Origin: a virus
DNA: 36,864 nt
IMG/VR virus record: IMGVR_UViG_3300025174_000064
Location: 1-36,864 of that record
Direction: 5' to 3' (one strand)
Part shown: in pieces, positions 1-36,864 of the stretch
Layout: each line of letters begins with the position of its first letter
Numbering within the stretch: the stretch's first letter is position 1
Notes under the pieces: model-generated
Told to the model about the DNA's origin: nothing
Seen by the model: the letters and a program-made list of their open reading frames with translations, nothing else
The model's database searches: none
Made by a program: the position numbers and the translations under genes

Positions 1-600
1 TACCGACATAACTATCAGGAGGGCGATCTAGAGGGCATGGCTGAGGGATTTTACGAGAACGGTAGCCTGCGTTACCGATATTACTACAAGGCGGACAAGC
101 GAGAGGGTCTGGCTGAGGGATTCCACGAGGACGGCAGCCTGCGTTACCGATATTACTATCAGGCTGACGATCTCGAGGGTCTGGCTGAGGAATTTTACGA
201 GAACGGTAGCCTGAGTTACCGCTGTAACTACAAGGCAGGCAATCTCGAGGGCCTGGCTGAGGAATTTTACGAGAACGGTAGCCTGCGTTACCGATATTAC
301 TACAAGGCGGACAAGCGAGAGGGCATGGCTGAGGGATTCCACGAGGACGGCAGCCTGCGTTACCGATATTACTATCAGGCGGACAAGCGGGAGGGTCTGG
401 CTGAGGACTTTTACGAGAACGGCAGCCTGCGTTACCGCTGTAACTACAAGGCGGGTAAGCTGGATGGCCTGTATGAGGAATTTTACAAGGGCGGCAGGCT
501 GCGTTACCGATATAACTATCAGGCGGGCGCACGGGATGGTCTGGCTGAGGAATTTTACGAGAACGGCAGCCTGCACACTCGCTGTGACTACCGAGCCGGC
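1..600 (+). repeat. 72-bp tandem DNA repeats (about eight copies)
   Basis: Units of 72 bp recur in phase, for example CTGGCTGAGG at about 110, 182, 254, 398 and 542, with internal two- to three-unit blocks repeated nearly unchanged. They code for the MORN units. Copies of the same unit type recur at 36721-36864. The repeat would break short-read assembly, which may be why the window begins and ends in it. Confidence 0.85.
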
Positions 601-657
601 AAGATAGATAGATGGTATGTCGGAGGTATTATATCGGGAATATCAAAAACCACCTAA
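1..657 (+). CDS. MORN-type (YwqK-like) tandem-repeat protein, 3' part
   Basis: The frame is open from the first base, so the 5' end lies outside the window. It encodes about eight units of 24 residues (72 bp), each resembling G-L-A-E-E-F-Y-E-N-G-S-L-R-Y-R. This is the MORN_2 pattern found in YwqK-family proteins. Units differ mainly at three variable spots (YYY/CNY, KAD/QAD/KAG, KRE/DLE/NLE), and blocks of units are almost identical in DNA, for example around 50-170 and 266-386, which implies recent expansion or gene conversion. The DNA is clearly more GC-rich than its neighbours, a sign of separate origin. The last 15 or so residues leave the repeat and run into a sequence fossil shared with 29927-29976. 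Function is unknown; MORN repeats usually mediate protein or membrane contacts. It probably continues the gene that starts at 36656. Confidence 0.75.
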   Translation, partial: YRHNYQEGDLEGMAEGFYENGSLRYRYYYKADKREGLAEGFHEDGSLRYRYYYQADDLEGLAEEFYENGSLSYRCNYKAGNLEGLAEEFYENGSLRYRYYYKADKREGMAEGFHEDGSLRYRYYYQADKREGLAEDFYENGSLRYRCNYKAGKLDGLYEEFYKGGRLRYRYNYQAGARDGLAEEFYENGSLHTRCDYRAGKIDRWYVGGIISGISKTT

Positions 658-699
658 AACAGTAACTGTTCATGCCTTACCTATAAAAATTTATAACGG
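635..699 (+). repeat. Diverged copy of the 29927-29976 sequence
   Basis: Starts with CGGGAATA and ends with AAAAATTTATAACGG, matching 29927-29976 except for a few substitutions and about 15 extra bases (near 665-680). At 29.9 kb this DNA codes for part of a small lipoprotein (R-E-Y-Q-K-P-P-K-T-V). Here the MORN gene reads it in a different frame and stops inside it. It also covers the convergence point between the plus-strand MORN gene and the end of the minus-strand late operon. The palindrome AACAGTAACTGTT (658-670) lies within it. Confidence 0.7.
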
Positions 700-903
700 T
701 TTGTCAATGATTTCCTCTATGACAATTTCTTTATGATTCTTGGTTTTGAGATAATCTTTAATATTCAATATATAATATCTCCAGTTTGCCAATTCAAGAA
801 GAAGTTCCCAAAGATATTTTTTCTCTAGAATCGGACATCGAACCTCCTGTTCCAACCAAAAAATTTGATTTTCATCGTCATTTGTCAAATACTTATATCT
901 CAT
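691..903 (-). CDS. Hypothetical protein, last gene of the late operon
   Basis: A 70-residue product, acidic and rich in Trp, Tyr, Leu and Glu, with no signal peptide or membrane segment. I do not recognise the family. It lies 26 bp downstream of the holin-like gene and is the last minus-strand gene before the operon meets the MORN gene. The ribosome site is weak, with AAGGAAAGGG rather far upstream. Position and codon use make it plausibly real. A lysis accessory role is possible from location only. Confidence 0.5.
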   Translation of the reverse strand: MRYKYLTNDDENQIFWLEQEVRCPILEKKYLWELLLELANWRYYILNIKDYLKTKNHKEIVIEEIIDKPL

Positions 904-929
904 TCCAGTAAATGGAACCCTTTCCTTTG

Positions 930-1166
930 TTAGCCTTTCTTTAGATACGCAAAAACAGTCGAAACAATTATTGATAATACGGAAGCAATTATACCTGTGA
1001 AAAGATAAATGACAACTCCTTGCTTGCCTTGCTCTATTTGTAAATTAACAATTCTCTTTTCCAACCCATTACATTCATCGTCCCTCTTGCTCAACCAAGA
1101 AAGAGCGCTATCTAATTTTGTCTCAATCCGAGCCAATCTTTCTTCCGCTCTTGGTATTTCCGACAT
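930..1166 (-). CDS. XhlA-like / holin-like membrane protein
   Basis: The 78 residues form a charged N-terminal coiled coil (about 5-50, heptad-like, containing ARIETKLDSALSWL) followed by one hydrophobic segment (about 51-73) and a short Lys tail. This is the architecture of the phage haemolysin XhlA family, small inner-membrane proteins that act with holins in host lysis. It sits in a run of three small membrane-associated genes (930-2113) at the end of the late operon, where lysis genes commonly lie. The membrane topology is visible; the lysis role is inferred from family resemblance and position. Another single-pass membrane protein is possible. Confidence 0.6.
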   Translation of the reverse strand: MSEIPRAEERLARIETKLDSALSWLSKRDDECNGLEKRIVNLQIEQGKQGVVIYLFTGIIASVLSIIVSTVFAYLKKG

Positions 1167-1179
1167 AGCTTCCTCCTTC

Positions 1180-1872
1180 TTAACTTAATCCAAATTCTTT
1201 TTTCGCATCAACCGGAATTGTGCTATGTGCAATAGCTAAAGTATTTTTCAAATCCTGTCCTCCTTCAGTATTTTTAGTACTAAATTCTTCAATAGCCTGA
1301 CCAGTAGACAGCAGTAAATTTCTGCGTTCCATCGCTCGCTTTGCCATCATCGTAGCAAAACCAATTAAGCCTAAGCCTCCCGTACTGCCTCCTATTATTG
1401 TTGCCAACGCGCCTTTTGTCCATTCCCAACCCAAACTGATACCTTCTTTTGCCTTTTCAATATTGTGAGATGCTAAAGTTGCTTGTCCAGCAGCATACAT
1501 ACCATATTCAACTACAGACATTTTAAGAATGTCTTGTAAAGTAGTTTCTTGTGCCTTTCCTAATATTTTAGCAGTACCATCAGCATTTAGTATCCCATCT
1601 ATTGCATTTGCTGCAATATTAGTTATTCCTTCAATTTGCCCAGGTGTAGTAGACTTTGATACTGCGAACAATCCAGCTCTTGCCACAGAAGCAATCTTTA
1701 ATTGTTTGTCTGTCTGCATTCTCGCAATTATTGGAATACTTGTAGACGATATATTTTTTACCGTTTCCAATTGCTTTTCATTTGGACGTGGACTTTCGAT
1801 AGTGAAAGCCTTCATTATACTTCCGCAACCAACCGTTCCCAAAAATACGAGGATTAAAATAATTTTAATCAT
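1180..1872 (-). CDS. Putative phage-encoded lipoprotein
   Basis: 230 residues. The N-terminus is a short lipoprotein signal: M-I-K, a hydrophobic run, then T-V-G-C with the predicted acylated Cys at residue 16. A long helical domain follows, with a glycine-rich hydrophobic stretch near residues 155-180 that could be a second membrane segment, then a polar C-terminus. The start is supported by AAGGAG eight bases upstream. It lies between the two small membrane proteins of the putative lysis cluster, so an outer-membrane-acting lysis role (spanin-like) or a superinfection-exclusion lipoprotein are both possible. It does not look like a standard o-spanin, which is usually much smaller. No enzymatic motif is seen. 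Confidence 0.6.
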   Translation of the reverse strand: MIKIILILVFLGTVGCGSIMKAFTIESPRPNEKQLETVKNISSTSIPIIARMQTDKQLKIASVARAGLFAVSKSTTPGQIEGITNIAANAIDGILNADGTAKILGKAQETTLQDILKMSVVEYGMYAAGQATLASHNIEKAKEGISLGWEWTKGALATIIGGSTGGLGLIGFATMMAKRAMERRNLLLSTGQAIEEFSTKNTEGGQDLKNTLAIAHSTIPVDAKKEFGLS

Positions 1873-1888
1873 AATTTCTCCTTTCTAA

Positions 1889-2113
1889 TTAGATTTTTTT
1901 ATCATTTGGTAATATTTTTTTCATATCAATTTTTGACTGCAACATTCCATGCACACCCGCCATCGCTCCCAGAGTAACTATTACAAGGGAATATAATTCT
2001 ATTCTGTGTGTAACGTCTACGGTATCATTAAAAATTAGATACGCAACATAATTTACACTACACATACCTGTTAATACAGTTATTAATTTTTTATATCCGT
2101 CTAATATTTTCAT
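1889..2113 (-). CDS. Small two-segment membrane protein, candidate holin
   Basis: 74 residues with two hydrophobic stretches (about 10-28 and 40-58) and a Lys/Asp-rich C-terminal tail (D-M-K-K-I-L-P-N-D-K-K), typical of class II holins. Its ATG overlaps the stop of the upstream 838-residue gene (ATGA), and GGAGGGAGCAG precedes it, so translation is coupled. Together with the XhlA-like protein and lipoprotein it forms a probable lysis-related cluster. No sequence signature proves holin function. Confidence 0.5.
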   Translation of the reverse strand: MKILDGYKKLITVLTGMCSVNYVAYLIFNDTVDVTHRIELYSLVIVTLGAMAGVHGMLQSKIDMKKILPNDKKI

Positions 2114-4626
2114 CTGCTCCCTCCTGGCACTGCCTGTGCATCATCCTGGCCTGTCTGCGGACGAGTTATCATTAAACCACCGTATGTACCTAAACCTGTT
2201 TTCGGTATTCCGTGAATAGCCAAGGACCTTCCAATATCCGAGAGATACACCTTTGCGACTGCCGAGGGGCCAAAAATTATTCCCATTGCCAGGGGGATAT
2301 TCCCTGTAATTATTGCACTTAGTGAGCTAATTGCCTGAGATAAAGCCCACGTCGATTGCCCAGTTTCCCTGACAGTCATCTCTGCATATTTTCCGCTGGA
2401 TTGCATATATTTTCCTACGTTCACAATTCTTTTCATCCTTTTTATTACTTCATCAGTAAATCCATCTTTCCCCGTCATACGCCTTAGTAAATATTCATTG
2501 TCTTTAATATTTTTTGTCAACGTGGAAAAACTAAAACCACTATATTCACGTCCCCCTGTTAGCAAGCTGGCAGGATCTATCTTCTGCCCTCCCAGAAGTA
2601 TCTTTTCGGATAAGAAATATCTCATTTTTGCCCGTGTCTCGGTATCTGATATTTTATACAATCTGTTAAAATTATGTGCAGCATATTTTGATTTTCCACT
2701 AGTATAAAAAGAATCTATAATAAATTTTGGGTCTCTACTTTCTACTAACTTTTTCATAAACGAGAAATCAACTTTATTGAGTGGTTTGCTTGCAATAAAT
2801 ATTCCTTTATTTATGGAATCATCTAATAATTGCAATTCGGTTTTATTATATACTTCAGGTAACGTATTTGCGTATTTCTGCATTATTTTTTTAGAATACT
2901 CAGGGTCTAACATCCTTCCTTTATTACCCAATATTCTATTAGTAAATTCTGGTTTTATCAATTTATCAAATTGCGTTTGCCCAATTGCTTTTTTGATAAC
3001 CCGGACATCGGCAATATCGTCTATTTTGTCCAGCACTAAGGCTGGATTAGTTTTTAATAATCCACGGATTTCTTCTGTTAGTTTTTTAAATTGTCCATAA
3101 TAGGTATTGGCGTCTCTTGCTGCTTTTAATAACCCACCTCCTTTTGCTCTGGCAAAAGAATTAAGGTCTCTTTCAATTGAATTAAATAATTCAGAATAAG
3201 CTCTTACTTCCGTACTTGCACCTGATTTTGTTAGTCCCACAATTCCTGCATCTGTCATTTTCAATGCTGGATTTAATAAACGCAAATCTGCACCGATATT
3301 AGATTTAATATTGGCAATTTCTTGATAAGGAATAGCATCCTCTCCTTTCCATCCCCAATTTCTTGAAATATGTAGCAATCTTCCCAGTAATTTTGGGTCT
3401 CTGTCAACTGCTGGCTGTTTACTCAATATATCCAACCATTTTTCGCTTGCTTTTATTGTATTAGTCTGAGGAATAAAATCAGAGTCCGATAATAAAGCAT
3501 CTCTTATTGCATACAATTCTCGTGCCTTTTGTCCTGCTGCTTTATTGCTTATTATCAATGCTTCACTAGTTGCTTCACTAAGTTTTACAGGGGGTAAGGT
3601 ACTACCCAAAATAGTTTTAATGTTAGTCCTTAAATCAGTCAATTGTCTTTGATTTTTTGCTACGTGCTTTATTAAATAATCATCGACTTTATCATAAATT
3701 ATTCTTCCTAAATCTTCGGGATTAATTTTTTGACCACTGGAATTAACAATATTACTCGTTTCCGTTATTATATTTCTTATGTTTTTTTTGTCGAATTCAT
3801 TCAAAATAGAGGCTGACCCTAAAAGTCTACCCATGCCACCCTCTAGAATGGCAAGCGATTTTGATTGCTTGACTTCTGAAGACAGCAACTTCACTCCAAT
3901 TTTTCTTGCCTGCTTTTCCGTTTCTATAGCTTTTTCTGAGGGACGTTTAAGAAATGAGGGCAAATAATCTTTAATTGTCGCGCCATGCTTTTCTATGTCC
4001 CCAAAAGTTTTCCCCCATGCAAAATCTTTAGCATATTGTAATAAATCTTGTCTTAAAGTTAATGGTTCGCGACGACCCATAGCAGTATCAAATAATCTTT
4101 CTGCCCCTTGTTCCAAAGCATTCATTCCGCCTGCCCCTACTGGCCCAAAAGACATACCACCATAGTATGCCAATGCTTGTGCCGATGGAGTCGCAATATC
4201 TTTCGCTTTTACTATCGCCGTATATACTTTTGGATATTTCTTCGCCCAACCAGGAGCATCAACTGGTATTTCCATTGGCTTTGTAAAGTAATTAACGTCA
4301 GTCTGAACGTTGCCGCTCAAATCAATTATAGGTTTTTTAATTTGTTGAACCATTGATTTGAAATCTGGTACTTGCGAAGTGGTTGGGGGTAGCTGTGACA
4401 CCATCCCTGCTGATCCTTGCTTTATATTTTCCTTTGTAGGGGGAGCAGGCTTTGATAAATAATCAACAATTTCAATATCTTTATATTCGGAATTCCTTGC
4501 GGTTTTTATCTTGTCTTGCAAACCACCCTGTAATGAACCAAGATAATTAAGAATTTCACCTTCACTATAGCCAGCTTCTTTCGCAATCTGGATTTTACTT
4601 GATAGATTGTCTACTACTGCTGGCAT
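2110..4626 (-). CDS. Large internal virion / ejection-type protein
   Basis: 838 residues. The N-terminus has two copies of a short motif (I-A-K-E-A-G-Y-S-E-G-E-I-L-N-Y-L at about 12-29 and a diverged A-R-N-S-E-Y-K-D-I-E-I-V-D-Y-L at about 43-57). This Ala-x-x-x-G-Tyr-Ser motif recurs in large podovirus virion proteins. The rest is mostly long helical, with a Gly/Ala-rich hydrophobic region near 160-180 and another near 770-800. It follows the other putative internal proteins and is the largest of that group, as with the big internal virion proteins of T7-like and P22-like phages. I see no lytic transglycosylase motif. Role inferred: ejected with DNA or forming an internal core. Confidence 0.55.
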   Translation of the reverse strand: MPAVVDNLSSKIQIAKEAGYSEGEILNYLGSLQGGLQDKIKTARNSEYKDIEIVDYLSKPAPPTKENIKQGSAGMVSQLPPTTSQVPDFKSMVQQIKKPIIDLSGNVQTDVNYFTKPMEIPVDAPGWAKKYPKVYTAIVKAKDIATPSAQALAYYGGMSFGPVGAGGMNALEQGAERLFDTAMGRREPLTLRQDLLQYAKDFAWGKTFGDIEKHGATIKDYLPSFLKRPSEKAIETEKQARKIGVKLLSSEVKQSKSLAILEGGMGRLLGSASILNEFDKKNIRNIITETSNIVNSSGQKINPEDLGRIIYDKVDDYLIKHVAKNQRQLTDLRTNIKTILGSTLPPVKLSEATSEALIISNKAAGQKARELYAIRDALLSDSDFIPQTNTIKASEKWLDILSKQPAVDRDPKLLGRLLHISRNWGWKGEDAIPYQEIANIKSNIGADLRLLNPALKMTDAGIVGLTKSGASTEVRAYSELFNSIERDLNSFARAKGGGLLKAARDANTYYGQFKKLTEEIRGLLKTNPALVLDKIDDIADVRVIKKAIGQTQFDKLIKPEFTNRILGNKGRMLDPEYSKKIMQKYANTLPEVYNKTELQLLDDSINKGIFIASKPLNKVDFSFMKKLVESRDPKFIIDSFYTSGKSKYAAHNFNRLYKISDTETRAKMRYFLSEKILLGGQKIDPASLLTGGREYSGFSFSTLTKNIKDNEYLLRRMTGKDGFTDEVIKRMKRIVNVGKYMQSSGKYAEMTVRETGQSTWALSQAISSLSAIITGNIPLAMGIIFGPSAVAKVYLSDIGRSLAIHGIPKTGLGTYGGLMITRPQTGQDDAQAVPGGSR

Positions 4627-4630
4627 TTAT

Positions 4631-6025
4631 TTATTGTCCTCTGAAAATGTCATCAAGGGAAGGTCTTGCCGTTGCTTCTTCTGGTTCTTGAATCTTCATA
4701 TCAAAAGGCATTTCTTCCTTCCCATACCTAGATTCAATCTGACTTGCAATAGCATTGTATGCTTTTATCTGGATTCTTTGTCCTTTTTCTGCAATATCAA
4801 ATAACTTTGTCATAGATTGCTTCGTTAGCCTAATATCTCCTCCAGCTATTTTTTCAGCATACTCTCTATCTGCATCTGATAATCCAGTACCTGAACCAAA
4901 GTCTTTAATGATTTTGCCAACGAGCTTTCCGGTAGAAGCCGCAAATGCTTCCGTATTGGCTGCCTTTTCACCGCCAATATTAAATCCAGCAGTTTTTAAC
5001 CACTTATCTAAACCAAGTTTTATATTAGCACCCGCCCCTGTATACATACCAGCATCAAGATTCTTTTTAGCTTCTTTAATATTCTGTATTGTTTGGGCTG
5101 ACAATTGTGCATTTTCCCTTTGCTTAGTAAAGCTTTCCGCCGTAGTCTTCCCCAACTCCTCAAGGAATTTTTTACTTGTACCCAAATTTATAGTTGTTTG
5201 TGGCTTTGTTGCAAACTTCTCAAATTTCGCCTTTTCATTTTCTGTTAAATTTTCAGAATATTCAAACTCCCTTGCAGAAAGTGGTAAATTTTTTCGATTC
5301 GCTATCTCTCTTTCTTCGTGCAACCCTCGATAAACCTGTTCATTCCTTTTCAATTCACCGTGAGTAACACTATTATCCATAATTAATTTATACAGATTAG
5401 GGTCACTTTGTGGATTTGCATAAGTTCCTATTATATTTTTAAATTCCTTTTCTTGTTCTAAAGAATCGTCAGGAATATTTATAATGTCTTTATAATTTTT
5501 TTTAATATAAGCCGTAATTCTACCTTGTTGAAGTCGATTTGCAGTTTTAAGGCGATTTATTGGTTCGGCAAATATAGCATCAATTGCTTTTGGATGTTCA
5601 AGAAACCCCTTCCATGCTTCTAAAGCAAGCCCAGCCTTGAACTTTCCAGTGGCATCTAATTGTGCATTAATACCGGTTACCTGCATAAAATTGCGGAGAA
5701 CGTCACTTGTAACACCAATATTTTTTGCAAATTCGTTTGGGTCTATTGGTTTATTGTATGCTGCTTTTTGTTCTTCCAGCAAGGCTATATTATTTCTTGA
5801 TTCCTTAAGTTTTAATACATTTAATTCAGTAATTGGAGTCTGGTCTACCCGGTCTAATTCTTTTTGCCTAAGCAAATCGGCATGTTCTGTTTGCCTTTGT
5901 CTCATTTCTGCTTGGTTTTGCAATAATCTGTTTTTGTTTAATTGTAAATTTATCAACATATTGCCAGCTTCGTTAAACCCGCTAACTCCACCAGCAATTG
6001 CTCCGATCGTTCCCATACCCGGCAT
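4631..6025 (-). CDS. Putative internal virion protein
   Basis: 464 residues. It begins with a glycine-rich start (M-P-G-M-G-T-I-G-A-I-A-G-G), then a long Gln/Lys/Glu-rich coiled coil (about 25-90), and remains helical and charged to the C-terminus. The ribosome site GAGGGGG precedes the ATG. A glycine-rich, weakly hydrophobic start followed by a Gln-rich coiled coil resembles podovirus ejection proteins, and the gene lies between two other proteins of that kind. No enzymatic motif is visible. Confidence 0.5.
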   Translation of the reverse strand: MPGMGTIGAIAGGVSGFNEAGNMLINLQLNKNRLLQNQAEMRQRQTEHADLLRQKELDRVDQTPITELNVLKLKESRNNIALLEEQKAAYNKPIDPNEFAKNIGVTSDVLRNFMQVTGINAQLDATGKFKAGLALEAWKGFLEHPKAIDAIFAEPINRLKTANRLQQGRITAYIKKNYKDIINIPDDSLEQEKEFKNIIGTYANPQSDPNLYKLIMDNSVTHGELKRNEQVYRGLHEEREIANRKNLPLSAREFEYSENLTENEKAKFEKFATKPQTTINLGTSKKFLEELGKTTAESFTKQRENAQLSAQTIQNIKEAKKNLDAGMYTGAGANIKLGLDKWLKTAGFNIGGEKAANTEAFAASTGKLVGKIIKDFGSGTGLSDADREYAEKIAGGDIRLTKQSMTKLFDIAEKGQRIQIKAYNAIASQIESRYGKEEMPFDMKIQEPEEATARPSLDDIFRGQ

Positions 6026-6036
6026 AATTACCCCCT

Positions 6037-6246
6037 CTATTTATTTATAAATATCCAGACCCATGTTATAGCCATTGCAATAAAAGCTGATTGACGTATT
6101 ATTTTACCCACGCCATGCTTGAAAAAAGAAATACTACATGGCTGAGTTAGTACCATTAGATTTGCAACAATAGCCACAATTGGATCATTAACCATGTTCG
6201 CCGTTATAAATAATACCCAAAACGGTAAATTATTTTTCTTTAACAT
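6037..6246 (-). CDS. Small membrane protein
   Basis: 69 residues starting M-L-K-K-N-N, with two hydrophobic stretches (about 8-32 and 51-67). The chosen ATG at 6246 lies just after the stop of the upstream gene (6251), avoiding the long overlap of a more upstream start in the same frame. The ribosome site is poor (ATAAGTAAAAAT), so translation may depend on reinitiation from the gene ahead. The family is not recognised. Confidence 0.45.
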   Translation of the reverse strand: MLKKNNLPFWVLFITANMVNDPIVAIVANLMVLTQPCSISFFKHGVGKIIRQSAFIAMAITWVWIFINK

Positions 6247-6250
6247 ATTT

Positions 6251-6820
6251 TTACTTATTGTACATATGGCTAGCATAGTACAATCCAAAAGCGGTCGGGC
6301 TAATTCCGCCCAATACCGCCCCTCCCCACGGGGTGCTGAAAAAACTTGCTTTTGCGGCTTCTTGTCCCGACATGGCTGCAAAAGAAGTGGCGGCGTCCAT
6401 ACCGCTAGTTCCTGCCGCAGCAGCATTCATTGAAAACCCCATATATGCACCGGCGGCCGCAGTTATTGCAAGCTTAACAGCATTGCTTATTTGTTGCATT
6501 TTAAATATTGCCTGCCGTGTTTTTAATTCTTCTTCACCTAATGCAATAGATTCTTGCCCTAATATTTGCTGATTATTAGTCGCTTCTTTTTGGAACTGTA
6601 ATTGTCTGCTGAATAATTGCTTGCTTAATTCCGGTTTTAGCGTGCTTTCCACGTAATTCTGTGCAGTTTTGTAACCCACAGGAACGCTAGCCTGCCCTAC
6701 GCTTGCTAAATACCTGGCACGTTCAAGCTGTACTGGGTCTAATTTATTTAGAGTTTGCTGGTCTAGCCTTCCAGGTATATCAAGGTTATAAGGCTGCGAT
6801 AAATTAAGAGTGACACCCAT
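6251..6820 (-). CDS. Putative internal virion protein with Ala/Gly-rich hydrophobic core
   Basis: 189 residues: a polar N-terminus, a central Gln/Glu-rich helix (about 75-110), then an Ala/Gly-rich hydrophobic region (about 113-175). GGGAG is seven bases upstream of the ATG, which lies two bases after the previous stop. The shape, a coiled coil plus a flexible hydrophobic segment, matches small ejection proteins that insert in the host envelope during infection, such as the T7 gp14 type. That is an architectural comparison only. Confidence 0.5.
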   Translation of the reverse strand: MGVTLNLSQPYNLDIPGRLDQQTLNKLDPVQLERARYLASVGQASVPVGYKTAQNYVESTLKPELSKQLFSRQLQFQKEATNNQQILGQESIALGEEELKTRQAIFKMQQISNAVKLAITAAAGAYMGFSMNAAAAGTSGMDAATSFAAMSGQEAAKASFFSTPWGGAVLGGISPTAFGLYYASHMYNK

Positions 6821-6822
6821 AA

Positions 6823-7176
6823 TTATGCTCCCAATAACAAATAATACGTTATATTAATCATGCTAGAGATAAAAGCTATTAAGGACAACGAGCCTAACCC
6901 GAAGAACATTGAGTCTTTTGCCTGTTCTTTTTGCTGTTCTAATTGTTTTTTCTGTAATTGCAATTGCTGTTCTTTGTATATGCGGTCGCTCTCCGCCTCT
7001 CTCTTCCTTTCTAGCAATACTTGCGATTGTTGTTGGCTTGCCATCTCTGTTTCAAGAATTCCTTGCGCTATTCCTGCCGCTTCTTGCTGCCCGGTACTGG
7101 TTTTGGTTAAAAATTTGCTCCGGTCTAAACCTATCGTGCTAAGTCTTGATTGTGATTCTTCTAGTAATGGCAACAT
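6823..7176 (-). CDS. Coiled-coil protein with C-terminal membrane segment
   Basis: 117 residues: a very Gln/Glu/Lys-rich coiled coil (about 45-88, including LQLQKKQLEQQKEQ) followed by a hydrophobic segment (about 90-115). The start lies one base past the stop of the giant tail gene, with GAGGAGAC just ahead. It is the first of the three or four putative internal/ejection proteins and may help build an internal core or an envelope conduit. Function is inferred only from architecture and position. Confidence 0.5.
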   Translation of the reverse strand: MLPLLEESQSRLSTIGLDRSKFLTKTSTGQQEAAGIAQGILETEMASQQQSQVLLERKREAESDRIYKEQQLQLQKKQLEQQKEQAKDSMFFGLGSLSLIAFISSMINITYYLLLGA

Positions 7177-7177
7177 A

Positions 7178-10100
7178 TTAAGTCTCCTCTTTCTTTCTTT
7201 GGCGTATTATTTTAAAATTAACACCGGCATATAAGGGTTCAAATGGAATTATTTCATTGTTTGTAGTTAATTTAAAATTAAGACTATGAAATATATAATT
7301 ACCTAAGTTAACGTCTTCAGCAGGTATTGCAATTCTATAATTCAATCGTTTCGGTGATAAATTAAATGTCGTTCCGCTGCTTTTTGCATCGCCATAATGA
7401 GTACAAACAACGGAATTAGCAGTAAGTATTTTTGATACCTGCGGAAGCGATATTGTCCGTATTTGAGTTTGATACATAATACTACCTTGATATATGGCTA
7501 AATCAGGTGTTTGGAATTCGGAAACAATATCGCTTCCATCAAACGTTTGACCATTTTCCAGCCTTTCTAAATATCCAGTATCTATGCTACCATAATTATA
7601 ATGGTAACCATTGCTATCATGTATGCCAATTTCACATTGCAAATACTTTCCGGCACTTCTGTCTGTTTCGTACCATTTCTGCCGTCTTAAATCCCAGACT
7701 ACTTCCTTATTAAGCGTTGTCGAACTCCCTGAAGCAAAATACCAATGCGCTCTCAACCCGATGTCGTCCCAAGATATAACAGATTTATGTGCCATCGCCT
7801 TATTGATACATTCGGCTTTTAGTGGATCGAAATAATTAGAGATATTATCAGATATTATCATAATGGAATTGCCATTATAATAATAAATACCTGACACGCC
7901 CTGCCATATTAAAATCTGATGTGCCTGTAATGGTGAATATTCCAATCCAACAGGGCTTGCTTTCATTGTCTCCGGCGCATTGCAGCCGATTGCCGAAGAC
8001 AATTTTATTATTTTTCTGTTTTCAGGATTATCGCCTTCAATAACAAACGTTTCAGTCTTTTTACACACAACAATCGAGCTTGCCACTCCTGACGTATATC
8101 TTACGAATAATTCCTTAGCGGCTACCAGTTCCGTATTGTTTTGGAAATTCAGGGGATCGCCTGCGTCTTTGCCATTAAAGACATTATAGGTATTTAATCT
8201 TGTCGTGATGCACTCGCTTTTGTTTTCGTAAATATTATTGAAAAGCCATAATCTGTTTTGCGCAAGCAGTCCGAATTTATACGGATTTATTTTCTTTTGA
8301 ACGGGGATACCGCTGATATAATAACACAATATACCGTAATCATCTGCGCCACTTGTTACGGCATTCCAGCGTATTCTATAATAATATAATTTATCCTCTT
8401 TACCAACGTTGGTTCTGAATTCAATGTTTTCTTCTATCGGATCCCATGTAATAAACCCGCTCTGCCCCATTGTGGCATCAGCAGTTGTATAAGTGCCATC
8501 AATAATATTCTTTATTTTCTTCCATGTCGAACCATTCCAATAATAAACAGACGCTTGCGCAATATTTACATTTTCTTTCCCCGGTATAAATTTCAATTGG
8601 ATACCAGTCGTTCTTTCGTTAAAACCCGCAGCAATAAACGTCCCAACGGAAGAATTTCCAAGTTTCATATATGTCGATTCATCGCCTTTAACGGTTTCGT
8701 CCCAGGTATATCTATCTTCAAATACATTGATAGTATTGTCTTCATATTTTTCTGTGGCAGGAATATATTTTTGGACGGATATTGCCGTCCGGGGTTCGCC
8801 GTCCCAAATGTCTCGTATTCTCTGGAATGGTTCATCAACGGTTACTTGGCTTATTGTACAAGTATTAATCGCATCGGTAACTACAGCTTTATACCAATAA
8901 CCAAATATCCCGTCCATAATCGAAGGTTTCGCGATATTTGCCGTAGAATTAAAACTGACAATACCCGTTTGCGCTAACGAAATACCGCCTACGGACGTGC
9001 CATCGGCGATGTTCGAGCATATTATCCAATCCTCGCCATCCCAGTAATACACTTGTATAGTGCTTGTGCTGGTATTAGCGGTAACTATGTAAAATTTAAT
9101 TGCCTGCACAGGCATTACGTTCCCGATTCGCATTGTCGCTCTCTGTGACGTGCCATAACTATCAGTTGCTGGCTCAAAAGCGCTAGTATGCCGGACTACG
9201 TTGGAAATTCTTATTTCGACAAAATACCCAAAATATGGATTTGCTCCGGCTTCGTTTGCACCAATATACAAAACACCTGCAAGCATATCGGCAATTCTGT
9301 TTGTGTCGGAAAAAGCATTTAGTAAATATCCATCTGCAAATATATATTTTTTATTATCTTTTTCATCGAATTCCAGGTGAATCCACTTGTTTACTCTAAC
9401 AACGTCTGCATCAGTAGTATAAGTTTTATCAACTACTTTTCTGCAAGTCCAAGTAACTGTGTTATCAACAATTGTAGCTCCAACAGTATTTACCCATACT
9501 GGCTCTACCCCACCAGTAGTACCAGCAATTGTGCATTCGTGGAAATAGCCACTTGCTACAGTAGGAATAACAGCATCGTTTAGATTTTTAGCTACACCAT
9601 TAGCCCAAACCGTACTTGGACTTGTAAATATTTTAAATGCAACAGACCCATCGGTATTAACATACCAACGCCAATATCTTTCTGCATCTGTTTTTTGTCC
9701 CATCAGACTTCGTATAGCAGATAAATCAGATATTCTAAACCAGCCATCAAGGCAAATATTTCCCCCACTGAAATTGAAATCAGCATCATCAGGAATAGTT
9801 AGCCAATCGCCTGTGCCATCTAAATATCCAGATGAAGGCTCGAAATGTTTATATGTAGTGCTTATCTGCGCATTTCCTACTGCCGTAATTGTATGTGGTG
9901 TTGTTGGCGAAGAATCAGTAAATGTCGCACCTTCACAATGCAACAATAACATAACATTGGCGTCCATCGTGCTAGCGGTTGTAATTGTTGCTATGTTTTC
10001 GGCATCGGTTAAACTATTTTGAACCTGTTCCGTATAATCTTTTTTGAAATCGCCATTAGGATCGTAAATAATAAAACTCGACACCTTGTTTTCATTACCA

Positions 10101-10555
10101 CCCCATAAAAGAGTTTTTACGCCATTGCAATAAACTATATGCCCTTGCGGGGCATCGCTGAATGAACCTACTGTTGCACCTGAATCATCTGTATATAACG
10201 GGGAGGCATCGAAATCGCCTTGATTCGGAATACTTGTACTATTTTTATAAACTGCCGACGCAGTCTCGGCAGAATCGAATGCCTGCGCTAAAATATAACT
10301 TTCCGAAACGGGTTGGTCTTTTCTTAACTGGTGTAGTCTTCTTATTTTAGGCTTTGACAAGGGAGAGGTGTTAATTTTAGACATACCGGGTATACCAATA
10401 ATGCCGTTATCGGTATATCTCATATTTTTTAAAATTTTGAAATTGTCTATAACAAAAGAACGCTCTCCTGGCTCTATTAATTTAGTGGAATCGTAAGCAG
10501 TAATTAATTTCCCGCTTAATCCTATTTGGACAGAGATTAATTTTTCGTCTTGCAT
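7178..10555 (-). CDS. Giant tail protein with LamG-like domain
   Basis: 1125 residues, the largest product here. Residues about 198-455 resemble a LamG/concanavalin-like jelly roll (D-A-N-V-M-L-L-L-H-C-E-G and L-D-G-T-G-D-W-L-T-I-P). The fold appears interrupted at about 312-380 by a small module with a G-Y-F-H-E-C-T-I-A-G-T-T-G and E-P-V-W pattern, a common insertion in phage tail proteins. Two repeats, V-Y-Y-W-D-G-E-D-W (about 502) and V-Y-Y-W-N-G-S-T-W (about 675), head similar units. The C-terminal third is beta-rich, and the end is basic. It directly follows the tail-tube-A-like gene, the place of T7 gp12-like nozzle proteins. Likely the tail tube/nozzle with carbohydrate-binding ability. 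Confidence 0.7.
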   Translation of the reverse strand: MQDEKLISVQIGLSGKLITAYDSTKLIEPGERSFVIDNFKILKNMRYTDNGIIGIPGMSKINTSPLSKPKIRRLHQLRKDQPVSESYILAQAFDSAETASAVYKNSTSIPNQGDFDASPLYTDDSGATVGSFSDAPQGHIVYCNGVKTLLWGGNENKVSSFIIYDPNGDFKKDYTEQVQNSLTDAENIATITTASTMDANVMLLLHCEGATFTDSSPTTPHTITAVGNAQISTTYKHFEPSSGYLDGTGDWLTIPDDADFNFSGGNICLDGWFRISDLSAIRSLMGQKTDAERYWRWYVNTDGSVAFKIFTSPSTVWANGVAKNLNDAVIPTVASGYFHECTIAGTTGGVEPVWVNTVGATIVDNTVTWTCRKVVDKTYTTDADVVRVNKWIHLEFDEKDNKKYIFADGYLLNAFSDTNRIADMLAGVLYIGANEAGANPYFGYFVEIRISNVVRHTSAFEPATDSYGTSQRATMRIGNVMPVQAIKFYIVTANTSTSTIQVYYWDGEDWIICSNIADGTSVGGISLAQTGIVSFNSTANIAKPSIMDGIFGYWYKAVVTDAINTCTISQVTVDEPFQRIRDIWDGEPRTAISVQKYIPATEKYEDNTINVFEDRYTWDETVKGDESTYMKLGNSSVGTFIAAGFNERTTGIQLKFIPGKENVNIAQASVYYWNGSTWKKIKNIIDGTYTTADATMGQSGFITWDPIEENIEFRTNVGKEDKLYYYRIRWNAVTSGADDYGILCYYISGIPVQKKINPYKFGLLAQNRLWLFNNIYENKSECITTRLNTYNVFNGKDAGDPLNFQNNTELVAAKELFVRYTSGVASSIVVCKKTETFVIEGDNPENRKIIKLSSAIGCNAPETMKASPVGLEYSPLQAHQILIWQGVSGIYYYNGNSIMIISDNISNYFDPLKAECINKAMAHKSVISWDDIGLRAHWYFASGSSTTLNKEVVWDLRRQKWYETDRSAGKYLQCEIGIHDSNGYHYNYGSIDTGYLERLENGQTFDGSDIVSEFQTPDLAIYQGSIMYQTQIRTISLPQVSKILTANSVVCTHYGDAKSSGTTFNLSPKRLNYRIAIPAEDVNLGNYIFHSLNFKLTTNNEIIPFEPLYAGVNFKIIRQRKKEET

Positions 10556-10558
10556 ATA

Positions 10559-11464
10559 TTACCGCCTGCGTTTTTTGAAATTTACTCTAAATCCCTGCCG
10601 ATTTAAATTTAAATTAATATTAGTAGCCGCTCTCTTTATTTCATTATTTGCTAAAATATATAAATTATCCCCAAAATTCGGGGACCTATCTTTGTATTTA
10701 TAGAGAAACATTGCATATTTAATAAGCGGAGCGTTGTATTGGGAGAGGAACCTGAACGTTCTGTAATCCGAATAAACGGGATCCGGACGTTGTTGATAGT
10801 AAACGGTTATGGTATGCCCACTCGTAGAAGGCGGAGGGTCTAGAATTAATTGTAGCCGCCCTTGCGGAACGATTACAAAGCTATCAGCCAGCCCCCATTG
10901 ATTAGTACCATTAAATAAAGCAGTTTTTAAAATAGTACTCGATGTCTTTTCTAGCACAATGCCATCAGAACTATCGGTCGTATTATGTACAATATCGCCG
11001 GCATTTACATTTGAGAAATCCGATGCGCTTGCCGTTAAAATACACTCACCACCGCTTAACGTTCCAGTAGCCGAAGTTACGCCTGTTATCTTATCCGATA
11101 ATATTGCATCTATAATACTAAACCTATAGGGTATGGGAGTTGAATCAGTTTGATTTTGATAGACAATGTTTTGATATTTGTCCCATTTAATGAATGAATC
11201 GGAGACTCCATCATTATATTTGATGAAAAATTCATCATTCGTATCCATTAAATACAATTTAAGAAAATTTGCATTTAGCGGATATGCGGTTTGTTGTGCT
11301 ATAGTAGTAATTGTTTGTGTAGCACTTAAACAATGAGTGCGATTAACAATTTCCTTTGCTGCCTCGTTAATCCAATAATAACTACTCTTGATATCTAGGA
11401 AGGTAGAGGTTGAAGATTCATTTAAGAGCTGTCTAAGACCATATAGCAATTCTTTCCCATCCAA
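10559..11464 (-). CDS. Tail tubular protein A-like head-tail adaptor
   Basis: 301 residues. The N-terminus is helical (L-R-Q-L-L-N-E-S-S-T-S-T-F-L-D, with a W-I-N-E-A-A-K-E-I shortly after), a beta-rich centre follows, and the C-terminus ends in strongly basic K-K-R-R-R. Size, the N-terminal helical pair and the position between the capsid genes and the giant tail protein match the gp11/tail-tubular-A type adaptors of podoviruses. A region around 130-205 (Thr/Ser/Gly-rich) may be an inserted beta domain. Its TAA is three bases ahead of the next ATG, consistent with coupled translation. Confidence 0.65.
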   Translation of the reverse strand: MDGKELLYGLRQLLNESSTSTFLDIKSSYYWINEAAKEIVNRTHCLSATQTITTIAQQTAYPLNANFLKLYLMDTNDEFFIKYNDGVSDSFIKWDKYQNIVYQNQTDSTPIPYRFSIIDAILSDKITGVTSATGTLSGGECILTASASDFSNVNAGDIVHNTTDSSDGIVLEKTSSTILKTALFNGTNQWGLADSFVIVPQGRLQLILDPPPSTSGHTITVYYQQRPDPVYSDYRTFRFLSQYNAPLIKYAMFLYKYKDRSPNFGDNLYILANNEIKRAATNINLNLNRQGFRVNFKKRRR

Positions 11465-11481
11465 TTTACAATCTCCTGAAT

Positions 11482-12105
11482 TTAAGCTTTAGTCGAGGCG
11501 GCAGCATGTCCTTCAGAGGTAACAGTGACATATTTCGAGCCACGCGCCGTTACTCTATCCTTCCTTATTTCTTCAACATTAAAATCTTCACCTAAATGGT
11601 ATCCCATAATTCTACATGCTCGAATAGCCTCATGTCTCGAAATTTTAGAGCCGCCAAAATTCCCTGTAGCTTTAAGATTAAGCGTTTTTGAAATATAAGG
11701 ATTTTTTATTTTAATACAAGGACTAACGTTCCTTTCCGCTTCCACATGCGGGTCCGCCGTCCCCATTTCCATTTGAGATTTGGTAAATAAGCTACCCCCT
11801 ATCTGGTCCCTGAGATTCTCGTATTCATCTGCTATCTCTTTTTTTTCTTCGGCTGTAAAGTCATGCTTGCTTTTATTAATACCATCCAACTTCATTTCCA
11901 TATTTACTAATTCTTGCTTCTTATACATAATATCATTCGGTGGAATTTCATTCCTGGCCATCATTCCTTTTAATGCAACAATCTGATTTTCTAGTTCCAA
12001 TACATGATTTGGCAGCATATATACTGGATATTCAGATAAAATCTCACCATCCAGTTCGTTATTCTTTCTATCTAATGCACCAAAAAAGAAGTAATTTTTA
12101 GCCAT
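11482..12105 (-). CDS. Hypothetical late protein in the head-tail module
   Basis: 207 residues from the ATG at 12105, chosen because AGGAGAG lies nine bases upstream; an earlier in-frame start would overlap the hairpin at 12133-12162. It has a central helical, charged segment (about 35-110) and a C-terminal part with G-S-K-I-S-R-H-E-A-I-R-A-C-R. I do not recognise the family. Position between the capsid-associated protein and the adaptor suggests a neck or head-completion component. Confidence 0.55.
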   Translation of the reverse strand: MAKNYFFFGALDRKNNELDGEILSEYPVYMLPNHVLELENQIVALKGMMARNEIPPNDIMYKKQELVNMEMKLDGINKSKHDFTAEEKKEIADEYENLRDQIGGSLFTKSQMEMGTADPHVEAERNVSPCIKIKNPYISKTLNLKATGNFGGSKISRHEAIRACRIMGYHLGEDFNVEEIRKDRVTARGSKYVTVTSEGHAAASTKA

Positions 12106-12132
12106 AATTTTTTTCTCTCCTAATAATTTGTG

Positions 12133-12162
12133 ATGGAGAGAGGCAAAATTGCCTCTCTCCAT
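12133..12162 (-). promoter_or_regulatory. Perfect intergenic hairpin
   Basis: The arms 12133-12146 (ATGGAGAGAGGCAA) and 12149-12162 are exact inverted repeats separated by two bases. It lies 16 bases after the stop of the 553-residue gene and ahead of the next ribosome site. There is no T-run, so it is more likely an mRNA-stabilising or processing hairpin than an efficient Rho-independent terminator. It may set different expression levels for capsid and tail genes. Confidence 0.7.
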
Positions 12163-12178
12163 AAATAATAAACTAAGA

Positions 12179-13840
12179 TTAAGATACGGTTACGCCAACT
12201 GCTAAAGGTTTATATCTAAGATAGAATGCCCAAGTAGCCGTTGAAGCCGCCCCACCAACTACTGTTGTAATAATTCCTGCAGGAACAATTATTGTGCCTG
12301 GATTAGCAATCAAGTTTGGGCCAGTTACGCTAAATAAAGCTGCCGTTGCCATTGCTGTTCCCGCCAACGTAACAGTAGAACCTGCTACTGCCGTAGCAAG
12401 CGATCCTGTAGCACCCGAAATTGTGCCTGCCGCCCCCTCTGTTGGGTCGGCGCTATATTGAAGCGTTGCTGCGCCGCCATCACCCGTAGTCATACAAAGA
12501 CCAAAGAGGGCTTCAATTCTAATCGGCCCGCCTGTAATCGTAAAGATAGTAGTTCCGTTTGCCAGGGCAGCCGTAGTCGAAACAGCTACTCTTTCCTGCA
12601 AATTAGCTATGCCTTTTGCATAAGCAGAAAGTGATTTTGTAGTCCCAGGGACATAGACACTTGCATCAGTTTTATTGCCAACCACGTCTGCTGCGCTTGC
12701 ATTACTTGTCGCATCTGCGGTTCCAACAGTTAACCAGTTAATGGCTCCCTTCAGATAAGCCATTAATGTTTTAGTGGCAGCGACTACCGTAACGGCAGCA
12801 TCGGTTTTCCTGCCGATTGCATCTCTTATTGTAGTATCTGTGGTAGCATCGGCTGTTGGAGCATCAAAATAACCATCAACAATATCAAGTTTACCTTCAA
12901 TATCGCCAGACAAGATAGTGCCTATCTTTTCGCCCGCCGTAGCATCCGTACCCGTACCGAAGGATTCAAACCATTGCATATCGTTATTGGCTGTCACGTA
13001 CGTAGTTCCACTTGCCACCCTGACCTTTACGTTCGCAGCCGTACCCGTTGACGTTGCCTGCAACAGAATACCAACGGTAGGACTTGCATTCGTATTATTA
13101 ATTATAATGTTTTCAAGAAATGCGTTAATCCATGCCGTTCCGTTTTCTATATTACCAGTTGCGAAATCACCAACAATATCTATGTTTCTCAATACAGGTT
13201 TTGTTGCAGCCGCAACTTGGATATTCGATTGCTTTTGCGTTCCTAACCCATCGCCAACGAAATATTTCCAGCCATCGATTGTTATCCGCGTTGCATTTGC
13301 ATCAGCAACGATACAGTCTGTAGTATCTATGCCAGTGCTATCATACCATTCACTCTCAAACATTTTAAAATCTGCGGCATTTACGTCAATAGGCCCCGTT
13401 AGAGCATCGATACCTGCGGCAAAACGTGGAGTAACGAGAGTAACGTTGGCGGCCTCAATATTCATATCTGCATTAACAGACGTTTTGAAATTGATAGTCG
13501 CCTTTTTATTACCGTTACCAAGAAAAACCACAGTAATACCTGCAATGTCAAACGTCAATGCTCCCGCAGAAGCAACGTTTTCGATATGTCCAGGCAATGC
13601 AAAAACAACGTCACCATTGTTCGCTTTACATCTACCAATAGCATAGTCGATAGTAGCGAATGGATTTAATTTATCCCCATTGCTTGTAGAGTCTGTTCCC
13701 GCTAGCCAGGATTCACCTGAATCTGCTGAGGCTGCGGAACAAACAAAAAATACATTTCCAACTATTACTGATTCGTTAACCGAACCCATAATTGGAACTC
13801 CTCTTGAACTTATCCCATGCGGGAAAGGCGTCATACTCAT
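12179..13840 (-). CDS. Beta-rich capsid-associated structural protein
   Basis: 553 residues, poor in charge and rich in Ala, Thr, Gly and Val. The N-terminal half reads like a right-handed beta helix (a D-K-L-N-P-F-A-T-I-D-Y-A-I segment, then repeated I/V-T-I turns). Two related units follow at about 335-375 (I-R-D-A-I-G-R-K-T-D-A-A-V) and about 383-425 (A-A-D-V-V-G-N-K-T-D-A-S-V), each ending in L/S-x-A-Y-x-K-G. This G-N-K-T-D motif recurs in phage head-associated proteins. The C-terminus is a further beta domain. Position just after the major capsid gene suggests a head decoration or head-fibre protein. Confidence 0.6.
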   Translation of the reverse strand: MSMTPFPHGISSRGVPIMGSVNESVIVGNVFFVCSAASADSGESWLAGTDSTSNGDKLNPFATIDYAIGRCKANNGDVVFALPGHIENVASAGALTFDIAGITVVFLGNGNKKATINFKTSVNADMNIEAANVTLVTPRFAAGIDALTGPIDVNAADFKMFESEWYDSTGIDTTDCIVADANATRITIDGWKYFVGDGLGTQKQSNIQVAAATKPVLRNIDIVGDFATGNIENGTAWINAFLENIIINNTNASPTVGILLQATSTGTAANVKVRVASGTTYVTANNDMQWFESFGTGTDATAGEKIGTILSGDIEGKLDIVDGYFDAPTADATTDTTIRDAIGRKTDAAVTVVAATKTLMAYLKGAINWLTVGTADATSNASAADVVGNKTDASVYVPGTTKSLSAYAKGIANLQERVAVSTTAALANGTTIFTITGGPIRIEALFGLCMTTGDGGAATLQYSADPTEGAAGTISGATGSLATAVAGSTVTLAGTAMATAALFSVTGPNLIANPGTIIVPAGIITTVVGGAASTATWAFYLRYKPLAVGVTVS

Positions 13841-13919
13841 ATATGCTCCTTTATTCAGGAATATCGCCCTGTCTCATGCAATACCAGCCGGAATCCAACC
13901 AGCCATTACCCTAAATTCA

Positions 13920-13946
13920 TCCGGCAACCCTCGTCAGATTGCCGGA
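13920..13946 (-). promoter_or_regulatory. Intergenic hairpin downstream of the capsid gene
   Basis: TCCGGCAA (13920-13927) and TTGCCGGA (13939-13946) form a perfect 8-bp stem with an 11-base loop in the 120-base gap after the major capsid gene. No T-run follows. It may stabilise the abundant capsid mRNA or partially attenuate readthrough. The rest of the gap shows no ORF. Confidence 0.6.
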
Positions 13947-13960
13947 CGATAATTGTAAAC

Positions 13961-14902
13961 TTAGACGACTGTATTCCAATACAGCCATCTCCACCCCACG
14001 AAACCGTAGCCGTGTCTTTCGTAGATGCTTTGCATCGTGGCTAAAGTCATAAAGTCGATAGTGACTTTATAATCGGCTTTTGCTCTCTGTATCCATTTCA
14101 GAGATTTTTTAACCATATCCATATCAATTAATCCCCATGACGTTGATGAATAATCGCTAAGCAACAAGGAATTGATAGATTTGTACTTACCAGCCTGGAC
14201 GTTTTTGTTATGTTCAGCAGTATCCAAGCCAAAAGGCGTACCTAAAATCTCTTGTACTTTAAAATCTAATTCGTCTGGATGTATAATTGCATAGTTATCG
14301 CCAGTCGTATTAAATCTTATTCCCTGACTATTCCTGAATTTACGCATATTAATTCTAGCAGCAGCCAGAGATAATTTCGTAAGAGCATCCGTTCCGGAAT
14401 TAGAAAAGCCCGTTGCCGTGCTAATACCAGGAACTTTCGTCTTATGCCCAGTAGAAGCAAGACTTACGCCCTCTCCTGATTTCATGGTATCGAATGCAAC
14501 GGTATTTGCACGTGCAAAAGTCTGCACGGCATTTTTCCGTCTCAATCTATTACAGCCATCAACCATACCGGCCGCCACTTCCTCTAGCATTCCAAACTTC
14601 TCGTCATCGACCAAGTCCCGGTCGGTAGCCACCATAAGACCATATCTTTTCAATTCTATCTTGGTCGTAAATCCCTCATAAAGACTTTGTGTCGTAAATT
14701 TGCCATTGAATTCCTGAATATCTCCTAACGTAGATAATTCCATGAATTCCTCGTATGGATTTTTACTATCAGTTATATCCGTATATAAATCCAATACAGG
14801 ATCGGGAAGCTCTCCAAGCGCTTGCCGTTCTTTTGTCACGTCATATAGTTTTTTTTCCAAAATGGCTGCAAATTGTTGCGACTGTTGAGTTGACATACCC
14901 AT
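13961..14902 (-). CDS. Major capsid protein
   Basis: 313 residues. It starts with M-G-M-S-T-Q-Q-S-Q-Q-F-A and continues with a K-I-E-L-K-R-Y-G-L-M-V-A-T-D-R-D pattern, followed by I-H-P-D-E-L-D-F-K-V and a C-terminal W-R-W-L-Y-W-N-T-V-V. The order of elements (N-arm, strand pair leading to a G-x-x-V-A-T-D segment, late I-x-P) and the size agree with HK97-fold capsid proteins of the Mu-gpT-like type. It is correctly placed after scaffold and before the adaptor. No protease or N-terminal delta domain is evident; the separate scaffold gene explains this. Confidence 0.8.
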   Translation of the reverse strand: MGMSTQQSQQFAAILEKKLYDVTKERQALGELPDPVLDLYTDITDSKNPYEEFMELSTLGDIQEFNGKFTTQSLYEGFTTKIELKRYGLMVATDRDLVDDEKFGMLEEVAAGMVDGCNRLRRKNAVQTFARANTVAFDTMKSGEGVSLASTGHKTKVPGISTATGFSNSGTDALTKLSLAAARINMRKFRNSQGIRFNTTGDNYAIIHPDELDFKVQEILGTPFGLDTAEHNKNVQAGKYKSINSLLLSDYSSTSWGLIDMDMVKKSLKWIQRAKADYKVTIDFMTLATMQSIYERHGYGFVGWRWLYWNTVV

Positions 14903-14920
14903 ATTTATTCCTCCTTTCTT

Positions 14921-15727
14921 TTATGCCCTGGCCATGAAGTGTTCAGGCGAAAATTTGAATTCAACATATTCCTTGCCAGCAACGGATAAGTCCAGTCTTA
15001 AAACAATTATGCTGAAGTAATTGGTAGCTGGAGTTTGGGAAATATCGAAAAACATTGACTTGGCATCAATTTGCACAAAACTTTCAAAACAAGGCCTAAG
15101 CGGCACTCTTACAAACTTATCTCCCACCGCAATGTCTTGCGGAAAAGAAACATCGTTTGTTTCGACTGTCGTGCTGGTATCATCCGAGATTCTTGCTATG
15201 CTCACGTTTGCACCAGACCTTCCAAAGGACGTGCATAAATCTGCAACAGGCGTAAAATCACAAGCATTAGAAGTAAAGCCTAATCCTGTGCTTGAGCCTG
15301 TCGTAACCGTTAACAATGTTGGAGCAACGCCCCACGTAGCATTATACAAAGGCGCTCTCAAAATGGTAGCTGCGTCAATTTGCTCGATATATACAAATGG
15401 CTGCGGGTCATTTGCCGGTATTGGGCCTTGATTCGCACCCCAAAAATTCCTGGCTGTTTGTGCAGCCTGCGAAGTCATGCCTGTTATTTTATCCTGCAAT
15501 GTCGTCTCGTCAGTCGTCTTTGTATATGCATTATCGTTAGTAGCAGTTACGACTCCGCATAATACCTGCTTTTGAGACGTATCTCTTGCGCCCGACGCAA
15601 TTGCTACGAGACCTACGCCATCGCCGGCAGATTTAACTAAAGAACCAACATATAGCGTTGGGCTAGACGTGGAATCTACCGGCACCCACAATCCCTGCCC
15701 AGTGCTATTTCTATTGACAACTTCCAT
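14921..15727 (-). CDS. Putative head decoration/structural protein
   Basis: 268 residues from the ATG at 15727. This start was chosen because GGAGATAAAATT precedes it and it avoids overlap with the upstream gene. It is beta-rich and low in charge, begins M-E-V-V-N-R-N-S-T-G-Q-G-L-W-V-P-V, and contains a Phe/Pro-rich centre (D-P-Q-P-F-V-Y-I-E). Location immediately upstream of the major capsid gene and its composition suggest a capsid-stabilising protein. The family is not recognised with certainty. Confidence 0.55.
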   Translation of the reverse strand: MEVVNRNSTGQGLWVPVDSTSSPTLYVGSLVKSAGDGVGLVAIASGARDTSQKQVLCGVVTATNDNAYTKTTDETTLQDKITGMTSQAAQTARNFWGANQGPIPANDPQPFVYIEQIDAATILRAPLYNATWGVAPTLLTVTTGSSTGLGFTSNACDFTPVADLCTSFGRSGANVSIARISDDTSTTVETNDVSFPQDIAVGDKFVRVPLRPCFESFVQIDAKSMFFDISQTPATNYFSIIVLRLDLSVAGKEYVEFKFSPEHFMARA

Positions 15728-15738
15728 AATTTTATCTC

Positions 15739-16125
15739 CTAATAATCTCCTCTCCAATTTAACGAATGGCACAGAGGGCATCCCGTGCCGGTTATAACAT
15801 GGATGTGAGGGTCAAGGCCTGGATTCCCGCTCAAATCAGAGGGGAGGGCGACCATTACGTGGAGTATACCGCTCATCACCGACATAGCGGATTCCGGTAT
15901 GCCTGATTCTGCTCCTTGAGCTTCTTCGATATAGTCCAAATATACAGCCCCGCTTCCGCTCGACTTGCCGCCAAGCGCATCTTTACTCTCATCGCATATT
16001 TGACCACAATTCCAACATCGGTAAAGTGCGCCGCCTTCCGGCTCGTCGCCGGGGAGTTTAATTCGCCGGCTTTCTTTGCGGACTTTACTTTTTCGTTGCC
16101 ATCGCAGTCTTGTCTCATTTCTCAT
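15739..16125 (-). CDS. Zinc-ribbon structural-module protein
   Basis: 128 residues with a basic N-terminus (first 25 residues rich in Arg and Lys), C-W-N-C near residue 38 and a second pair, C-P-L-C, near 119; together these could bind one zinc ion. The sequence R-C-W-N-C-G-Q-I-C-D resembles zinc-containing proteins next to capsid genes in other phages. Its ATG directly follows the TAA of the scaffold gene in the same frame (TAAATG), so it is translated by coupling. Confidence 0.6.
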   Translation of the reverse strand: MRNETRLRWQRKSKVRKESRRIKLPGDEPEGGALYRCWNCGQICDESKDALGGKSSGSGAVYLDYIEEAQGAESGIPESAMSVMSGILHVMVALPSDLSGNPGLDPHIHVITGTGCPLCHSLNWRGDY

Positions 16126-16905
16126 TTATTTGATTTTAGCTAAAGCATCAACCGCCCATTGCCGATCTTCCGGCTTTTCTATATTTTTACCTAATCTTAC
16201 TAACAACCTTTGAACTTCATCTGATATAACTGGCAATCTTACCTCTCTTGTCGATACATTTGAAGAACCACCTACGCCTGTAGCCATGTTCGTATTTGTA
16301 CCTTTAAACGGACTTTCTTTTTTAGAAGTCAACGTGGCTATTCTTCTTTTCAATACTGCCGTTTCTGCTTTATTATAAAATCTTTCTGCATCTGCTATTG
16401 GATCGCCCGATTGTGTAAATTTCATTGACAACAATTCGTCTTCGATTTCCTTGTCGCCTTTTAAATATGTTTTTTGGAGTTCGTCATATAATTTATCTTC
16501 ATAATTTTTTTGAGCCGATATTTTTTCAGATTCCTTATCCACTCTTTCTTTTTCCCTTTTTTCGATTTCCATATTTGCCGCTTTTCGGGCAATATTAGCA
16601 ATTTGTTTAGGATCGTTAAAATCTAAAAGTTCCGATTCTAATTCAGGATCAATAACTTCTTTTGCGACTGGCGTTTTTAATCTAAAAACTTCCTCCCTCA
16701 AAAATCCAAAATCGTCTTGCATTTGCTTGATTTTGCGGCCCATATCCGACCGCTCCTCAAGCAATCTTTTCCTTTCCGATTTGAGATTTTCTATTTCTTC
16801 ATTAATATTTTCTTTCTCCTCTAGCACTGGCTCTAGCGCTGGCTCCAACGCTGCTTCTGTCGTTGTTACTAACATTGCGTCTGGTTCTTTTTCTGCCTTT
16901 GACAT
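16126..16905 (-). CDS. Scaffolding protein
   Basis: 259 residues, almost entirely helical and highly charged. It has an Ala/Glu/Pro-rich start with a small internal repeat (L-E-P-A-L-E-P-V-L-E), a long coiled coil (about 30-75), a second charged helix (about 95-150), a Gly/Ser/Thr-rich linker (about 205-215), and a short C-terminal helical region (about 222-259) with basic residues, as in scaffolds that bind the capsid with their C-terminus. AAGGAG precedes the ATG. It lies between portal and capsid genes as expected. Confidence 0.7.
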   Translation of the reverse strand: MSKAEKEPDAMLVTTTEAALEPALEPVLEEKENINEEIENLKSERKRLLEERSDMGRKIKQMQDDFGFLREEVFRLKTPVAKEVIDPELESELLDFNDPKQIANIARKAANMEIEKREKERVDKESEKISAQKNYEDKLYDELQKTYLKGDKEIEDELLSMKFTQSGDPIADAERFYNKAETAVLKRRIATLTSKKESPFKGTNTNMATGVGGSSNVSTREVRLPVISDEVQRLLVRLGKNIEKPEDRQWAVDALAKIK

Positions 16906-16928
16906 AAAAACATACTCCTTATATAAAT

Positions 16929-17261
16929 TTAGGCAATGATTGTTTTTCTTACTATCTCACAATTTTTGTTATAGTCGCTAACCATTTTATTCCATCGATT
17001 CATAAGATTCAGCATAACCTTTAACTCTATTCTGGCCTCGTCGGTTATTTTGCCGTCTATAACCGCACCAATTCTTTCTTGTATCATCGGCATTAAATCA
17101 CTTAACAATATTTGTCCAATTTGAGAATCGAACAAATCAATATAATTTTGACATTTAGATAATGTTCTCGTAATTGCCTCGTAACTACTCTGAGGCTTTT
17201 TTTTTATATATGTCTGGAACTCGTCGATTTTAAGTTTCTCTAAATTTAGTTCATCGAGCAT
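16929..17261 (-). CDS. Small helical protein between portal and scaffold
   Basis: 110 residues, predicted all-helical, mixed charge, with no membrane segment. Its start overlaps the portal 3' end by 11 bases, so it is probably coupled. I do not recognise it; a head-assembly accessory role is inferred from place alone. Confidence 0.55.
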   Translation of the reverse strand: MLDELNLEKLKIDEFQTYIKKKPQSSYEAITRTLSKCQNYIDLFDSQIGQILLSDLMPMIQERIGAVIDGKITDEARIELKVMLNLMNRWNKMVSDYNKNCEIVRKTIIA

Positions 17262-19197
17262 TATTCATACCTTCCATCGCAGACCGAGCCTGCGTTTCCA
17301 ATGCAGACTGAGGCACGTTATTTTGATTAGACATAGGCATTCCCGTCATGACGGGCATTTCCTGCCCTTGTGATTTTCCGATAGGTTCTTTGGGATTCAA
17401 TAATTTATCGGCAAAATTAACATATTCATCGCCCATCAATGCCGCTATTTTTGCAAATACGAAATTAACCATTTTCACGGCATCGGGATGTTGCAAATTT
17501 GAAACAATTTGCAATACTTGTTGCCAGTTTTGAATTTTTGCACGTCTACTTACTTCCGTTTCTATTGATTCGCTAACGGGTTTGTAGGTATAATCCAACG
17601 TTGGATTGAAATCGTAAGCCTTATCACCCATTAATTTCTCTGCCGTTTCTTGATTAGCAAATTGATATGTCATTTGCGTTATCATCCAATATAACTCCGA
17701 AAATAACGTATTTTCCTGAGTTAAATAGCGATAATTATTTCTCGTATCACCTCTGGATTCTGCCCCGGCAACCGCGGTTGCCGTTGTGCTAGCAAACAAA
17801 GGCAATGCACCCGTTGTAGTTGGGAACGTTGCGCTAACAGCCTCCTCTTTATTGGTAAAATATTGAGTCTGGGCTAATGCCCCACTAATATCGGACGATA
17901 TTTGTATCTCTTTTAAATCTCTCTCCGGATCGTCAAGCATTATAATGTGTTCTGGCGCAAAATAAATAGATTCATTATCTTCTATTGCGTTTCTTCTGCC
18001 TTTTAGTACCGGCGACATTGCAAATTTCACGCGATCATTGCTCATATTTATATTATCATTAATGGCTATTTGTAATTCTCTCATGCCCTTGCCGTCGCCA
18101 AAACCCGTATCCATTGTAGGATGAATATAACATAAACCTCTGATAATTGGTTTGTATCTATTACCCTCGGCATCCATATAAGGCGCCAATTGAAATCGGA
18201 TTAAATATTTTTTATCACCATGTACTGCATAAGTAATTACCACATCGAACAATTCGGCAATATCAAGCGGCTTGCCCTGTTCGTCAATGCCTGGTCTGAT
18301 TTCCAATGGTTCGCCTAATTGATTACGAGTTATAACGTCAGCCCAATACTTACCATGTCGCTCGAGAATCATCCAATTTTTTATAGGAGTAGAAGGGGAT
18401 TCCGGTTTCTTCTCTTTAGTATAATAGCTGCTCGACTCCGAACCTTTGGTTTCAGTTTGGAAACTTCCCAAATGCGCCAATTTCAACGTATCAAGATTAG
18501 TATAGCCCATTAATTCCTTATTATCTTCAAGTTCCTCAATAGTTGAATCAAATCTAATAATTATCCATTTTTTTTCCTGCAAGCTATAAGTATATTCGTT
18601 TGAAGTAAAAACGTCACGAGGGTCTAGGAGGCCAAAATTAAATCTATCGTATACTAATTTTTGTCCATAAATAGGAATATATCTTTCTGGTTCGTTTTCA
18701 ACTTGCACTAATTCTTGTCCGGTAATTATCTTCTTGCTTTTTTTCTCCCACCAGCAGCGGAAATAAATATGTCCGCAAATATTTTTCATATTAACGGCCC
18801 TTAAACATTTACTATAATAATAAAGATGTTTTTGGTTCAACGTTCTATTAACCAACTCTTTATCGGCTTCCGCCGCAGCGATATCCTTGTCTTTTTCGCT
18901 GGCAACGTATACCTCTACAAACTCACGAGATTTAAAATATTGTCCTACAAACAAGCTCGATTGGACAAGCATATGTGTTAAAAAATCAGGAATAAAAACG
19001 TCTGAATTCCAGTCATAATCCTTCTCCGAACGTATACAATCGAATAAATCCAAATAAGCCTCCTGATCAGCATCCGCCCCCTGTTTATTTGTTTTAGAAA
19101 TTTGGTATTCACTATAAACAAGAGTTGCTAAAGCGTTTTCTATTCTCCTGTTTCCCTCGTCCGCCTTCTTTTCTTCTATTACCGGTTGGTTAATCAT
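17251..19197 (-). CDS. Portal protein
   Basis: 648 residues, a size typical of podovirus portals. N-terminal helices are followed by a D-W-N-S-D-V-F-I-P-D segment, a common early portal feature, a central mixed region with a G-L-L-D-P-R-D-V motif, a long helical stretch (about 370-470), and a Gln/Met/Asn-rich C-terminus. It lies directly after the terminase with ATGA overlap (19194-19197). It forms the dodecameric ring at the head vertex through which DNA is packaged by TerL. Confidence 0.8.
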   Translation of the reverse strand: MINQPVIEEKKADEGNRRIENALATLVYSEYQISKTNKQGADADQEAYLDLFDCIRSEKDYDWNSDVFIPDFLTHMLVQSSLFVGQYFKSREFVEVYVASEKDKDIAAAEADKELVNRTLNQKHLYYYSKCLRAVNMKNICGHIYFRCWWEKKSKKIITGQELVQVENEPERYIPIYGQKLVYDRFNFGLLDPRDVFTSNEYTYSLQEKKWIIIRFDSTIEELEDNKELMGYTNLDTLKLAHLGSFQTETKGSESSSYYTKEKKPESPSTPIKNWMILERHGKYWADVITRNQLGEPLEIRPGIDEQGKPLDIAELFDVVITYAVHGDKKYLIRFQLAPYMDAEGNRYKPIIRGLCYIHPTMDTGFGDGKGMRELQIAINDNINMSNDRVKFAMSPVLKGRRNAIEDNESIYFAPEHIIMLDDPERDLKEIQISSDISGALAQTQYFTNKEEAVSATFPTTTGALPLFASTTATAVAGAESRGDTRNNYRYLTQENTLFSELYWMITQMTYQFANQETAEKLMGDKAYDFNPTLDYTYKPVSESIETEVSRRAKIQNWQQVLQIVSNLQHPDAVKMVNFVFAKIAALMGDEYVNFADKLLNPKEPIGKSQGQEMPVMTGMPMSNQNNVPQSALETQARSAMEGMNNAR

Positions 19198-19844
19198 CTA
19201 TTTGTCCTAAAATACGATGAATGCGGACTTTTCCGTTGTTCCGCATATTCGATTCTCCTGGGCCTGAATCTAACGTCTTTCATTAATGCTTCCAATGTCA
19301 TACAAAAATGACTCCACATTTGCGCTGGCCTATCTTTTTCCAATCGCCAAAGCTGCAATGATTTATAAGTATTAACGCAAGAATTAAATATCCATAACGT
19401 AGGGACCCTGACGGGTATGCCATCTTTTAAAATTTCATTATTAAAAGGCTTCTTACACATCGATGCATTCATCAATCTTTCCCTGACTCTATCCCGCCCA
19501 ACTGTCGCTTTGGTATCCCACGATTCCCACGTTCCACCGGAGCATCTACCCTCTTTCCGATAAGTATTAAAAATATGATTCAGGTCTTCTACAACCGTAG
19601 ACCCCGTATTTGATTGTCTTACCATAGCCAATGGATCGACTAAATTCATTTGAAATTTATAATCGCCGCTCTTGTCGGCAATCATCTCAGCAATCATTTT
19701 CGTAGTGTTTTTTTCAGGCGAAGGGTTTAATTCGCCCCAGACAAAGGCTTCATCGTAGCCCGATAATGAAACAAATATTATGGCCCATGGCGATAATTCA
19801 TGATAATCAATGGCCCTGAAATGCGTCCAGTCGTGGGGTATCAT
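19194..19844 (-). CDS. terL: Large terminase, nuclease part (separate ORF)
   Basis: 216 residues with the RNase-H-like terminase nuclease pattern: R-A-I-D-Y-H-E-L-S-P-W-A (first catalytic Asp near residue 13), M-N-L-V-D-P-L-A (Asp near 69), and a later G-R-D-R-V-R-E-R segment. It lacks any ATPase. Its ATG (19844-19842) directly follows the TAA of the ATPase ORF in the same frame, so removing that stop would yield one TerL of about 578 residues, the usual family size. Either two coupled polypeptides form the motor, the stop is read through, or it is a mutation or sequencing error. Confidence 0.8.
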   Translation of the reverse strand: MIPHDWTHFRAIDYHELSPWAIIFVSLSGYDEAFVWGELNPSPEKNTTKMIAEMIADKSGDYKFQMNLVDPLAMVRQSNTGSTVVEDLNHIFNTYRKEGRCSGGTWESWDTKATVGRDRVRERLMNASMCKKPFNNEILKDGIPVRVPTLWIFNSCVNTYKSLQLWRLEKDRPAQMWSHFCMTLEALMKDVRFRPRRIEYAEQRKSPHSSYFRTNR

Positions 19845-20930
19845 TTAAGCTGCGTCCTTAAAAAATCTAGCTTCGTCGATTACGTGAATACTAGGGTCGA
19901 AACATTTAAATATCCTGCCCGAAATTGCTTTGAATATGCCAAAGAATCGCATGTAAAACACGTCAATATCGTCATATATGCCCAAAATATCGCGTACGTC
20001 TCTATTTTTATACATAGGATTATCGGAAGTCGCCGCCTGGAATACGGCAATGTCTTTTTTATCATTTAATCCAGTTAGTTGTATTTGTGGAACAAACTTC
20101 TTTTCTACTTTTTTATAATATTCTTCGCAAACCGTTTTCGTTCTGTAATAAATTTTTGCTCGTTCGTAAATCATATCGTATAAATATGTAATATCCTCTA
20201 CGGGTGCATAAGTTATAATAATATCTCCATCTTCCATAATAATTCTTGGATATTGCTCGCCAAAAAAATTCTCCGGAGGTTCTTCGTCCATCCATACGCT
20301 CAAACGCTGTACGCCTTTTTGGCTTCGAGCCGTCTGCCCATACGAAACAAACTCTACAATAATATCATCGCCACCAAATGGGTCATATACAATCACAGAT
20401 AGATTCCGTGCTACAATGTCGTTTTTAATCAAATAAGGCGGCAGCCATTTTTTGAATTCAGGATATTGGGTATTTGACACTTCCGCAGACGAACCACCGT
20501 CTTCGTTCGTGTCTTCCGATTGTGTCGGCAATCTTTCAGACGCAAATCTGAATATTCTCGATTTACGTATATGTGGCATTAATTTAGCAGTACAAATCGG
20601 ACATTTCGTCATATTGCCATTATCTACTTTATAAGGCGCAAAAGTATGACCTTCAAAAATATTCGGCATTTTCGTTGGACTGGTCTTGTTATCGCATTCA
20701 AAATATAAAACATTTTTCTTGGCTACTGGATGCTTGCCGAGAATGCGTGCTACATAATTATAAGATACAAGCGCATTCTTGCCCGCCTGATTACCATAGA
20801 ATATGGCTAGCGTCCGCGCAGGCTCGTTTAGAAATTGCAGTGCTTGTTCCGTGCATTGATACGATAAGAAATTCTTAGAATCGTTCAGTTGCTTCATTCC
20901 CCATTCGGGGATATTCTCTAGTCGTAACAT
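19845..20930 (-). CDS. terL: Large terminase, ATPase part (separate ORF)
   Basis: 361 residues. The Walker A-like motif G-N-Q-A-G-K-N lies near 46-52 and the Walker B motif L-S-V-W-M-D-E-E near 210-217, followed by the coupling-motif region (I-I-I-T-Y-A-P). A C-P-I-C pair near 110 sits in a loop inserted between the two Walker motifs. The end, R-I-F-K-C-F-D-P-S-I-H-V-I-D, is the linker that in full-length terminases leads into the nuclease. The ORF then stops (TAA) exactly where the nuclease ORF starts. No clear ribosome site precedes the ATG, so it may be coupled to the gene at 20935-21390, which ends four bases before. Confidence 0.8.
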   Translation of the reverse strand: MLRLENIPEWGMKQLNDSKNFLSYQCTEQALQFLNEPARTLAIFYGNQAGKNALVSYNYVARILGKHPVAKKNVLYFECDNKTSPTKMPNIFEGHTFAPYKVDNGNMTKCPICTAKLMPHIRKSRIFRFASERLPTQSEDTNEDGGSSAEVSNTQYPEFKKWLPPYLIKNDIVARNLSVIVYDPFGGDDIIVEFVSYGQTARSQKGVQRLSVWMDEEPPENFFGEQYPRIIMEDGDIIITYAPVEDITYLYDMIYERAKIYYRTKTVCEEYYKKVEKKFVPQIQLTGLNDKKDIAVFQAATSDNPMYKNRDVRDILGIYDDIDVFYMRFFGIFKAISGRIFKCFDPSIHVIDEARFFKDAA

Positions 20931-20934
20931 ATTT

Positions 20935-21390
20935 TTATAGTCTAGGCGATGCTACGAATCTCACTTTTATCTGTCCCGCAACGCCTGCGTCTTTAGCGGT
21001 AATGCTACGATTTACAATACTGCAATGTATCTTGCTTTGATTGCTATCGTCATTATATTTAATAGGAATCAAATTGTCTTGCTCATAATAATATTGATTG
21101 GCTGCGGCAATTTGTTTACCACTGGAAACTGGAAAATTCAAACTTATAACAAAATTGTCAAGATTCAACGATGTATTATCTTTGGCCGACTTAGACCATA
21201 AAATTAAATCGAATTCCAGATTTTGTTTAGACTGGATCGATACTCCCGAGATAGCACATTTATTGATAGTACAAGTTGTCCAATCAGCAGGCATAGAAAC
21301 ATCTTCGTCTTCTTTTGCGTCCTGAACTAGTGCATCAGTAAAATTTGCCGTAACGTCTGATTCTATAATTTTAAATTCTTCGCATGACAT
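20935..21390 (-). CDS. Hypothetical beta-rich protein
   Basis: 151 residues, no Cys pairs of note, mostly predicted beta strands with polar loops (S-I-Q-S-K-Q-N-L-E-F-D-L-I-L-W). Located between the tailspike and the terminase; GGAG lies ahead of the ATG. It may be a tailspike-associated or head protein; the family is not recognised. Confidence 0.55.
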   Translation of the reverse strand: MSCEEFKIIESDVTANFTDALVQDAKEDEDVSMPADWTTCTINKCAISGVSIQSKQNLEFDLILWSKSAKDNTSLNLDNFVISLNFPVSSGKQIAAANQYYYEQDNLIPIKYNDDSNQSKIHCSIVNRSITAKDAGVAGQIKVRFVASPRL

Positions 21391-21405
21391 ACTTTATTCT
21401 CCTTT

Positions 21406-23559
21406 TTATAGCGATCCGAAAGCTATTAAAAACCATGCCGTACCATTATGTTCAACCTCGCACCATTGTCCTGCCGCTAATGCTTTAAGAGGGCCAGTCC
21501 CAACGTTAAGATTAAATCCGCCCGTTGCGGCAGCAGTTCTAACAATTTTGAATTTCATTCCGTTTTGTGCGCCCGTAGTAGATAGCGTCACGGCACGGTC
21601 TGCTGATATTGGGGTGTTCCAAATATTGGTTTGTGGTGAGGTGACGGGGTATAAGGTTGCAGCGGCATTCCCAATATCTGCTGAGATTCGTTCGTAATCA
21701 TCGAAAATAAAAGTAGGAGTTCCGCTAAACGTTACCGTATTATTAACCAATTTGTTTTTGCTTAAATGTAATCCGATCCAGGTACTATCGCCAATATCCA
21801 TATCAGCTACGGTACCATCTAGAATATTATTCGCAACAATTGAAATTCCAGAAGTTGGCGTTGCTGCTTGAGATGACAGCAATAATCCATTGGTAGTCCC
21901 GCTTGCGTTATTCCCTATAATTTTATTATTACTCCCTCCTTGTGTTCTGATTCCATATTTAAACCTATTATCGGTCTTATTGTATAAAATTGATTGTCCG
22001 TTATTTTGATTTAAATAAATGGCCGCTTTTGTGGGCGTGACATAGGAGGTAGAGACATCATTATCCATAATTACAATATCAGATCCGACCCCGGATACAG
22101 CAGCAACATAAATACCTTCTATGTCTATGTCAGTTTCAACTTTATTGTGAAGAATTTTTCCTCCGACGGTTCTGGTGATTAAAATATAGGGACAAGAATT
22201 ATTTGTTATCTCTATGTTTTTATGAAAAGCCCCACCGATATTGCTTCCGAAAACACGATTATGATGTATCCTTGCGCCAATCAAAGGATCTGCATCGTTA
22301 TGCCCGCTCACTAATAATGCATAGGTTTCGTTATGGGCAACATACATTCCTGTAATTGACAAAGATGGCTCTGCGTGAATGCCTGACCCTGAATATGTAG
22401 AACTCGCCATTTTGTTTGAATAATTTTTTTCGATTACAATATTCCCGCTACCTGCACAATTAATACCTTGACGAAGCCAATCCGTCGCTCTGCAATTGGT
22501 AATATATACATCCTTTGTCCCTGTTGAAATTGCCATACCGTCGCCGGAACAGTTTCCAACGTTCATCTCGTCCACTATAATATTGGAAATATAACCTGTA
22601 TTATTGTAGAAAAATATGCCATGATTTTGCTCATAGAGTGCATCATAATCAGTCTTGTTTGTATTGCCATCGACAGTAAATGCCCTTAACGTTATATTTT
22701 CGTAATTTGCTGCTGCACCGCTTGATTTGCTAATGCCGATGACGCGCCAAAAATTGGTGTCGTTAACGCCGGCCCCAAATTTAAGAATTGCATTTCTGTC
22801 CCCTTCGACAATTATATTAGAGCGCAATCCTAATACAACGCCTTCTGAGCCTTGTCTATTGACAATATATGTGCCATCGTCCAAAATAAGATGATCGGCG
22901 CTGGCGATCCACCGCAATAACGCTAGAGTATCGTCTGTTGCGCCATCTCCTTTGGCAAACCATTTGCTATGAGAATGGCGCTTTGGCAATTTTATTGTTC
23001 CGCTATTTGTAAATGCCCGATATAAGCTAATATCTTCAAAATTATTAATAGTAAATGATTTGTTTGGATTTGTAGCAATAAATGAATTCGGCAAGATTTT
23101 CGTGGTAATATTTGATGGAACTTCTAAATTTGTTGCAATCGTAAAAACACCACCTTTTAAAGCAACAGATTTATCTGCCAAACCTATAGTATCGATTATT
23201 GCTTTAATAGTATTGCCATTTCCCGTTATTCCCTGATCTGCCTCATTAAAATCTGCATAATAATCATATTCCAGCCCCCGTATAATTGGAATATTTGTAT
23301 AAAGCTGCGTAGTAAAACCTGTTTTACTTAATTGAAGATCAAACTTTTGATTTGCGAAATATTCGCTATCGTCTACCCAGAAGTTATATTGCCCTATGTT
23401 GCCGGAAATTGCAACGCTTCCAGTTATCGGACTAACGGCGGATTCACTTGAATATATATTGGCAAGAGTCGTTGTCCCTGCTTTATAAACAGTAACGTTC
23501 CCCCCGACTACAACCTTACCTTGCCCATCTTTAAATATCGACTGAAACGGGTGTTTCAT
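21406..23559 (-). CDS. Tailspike with right-handed beta helix
   Basis: 717 residues. The N-terminal region (about 1-90) has a tail-attachment look (M-K-H-P-F-Q-S-I-F-K-D-G-Q-G-K-V-V-V). The central part starts with W-F-A-K-G-D-G-A-T-D-D-T-L-A-L, the pectate-lyase-3 signature, and continues with many N-I-x-I-x-x-N-x beta-helix turns (about 260-590). The C-terminal 90 residues form a small beta domain. This is the standard plan of a polysaccharide-recognising or degrading spike. It is unusually placed, upstream of the large terminase rather than at the end of the tail module. Confidence 0.8.
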   Translation of the reverse strand: MKHPFQSIFKDGQGKVVVGGNVTVYKAGTTTLANIYSSESAVSPITGSVAISGNIGQYNFWVDDSEYFANQKFDLQLSKTGFTTQLYTNIPIIRGLEYDYYADFNEADQGITGNGNTIKAIIDTIGLADKSVALKGGVFTIATNLEVPSNITTKILPNSFIATNPNKSFTINNFEDISLYRAFTNSGTIKLPKRHSHSKWFAKGDGATDDTLALLRWIASADHLILDDGTYIVNRQGSEGVVLGLRSNIIVEGDRNAILKFGAGVNDTNFWRVIGISKSSGAAANYENITLRAFTVDGNTNKTDYDALYEQNHGIFFYNNTGYISNIIVDEMNVGNCSGDGMAISTGTKDVYITNCRATDWLRQGINCAGSGNIVIEKNYSNKMASSTYSGSGIHAEPSLSITGMYVAHNETYALLVSGHNDADPLIGARIHHNRVFGSNIGGAFHKNIEITNNSCPYILITRTVGGKILHNKVETDIDIEGIYVAAVSGVGSDIVIMDNDVSTSYVTPTKAAIYLNQNNGQSILYNKTDNRFKYGIRTQGGSNNKIIGNNASGTTNGLLLSSQAATPTSGISIVANNILDGTVADMDIGDSTWIGLHLSKNKLVNNTVTFSGTPTFIFDDYERISADIGNAAATLYPVTSPQTNIWNTPISADRAVTLSTTGAQNGMKFKIVRTAAATGGFNLNVGTGPLKALAAGQWCEVEHNGTAWFLIAFGSL

Positions 23560-23565
23560 TTTTTC

Positions 23566-24429
23566 TTAGTCGTTAGTTGTTTTAGCATGTAGATAATATG
23601 TTGTTCCGTCAATTATTACCGTAATAGTTCTATTCGGAGCGGAGGGACTTACTACATTTACTGCGTTTGCAGTTATTACGCTTTCTCTTGTTGCGCTTCT
23701 AGTGAATAATAAGTTAGTTCCATCATATTCGACTGCGCCTACTTCTGGTGTAGTATTAACTGTTCCGCTGGTAAATTTAAGAGGAGCGGTAGAAGCCGCC
23801 GATGTGCCTGCTTTTATATGAACGATTGCAGAAGGGGTAGTTGTGCCAACTCCCAATTGACCACTACTGCCTACTAATACCATATTTTGAGTTCCGCTAG
23901 TCCACCAATTGAATCTGTTTACCGTGTGATCGTAGGTCATTCTTGCAACGTCGTTGTCTTCCGGATCACCCCAAACGATACCCGTCGCTGTTTGAGTGTT
24001 TGCACTTTGGAATTGTAAAACTGAACTAGACCCTTTTTCTAGTATCAGAATTGCGGAGGTATGGTCTGTCACTCCGGAATTACTTGCATAAACATGTAGG
24101 GGGGCGCTCGAGGTGGCGGTCCCTATCGATACTCTCCCGGAATCAAGAACTAGCGTATTAGCAATCGCTCCCGAACTAATGCTTTTAAATGGCACAACAG
24201 AATTTTGATTTAAAGTAAAATCCGTTCCTGGCGTTAAGGAAGTTATATCCGTATTTGCACCGGAAGCCGCGAAGTTAGACGTATTTTGCCAAGTATTATC
24301 GCCTCTTAAAAATTGTGAAGACGTGCCACCGAGTGGTAGATATTTATTAACGTCCCACGAAAAGGCTTTGGTTGCAACAATAAAGGAAAAGCAAATAATT
24401 ATTAATGATAATTTATTTATATTTTTCAT
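23566..24429 (-). CDS. Fibre-like protein with Sec signal peptide
   Basis: 287 residues. The first 22 residues form a clear signal peptide (K-N-I-N-K, a hydrophobic core, then A-F-S), followed by tail-fibre-type motifs: F-L-R-G-D-N-T-W (about 40) and two V-S-I-G-T / L-G-V-G-T-T-T-P-S segments (about 105 and 195), as in phage and bacterial fibre proteins. The C-terminal part ends with T-V-I-I-D-G-T-T-Y-Y-L. Its ATG shares a base with the stop of the gene before it (TAATG). It could be exported to the host surface, or the signal may be a fusion relic. Confidence 0.6.
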   Translation of the reverse strand: MKNINKLSLIIICFSFIVATKAFSWDVNKYLPLGGTSSQFLRGDNTWQNTSNFAASGANTDITSLTPGTDFTLNQNSVVPFKSISSGAIANTLVLDSGRVSIGTATSSAPLHVYASNSGVTDHTSAILILEKGSSSVLQFQSANTQTATGIVWGDPEDNDVARMTYDHTVNRFNWWTSGTQNMVLVGSSGQLGVGTTTPSAIVHIKAGTSAASTAPLKFTSGTVNTTPEVGAVEYDGTNLLFTRSATRESVITANAVNVVSPSAPNRTITVIIDGTTYYLHAKTTND

Positions 24430-24890
24430 TATTGCCTCATAAATTTAAGAGTAAGCGCCGTATTAGTTCCATTGCCGGCATTGCCCGTATATCTAAATCG
24501 AATAATAGGAGCTACAGGCGGATTGACAGAGGCAACAACATTCCCGCTCGTATATGTAGTAGTTATTGTGCCAATTGAATTTTGCCAGTTCGTGCCATCT
24601 CCGCTCAAATCATAGGTAAGCGTAAGGTCAGGAGCAGTTCCTGTGGCAAAATATTGAACGCCAAAATATTCACTATCGCCAATCTCTATTGCCGTGCTGG
24701 TTCCAACGGCAGCGCCATTAATACTGATGGCATTAAATGGCGTAGTAACGAGACTATATGACGTACCATTTCGTATTGGAGCCATAGTTATAAAGCAAAA
24801 CATAGCGACTCCAACCAGGAGGAGGGGGTAGGCGAAACATGGGAAAGCCAATATACGCAGAAAACAAGACAGTATCGATTTTTTTCTCAT
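24429..24890 (-). CDS. Exported or membrane-anchored beta-rich protein
   Basis: 153 residues. A basic start (M-R-K-K-S) and a long hydrophobic stretch to about residue 36 act as a signal or anchor. The remainder is a compact beta-rich domain of about 115 residues, rich in Thr, Gly and Asn (S-G-D-G-T-N-W-Q-N). AAGGA lies 7-8 bases upstream of the ATG at 24890. An internal start after the hydrophobic part would give a cytoplasmic version (M-A-P-I-R-N). It pairs with the fibre-like gene that follows. A surface or fibre component is likely. Confidence 0.55.
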   Translation of the reverse strand: MRKKSILSCFLRILAFPCFAYPLLLVGVAMFCFITMAPIRNGTSYSLVTTPFNAISINGAAVGTSTAIEIGDSEYFGVQYFATGTAPDLTLTYDLSGDGTNWQNSIGTITTTYTSGNVVASVNPPVAPIIRFRYTGNAGNGTNTALTLKFMRQ

Positions 24891-24893
24891 AAA

Positions 24894-25229
24894 TTAATCC
24901 TTATATAAAATATCATCGAACAATTTTATCCAATACTTACAATGTGGACATTGTAATTGATTGCAAATATCAGGATATACGGCATTCCATTCTGTCAAAC
25001 AGCATGGACATTTTATGTTTTCTTTTTTAATAAACAAGGGTAAGTTGTTTTCAGAGGGTAAGTTGTTTTCAGATCGCAAACGTTTTTGATTATACTTATC
25101 AAAAGCCAATTGATGCTCATTATAAGTGTCAGCATATATGATATTAATTTTATCGCATAATTTCGCAATATTTTTCAACTTGTTTTCTTTAAATAATAAA
25201 TCTATCCAAAGTATTTCAAGTTCAGTCAA
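24894..25229 (-). CDS. Zinc-ribbon protein
   Basis: 111 residues: a helical N-terminal half and a C-terminal zinc ribbon with C-P-C-C (about 75-78) and C-P-H-C (about 94-97). A near-exact 18-bp tandem duplication (25038-25073) adds S-E-N-N-L-P in tandem at the domain boundary. It overlaps the TerS 3' end by eight bases. A role in packaging or in late transcription is possible, but only the zinc site is visible. Confidence 0.6.
   Translation of the reverse strand: MTELEILWIDLLFKENKLKNIAKLCDKINIIYADTYNEHQLAFDKYNQKRLRSENNLPSENNLPLFIKKENIKCPCCLTEWNAVYPDICNQLQCPHCKYWIKLFDDILYKD
25038..25073. repeat. 18-bp perfect tandem duplication
   Basis: GGGTAAGTTGTTTTCAGA occurs twice in a row (25038-25055 and 25056-25073) inside the zinc-ribbon gene and preserves the reading frame. 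This is a recent slippage event. Confidence 0.85.
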
Positions 25230-25656
25230 TTAATTTTTCTCCAGTGATTGAATGATTTTGCAATATTTGAAGAACGTCTGGATGTATTACGGTCATCTTT
25301 TTCCGATTATCGTTATATACGTTAACCATCATTGCCGGATTTAAATAAAGACCTAATCCTTTAAGCAAATCCTTGCTAGCTTTATAGGCTAACTCTTTTC
25401 CCCGAATATCTGTCGAATCCAACATATTCATTATTATTTTTCTGATGTTTTCCACAGCATCAGGCAGGGTGGCCACCAATCTATCTCTTTCCACCTCAAC
25501 TTTTTTCCTAATTTCGTCTCTTGCTACGAATTTACAAATAGTAGATTGGTCGACATCGTATTCTTCTGCAATAGAAGTCTGCGACTGTCCTGCCGCAATT
25601 CTTTGTATAACGTCTAATTGTCCTGCCTGGCTAGCAAGGTTTGTTATTTTAGGCAT
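25222..25656 (-). CDS. terS: Small terminase subunit (HTH)
   Basis: 144 residues. A helix-turn-helix lies at about 10-45 (I-Q-R-I-A-A-G-Q-S-Q-T-S-I-A-E-E-Y-D-V-D-Q-S), then a long helical oligomerisation region (about 50-105) and a short basic tail. This is the usual plan for small terminases that recognise the packaging site. It is five genes upstream of TerL, separated by fibre and spike genes. An HTH regulator is the alternative, but size and layout favour TerS. Confidence 0.65.
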   Translation of the reverse strand: MPKITNLASQAGQLDVIQRIAAGQSQTSIAEEYDVDQSTICKFVARDEIRKKVEVERDRLVATLPDAVENIRKIIMNMLDSTDIRGKELAYKASKDLLKGLGLYLNPAMMVNVYNDNRKKMTVIHPDVLQILQNHSITGEKLID

Positions 25657-25673
25657 ATATCTATTTATCTTAA

Positions 25674-25904
25674 TTATGAATCAACGGAAAATTTACAGTC
25701 TTTTGCAATTGTCCAGCTTTTATAAGGAATGCCCTTTGACGGCCATTGGTAAGGATTACTATAAGCCTTGTCTAAGTGGTAAATTCTTGGGATGCCCTTA
25801 TCGTCAATAAGTTGCCCTGCATCACAAGACACATCATGATTAGCGCCATGCATGTGACTGCACCCCGCACAACTATCTTTAAATTGTAAGTTAATATTTC
25901 TCAT
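25674..25904 (-). CDS. Cys-rich small late protein
   Basis: 76 residues from the ATG at 25904, which overlaps the stop of the preceding gene (ATGA). C-A-G-C (about 12-15), H-M-H, and further Cys at about 27 and 69 suggest a metal site. It is in the short gene string ahead of TerS. Unknown family. Confidence 0.5.
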   Translation of the reverse strand: MRNINLQFKDSCAGCSHMHGANHDVSCDAGQLIDDKGIPRIYHLDKAYSNPYQWPSKGIPYKSWTIAKDCKFSVDS

Positions 25905-26176
25905 TGAAGCCACTTAGCTCTGATTCTTTTCGGATTGTGTCCGAGTCTGTATGGATGCAAATAACAAAGCCTGTCTTCAGAAAGTAATTTAACTGTGCAA
26001 TCCTTAATCTCTCGTCTTATTTCCACGCAATCAAGACAGTGTAGTTTAATACGTTTTAAGTGTGATAGTGTCCTGTTGTTCAATTCGCAAATCTGGCTAT
26101 CGCATGTAAAACTTTTTGCGCTTCCCATGCACCACTTACATTCCAGTTTGATAGCCTTTGAAGGAGTTATATTCAT
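25901..26176 (-). CDS. First late gene, duplicated Cys motif protein
   Basis: 91 residues from the ATG at 26176. An upstream in-frame ATG (26236) lies upstream of the predicted promoter's start point and so is unlikely. It contains A-I-K-L-E-C-K-W-C-M-G and, later, R-I-K-L-H-C-L-D-C followed by L-C-Y-L-H-P-Y-R-L-G-H-N-P. The second part matches a small Cys-rich phage protein family ending in C-x-L-x-P-Y-R-x-G-x-N-P, here with its first half duplicated. Likely zinc-binding, perhaps regulatory. Confidence 0.6.
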   Translation of the reverse strand: MNITPSKAIKLECKWCMGSAKSFTCDSQICELNNRTLSHLKRIKLHCLDCVEIRREIKDCTVKLLSEDRLCYLHPYRLGHNPKRIRAKWLQ

Positions 26177-26202
26177 AGTCTTTATTGTATGTATTGATTT
26201 AA

Positions 26203-26232
26203 CTATTACCATATATGGTATACCACTGTCAA
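26203..26232 (-). promoter_or_regulatory. Probable late-operon promoter
   Basis: On the minus strand, TTGACA (26232-26227) is followed after 17-18 bases by GTAATA/TAATAG (26209-26203). Upstream (26240-26275) are A-tracts (AAAAAATGTAAAAAAAATGT on the minus strand) like an UP element. Predicted transcription starts near 26196, just upstream of the first late gene. It could drive the 25-kb operon, or only its start, with the sigma-like phage protein acting elsewhere. Confidence 0.6.
26207..26224. promoter_or_regulatory. Palindromic operator within the late promoter
   Basis: TACCATATATGGTA (26207-26220) is a perfect 14-bp palindrome, and GGTATACC (26217-26224) overlaps it. Both lie between the -35 and -10 elements, so a bound dimeric regulator would block RNA polymerase. 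No cognate regulator is identified. Confidence 0.55.
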
Positions 26233-26272
26233 GCATTAAAAAGATATTTTTACATTTTTTTTACATTTTTTT

Positions 26273-26595
26273 CGGATTTACCTGGACAAACATAAATTTA
26301 TGTAGTATCATTTCGCTATGTCGGTGGGGCCAGATCTGCATCCAGGCCGACTTTAAATAAAACTGGTGACCAAAGGGCAGTGTCAGACGAACTGACCAAC
26401 GGCATTGAAAGTCGTGATAACACAAGTGGGTTTTAAGTCTCTATCCAAAGTCGATATCGACATCCGATATCAGGGGGGTGAGGGGGGGCTTTTAGGTCTG
26501 GTCGCCGAACTGTTAGTAAAAGACCAGCAACTTTAAAAACTATTATATACAATAGTCTTAATGTTTTTAATCTTTAAAATTGTTTAATATAAAAC
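26273..26595. other. Non-coding stretch with palindromes and G tracts
   Basis: No convincing ORF. It contains small inverted repeats (GTCAG/CTGAC at 26382-26396), a perfect 12-bp palindrome GTCGATATCGAC (26450-26461) followed by a further CGATATC (26465-26471), and then the G-rich run G6-TGA-G7 (26473-26488). A C-T-G-G-T-C / G-A-C-C-A-G inverted pair flanks about 26496-26525. Composition (GC-richer than the neighbours) suggests a structured RNA or protein-binding region rather than random spacer. Confidence 0.4.
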
Positions 26596-26823
26596 ATGTC
26601 CAATAAAATAAAAATGTTGTACGAAGGTCAAAAATGCAGAAAAGGCTACACTCCTGTCATCCGAAGATATCCAAAACCAACCCCGCTCCGATCAAATAGA
26701 TCCTTTACATTCAAATCATATCTCTATTGCCCGAACTGCAAACAAATGTATATGCTAGAATCTGAAAAGCAAACAAACAATAAAATGGTCACTTTAAATC
26801 AACGTCAACTCTCTTTTTGTTAA
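26596..26823 (+). CDS. Small CxxC protein
   Basis: 75 residues, basic, with a single C-P-N-C (about 45-48) in S-Y-L-Y-C-P-N-C-K-Q-M-Y and a terminal Cys. No Shine-Dalgarno sequence precedes the ATG (upstream TTTAATATAAAAC), unlike nearly all other genes here. Paired with the next ORF, which also holds a zinc-ribbon-like pattern. Perhaps a leaderless or weakly expressed gene. Function unknown. Confidence 0.45.
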   Translation: MSNKIKMLYEGQKCRKGYTPVIRRYPKPTPLRSNRSFTFKSYLYCPNCKQMYMLESEKQTNNKMVTLNQRQLSFC

Positions 26824-26895
26824 TTAGTAAATAACAAAAGTATTCTTGGCAGCCTTTTATATTACTACCCAACTCTTATTATTGTATACCCTCTT

Positions 26896-27063
26896 ATGCC
26901 TTATAAAAAACCAATAAACAAAGATTCCGATTCCCAGCCTCGTTTATTTGGCTATCATTACAAAATCATGTGTACCAAATGCCATACCTTGTTAATCTTA
27001 ACCACCAATAAAAAAGAATACCATTGCCACGCCTGTAAAAACATTATGACGCTCGATAGATAA
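26896..27063 (+). CDS. Small zinc-ribbon protein
   Basis: 55 residues: M-P-Y-K-K-P-I-N-K start, C-T-K-C-H-T (about 26) and C-H-A-C-K (about 44), a compact four-Cys ribbon. It lacks a ribosome-binding site, like its neighbour. Both are encoded between the G tract at 26473 and the C tract at 27228. Coding is likely from the zinc-ribbon spacing; function unknown. Confidence 0.5.
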   Translation: MPYKKPINKDSDSQPRLFGYHYKIMCTKCHTLLILTTNKKEYHCHACKNIMTLDR

Positions 27064-27432
27064 CTAATAATCGACAAACCCTAAAACCTATAAAAATCAA
27101 CGCACTTTCCTATTGTTTAAATAGGGGTTAGCTTATTCTAGTTTTATTCATTTTTAGTCATAACTATATACTTGGTGTGTGTTTGTGACCTATATTATAC
27201 GAACCCAGTGGAAAAGCAGAAACCGCTCCCCCCCCCTCCCCCTGTACGTAGTGAGAATCCAGCAGAAAGCACAAAAGAAAACGGACGAAATATGAAGAAA
27301 AATGAAGTCTCCCTCCTGAATCACCCACAAAACAACGTCTGATAATACATATTATGTTACATTGATACAAAACGTGCATACACATACATACGTTTCGTAT
27401 GCTCTCTTGCTCTCTATATTCTGTAGCAATTA
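27064..27432. other. Non-coding stretch with C tract and inverted repeats
   Basis: No supported gene. It includes a CCTATT/AATAGG inverted repeat (27109-27125), the pyrimidine run C9-T-C5 (27228-27242), a 21-bp element shared with 32662-32682 (27352-27372), and the nested inverted repeat GCATAC...CATACGTTTCGTATGC (27376-27402). It leads directly into the parS site. Confidence 0.5.
27352..27372 (+). repeat. 21-bp element, inverted copy at 32662-32682
   Basis: The element contains ACATTGATACAAAA and is exactly repeated in the opposite orientation 5.3 kb away. Both copies carry TTGATA, a -35-like hexamer pointing out of the element, here toward the early genes. Probable shared promoter or regulator site. 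Confidence 0.65.
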
Positions 27433-27448
27433 TGTTTCACGTGGAACA
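27433..27448. promoter_or_regulatory. parS: Perfect chromosomal-type parS site
   Basis: TGTTTCACGTGGAACA; its reverse complement is TGTTCCACGTGAAACA, which fits the ParB-binding consensus TGTTNCACGTGAAACA conserved across most bacterial chromosomes. No parA or parB gene is present in the window. It sits in a long non-coding stretch beside DnaA-like and iteron repeats. Its natural reading is a partition site bound by the host ParB. Confidence 0.85.
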
Positions 27449-27459
27449 ACCCTAGCGCA

Positions 27460-27478
27460 TGTGGATACTAATTCCACA
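27460..27478. promoter_or_regulatory. DnaA-box-like inverted pair
   Basis: TGTGGA (27460-27465) and TCCACA (27473-27478) form an inverted repeat around TACTAAT. The left arm, TGTGGATAC, differs by one base from the DnaA box (TGTGGATAA read from its other strand). It lies 12 bases from parS and next to the iterons, so it may be part of an origin. Confidence 0.4.
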
Positions 27479-27488
27479 CCTCTTTCAG

Positions 27489-27508
27489 GTGCAGTAAAAA
27501 TACTGCAC
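27489..27508. promoter_or_regulatory. Perfect 8-bp hairpin
   Basis: GTGCAGTA, loop AAAA, TACTGCAC. No T-run follows on either strand, so it is probably not an efficient terminator; it may be a protein-binding palindrome or an origin hairpin. Confidence 0.6.
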
Positions 27509-27527
27509 TAAACGATAAGTCTGTATG

Positions 27528-27632
27528 GCCACTTGCTGACCGAAAATGGACACTTGCTGACCGAAAGTCGCAAACGGTTGACCGATAGAAAGTTACATCG
27601 TGTTTTGGGGCATCAAGGCTGACCGAAAATGG
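27528..27632 (+). repeat. Iteron-like direct repeats (four)
   Basis: Four same-strand repeats with core TGACCGAAA or TGACCGATA: ACTTGCTGACCGAAAATGG (27531-27549), CACTTGCTGACCGAAAGT (27551-27568), GGTTGACCGATAGAA (27576-27590) and GGCTGACCGAAAATGG (27617-27632). The spacing (about 21 bp, then longer) and the adjacency to parS, DnaA-like boxes and AT-rich DNA (27670-27750) resemble a replication origin controlled by a replication protein. An operator cluster for an early repressor is the alternative. Confidence 0.6.
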
Positions 27633-27749
27633 TCAAAACAACTGAGACTGTGTTGCAACCGCACAATTTGCGAAAATATATAATCGCCCGCTGTTGCTTA
27701 TTGCGTGCGAGTTTGCGGGTTATTGAGCAAAAATAATTAAAATAATTTT

Positions 27750-27776
27750 TTGAGCGGCACGATTATCGCTTATAAT
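27750..27776 (+). promoter_or_regulatory. Early-operon promoter
   Basis: A perfect TATAAT -10 box at 27771-27776, with TTGAGC (27750-27755) 15 bases ahead, or TTTTGA with 17-base spacing. The upstream DNA is AT-rich. A hairpin (TGCGGC-GTGT-GCCGCA, 27784-27799) starts at the predicted transcript 5' end and could protect the mRNA. It drives the VWA/sigma-like operon. Confidence 0.6.
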
Positions 27777-27833
27777 CCTAGTGTGCGGCGTGTGCCGCAA
27801 ACCGACTAAAACTCTGAGAGAAGGAGAAGGAAA

Positions 27834-28049
27834 ATGAAGCCAGGAGAAGTAAGAATAAACTTGCACAATCTCGACAAGATAGATATTGGCGAATATATAA
27901 TTACGGACGGTAATATACACATTCTGTACAGTCCGTACCTTGATTGTGAGGGTGGTGGAGTAAAAATCAGTACAAGCAAACTCAAGGCAATCTTGAGGAA
28001 TCACTCTGACATAACGTATGCCGACCTGGGCGTAGTGTTATTAAGTTAA
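27834..28049 (+). CDS. First early-operon protein, unknown
   Basis: 71 residues, mildly acidic, beginning M-K-P-G-E-V-R-I-N. The ribosome site AGAAGGAGAAGGAAA is repeated ahead of the next small ORF (28095-28111). It contains Y-S-P-Y-L-D-C-E-G-G-G. The coding DNA already shows inverted repeats (27902-27908 with 27931-27937; 27981-27986 with 27992-27997). No family recognised. Confidence 0.55.
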   Translation: MKPGEVRINLHNLDKIDIGEYIITDGNIHILYSPYLDCEGGGVKISTSKLKAILRNHSDITYADLGVVLLS

Positions 28050-28063
28050 TTTTTAACCCATCT

Positions 28064-28083
28064 CCCCGCTAGTCCGGGCGGGG
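28064..28083 (+). promoter_or_regulatory. GC-rich hairpin between early genes
   Basis: CCCCGC (28064-28069) and GCGGGG (28078-28083) with an 8-base loop. No T-run follows, so it may be an mRNA-stability hairpin separating the first early gene from the rest. Confidence 0.5.
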
Positions 28084-28111
28084 GGATACAAACTTAGAAG
28101 GAGAAGGAAAA

Positions 28112-28189
28112 ATGAAGATAACCTGGGATAAATCTGGAATGGCTACAAAGATTGCCGTTGTGGAATTGTTGGGTGTGATATACTTGTGA
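28112..28189 (+). CDS. 25-residue peptide ahead of the VWA gene
   Basis: Starts M-K-I-T-W-D-K-S-G-M, ends with a hydrophobic V-V-E-L-L-G-V-I-Y-L. Preceded by GAAGGAGAAGGAAAA, the same ribosome site as the first early gene, and followed 22 bases later by the VWA gene. A leader peptide, a small membrane-active peptide or a gene remnant are all possible. Confidence 0.3.
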   Translation: MKITWDKSGMATKIAVVELLGVIYL

Positions 28190-28211
28190 TATTCGGAGGA
28201 GGAACAAAATA

Positions 28212-28766
28212 ATGATAATAACGGAATGTAAAAGGAGACTCACCAAATCAGGCGACATTGCAGAAGTAAAAAGTCTTTCCTTTTGTGATAGACTGCAAGC
28301 CACAATTAAAAAAAGCAACAATTTCACCGGTACAATGCTCATCCTGGATTGTTCCGGGAGTATGGGGGAAAAGTATGACGGCAAAAGTAAATACGAGTAC
28401 TTACTCGATGCCATAAGAGAGTTAAAATGCGACAAACTGTATTTTAACTCTGTGGTCAGAACGACCCAAATGTATCCGTCAGGCAGTACAAACCTGACGG
28501 CAGCGTTGGAGGCTATCCCTCCAACAACGAAAAAGATTATCTTGGTAAGTGATGGATTGCCAGATAATCAGGATTCCGCGCTAAATGTAGCGGAATCAAG
28601 GAGGATTCCGATCGAAACAATTTTGATCGGAGATGATCCAAAAGGAATTGCATTTATGAAAACCCTATCCGCCGTATCGGGTGGCCGGGTGGCAACAAAT
28701 GTAAAAATAGAAGACTTGCCTACTTTAAAAGGGCAGCTATTGGCGCTGTCAGGAAGTGGCAGATGA
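28212..28766 (+). CDS. VWA-domain protein
   Basis: 184 residues. A complete MIDAS is visible: D-C-S-G-S (Asp46, Ser48, Ser50), Thr93 in S-G-S-T-N-L-T-A, and Asp114 in V-S-D-G-L-P-D. VWA domains bind a partner protein through a metal ion and often act with AAA ATPases, but no such partner is encoded next to it. GGAGGAGG precedes the ATG. Its 3' end overlaps the next gene (ATGA). The coding DNA holds many perfect inverted repeats. Known phage VWA proteins are few; a role in host takeover or assembly is inference. Confidence 0.75.
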   Translation: MIITECKRRLTKSGDIAEVKSLSFCDRLQATIKKSNNFTGTMLILDCSGSMGEKYDGKSKYEYLLDAIRELKCDKLYFNSVVRTTQMYPSGSTNLTAALEAIPPTTKKIILVSDGLPDNQDSALNVAESRRIPIETILIGDDPKGIAFMKTLSAVSGGRVATNVKIEDLPTLKGQLLALSGSGR

Positions 28767-29500
28767 GCATGGCATATACCGCCCACAAGTCATTTTACGT
28801 CAAAAACAGGGTTGGGGAGGTGCAGCAAAAAAAACCTTTTATCCTCACCCAAACCGGAAATCCGATGTCAGATTCCACATTTTATTTTGTGGAATCAAGG
28901 ACAAAAAAGGGCGATTTGCAGATGGAGTTTTTCTCCGTTCGCAAATCGCCACACGGGGTAGTCATCCCCTCCTTAATCCGCAAGGAAGAAAGAAAGGAAA
29001 CCGACTCGATAATCATCGCCTCTCAAGATTTGATGATTGTCGAATCCCTAGAGGATTTAATCCACGACGCCTTCTCTTGGATTAATACGGAATATCTAGG
29101 GAGGGCATATAGGAAAATCGAAAAAATAGTCTTGCAAATGGCCGATGCAGGTCTTTTGCGGCTAAATCAAAACGTGCTCGTAAAAAAAATGAGTACGTTA
29201 AGTAATCTTAAAGAACGGTATTACAAGACAGATGCCGAGGAAGAGGCATCTGTCTGCCGAACTTTTTTCAGCGCTAGAGGACGGACACTAATCGAGGAGT
29301 TACAAGAGGAGTTGCAAATTGATTAAGATTATGATATTAGAGTCAAATACGCTGCAGGAGGCGCAGCGGCAGTATGGTATTCACCGGGCAACCTTTTACC
29401 GGGCGAAAAAAAGAGGGTATTTTTGTCTTGGATATCATAAAAAGGAGATTGATATCCATTGTAAAATAGATGTAGACTTGGCATACAAAATAGCCAAGTC
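28418..29500 (+). repeat. Series of perfect inverted repeats within coding DNA
   Basis: Eleven perfect stems of 8-11 bp with loops of 5-21: 28418-28428/28441-28451, 28476-28483/28493-28500, 28505-28512/28518-28525, 28535-28542/28562-28569, 28572-28579/28590-28597, 28871-28879/28888-28896, 28910-28919/28941-28950, 29057-29064/29078-29085, 29227-29236/29245-29254, 29429-29437/29450-29458 and 29475-29482/29493-29500. Further near-perfect ones: 28608-28617/28621-28630, 29006-29017/29032-29043 and 29171-29179/29191-29199. The stem 29045-29052/29095-29102 encloses another stem. Confidence 0.85.
28763..29326 (+). CDS. Unknown early protein, partner of the VWA gene
   Basis: 187 residues; the ATG overlaps the VWA stop. 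N-terminal half beta-rich (S-D-S-T-F-Y-F-V-E-S-R-T-K-K-G-D-L-Q), C-terminal half helical and charged (L-I-E-E-L-Q-E-E-L). No family recognised; tight coupling suggests it works with the VWA protein. Four stem-forming inverted repeats of 8-10 bp lie inside it. Confidence 0.6.
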   Translation: MSMAYTAHKSFYVKNRVGEVQQKKPFILTQTGNPMSDSTFYFVESRTKKGDLQMEFFSVRKSPHGVVIPSLIRKEERKETDSIIIASQDLMIVESLEDLIHDAFSWINTEYLGRAYRKIEKIVLQMADAGLLRLNQNVLVKKMSTLSNLKERYYKTDAEEEASVCRTFFSARGRTLIEELQEELQID

Positions 29501-29714
29501 AGTGCAGAGAAAATATTTCGCCCGCCTGGATTTGCAGGACGATTTAATCCAAGAAGGAGTCCTAGAGATATTACTAAAAGGAGGTAAGGGTGCCGACCTG
29601 GCAGCGAGTTATGCGAGATTGGCCTCACAAGGAATGAGGGGCTATATCTATAAATTTTGTGGAAGAAATCGCAAAACAAAGTTGACAACATCCTTTGATT
29701 TTGCGAATGTGTAA
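29319..29714 (+). CDS. Sigma-region-2-like regulator
   Basis: 131 residues. An N-terminal helix-turn-helix-like segment (T-L-Q-E-A-Q-R-Q-Y-G-I-H-R-A-T-F) is followed at about 68-85 by A-R-L-D-L-Q-D-D-L-I-Q-E-G-V-L-E-I-L, which resembles sigma-70 region 2. The start is TTG at 29319: GAGGAG lies eight bases upstream, while the ATG at 29331 is too far. It overlaps the preceding stop. Probable middle/late transcription switch of the phage, although it is much shorter than a full sigma factor and has no obvious region 4. Confidence 0.55.
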   Translation: MIKIMILESNTLQEAQRQYGIHRATFYRAKKRGYFCLGYHKKEIDIHCKIDVDLAYKIAKSVQRKYFARLDLQDDLIQEGVLEILLKGGKGADLAASYARLASQGMRGYIYKFCGRNRKTKLTTSFDFANV

Positions 29715-29775
29715 TAGCGCTCGTATAAAAAGGGATTGCGATATATCTAGTCTAGTCGCATTACAAATTTGTAAT
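29701..29775 (+). promoter_or_regulatory. Promoter and perfect 16-bp palindrome
   Basis: TTGCGA (29701-29706), 17 bases, TATAAA (29724-29729) is a plausible promoter. ATTACAAATTTGTAAT (29760-29775) is a perfect palindrome just downstream, well placed as an operator in the leader of the small-gene cluster that follows. Confidence 0.5.
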
Positions 29776-29848
29776 TGACCTGTTCGAGTACAAAAAAAGC
29801 CTACTAATAAAAATTATGACCATTGTTGATTTAGTGGAGGGAAAACAA

Positions 29849-30016
29849 ATGAAAACCTGGAAACGCGAAGGAATTGAATGTATACTTATCCTGACTTTTG
29901 CGGGATGCGCATGGTGGTGGGTAGGTCGGGAATACCAAAAACCACCCAAAACAGTACCTGTAAAAATTTATAACGGAGCGTGGAAAAAAGGAGGATACTT
30001 GGAGGTGGAAAAATAA
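29849..30016 (+). CDS. Small lipoprotein
   Basis: 55 residues from the ATG at 29849, preceded by GGAGGG. A short basic N-terminus, hydrophobic run and F-A-G-C place a lipidated Cys at residue 20, followed by W-W-W and R-E-Y-Q-K-P-P-K-T-V. Small phage lipoproteins often block superinfection at the envelope. Part of the sequence reappears as a fossil at 635-699. Confidence 0.5.
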   Translation: MKTWKREGIECILILTFAGCAWWWVGREYQKPPKTVPVKIYNGAWKKGGYLEVEK

Positions 30017-30028
30017 TGAACTGCGAAT
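30001..30028 (+). repeat. 28-bp repeat, copy 1 (copy 2 at 30989-31016)
   Basis: Begins GGAGGTGGAAAA and ends TGCGAAT; an identical copy forms the ribosome site and first codons of the gene at 31004. Here the copied start is followed by a stop after five codons. A diverged relative of the segment just ahead of it (29990-30000) also occurs at 30735-30745. Confidence 0.8.
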
Positions 30029-30145
30029 GTGCATAGTAAGCGATTAAAATTTACAAACACCGGCGGCACGGATTCAATCGAATATGCCCATATGGTTTGG
30101 AGGGTGGAGGAATATCCAAAATTTACTAAATTGAGAATCATTTAA
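30029..30145 (+). CDS. Short ORF, possibly a gene fragment
   Basis: 38 codons from a GTG, with the protein-like stretch T-G-G-T-D-S-I-E-Y-A-H-M-V-W-R-V-E-E-Y. No well-placed ribosome site. It may be the remnant of a gene displaced by recombination at the 28-bp repeat. Confidence 0.25.
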   Translation: MHSKRLKFTNTGGTDSIEYAHMVWRVEEYPKFTKLRII

Positions 30146-30165
30146 GCTTACCTGGAGGTGGTAAA

Positions 30166-30555
30166 ATGAGCGCATATCATAAAATCAAATGCACAGAGAC
30201 AGAATTAAAAGAATTTAGACAAAAGACCGTTTCTTTCCTGGACTCTATGGGTATAAAACCCCATGCAATTAAAGCCTTCAAAAATTATAACGGTGAAATC
30301 AGGCTTTACAAAGCAAAACAAGCGCAACGATTCAGACTGAGGATGGGTAGAATACTTGTTGCTTTTAAAAATCCAAATGGAAGCTATGAGGGGAGAGACG
30401 AAGAAGCGATCGAAATGTTAAAGAATAAAAAAGGCGACCAGCTATGGGAAACCACAAATGCACCAATCCCATGCGCAAATTACACGCAGGTATTTCGCAA
30501 TGATCCCTGGGAAGAAGAAAAAAAAGCAATAATTGATTTTTTTAAAGGTGATTAA
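30166..30555 (+). CDS. Unknown accessory protein
   Basis: 129 residues, rich in Lys and Arg in the centre (Y-K-A-K-Q-A-Q-R-F-R-L-R-M-G-R), acidic at the C-terminus (W-E-E-E-K-K-A-I-I-D-F-F). CTGGAGGTGG precedes the ATG. Its TAA is immediately followed in frame by the ATG of the next ORF. Family not recognised; nucleic-acid binding is possible from composition. Confidence 0.55.
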   Translation: MSAYHKIKCTETELKEFRQKTVSFLDSMGIKPHAIKAFKNYNGEIRLYKAKQAQRFRLRMGRILVAFKNPNGSYEGRDEEAIEMLKNKKGDQLWETTNAPIPCANYTQVFRNDPWEEEKKAIIDFFKGD

Positions 30556-30723
30556 ATGAAATATTTAAAGAAATTTTTGTGTTGGATCGGCTGGCATAGC
30601 ATCTTTGTTGGTTTTGTTTGTGTTCACAAAAAGCCGAAGGACCCTTTAAAATTCCTGACATACGCAAAATGTAGATGGTGCGGCTATGAGGGGCAAATAG
30701 ATAGCCAAGGAAATTTATTTTAA
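30556..30723 (+). CDS. Small protein with CxxC
   Basis: 55 residues: a hydrophobic N-terminal part (F-L-C-W-I-G-W-H-S-I-F-V-G-F-V) and a C-R-W-C-G-Y-E-G knuckle near residue 39. Translation is coupled to the gene before it through TAAATG. A membrane-associated or zinc-binding small protein. Confidence 0.5.
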   Translation: MKYLKKFLCWIGWHSIFVGFVCVHKKPKDPLKFLTYAKCRWCGYEGQIDSQGNLF

Positions 30724-30764
30724 GATGCAGAGTCGGAGGTTACTTAGAAATAAGTAAAAATTAA

Positions 30765-30959
30765 ATGAAAATTTATTCTGAAAATACGAAAGCAGAATTG
30801 TACAAATGTAATAATTGCGGTAGGGTTACTGTTTTTGTGGGCGAACTCCCCGCAAACTGGCTGGAGACTGGCAGATATGGCTCGCATTACTGCCCTGGTT
30901 GCCAAAGAACTTGCAAAAAATGCAAGAAAAACTTTTCTGAAAAATATGCCAAGCGTTAG
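30765..30959 (+). CDS. Small zinc-ribbon protein
   Basis: 64 residues with C-N-N-C (about 15-18), C-P-G-C (about 43-46) and C-K-K-C (about 50-53), six Cys that could form one or two zinc sites, and a basic tail. No strong ribosome site. Unknown role. Confidence 0.5.
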   Translation: MKIYSENTKAELYKCNNCGRVTVFVGELPANWLETGRYGSHYCPGCQRTCKKCKKNFSEKYAKR

Positions 30960-31003
30960 TTTACTTTTGGTCATTGTCATTATTGTGAGGAGGTGGAAAA
31001 ATA

Positions 31004-31297
31004 ATGAACTGCGAATCACTTGAAGAACAGCTTAACATTTTATCAGATAACGCAACACAGCAGTACGTTGAAGCAGAAATTAAATGTGGAGTTTCTTTAC
31101 ATTTATCTAGAGAGGGCAAAGCTAATTTATTATCCTATCTCGAAAAAGGAGATTATTCCTATTACATTATCGATATAGTCAGAAAAGACATCTTCAATCA
31201 AATAAAGGAGAATGAAAGAAATAAATATAAAAGGAATTTTATAACCGAACATAACGAAATGATAAAAACCTTAAATAGTATAGGAGGTCAATCATGA
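31004..31297 (+). CDS. Unknown small early protein
   Basis: 97 residues, mostly helical, starting M-N-C-E-S-L-E-E-Q-L; GAGGAGG precedes the ATG within the 28-bp repeat. Its stop overlaps the next start. No family recognised. Confidence 0.5.
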   Translation: MNCESLEEQLNILSDNATQQYVEAEIKCGVSLHLSREGKANLLSYLEKGDYSYYIIDIVRKDIFNQIKENERNKYKRNFITEHNEMIKTLNSIGGQS

Positions 31298-31518
31298 AAT
31301 ACTGTGGGAAGGACTTATGGGGATCGAAACAGGAAATGAAGAATATGATTTACAACCGGAAAATGCTGTTTGATACAGATTACTGGGAAGTGTTAGAATT
31401 TAAGGATGCCTGGCAACTTGTAAAACATGGCGTCTCCATGACATACCTAAAGGAATGTAAAACGGAGACCTATGAAGTTTTCGCCGATAGATTACTAAAA
31501 ATAACTCTTGCAAAATAA
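31294..31518 (+). CDS. Unknown small early protein
   Basis: 74 residues beginning M-K-Y-C-G-K-D-L-W-G; AGGAGG lies six bases ahead and the ATG overlaps the preceding stop. The 3' end overlaps the frame of the AP2/HNH remnant. No family recognised. Confidence 0.5.
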   Translation: MKYCGKDLWGSKQEMKNMIYNRKMLFDTDYWEVLEFKDAWQLVKHGVSMTYLKECKTETYEVFADRLLKITLAK

Positions 31519-31745
31519 TAAATAAATATTATTATAACGCATTCAACAGACATCGCTGTAACAAGAATAACAAACTGGGAATAAAGGGCGTTAGTTGGGA
31601 TAAAGAAATGAAAAAGTTTTGTGCACATATAGCAGTTAATAGTAAAAGTATTCATCTTGGATTTTTTAGTGTATTAGAAGATGCTGATAATGCCTACAGA
31701 AAAGCGGAGCTTCAATATTTTGGGGAATTTGCACGGAAAGCTTGA
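31491..31745 (+). pseudogene. AP2/HNH homing-endonuclease remnant
   Basis: The open frame has no start codon in its proper place but encodes, from about 31542, F-N-R-H-R-C-N-K-N-N-K-L-G-I-K-G-V, then S-I-H-L-G-F-F-S-V and A-Y-R-K-A-E-L-Q-Y-F-G-E-F-A. These are the conserved elements of the AP2 DNA-binding domain that follows the HNH nuclease in phage homing endonucleases. The HNH half is missing, and the 5' end has been replaced by the gene at 31294-31518. A decayed mobile element. Confidence 0.75.
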
Positions 31746-31831
31746 TTTGCTAGAGACTTACAAACATTTTTTTAATAATTATCAAAAACGGCATCGCCCT
31801 AGACTACACCAAAGACTACCCGATTGCCTTC

Positions 31832-31984
31832 TTAGGGCATCCCAGAACGTTTTTTGTGGCATTTATTGATACACGCAACGATGTTTCGGATTTTGTACTT
31901 ATTTTTGACCCCGGTAATATCTATTTTCAATTTTTTCCCCTTCATTATCTGCTGTAATGCGATTAATTCGTCTTTGGTTATCTT
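31832..31984 (-). other. Open frame without start; fragment of unclear strand
   Basis: On the minus strand this frame encodes K-D-E-L-I-A-L-Q-Q-I-M-K-G-K-K-L-K-I-D and is in frame with, but separated by a TGA from, the zinc-finger gene at 31985-32143. The plus strand also has a long frame here ending at 31957 (D-Y-T-K-D-Y-P-I-A-F-L-G-H-P). Neither has a start with a ribosome site, so I regard the 31746-31984 stretch as degraded coding DNA. Confidence 0.3.
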
Positions 31985-32143
31985 TCACCTTAGAAATTCC
32001 GTTTTTGCATATTCTTCACAATAAGTAAAATGGTATTTCAGTCCAGGCAAATCATAGCCCGTGTCACCGCAAAACGGACAATATATTTCACTATTATCAT
32101 ACGGCGATAGGTTATCTGGTGTCCTTTCGTCCCTTTCTTCCAT
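31985..32143 (-). CDS. Small zinc-finger protein
   Basis: 52 residues with C-P-F-C-G-D (about 22-25), H38 and C42 (H-F-T-Y-C), a classic four-ligand zinc finger. GGGAGGATTGAAAG precedes the ATG. Last intact gene of the minus-strand replication operon. Likely nucleic-acid or protein binding. Confidence 0.55.
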   Translation of the reverse strand: MEERDERTPDNLSPYDNSEIYCPFCGDTGYDLPGLKYHFTYCEEYAKTEFLR

Positions 32144-32184
32144 CTTTCAATCCTCCCAGTCAATTTTGTAAAAGTAGTAAAATG

Positions 32185-32340
32185 CTACCAGAGTGGCGCC
32201 TTGCCTTTGCTATTGCGATTTTTTGGCATCACGGAAGGTCTCTTTGCCTTTTTTGGTTTCTCCATGAATAAAGATTTTCCAGGTTCGCACACTAACCATA
32301 CATTTTGCATTCGGTTGGTCATTGGTAATTTTCTAACCAT
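32185..32340 (-). CDS. Small basic protein
   Basis: 51 residues, strongly basic (K-P-K-K-A-K-R-P and a C-terminal N-R-N-S-K-G-K). The ATG overlaps the stop of the gene before it (TGATG), with AAAGGAGG six bases upstream. Probably binds nucleic acid. Confidence 0.5.
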   Translation of the reverse strand: MVRKLPMTNRMQNVWLVCEPGKSLFMEKPKKAKRPSVMPKNRNSKGKAPLW

Positions 32341-32570
32341 CAAGCCTCCTTTGTATGGTATGGGGGGAAATAGGAGCTCATGCCGTCAAACTTGCCATTC
32401 TCACGACAAAAATAGTAACTTCTGTCGTCAATGGACAAGACCGAGTATTGCTTAGACACGGTGAGTTTGATTTTGATGCCTGTTAATACATCCTGAATCG
32501 CAAATGGTTCAATCATAGCCATTGTACTCTCAATCCTGTGCCCTGTTGATTTTTCTACCAGCTTTTTCAT
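32340..32570 (-). CDS. Unknown small protein
   Basis: 76 residues from the ATG at 32570, preceded by GGAGGGTGCAAA; an upstream in-frame start would include the ribosome site. Mixed alpha/beta, with S-V-L-S-I-D-D-R-S-Y-Y-F-C-R-E-N-G-K. Unknown family, coupled to the basic protein that follows. Confidence 0.5.
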   Translation of the reverse strand: MKKLVEKSTGHRIESTMAMIEPFAIQDVLTGIKIKLTVSKQYSVLSIDDRSYYFCRENGKFDGMSSYFPPYHTKEA

Positions 32571-32641
32571 TTTGCACCCTCCCATTAAATTGATTTAAGC
32601 CTTTGGTATAAGATAAATAGTTTGAATGGTAGTTTTTGTTG

Positions 32642-32682
32642 TTTATAGTCTTTAGGACGGTTTTTGTATCAATGTAACATAA
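32642..32682 (-). promoter_or_regulatory. Possible promoter in the inverted 21-bp element
   Basis: On the minus strand TTGATA (32672-32667) lies inside the 21-bp element (32662-32682) and is followed after 18-19 bases by CTATAA/TATAAA (32648-32642). It would transcribe the genes from 32570 leftwards. The plus-strand copy of the element is at 27352-27372. Confidence 0.45.
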
Positions 32683-32716
32683 GTTGTGTAATATATATAA
32701 TTATTAATATAATAAC

Positions 32717-32820
32717 CGCGCGCGCGTTAGTATTAACATAGTACCGTATTCCATATCCAGTCTATACTGTACTCAGTACAGAGAAAAGCAACTTGTCACG
32801 CTTGTCACGATTCTGTCACG
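32717..32820. promoter_or_regulatory. CG alternating tract, palindrome and three phased repeats
   Basis: Contains (CG)5 at 32717-32726 next to AT-only DNA (possible Z-DNA), the palindrome CTGTACTCAGTACAG (32767-32781), and TGTCACG at 32794, 32804 and 32814, exactly 10 bp apart, the last covering the helicase stop codon. Two further TGTCACG copies occur within the helicase gene (33857-33872). Probable regulatory or replication-protein site. Confidence 0.55.
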
Positions 32821-34060
32821 TCTGAATAAATTTACACCCTTGTAGCAAGTCGAAACGGAACTCCATTTGATTTGGATTTTGGTCGGTACGCCAATTTTTT
32901 GCTTTAATTATTTTACACTTTCCATATTCTTTCCAAGCTCGTTCAAGAGTAATATAAAGCCTTGCTTTTTCTAAAGTAAAATCTGAACCCCTTCCAAGTT
33001 CTTCGCCCTTCTTTTTTTGGATAGCAATAATTGCTATCCCTGTTTTGAGTTTATCGTATATCTTCTTAATATCCGTGCCAATCGTATAAAAGTTGTCATA
33101 TATTTCTAAGTAATCTATGATATTTAGGTCATCTGGCCGTATAACGTGGTTAAATTCAAACGATCTTTCTATAACCTTAAATTTCCAGCTACGCAATGGA
33201 AATTGTGAGCCATCCTCACTTTTAAATTTGGAAAGTCTTACCTTGAACTCCTGCGCCCCCATTTCGGAGGAAAAATAATAAACATCATGTTGATTCATAT
33301 TCATTTTCGCTACATTCAGCAGGAACCCGGTTTTCCCAGCGTTACTTGAACCAGCTATCATTATAATATTTTTTGGATATATTTTAACATAAGAATCTAT
33401 GCTAAATGGTAATTTAAGAGGATATTCACTATCAACATCAGCCGATAACCAATCAATAGCCTGTTCATCGCAAATTATCCTCTTATATACATCATCGCGG
33501 CAATTTGTTTTTTCAATGTAATTTCCATCTCTAAGGCGCTTCAGTATTGTGCGTCTATTTGTTTTTTCCCGCTCAGAATTAATAAATAAATCCTTATCAA
33601 GTTGAAAGGTATTCCAGCTACCTTCTGTGTTGTCTATCCAATCCTTAATTTTTTCGGATAAATTAGCCTTTGCCACGCAATGTAACGGTTTTGCCACGTC
33701 ATAAGCTTCTTCAATTGCTTGTATTGATTCATTGATTGTTTTGCGCCTTCTGCTATACTCTAAAAGCTTGTCCAATAAGTAGATAAAGCTTTGCTTAGTA
33801 CTTATAAAAACTTCTTCCATGTCTATTATTTCTGGCATTAAATCTTTAGCTTCGATTGTCACGGTTGTCACGCTAGCCGCTTCTTGGCGCTTATGCAATT
33901 CTACGATTATATCGTATATACGTTGATGTGACATCTTGTAAAAATCTATTGTTGATACAGACTCTAGGCTTATCGATATATATTCATTTTTTTGCAACAG
34001 ATACGCGAGATATGTTTTTTCAACTTCGGGGTCATTTGGCGGTACTTTGCTTGAGATCAT
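32816..34060 (-). CDS. DnaB-like replicative helicase
   Basis: 414 residues from the ATG at 34060, chosen for AAGGAGG seven bases ahead. The N-terminus resembles the DnaB N-domain (P-P-N-D-P-E-V-E-K-T-Y-L-A-Y-L-L). A middle segment (about 160-200) looks like a winged helix (R-R-T-I-L-K-R-L-R-D-G-N-Y-I). The RecA-like core follows: Walker A G-S-S-N-A-G-K-T (about 237-244), then Y-Y-F-S-S-E-M and A-I-I-A-I-Q-K-K-K-G. It unwinds DNA at the fork. No polymerase is encoded nearby, so host replication proteins would be used. The inserted middle segment is unusual for DnaB. Confidence 0.7.
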   Translation of the reverse strand: MISSKVPPNDPEVEKTYLAYLLQKNEYISISLESVSTIDFYKMSHQRIYDIIVELHKRQEAASVTTVTIEAKDLMPEIIDMEEVFISTKQSFIYLLDKLLEYSRRRKTINESIQAIEEAYDVAKPLHCVAKANLSEKIKDWIDNTEGSWNTFQLDKDLFINSEREKTNRRTILKRLRDGNYIEKTNCRDDVYKRIICDEQAIDWLSADVDSEYPLKLPFSIDSYVKIYPKNIIMIAGSSNAGKTGFLLNVAKMNMNQHDVYYFSSEMGAQEFKVRLSKFKSEDGSQFPLRSWKFKVIERSFEFNHVIRPDDLNIIDYLEIYDNFYTIGTDIKKIYDKLKTGIAIIAIQKKKGEELGRGSDFTLEKARLYITLERAWKEYGKCKIIKAKNWRTDQNPNQMEFRFDLLQGCKFIQT

Positions 34061-34178
34061 CAGCGGCCTCCTTGACAATCAACTTCTTTATTTCCTCAGC
34101 TTTTGCGACAAGCTTGCATCTTCTGATTCCAATTCTATGAAATAAATCAAGCAGGCTTTTAATTTTTTCCTCACTCAT
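34032..34178 (-). CDS. Small helical protein upstream of the helicase
   Basis: 48 residues from the ATG at 34178 (GGGGTAAAC ahead): M-S-E-E-K-I-K-S-L-L-D-L-F-H-R-I-G-I-R-R-C-K, all helical with basic centre. It overlaps the helicase start by 29 bases. The long 5' hairpin (34196-34239) precedes it. A helicase loader or regulator is possible, without motif support. Confidence 0.45.
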   Translation of the reverse strand: MSEEKIKSLLDLFHRIGIRRCKLVAKAEEIKKLIVKEAADDLKQSTAK

Positions 34179-34195
34179 GTTTACCCCTGAAATGA

Positions 34196-34239
34196 GCAAA
34201 CCCGTATCGGCTGGGGTCAACAACCAAATACGGGTTTGC
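34196..34239 (-). promoter_or_regulatory. 12-bp hairpin whose loop complements the ribosome site
   Basis: GCAAACCCGTAT (34196-34207) and ATACGGGTTTGC (34228-34239) pair perfectly around a 20-base loop. On the transcribed strand the loop contains GACCCC, complementary to the GGGGT of the ribosome site just downstream, so a pseudoknot hiding the start is possible. Candidate translational regulator of the helicase mRNA. Confidence 0.55.
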
Positions 34240-34319
34240 GTGAGAAGGCTTATAGAATTAGCATTGACCCTGCTAATTATTTCCCCCATTTTAGCACAAC
34301 GATTTATTTTGTCAATAGG

Positions 34320-34357
34320 AAAAAACGCCAGGCTGGTTAAATTCCTTCACCAGCCTG
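34320..34357 (-). terminator. Rho-independent terminator (minus strand)
   Basis: On the minus strand CAGGCTGG (34357-34350), a 13-base loop, and CCAGCCTG (34036-like position 34036 is not involved; arm 34329-34336) are followed by GCGTTTTTT (down to 34320). A standard terminator that ends transcripts of the methyltransferase gene before the helicase operon. Confidence 0.7.
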
Positions 34358-34373
34358 TTTCTTCATAATCCCA

Positions 34374-34535
34374 CTAAGTAGGTAATTTTTCCAGGATTAC
34401 AAGCTTGTTCCATTTAGTAATACCGCATCGCCTCCATCCCGCTTTTATAAAACAATAACCTGGGTTTCTACTTTGTATTTTTTTTGAATTAACATAAGTA
34501 TAAAATCTTTGATTTGGCCAACCAAGTAAAAATAT
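34374..34535 (-). pseudogene. C-terminal fragment of a phage protein family
   Basis: The frame continues directly after the methyltransferase TAA and encodes W-P-N-Q-R-F-Y-T-Y-V-N-S-K-K and N-P-G-Y-C-F-I-K-A-G-W-R-R-C-G, ending in V-I-L-E-K-L-P. I recognise this as the C-terminus of a phage/bacterial family of roughly 190 residues (W-P-x-x-R-x-Y-T-Y-V ... C-F-x-x-A-G-W-R). There is no start codon and the N-terminal two-thirds are gone, so it is a deletion remnant. Confidence 0.6.
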
Positions 34536-35132
34536 TTACCCCCACTGATGGGCCATTCCATTTGCAATCCCATTAAATGTAATGCTTCTCATTTTCCCTC
34601 TCTGCTCTTTTGGTAATAAAAAAGTATCATAATGATGACTGCTAACTTTTTTGCCGGTAGATTTATAAACAGTAAATTTTGGTTCAACCATATTGGTTGG
34701 TATAAGTTTGGGTAAATTTTTCAGCCATAAACAAGTTGTCTTATAATGCGGGTCTCCGAACCAGCACGGCTGGATTATTTGGTCGGGCTTTCTGATCTGT
34801 GTTGACATGATACTTACCGGATTTCCAATACATATTTTTTCTATTTGAACATCCATTAATTTTTTAACAAATTCCAATGCTGCTTGCTGTCTCCCATCTG
34901 CTTGTTTTTCCTTGAAATATCTTGCCCCGCTTACTGCTAAATGAGTACAAGGCGGGTGGAAAATTCCTAAATCAAACTTTTCTCTTTTAAGCAGTTCGAG
35001 AATATCTTCCTGGAAATGCCATTCAGGATTGCCTTCCGTTGTCAATAAATCACAAGAATATGCTTCATGTCCTTGTTTGCGGAAAGCATTAGTAACGATT
35101 TGGCTAAATTCGCATCCGACGATAACTCTCAC
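34536..35132 (-). CDS. Cytosine-methyltransferase-like phage protein
   Basis: 198 residues. GTG start; M-R-V-I-V-G-C-E-F-S is the typical N-terminus of a widespread phage family often annotated as DNA cytosine methyltransferase. The motif F-H-P-P-C-T-H-L-A (Pro-Pro-Cys, about 59-67) resembles the catalytic P-C loop; then N-P-V-S-I-M, P-D-Q-I-I-Q-P-C-W-F-G and K-T-T-C-L-W-L-K-N-L. The C-terminus G-I-A-N-G-M-A-H-Q-W-G is the normal family end. It lacks a full C5-methylase target-recognition domain, so activity is uncertain. No clear ribosome site. Confidence 0.65.
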   Translation of the reverse strand: MRVIVGCEFSQIVTNAFRKQGHEAYSCDLLTTEGNPEWHFQEDILELLKREKFDLGIFHPPCTHLAVSGARYFKEKQADGRQQAALEFVKKLMDVQIEKICIGNPVSIMSTQIRKPDQIIQPCWFGDPHYKTTCLWLKNLPKLIPTNMVEPKFTVYKSTGKKVSSHHYDTFLLPKEQRGKMRSITFNGIANGMAHQWG

Positions 35133-35245
35133 AAAGACAATTGTACAACGAGTTTTTATAAATACAAATAAAAATATTTATAGCCTCGAAAGCCTTATGT
35201 TTGCTGACATTCCAGACATCGTAAAAATATATTTTATTTTTCCCC

Positions 35246-35273
35246 TTGACATTATAAAATAATATGATATTAT
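35246..35273 (+). promoter_or_regulatory. Strong promoter of the right-end plus genes
   Basis: TTGACA (35246-35251), 16 bases, TATTAT (35268-35273), in AT-rich DNA. Transcription would start near 35280, about 90 bases before the first ORF, leaving a structured leader. Confidence 0.65.
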
Positions 35274-35295
35274 TTTAAACAGTAAATTAGATAAC

Positions 35296-35355
35296 TAAGG
35301 GCGGGGAGATAACCATTGATAACCCAGCCCCGCCCTTAATTGTCAATTAATTTTT
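35296..35355 (+). promoter_or_regulatory. Leader hairpins, possible attenuator
   Basis: TAAGGGCGGGG (35296-35306) and CCCCGCCCTTA (35328-35338) form a perfect 11-bp stem with a 21-base loop holding two GATAACC copies. TTAAT/ATTAA (35336-35350) forms a small second stem that shares bases with the first and is followed by TTTTT. Mutually exclusive stems ahead of T's suggest attenuation. Confidence 0.55.
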
Positions 35356-35370
35356 ACATATGGAGAATAT

Positions 35371-35496
35371 ATGGCAAAACTACCTAAACTTAAATGTAAA
35401 CACTGCAAGGCAACTTGGACACCTAGAAAGAATCCAAAGGATATAATCCAATGTCCCAGATGTACCAGTAAAAGCTGGAGTAAGAAAAAGAAATAA
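35371..35496 (+). CDS. Small zinc-ribbon protein
   Basis: 41 residues: K-C-K-H-C-K-A-T-W and Q-C-P-R-C-T-S with a very basic tail (K-K-K-K). GGAG is six bases before the ATG. A common small phage zinc-ribbon type, probably nucleic-acid binding. Confidence 0.6.
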   Translation: MAKLPKLKCKHCKATWTPRKNPKDIIQCPRCTSKSWSKKKK

Positions 35497-35531
35497 TATG
35501 GTGGGTGTAAATCTCTACGGGAAAAAGGTGG

Positions 35532-35705
35532 ATGTGTTATAGTCCGTATCTTGAAAAATATCTTGTGTATCAAAACAGGTCAAGGAGAATAGTAAAATAC
35601 CTACTTGAAACATCTGTGTTGTTAATGGAAACCGAAAATGAAAAAGAGGCATGTCGAATCTTAAAAGGAGAGGAAAGAACAGCGGTCTCAAATTTAAAGA
35701 AATAA
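35532..35705 (+). CDS. Unknown small protein
   Basis: 57 residues: a basic helical start (M-C-Y-S-P-Y-L-E-K-Y) and acidic C-terminal half. A 14-codon ORF at 35498-35542 overlaps its start and could act as a leader. No family recognised. Confidence 0.4.
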   Translation: MCYSPYLEKYLVYQNRSRRIVKYLLETSVLLMETENEKEACRILKGEERTAVSNLKK

Positions 35706-35709
35706 AAAC

Positions 35710-35878
35710 ATGGAAATAACCGTATACGTGGAAAAGGAAGTAGAGGTTGATGTTAATGCTGAACTGGTCATCAAAGCAATTGAAAGAAAATGGACATTTT
35801 TGCTGTACTGATTGTTACATCAGAATAGGAATGCCAAAACGCAAGGCAAGAACTACTTTATTTGATTATGCTTTATAA
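35710..35878 (+). CDS. Two overlapping short frames, possibly one frameshifted gene
   Basis: Frame one (35710-35811) encodes M-E-I-T-V-Y-V-E-K-E-V-E-V-D-V; frame two (35756-35878) encodes a C-terminal C-C-T-D-C-Y-I-R-I-G-M-P-K-R-K. Joined near the T5 run at about 35797-35801 they would make one protein of about 56 residues with a Cys cluster. Each alone is short, so a frameshift (real or sequencing) is a reasonable explanation. Confidence 0.35.
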
Positions 35879-35904
35879 GAAATATAGAAAAGTGGAGGTA
35901 AACA

Positions 35905-36105
35905 ATGAAAGCTAAAATAATGATTACCTTTGAATATGAACTAATACCATTAGATTTTGACGAAGGAATTGCGCCTGCCGAAATGTTAGCGATAGATATA
36001 CAGTGCATTAAAGATAGCCCAAACCATATAAGTGAGATATTTTCAACTTTGATAAATTTGTCAGAAATTTCAGGAGAATTGATTGATGAAAATGCCAGAG
36101 TGTAA
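35905..36105 (+). CDS. Unknown acidic small protein
   Basis: 66 residues, acidic, M-K-A-K-I-M-I-T-F-E-Y-E-L start; GGAGG lies eight bases ahead. Overlaps the next gene by 20 bases. No family recognised. Confidence 0.5.
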   Translation: MKAKIMITFEYELIPLDFDEGIAPAEMLAIDIQCIKDSPNHISEIFSTLINLSEISGELIDENARV

Positions 36106-36295
36106 AACTTGTCGGAATCTTGCGGAGGACAGGCATCATCCTTGTACTACGGGAAAACGAATAACTGAACTTAAAGGGTATGTTTGTGTTGCGCCTGAGT
36201 TTTGGGAAGATAATACAAAGATTGTATTTTCCGAGCGGGAATTGACTGGGTGTTGCGAAATGTATGCAGAAAGGGAAAACATTGAAAAATCCTAA
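36086..36295 (+). CDS. Cys-rich small protein
   Basis: 69 residues from the ATG at 36086 (AGGAG ahead): C-K-T-C (about 6-9), H-H-P-C and two further Cys clusters (V-C-V and G-C-C). Probably metal-binding. Resembles short phage proteins with C-x-x-C near the N-terminus and Cys-Glu near the C-terminus. Confidence 0.5.
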   Translation: MKMPECKTCRNLAEDRHHPCTTGKRITELKGYVCVAPEFWEDNTKIVFSERELTGCCEMYAERENIEKS

Positions 36296-36659
36296 TTTTA
36301 AACAAACAGAAAACGAGATAAAAAAAGCCACCAGGGAATACCTAGAACTGAATGGGTACGAAGTATATCGTATTAATAATGGTGGTGGCTTCCGAGGTTT
36401 TAATAAAGACGGAGGAAAGAGATTCTCTTTTAATGGTACTCCTGGCGTAGCCGATTTGTATGCTGTCAAAAAGGGGGAGTGTCCCCTTTGGATCGAAACA
36501 AAGAAAACTGGCGGTAAACCGACAGATGATCAATACAAATTTGGAGTAAATATCAATCTTTCTGTTGGGTCGCTATGGTTTTGGTCAGATTCTTTTGATA
36601 TGTTTTTAAGAATATTCAACGATATTAAAAATGGGTATGGCTTACCGAAAGAAGTATGA
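36264..36659 (+). CDS. VRR-NUC domain nuclease
   Basis: 131 residues. N-terminal helix, then N-G-Y-E-V-Y-R-I-N-N-G, F-N-G-T-P-G-V-A-D-L-Y (catalytic Asp64) and L-W-I-E-T-K-K-T-G-G-K (Glu78, Lys80), the order expected for the PD-(D/E)XK-type VRR-NUC family of phage Holliday-junction or structure-specific nucleases. The start at 36264 overlaps the previous gene by 32 bases; a TTG further in with AAGGG ahead is an alternative. Probable role: resolving replication or packaging intermediates. Confidence 0.7.
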   Translation: MQKGKTLKNPNFKQTENEIKKATREYLELNGYEVYRINNGGGFRGFNKDGGKRFSFNGTPGVADLYAVKKGECPLWIETKKTGGKPTDDQYKFGVNINLSVGSLWFWSDSFDMFLRIFNDIKNGYGLPKEV

Positions 36660-36864
36660 GGGACGCAATGAACACGAAAGAGGACGAAATGAAGATAGCA
36701 GTCAGCGCTGACACGAAAGAGGACAAGCTGGATGGCCTGTATGAGGTATATTACAAGGACGGGAGGCTGCGCTCTCGCTGTAATTACCAGGCGGGCAAGC
36801 TGGAGGGACCGTCTGAGGGATATGACAAGGACGGCAAATTGCTCTCTCGCTGTAATTACAAGGC
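36656..36864 (+). CDS. MORN-type repeat protein, 5' part
   Basis: Begins at the ATG that overlaps the nuclease stop (M-R-D-A-M-N-T-K-E-D-E-M) and enters the 24-residue repeats (K-L-D-G-L-Y-E-V-Y-Y-K-D-G-R-L-R-S-R-C-N-Y). It runs off the window. DNA and protein repeats match those at 1-600, most closely units six and seven, so both ends likely belong to the same gene or gene family. Joining base 36864 directly to base 1 would not preserve the frame, so some repeat sequence is missing between the ends. Confidence 0.7.
   Translation, partial: MRDAMNTKEDEMKIAVSADTKEDKLDGLYEVYYKDGRLRSRCNYQAGKLEGPSEGYDKDGKLLSRCNYK

Follow-up and report, generated by a model that had tools for sequence, protein, structure and literature searches.

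The early operon and its hairpins

The window, the whole 36,864-nucleotide stretch of DNA analysed here, is the 36.9-kb contig IMGVR_UViG_3300025174_000064 from an uncultivated tailed DNA phage, whose proteins match a major head protein and a terminase small subunit in PHROGs and a DnaB-like helicase in Pfam. Leftward late genes reach about 26.2 kb and a rightward early operon starts at 27.8 kb, 'early' and 'late' being labels assigned from gene content and position. The terminase large subunit is encoded by two ORFs (19845-20930 and 19194-19844) joined by TAAATG; in one relative (L006) a single ORF spans both parts, and in another terminase relative (L067:8915-12808) the ORF, of 1297 aa, contains two long insertions resembling inteins or intervening sequences of another kind. 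At the left end of the contig, an ORF at 37-657 consists of AEGFYENGSLRYRYYY-type repeats that are MORN-like.

The hairpins span three genes of the early operon, and the overlaps among these genes were confirmed (Table 1). The six hairpins of the vWA-domain gene all lie in its 3' two-thirds, its first 200 nt being free of them. For the 187- and 131-aa proteins encoded downstream, searches of phages, plasmids, and related records gave no relatives other than those of one near-identical sister contig, and AlphaFold models built without an alignment have low confidence (47.5 and 35.2, respectively). The similarity of the 131-aa protein to sigma-70 ECF factors (E = 0.001) falls far below the cut-off; judged from its sequence, this protein is a possible phage transcription factor. 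The repeats 5' of the operon, possibly regulator-binding sites, carry a motif, (TT)GCTGACCGAAA, that also occurs in 56 other contigs, which served here as a background sample only. The density of GANTC sites in the hairpin region is about double that of the whole window.

Table 1. Genes, upstream repeats, and hairpins of the early region (positions in the window)
Feature	Positions	Strand	Description
Upstream repeats	27533-27628	+	three copies of (TT)GCTGACCGAAA, 5' of early operon; copies 1 and 2 are 21 bp apart
First early gene	27834-28049	+	71 aa; no family; mild structure only
vWA-domain gene	28212-28766	+	184 aa; motifs DxSGSM and VSDGxPDN
Hairpin	28418-28451	+	11-bp perfect stem; 14 pairs in RNA counting G-U
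Hairpin	28476-28500	+	8-bp perfect stem
Hairpin	28505-28525	+	8-bp perfect stem
Hairpin	28535-28569	+	8-bp perfect stem; sense RNA extends pairing across a bulge
Hairpin	28572-28597	+	8-bp perfect stem; similar to 28871-28896
Hairpin	28606-28632	+	near-perfect; 12 pairs in sense RNA, 2 of them G-U
Orphan gene	28763-29326	+	187 aa; without relatives; hairpin-rich
Hairpin	28871-28896	+	9-bp perfect stem
Hairpin	28910-28950	+	10-bp perfect stem and nested 7-pair stem
Hairpin	29003-29046	+	near-perfect over 15 positions; mismatches one T-G, one C-A
Hairpin	29057-29085	+	8-bp stem in window; perfect 11-bp stem in sister contig
Hairpin	29171-29199	+	near-perfect; 11 pairs, 2 of them G-U
Hairpin	29226-29255	+	11-bp perfect stem
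131-aa gene	29319-29714	+	weak HTH and sigma70-ECF similarity; three perfect hairpins
Hairpin	29429-29458	+	9-bp perfect stem
Hairpin	29475-29500	+	8-bp perfect stem
Stem	29525-29553	+	6-bp stem in window; perfect 8-bp stem in sister contig
Hairpin	29669-29706	+	8-bp perfect stem

The original prediction, made by eye, held that eleven perfect stems, at least three near-perfect stems, and one nested pair crowd into early coding sequence. The recount agrees with it in each respect: the interval 28418-29500 contains exactly eleven perfect Watson-Crick stems of 8-11 bp, whose loops measure 5-21 nt, accompanied by three near-perfect stems and the nested pair, and a twelfth perfect stem lies outside that interval. 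The whole window has 41 perfect stems, 29 of them in the remaining 35.5 kb. The hairpin with the nested pair is the most stable single hairpin among those folded (-27.8 kcal/mol, sense). Three further stems (12, 8, and 9 bp) form a smaller cluster at 34196-34357, in and beside an 85-aa ORF on the minus strand (34032-34289), and the intergenic segment 35255-35338 holds two strong stems, including an 11-bp GC-rich one at 35296, that are possibly a terminator.

The stems share no common consensus, which argues against their being the operator of one protein, and an Rfam scan gave no match near gathering scores. The sole similar pair, 28572-28602 and 28871-28901, is 74% identical over 31 nt; the two copies lie in different genes, have their outer arms and 3' flank in common (GATTCC...GGAATCAAGGA), and encode similar peptides of the form DSxxxxxES, so that a hairpin copied between genes is possible on sequence grounds. 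The palindromic elements of Rickettsia (mentioned in PMC6649704) are likewise palindromic DNA within coding sequence but form a repeated selfish sequence family, whereas the phage stems lack a consensus. The consensus among copies that a mobile palindromic element family would have is not seen in the phage stems, only this one pair being alike.

Size and specificity of the stem excess

Expected stem numbers come from shuffles of the synonymous codons of each gene that leave both its protein and its codon usage unchanged. The three genes together have 12 stems against 1.38 expected, about a ninefold excess (Poisson P ~3e-8), and each contributes: 5 against 0.28 in the vWA gene, 4 against 0.72 in the 187-aa gene, and 3 against 0.38 in the 131-aa gene. 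Shuffled controls thus did not reproduce the stem count, and the claim that this density occurs nowhere else in the window also stood, the remaining genes being far below it under the same shuffles. The chance rate assumed originally, about one stem per 3.4 kb, is right as arithmetic at equal base frequencies, but the rest of the window actually has about 0.8 per kb (29 stems in 35.5 kb), which puts the enrichment at about 9- to 11-fold and not at 30-fold. For the first early gene, also said to carry short stems, only a mild effect was found (one stem of at least 7 bp against 0.38 expected; sense folding z -2.75).

Chance clustering, or an artefact of assembly or amplification, has to be considered because the choice of region was made by eye, in a 37-kb window that belonged to a large scan. 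Against chance stand the regional P of ~3e-8 and the absence of any 1.3-kb stretch with at least 7 stems from 0.95 Mb of other, mostly viral, DNA; against an artefact, a separate IMG/VR assembly has the same hairpins. We regard this explanation as highly improbable. The vWA gene of the window is the strongest among 580 ORFs drawn from the window, from terminase- or vWA-related records, and from MW202444, and only 1 of 1305 control ORFs has a comparable, weaker gene-level excess (L123 4629-5126; 5 against 0.28, P = 1e-5). The latter is the gene directly 3' of a capsid-like ORF in an unrelated viral contig, and its five stems indicate that dense coding hairpins are not confined to early genes.

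The excess is limited to stems of at least 8 bp with loops of at most 25 nt (12 against 1.4). With the same loops, stems of 6-7 bp are at expectation under codon shuffles (7 against 8.6), nor is there any excess with loops of 26-60 nt. The stem-length excess is therefore all-or-none at 8 bp. Perfect arms are favoured over imperfect ones, although stems containing G-U or A-C are still in excess to a lesser degree. The amino-acid sequences themselves would allow no more stems than shuffled proteins do (potential stems by codon register: 25 against 23, 84 against 73, and 147 against 142), and the stems thus arise from synonymous choice. The codon register of the stem arms was uninformative, since other genes have the same third-to-third preference in their stems (27:17:12), and so do shuffles.

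The absence of an excess at 6-7 bp counts against graded selection on stability, which predicts otherwise. Over-representation of only perfect stems of at least 8 bp with loops of at most 25 nt is instead what would favour template-switch (quasipalindrome-correction) mutation, in which the replicating polymerase folds back and copies one arm of an imperfect inverted repeat onto the other, so that the repeat becomes perfect. If this process acted alone, the region would be a mutational hot spot that requires no function, and stems would accumulate at synonymous positions because the proteins tolerate silent or mild outcomes only. Published work documents both this mechanism and the hairpins that it produces (PMC8794818), and it has been offered as a tentative explanation for perfect inverted repeats in mitochondrial genes (PMC6649704). 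The mitochondrial coding palindromes of Nematomorpha resemble the phage region in having many perfect inverted repeats in conserved genes in an all-or-none manner, but their arms reach 284 bp and are scattered, whereas the phage arms are 8-11 bp long and lie in one operon (PMC6649704); the nematomorph combination of long perfect arms across many genes was not found in the phage region. Restriction to one operon of one phage is not what template switching predicts.

Strand asymmetry, start codons, and relatives

Local minimum free energies, with pairs limited to 60 nt, exceed those of codon-preserving shuffles on both strands: -408 kcal/mol against -280 +/- 12 for the sense strand (z -10.6) and -357 against -267 +/- 12 for the antisense strand (z -7.4). 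That the antisense strand and the DNA also fold far beyond shuffles is a point against selection on mRNA and one in favour of a DNA-level function, in which the inverted repeats would form hairpins when the DNA is single-stranded or supercoiled and would act in replication or packaging, for instance as origin hairpins for priming or assembly, or be dispersed binding sites. A process symmetric with respect to DNA would, however, lift both strands equally, and the difference between sense and antisense (-51.4 against -13.1 +/- 11.0 in shuffles; z -3.5) was reached by 0 of 400 shuffles, which favours the mRNA strand. For comparison, 23 other genes of the window have a mean z of -0.26 for this difference (sd 1.05). 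Two of the three genes, the first and the second (z -2.1 and -3.0), account for the asymmetry, and the third goes the opposite way (+1.58). Counts of G-U- and A-C-containing stems are no different from those in shuffles and do not separate the strands; the mismatches beside perfect stems likewise showed no difference between G-U and A-C. The lack of a G-U and A-C contrast and the opposite asymmetry of the third gene weaken the mRNA reading, and we consider the strand evidence for mRNA to be moderate.

No hairpin overlaps positions -60 to +100 around the three start codons (P = 0.00015 under random placement, the windows having been chosen post hoc), and two other window sizes, likewise picked after seeing the data, gave P = 0.0112 and 0.00125. 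Neither this avoidance of starts nor the sense-strand asymmetry is predicted by template switching, and both favour mRNA over a role of the DNA itself. The regulator- or initiator-like repeats just upstream, at 27533-27628, speak for a DNA-level role; its opponents are the lack of a common sequence among the stems, with one similar pair only, and the lack of such a region in terminase-related phages, and we think it quite unlikely. Among the roles proposed in the original prediction, structured mRNA is accordingly favoured, and binding sites and folded DNA are disfavoured by the strand asymmetry and start avoidance.

In the vWA relatives (~30% identity) the hairpin pattern is absent, and the structure therefore does not belong to the vWA family as such; the family was rejected as carrier of the pattern, the vWA gene of the Manatee Spring phage MW202444 having zero stems. 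Close to where its early region starts, that genome has seven perfect stems within 0.7 kb (11535-12313; L007 1836-2614), mostly intergenic or within doubtful ORFs. Terminase-related phages have no comparable coding stretch, the cluster in L067 being largely AT-rich non-coding DNA.

The sister contig

In the collections searched, the sole other contig with both orphan genes is IMGVR_UViG_3300025159_000753, which is also the only match to a helicase query. Across 22.2 kb, five isolated substitutions and two single-base indels separate it from the window, together with a 24-difference patch and a gap of 142 bp. The patch (24 differences in 118 bp at 12494-12611, within the gene at 12179-13840) looks like recombination with a divergent allele, the sister version having no second copy in the window; the gap corresponds to 142 bp of the window, 26335-26476, missing from the sister.

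Four of the five isolated substitutions fall inside the hairpin region, that is, within 1.3 of 22.2 kb (P = 5.6e-5), in an unrooted comparison of two genomes. Three of the four affect stem positions, and two of these single-base differences give complete stems in the sister. At 29077 (T in the window, G in the sister; silent) the 8-bp stem of the window corresponds to a perfect 11-bp one in the sister, and at 29552 (A in the window, G in the sister; silent) the 6-bp stem corresponds to one of 8 bp. At 28450 (C in the window, T in the sister; non-silent) the G-C pair of the window is G-U in the sister, a pair kept in sense RNA only, and the substitution at 29241 lies in a loop. Stem completion is expected from ~0.7% of random substitutions (P = 3e-4, assuming that the changes arose in the sister lineage).

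These substitutions bear on both main readings. The G-U pair in sense RNA and the two silent pair-adding changes were counted for the mRNA reading. The clustering of four of the five substitutions in the region, two of the four completing stems, is also what template switching would produce: template-switch hairpins are perfect stems made or repaired in one event, which matches the stem-completing differences of the sister, although they were described in RNA genes by ancestral reconstruction (PMC8794818) and the phage comparison is one of two genomes, unpolarised. Had the substitutions arisen in the window lineage, they would have broken stems, and the cluster may have been imported, given the apparent recombination with a divergent allele at 12494-12611 in the same pair. 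Template switching alone is, in our judgement, a possible but tentative account of the region.

A possible folded early messenger

The observations support a nucleic-acid-level pressure acting on the operon. That the pattern implies selection, as originally claimed, holds insofar as it exceeds the effects of protein, codon usage, and composition; the wording is too strong because the all-or-none lengths, the lack of a G-U and A-C contrast in stems, and the sister substitution cluster leave a template-switch origin in play. We give an even chance to selection on mRNA structure as the main cause of the stem excess. Under such selection, synonymous codons in the three gene bodies would be chosen so that the polycistronic sense mRNA is kept folded as a chain of ~14-16 short stable local hairpins, with the regions around the three start codons left open. 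The hairpins would form in the cell, where their main effect would probably be to lower the translation output of the three ORFs, and the sparsely translated early mRNA may be shielded from ribonucleases. The two causes are mutually compatible: perfect stems may arise by template-switch mutation and then come under selection, which keeps those useful in mRNA. The more specific proposal that this segment of the early operon is a folded messenger, serving to set translation or to withstand a ribonuclease defence of the host, with stems renewed by template switching faster than they decay, is in our view rather unlikely.

Related phenomena are known in other systems. In E. coli operons, ORF-wide mRNA structure predicts translation efficiency (PMC5318159), and as in the phage, structure extends over the bodies of polycistronic ORFs and varies between neighbouring ORFs (Burkhardt et al. 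2017, PMC5318159); there it is a genome-wide property measured by DMS-seq, whereas the phage hairpins are extreme, local, discrete, perfect, and predicted only. Positive-strand RNA viruses with genome-scale ordered RNA structure (for example PMC7642675, PMC3695492) likewise have coding sequences under folding pressure beyond composition, with many local stem-loops, but in RNA genomes rather than in a 1.3-kb DNA segment read as mRNA. If folding is selected in the early operon, a DNA phage constrains three overlapping protein genes together for mRNA shape, a constraint on coding genes usually discussed for RNA viruses, and the operon would be a system in which to test the effects of ORF-body structure on translation or ribonuclease resistance. 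If the stems are instead mutational, the region would be a natural hot spot for template switching within phage genes, one of them conserved.
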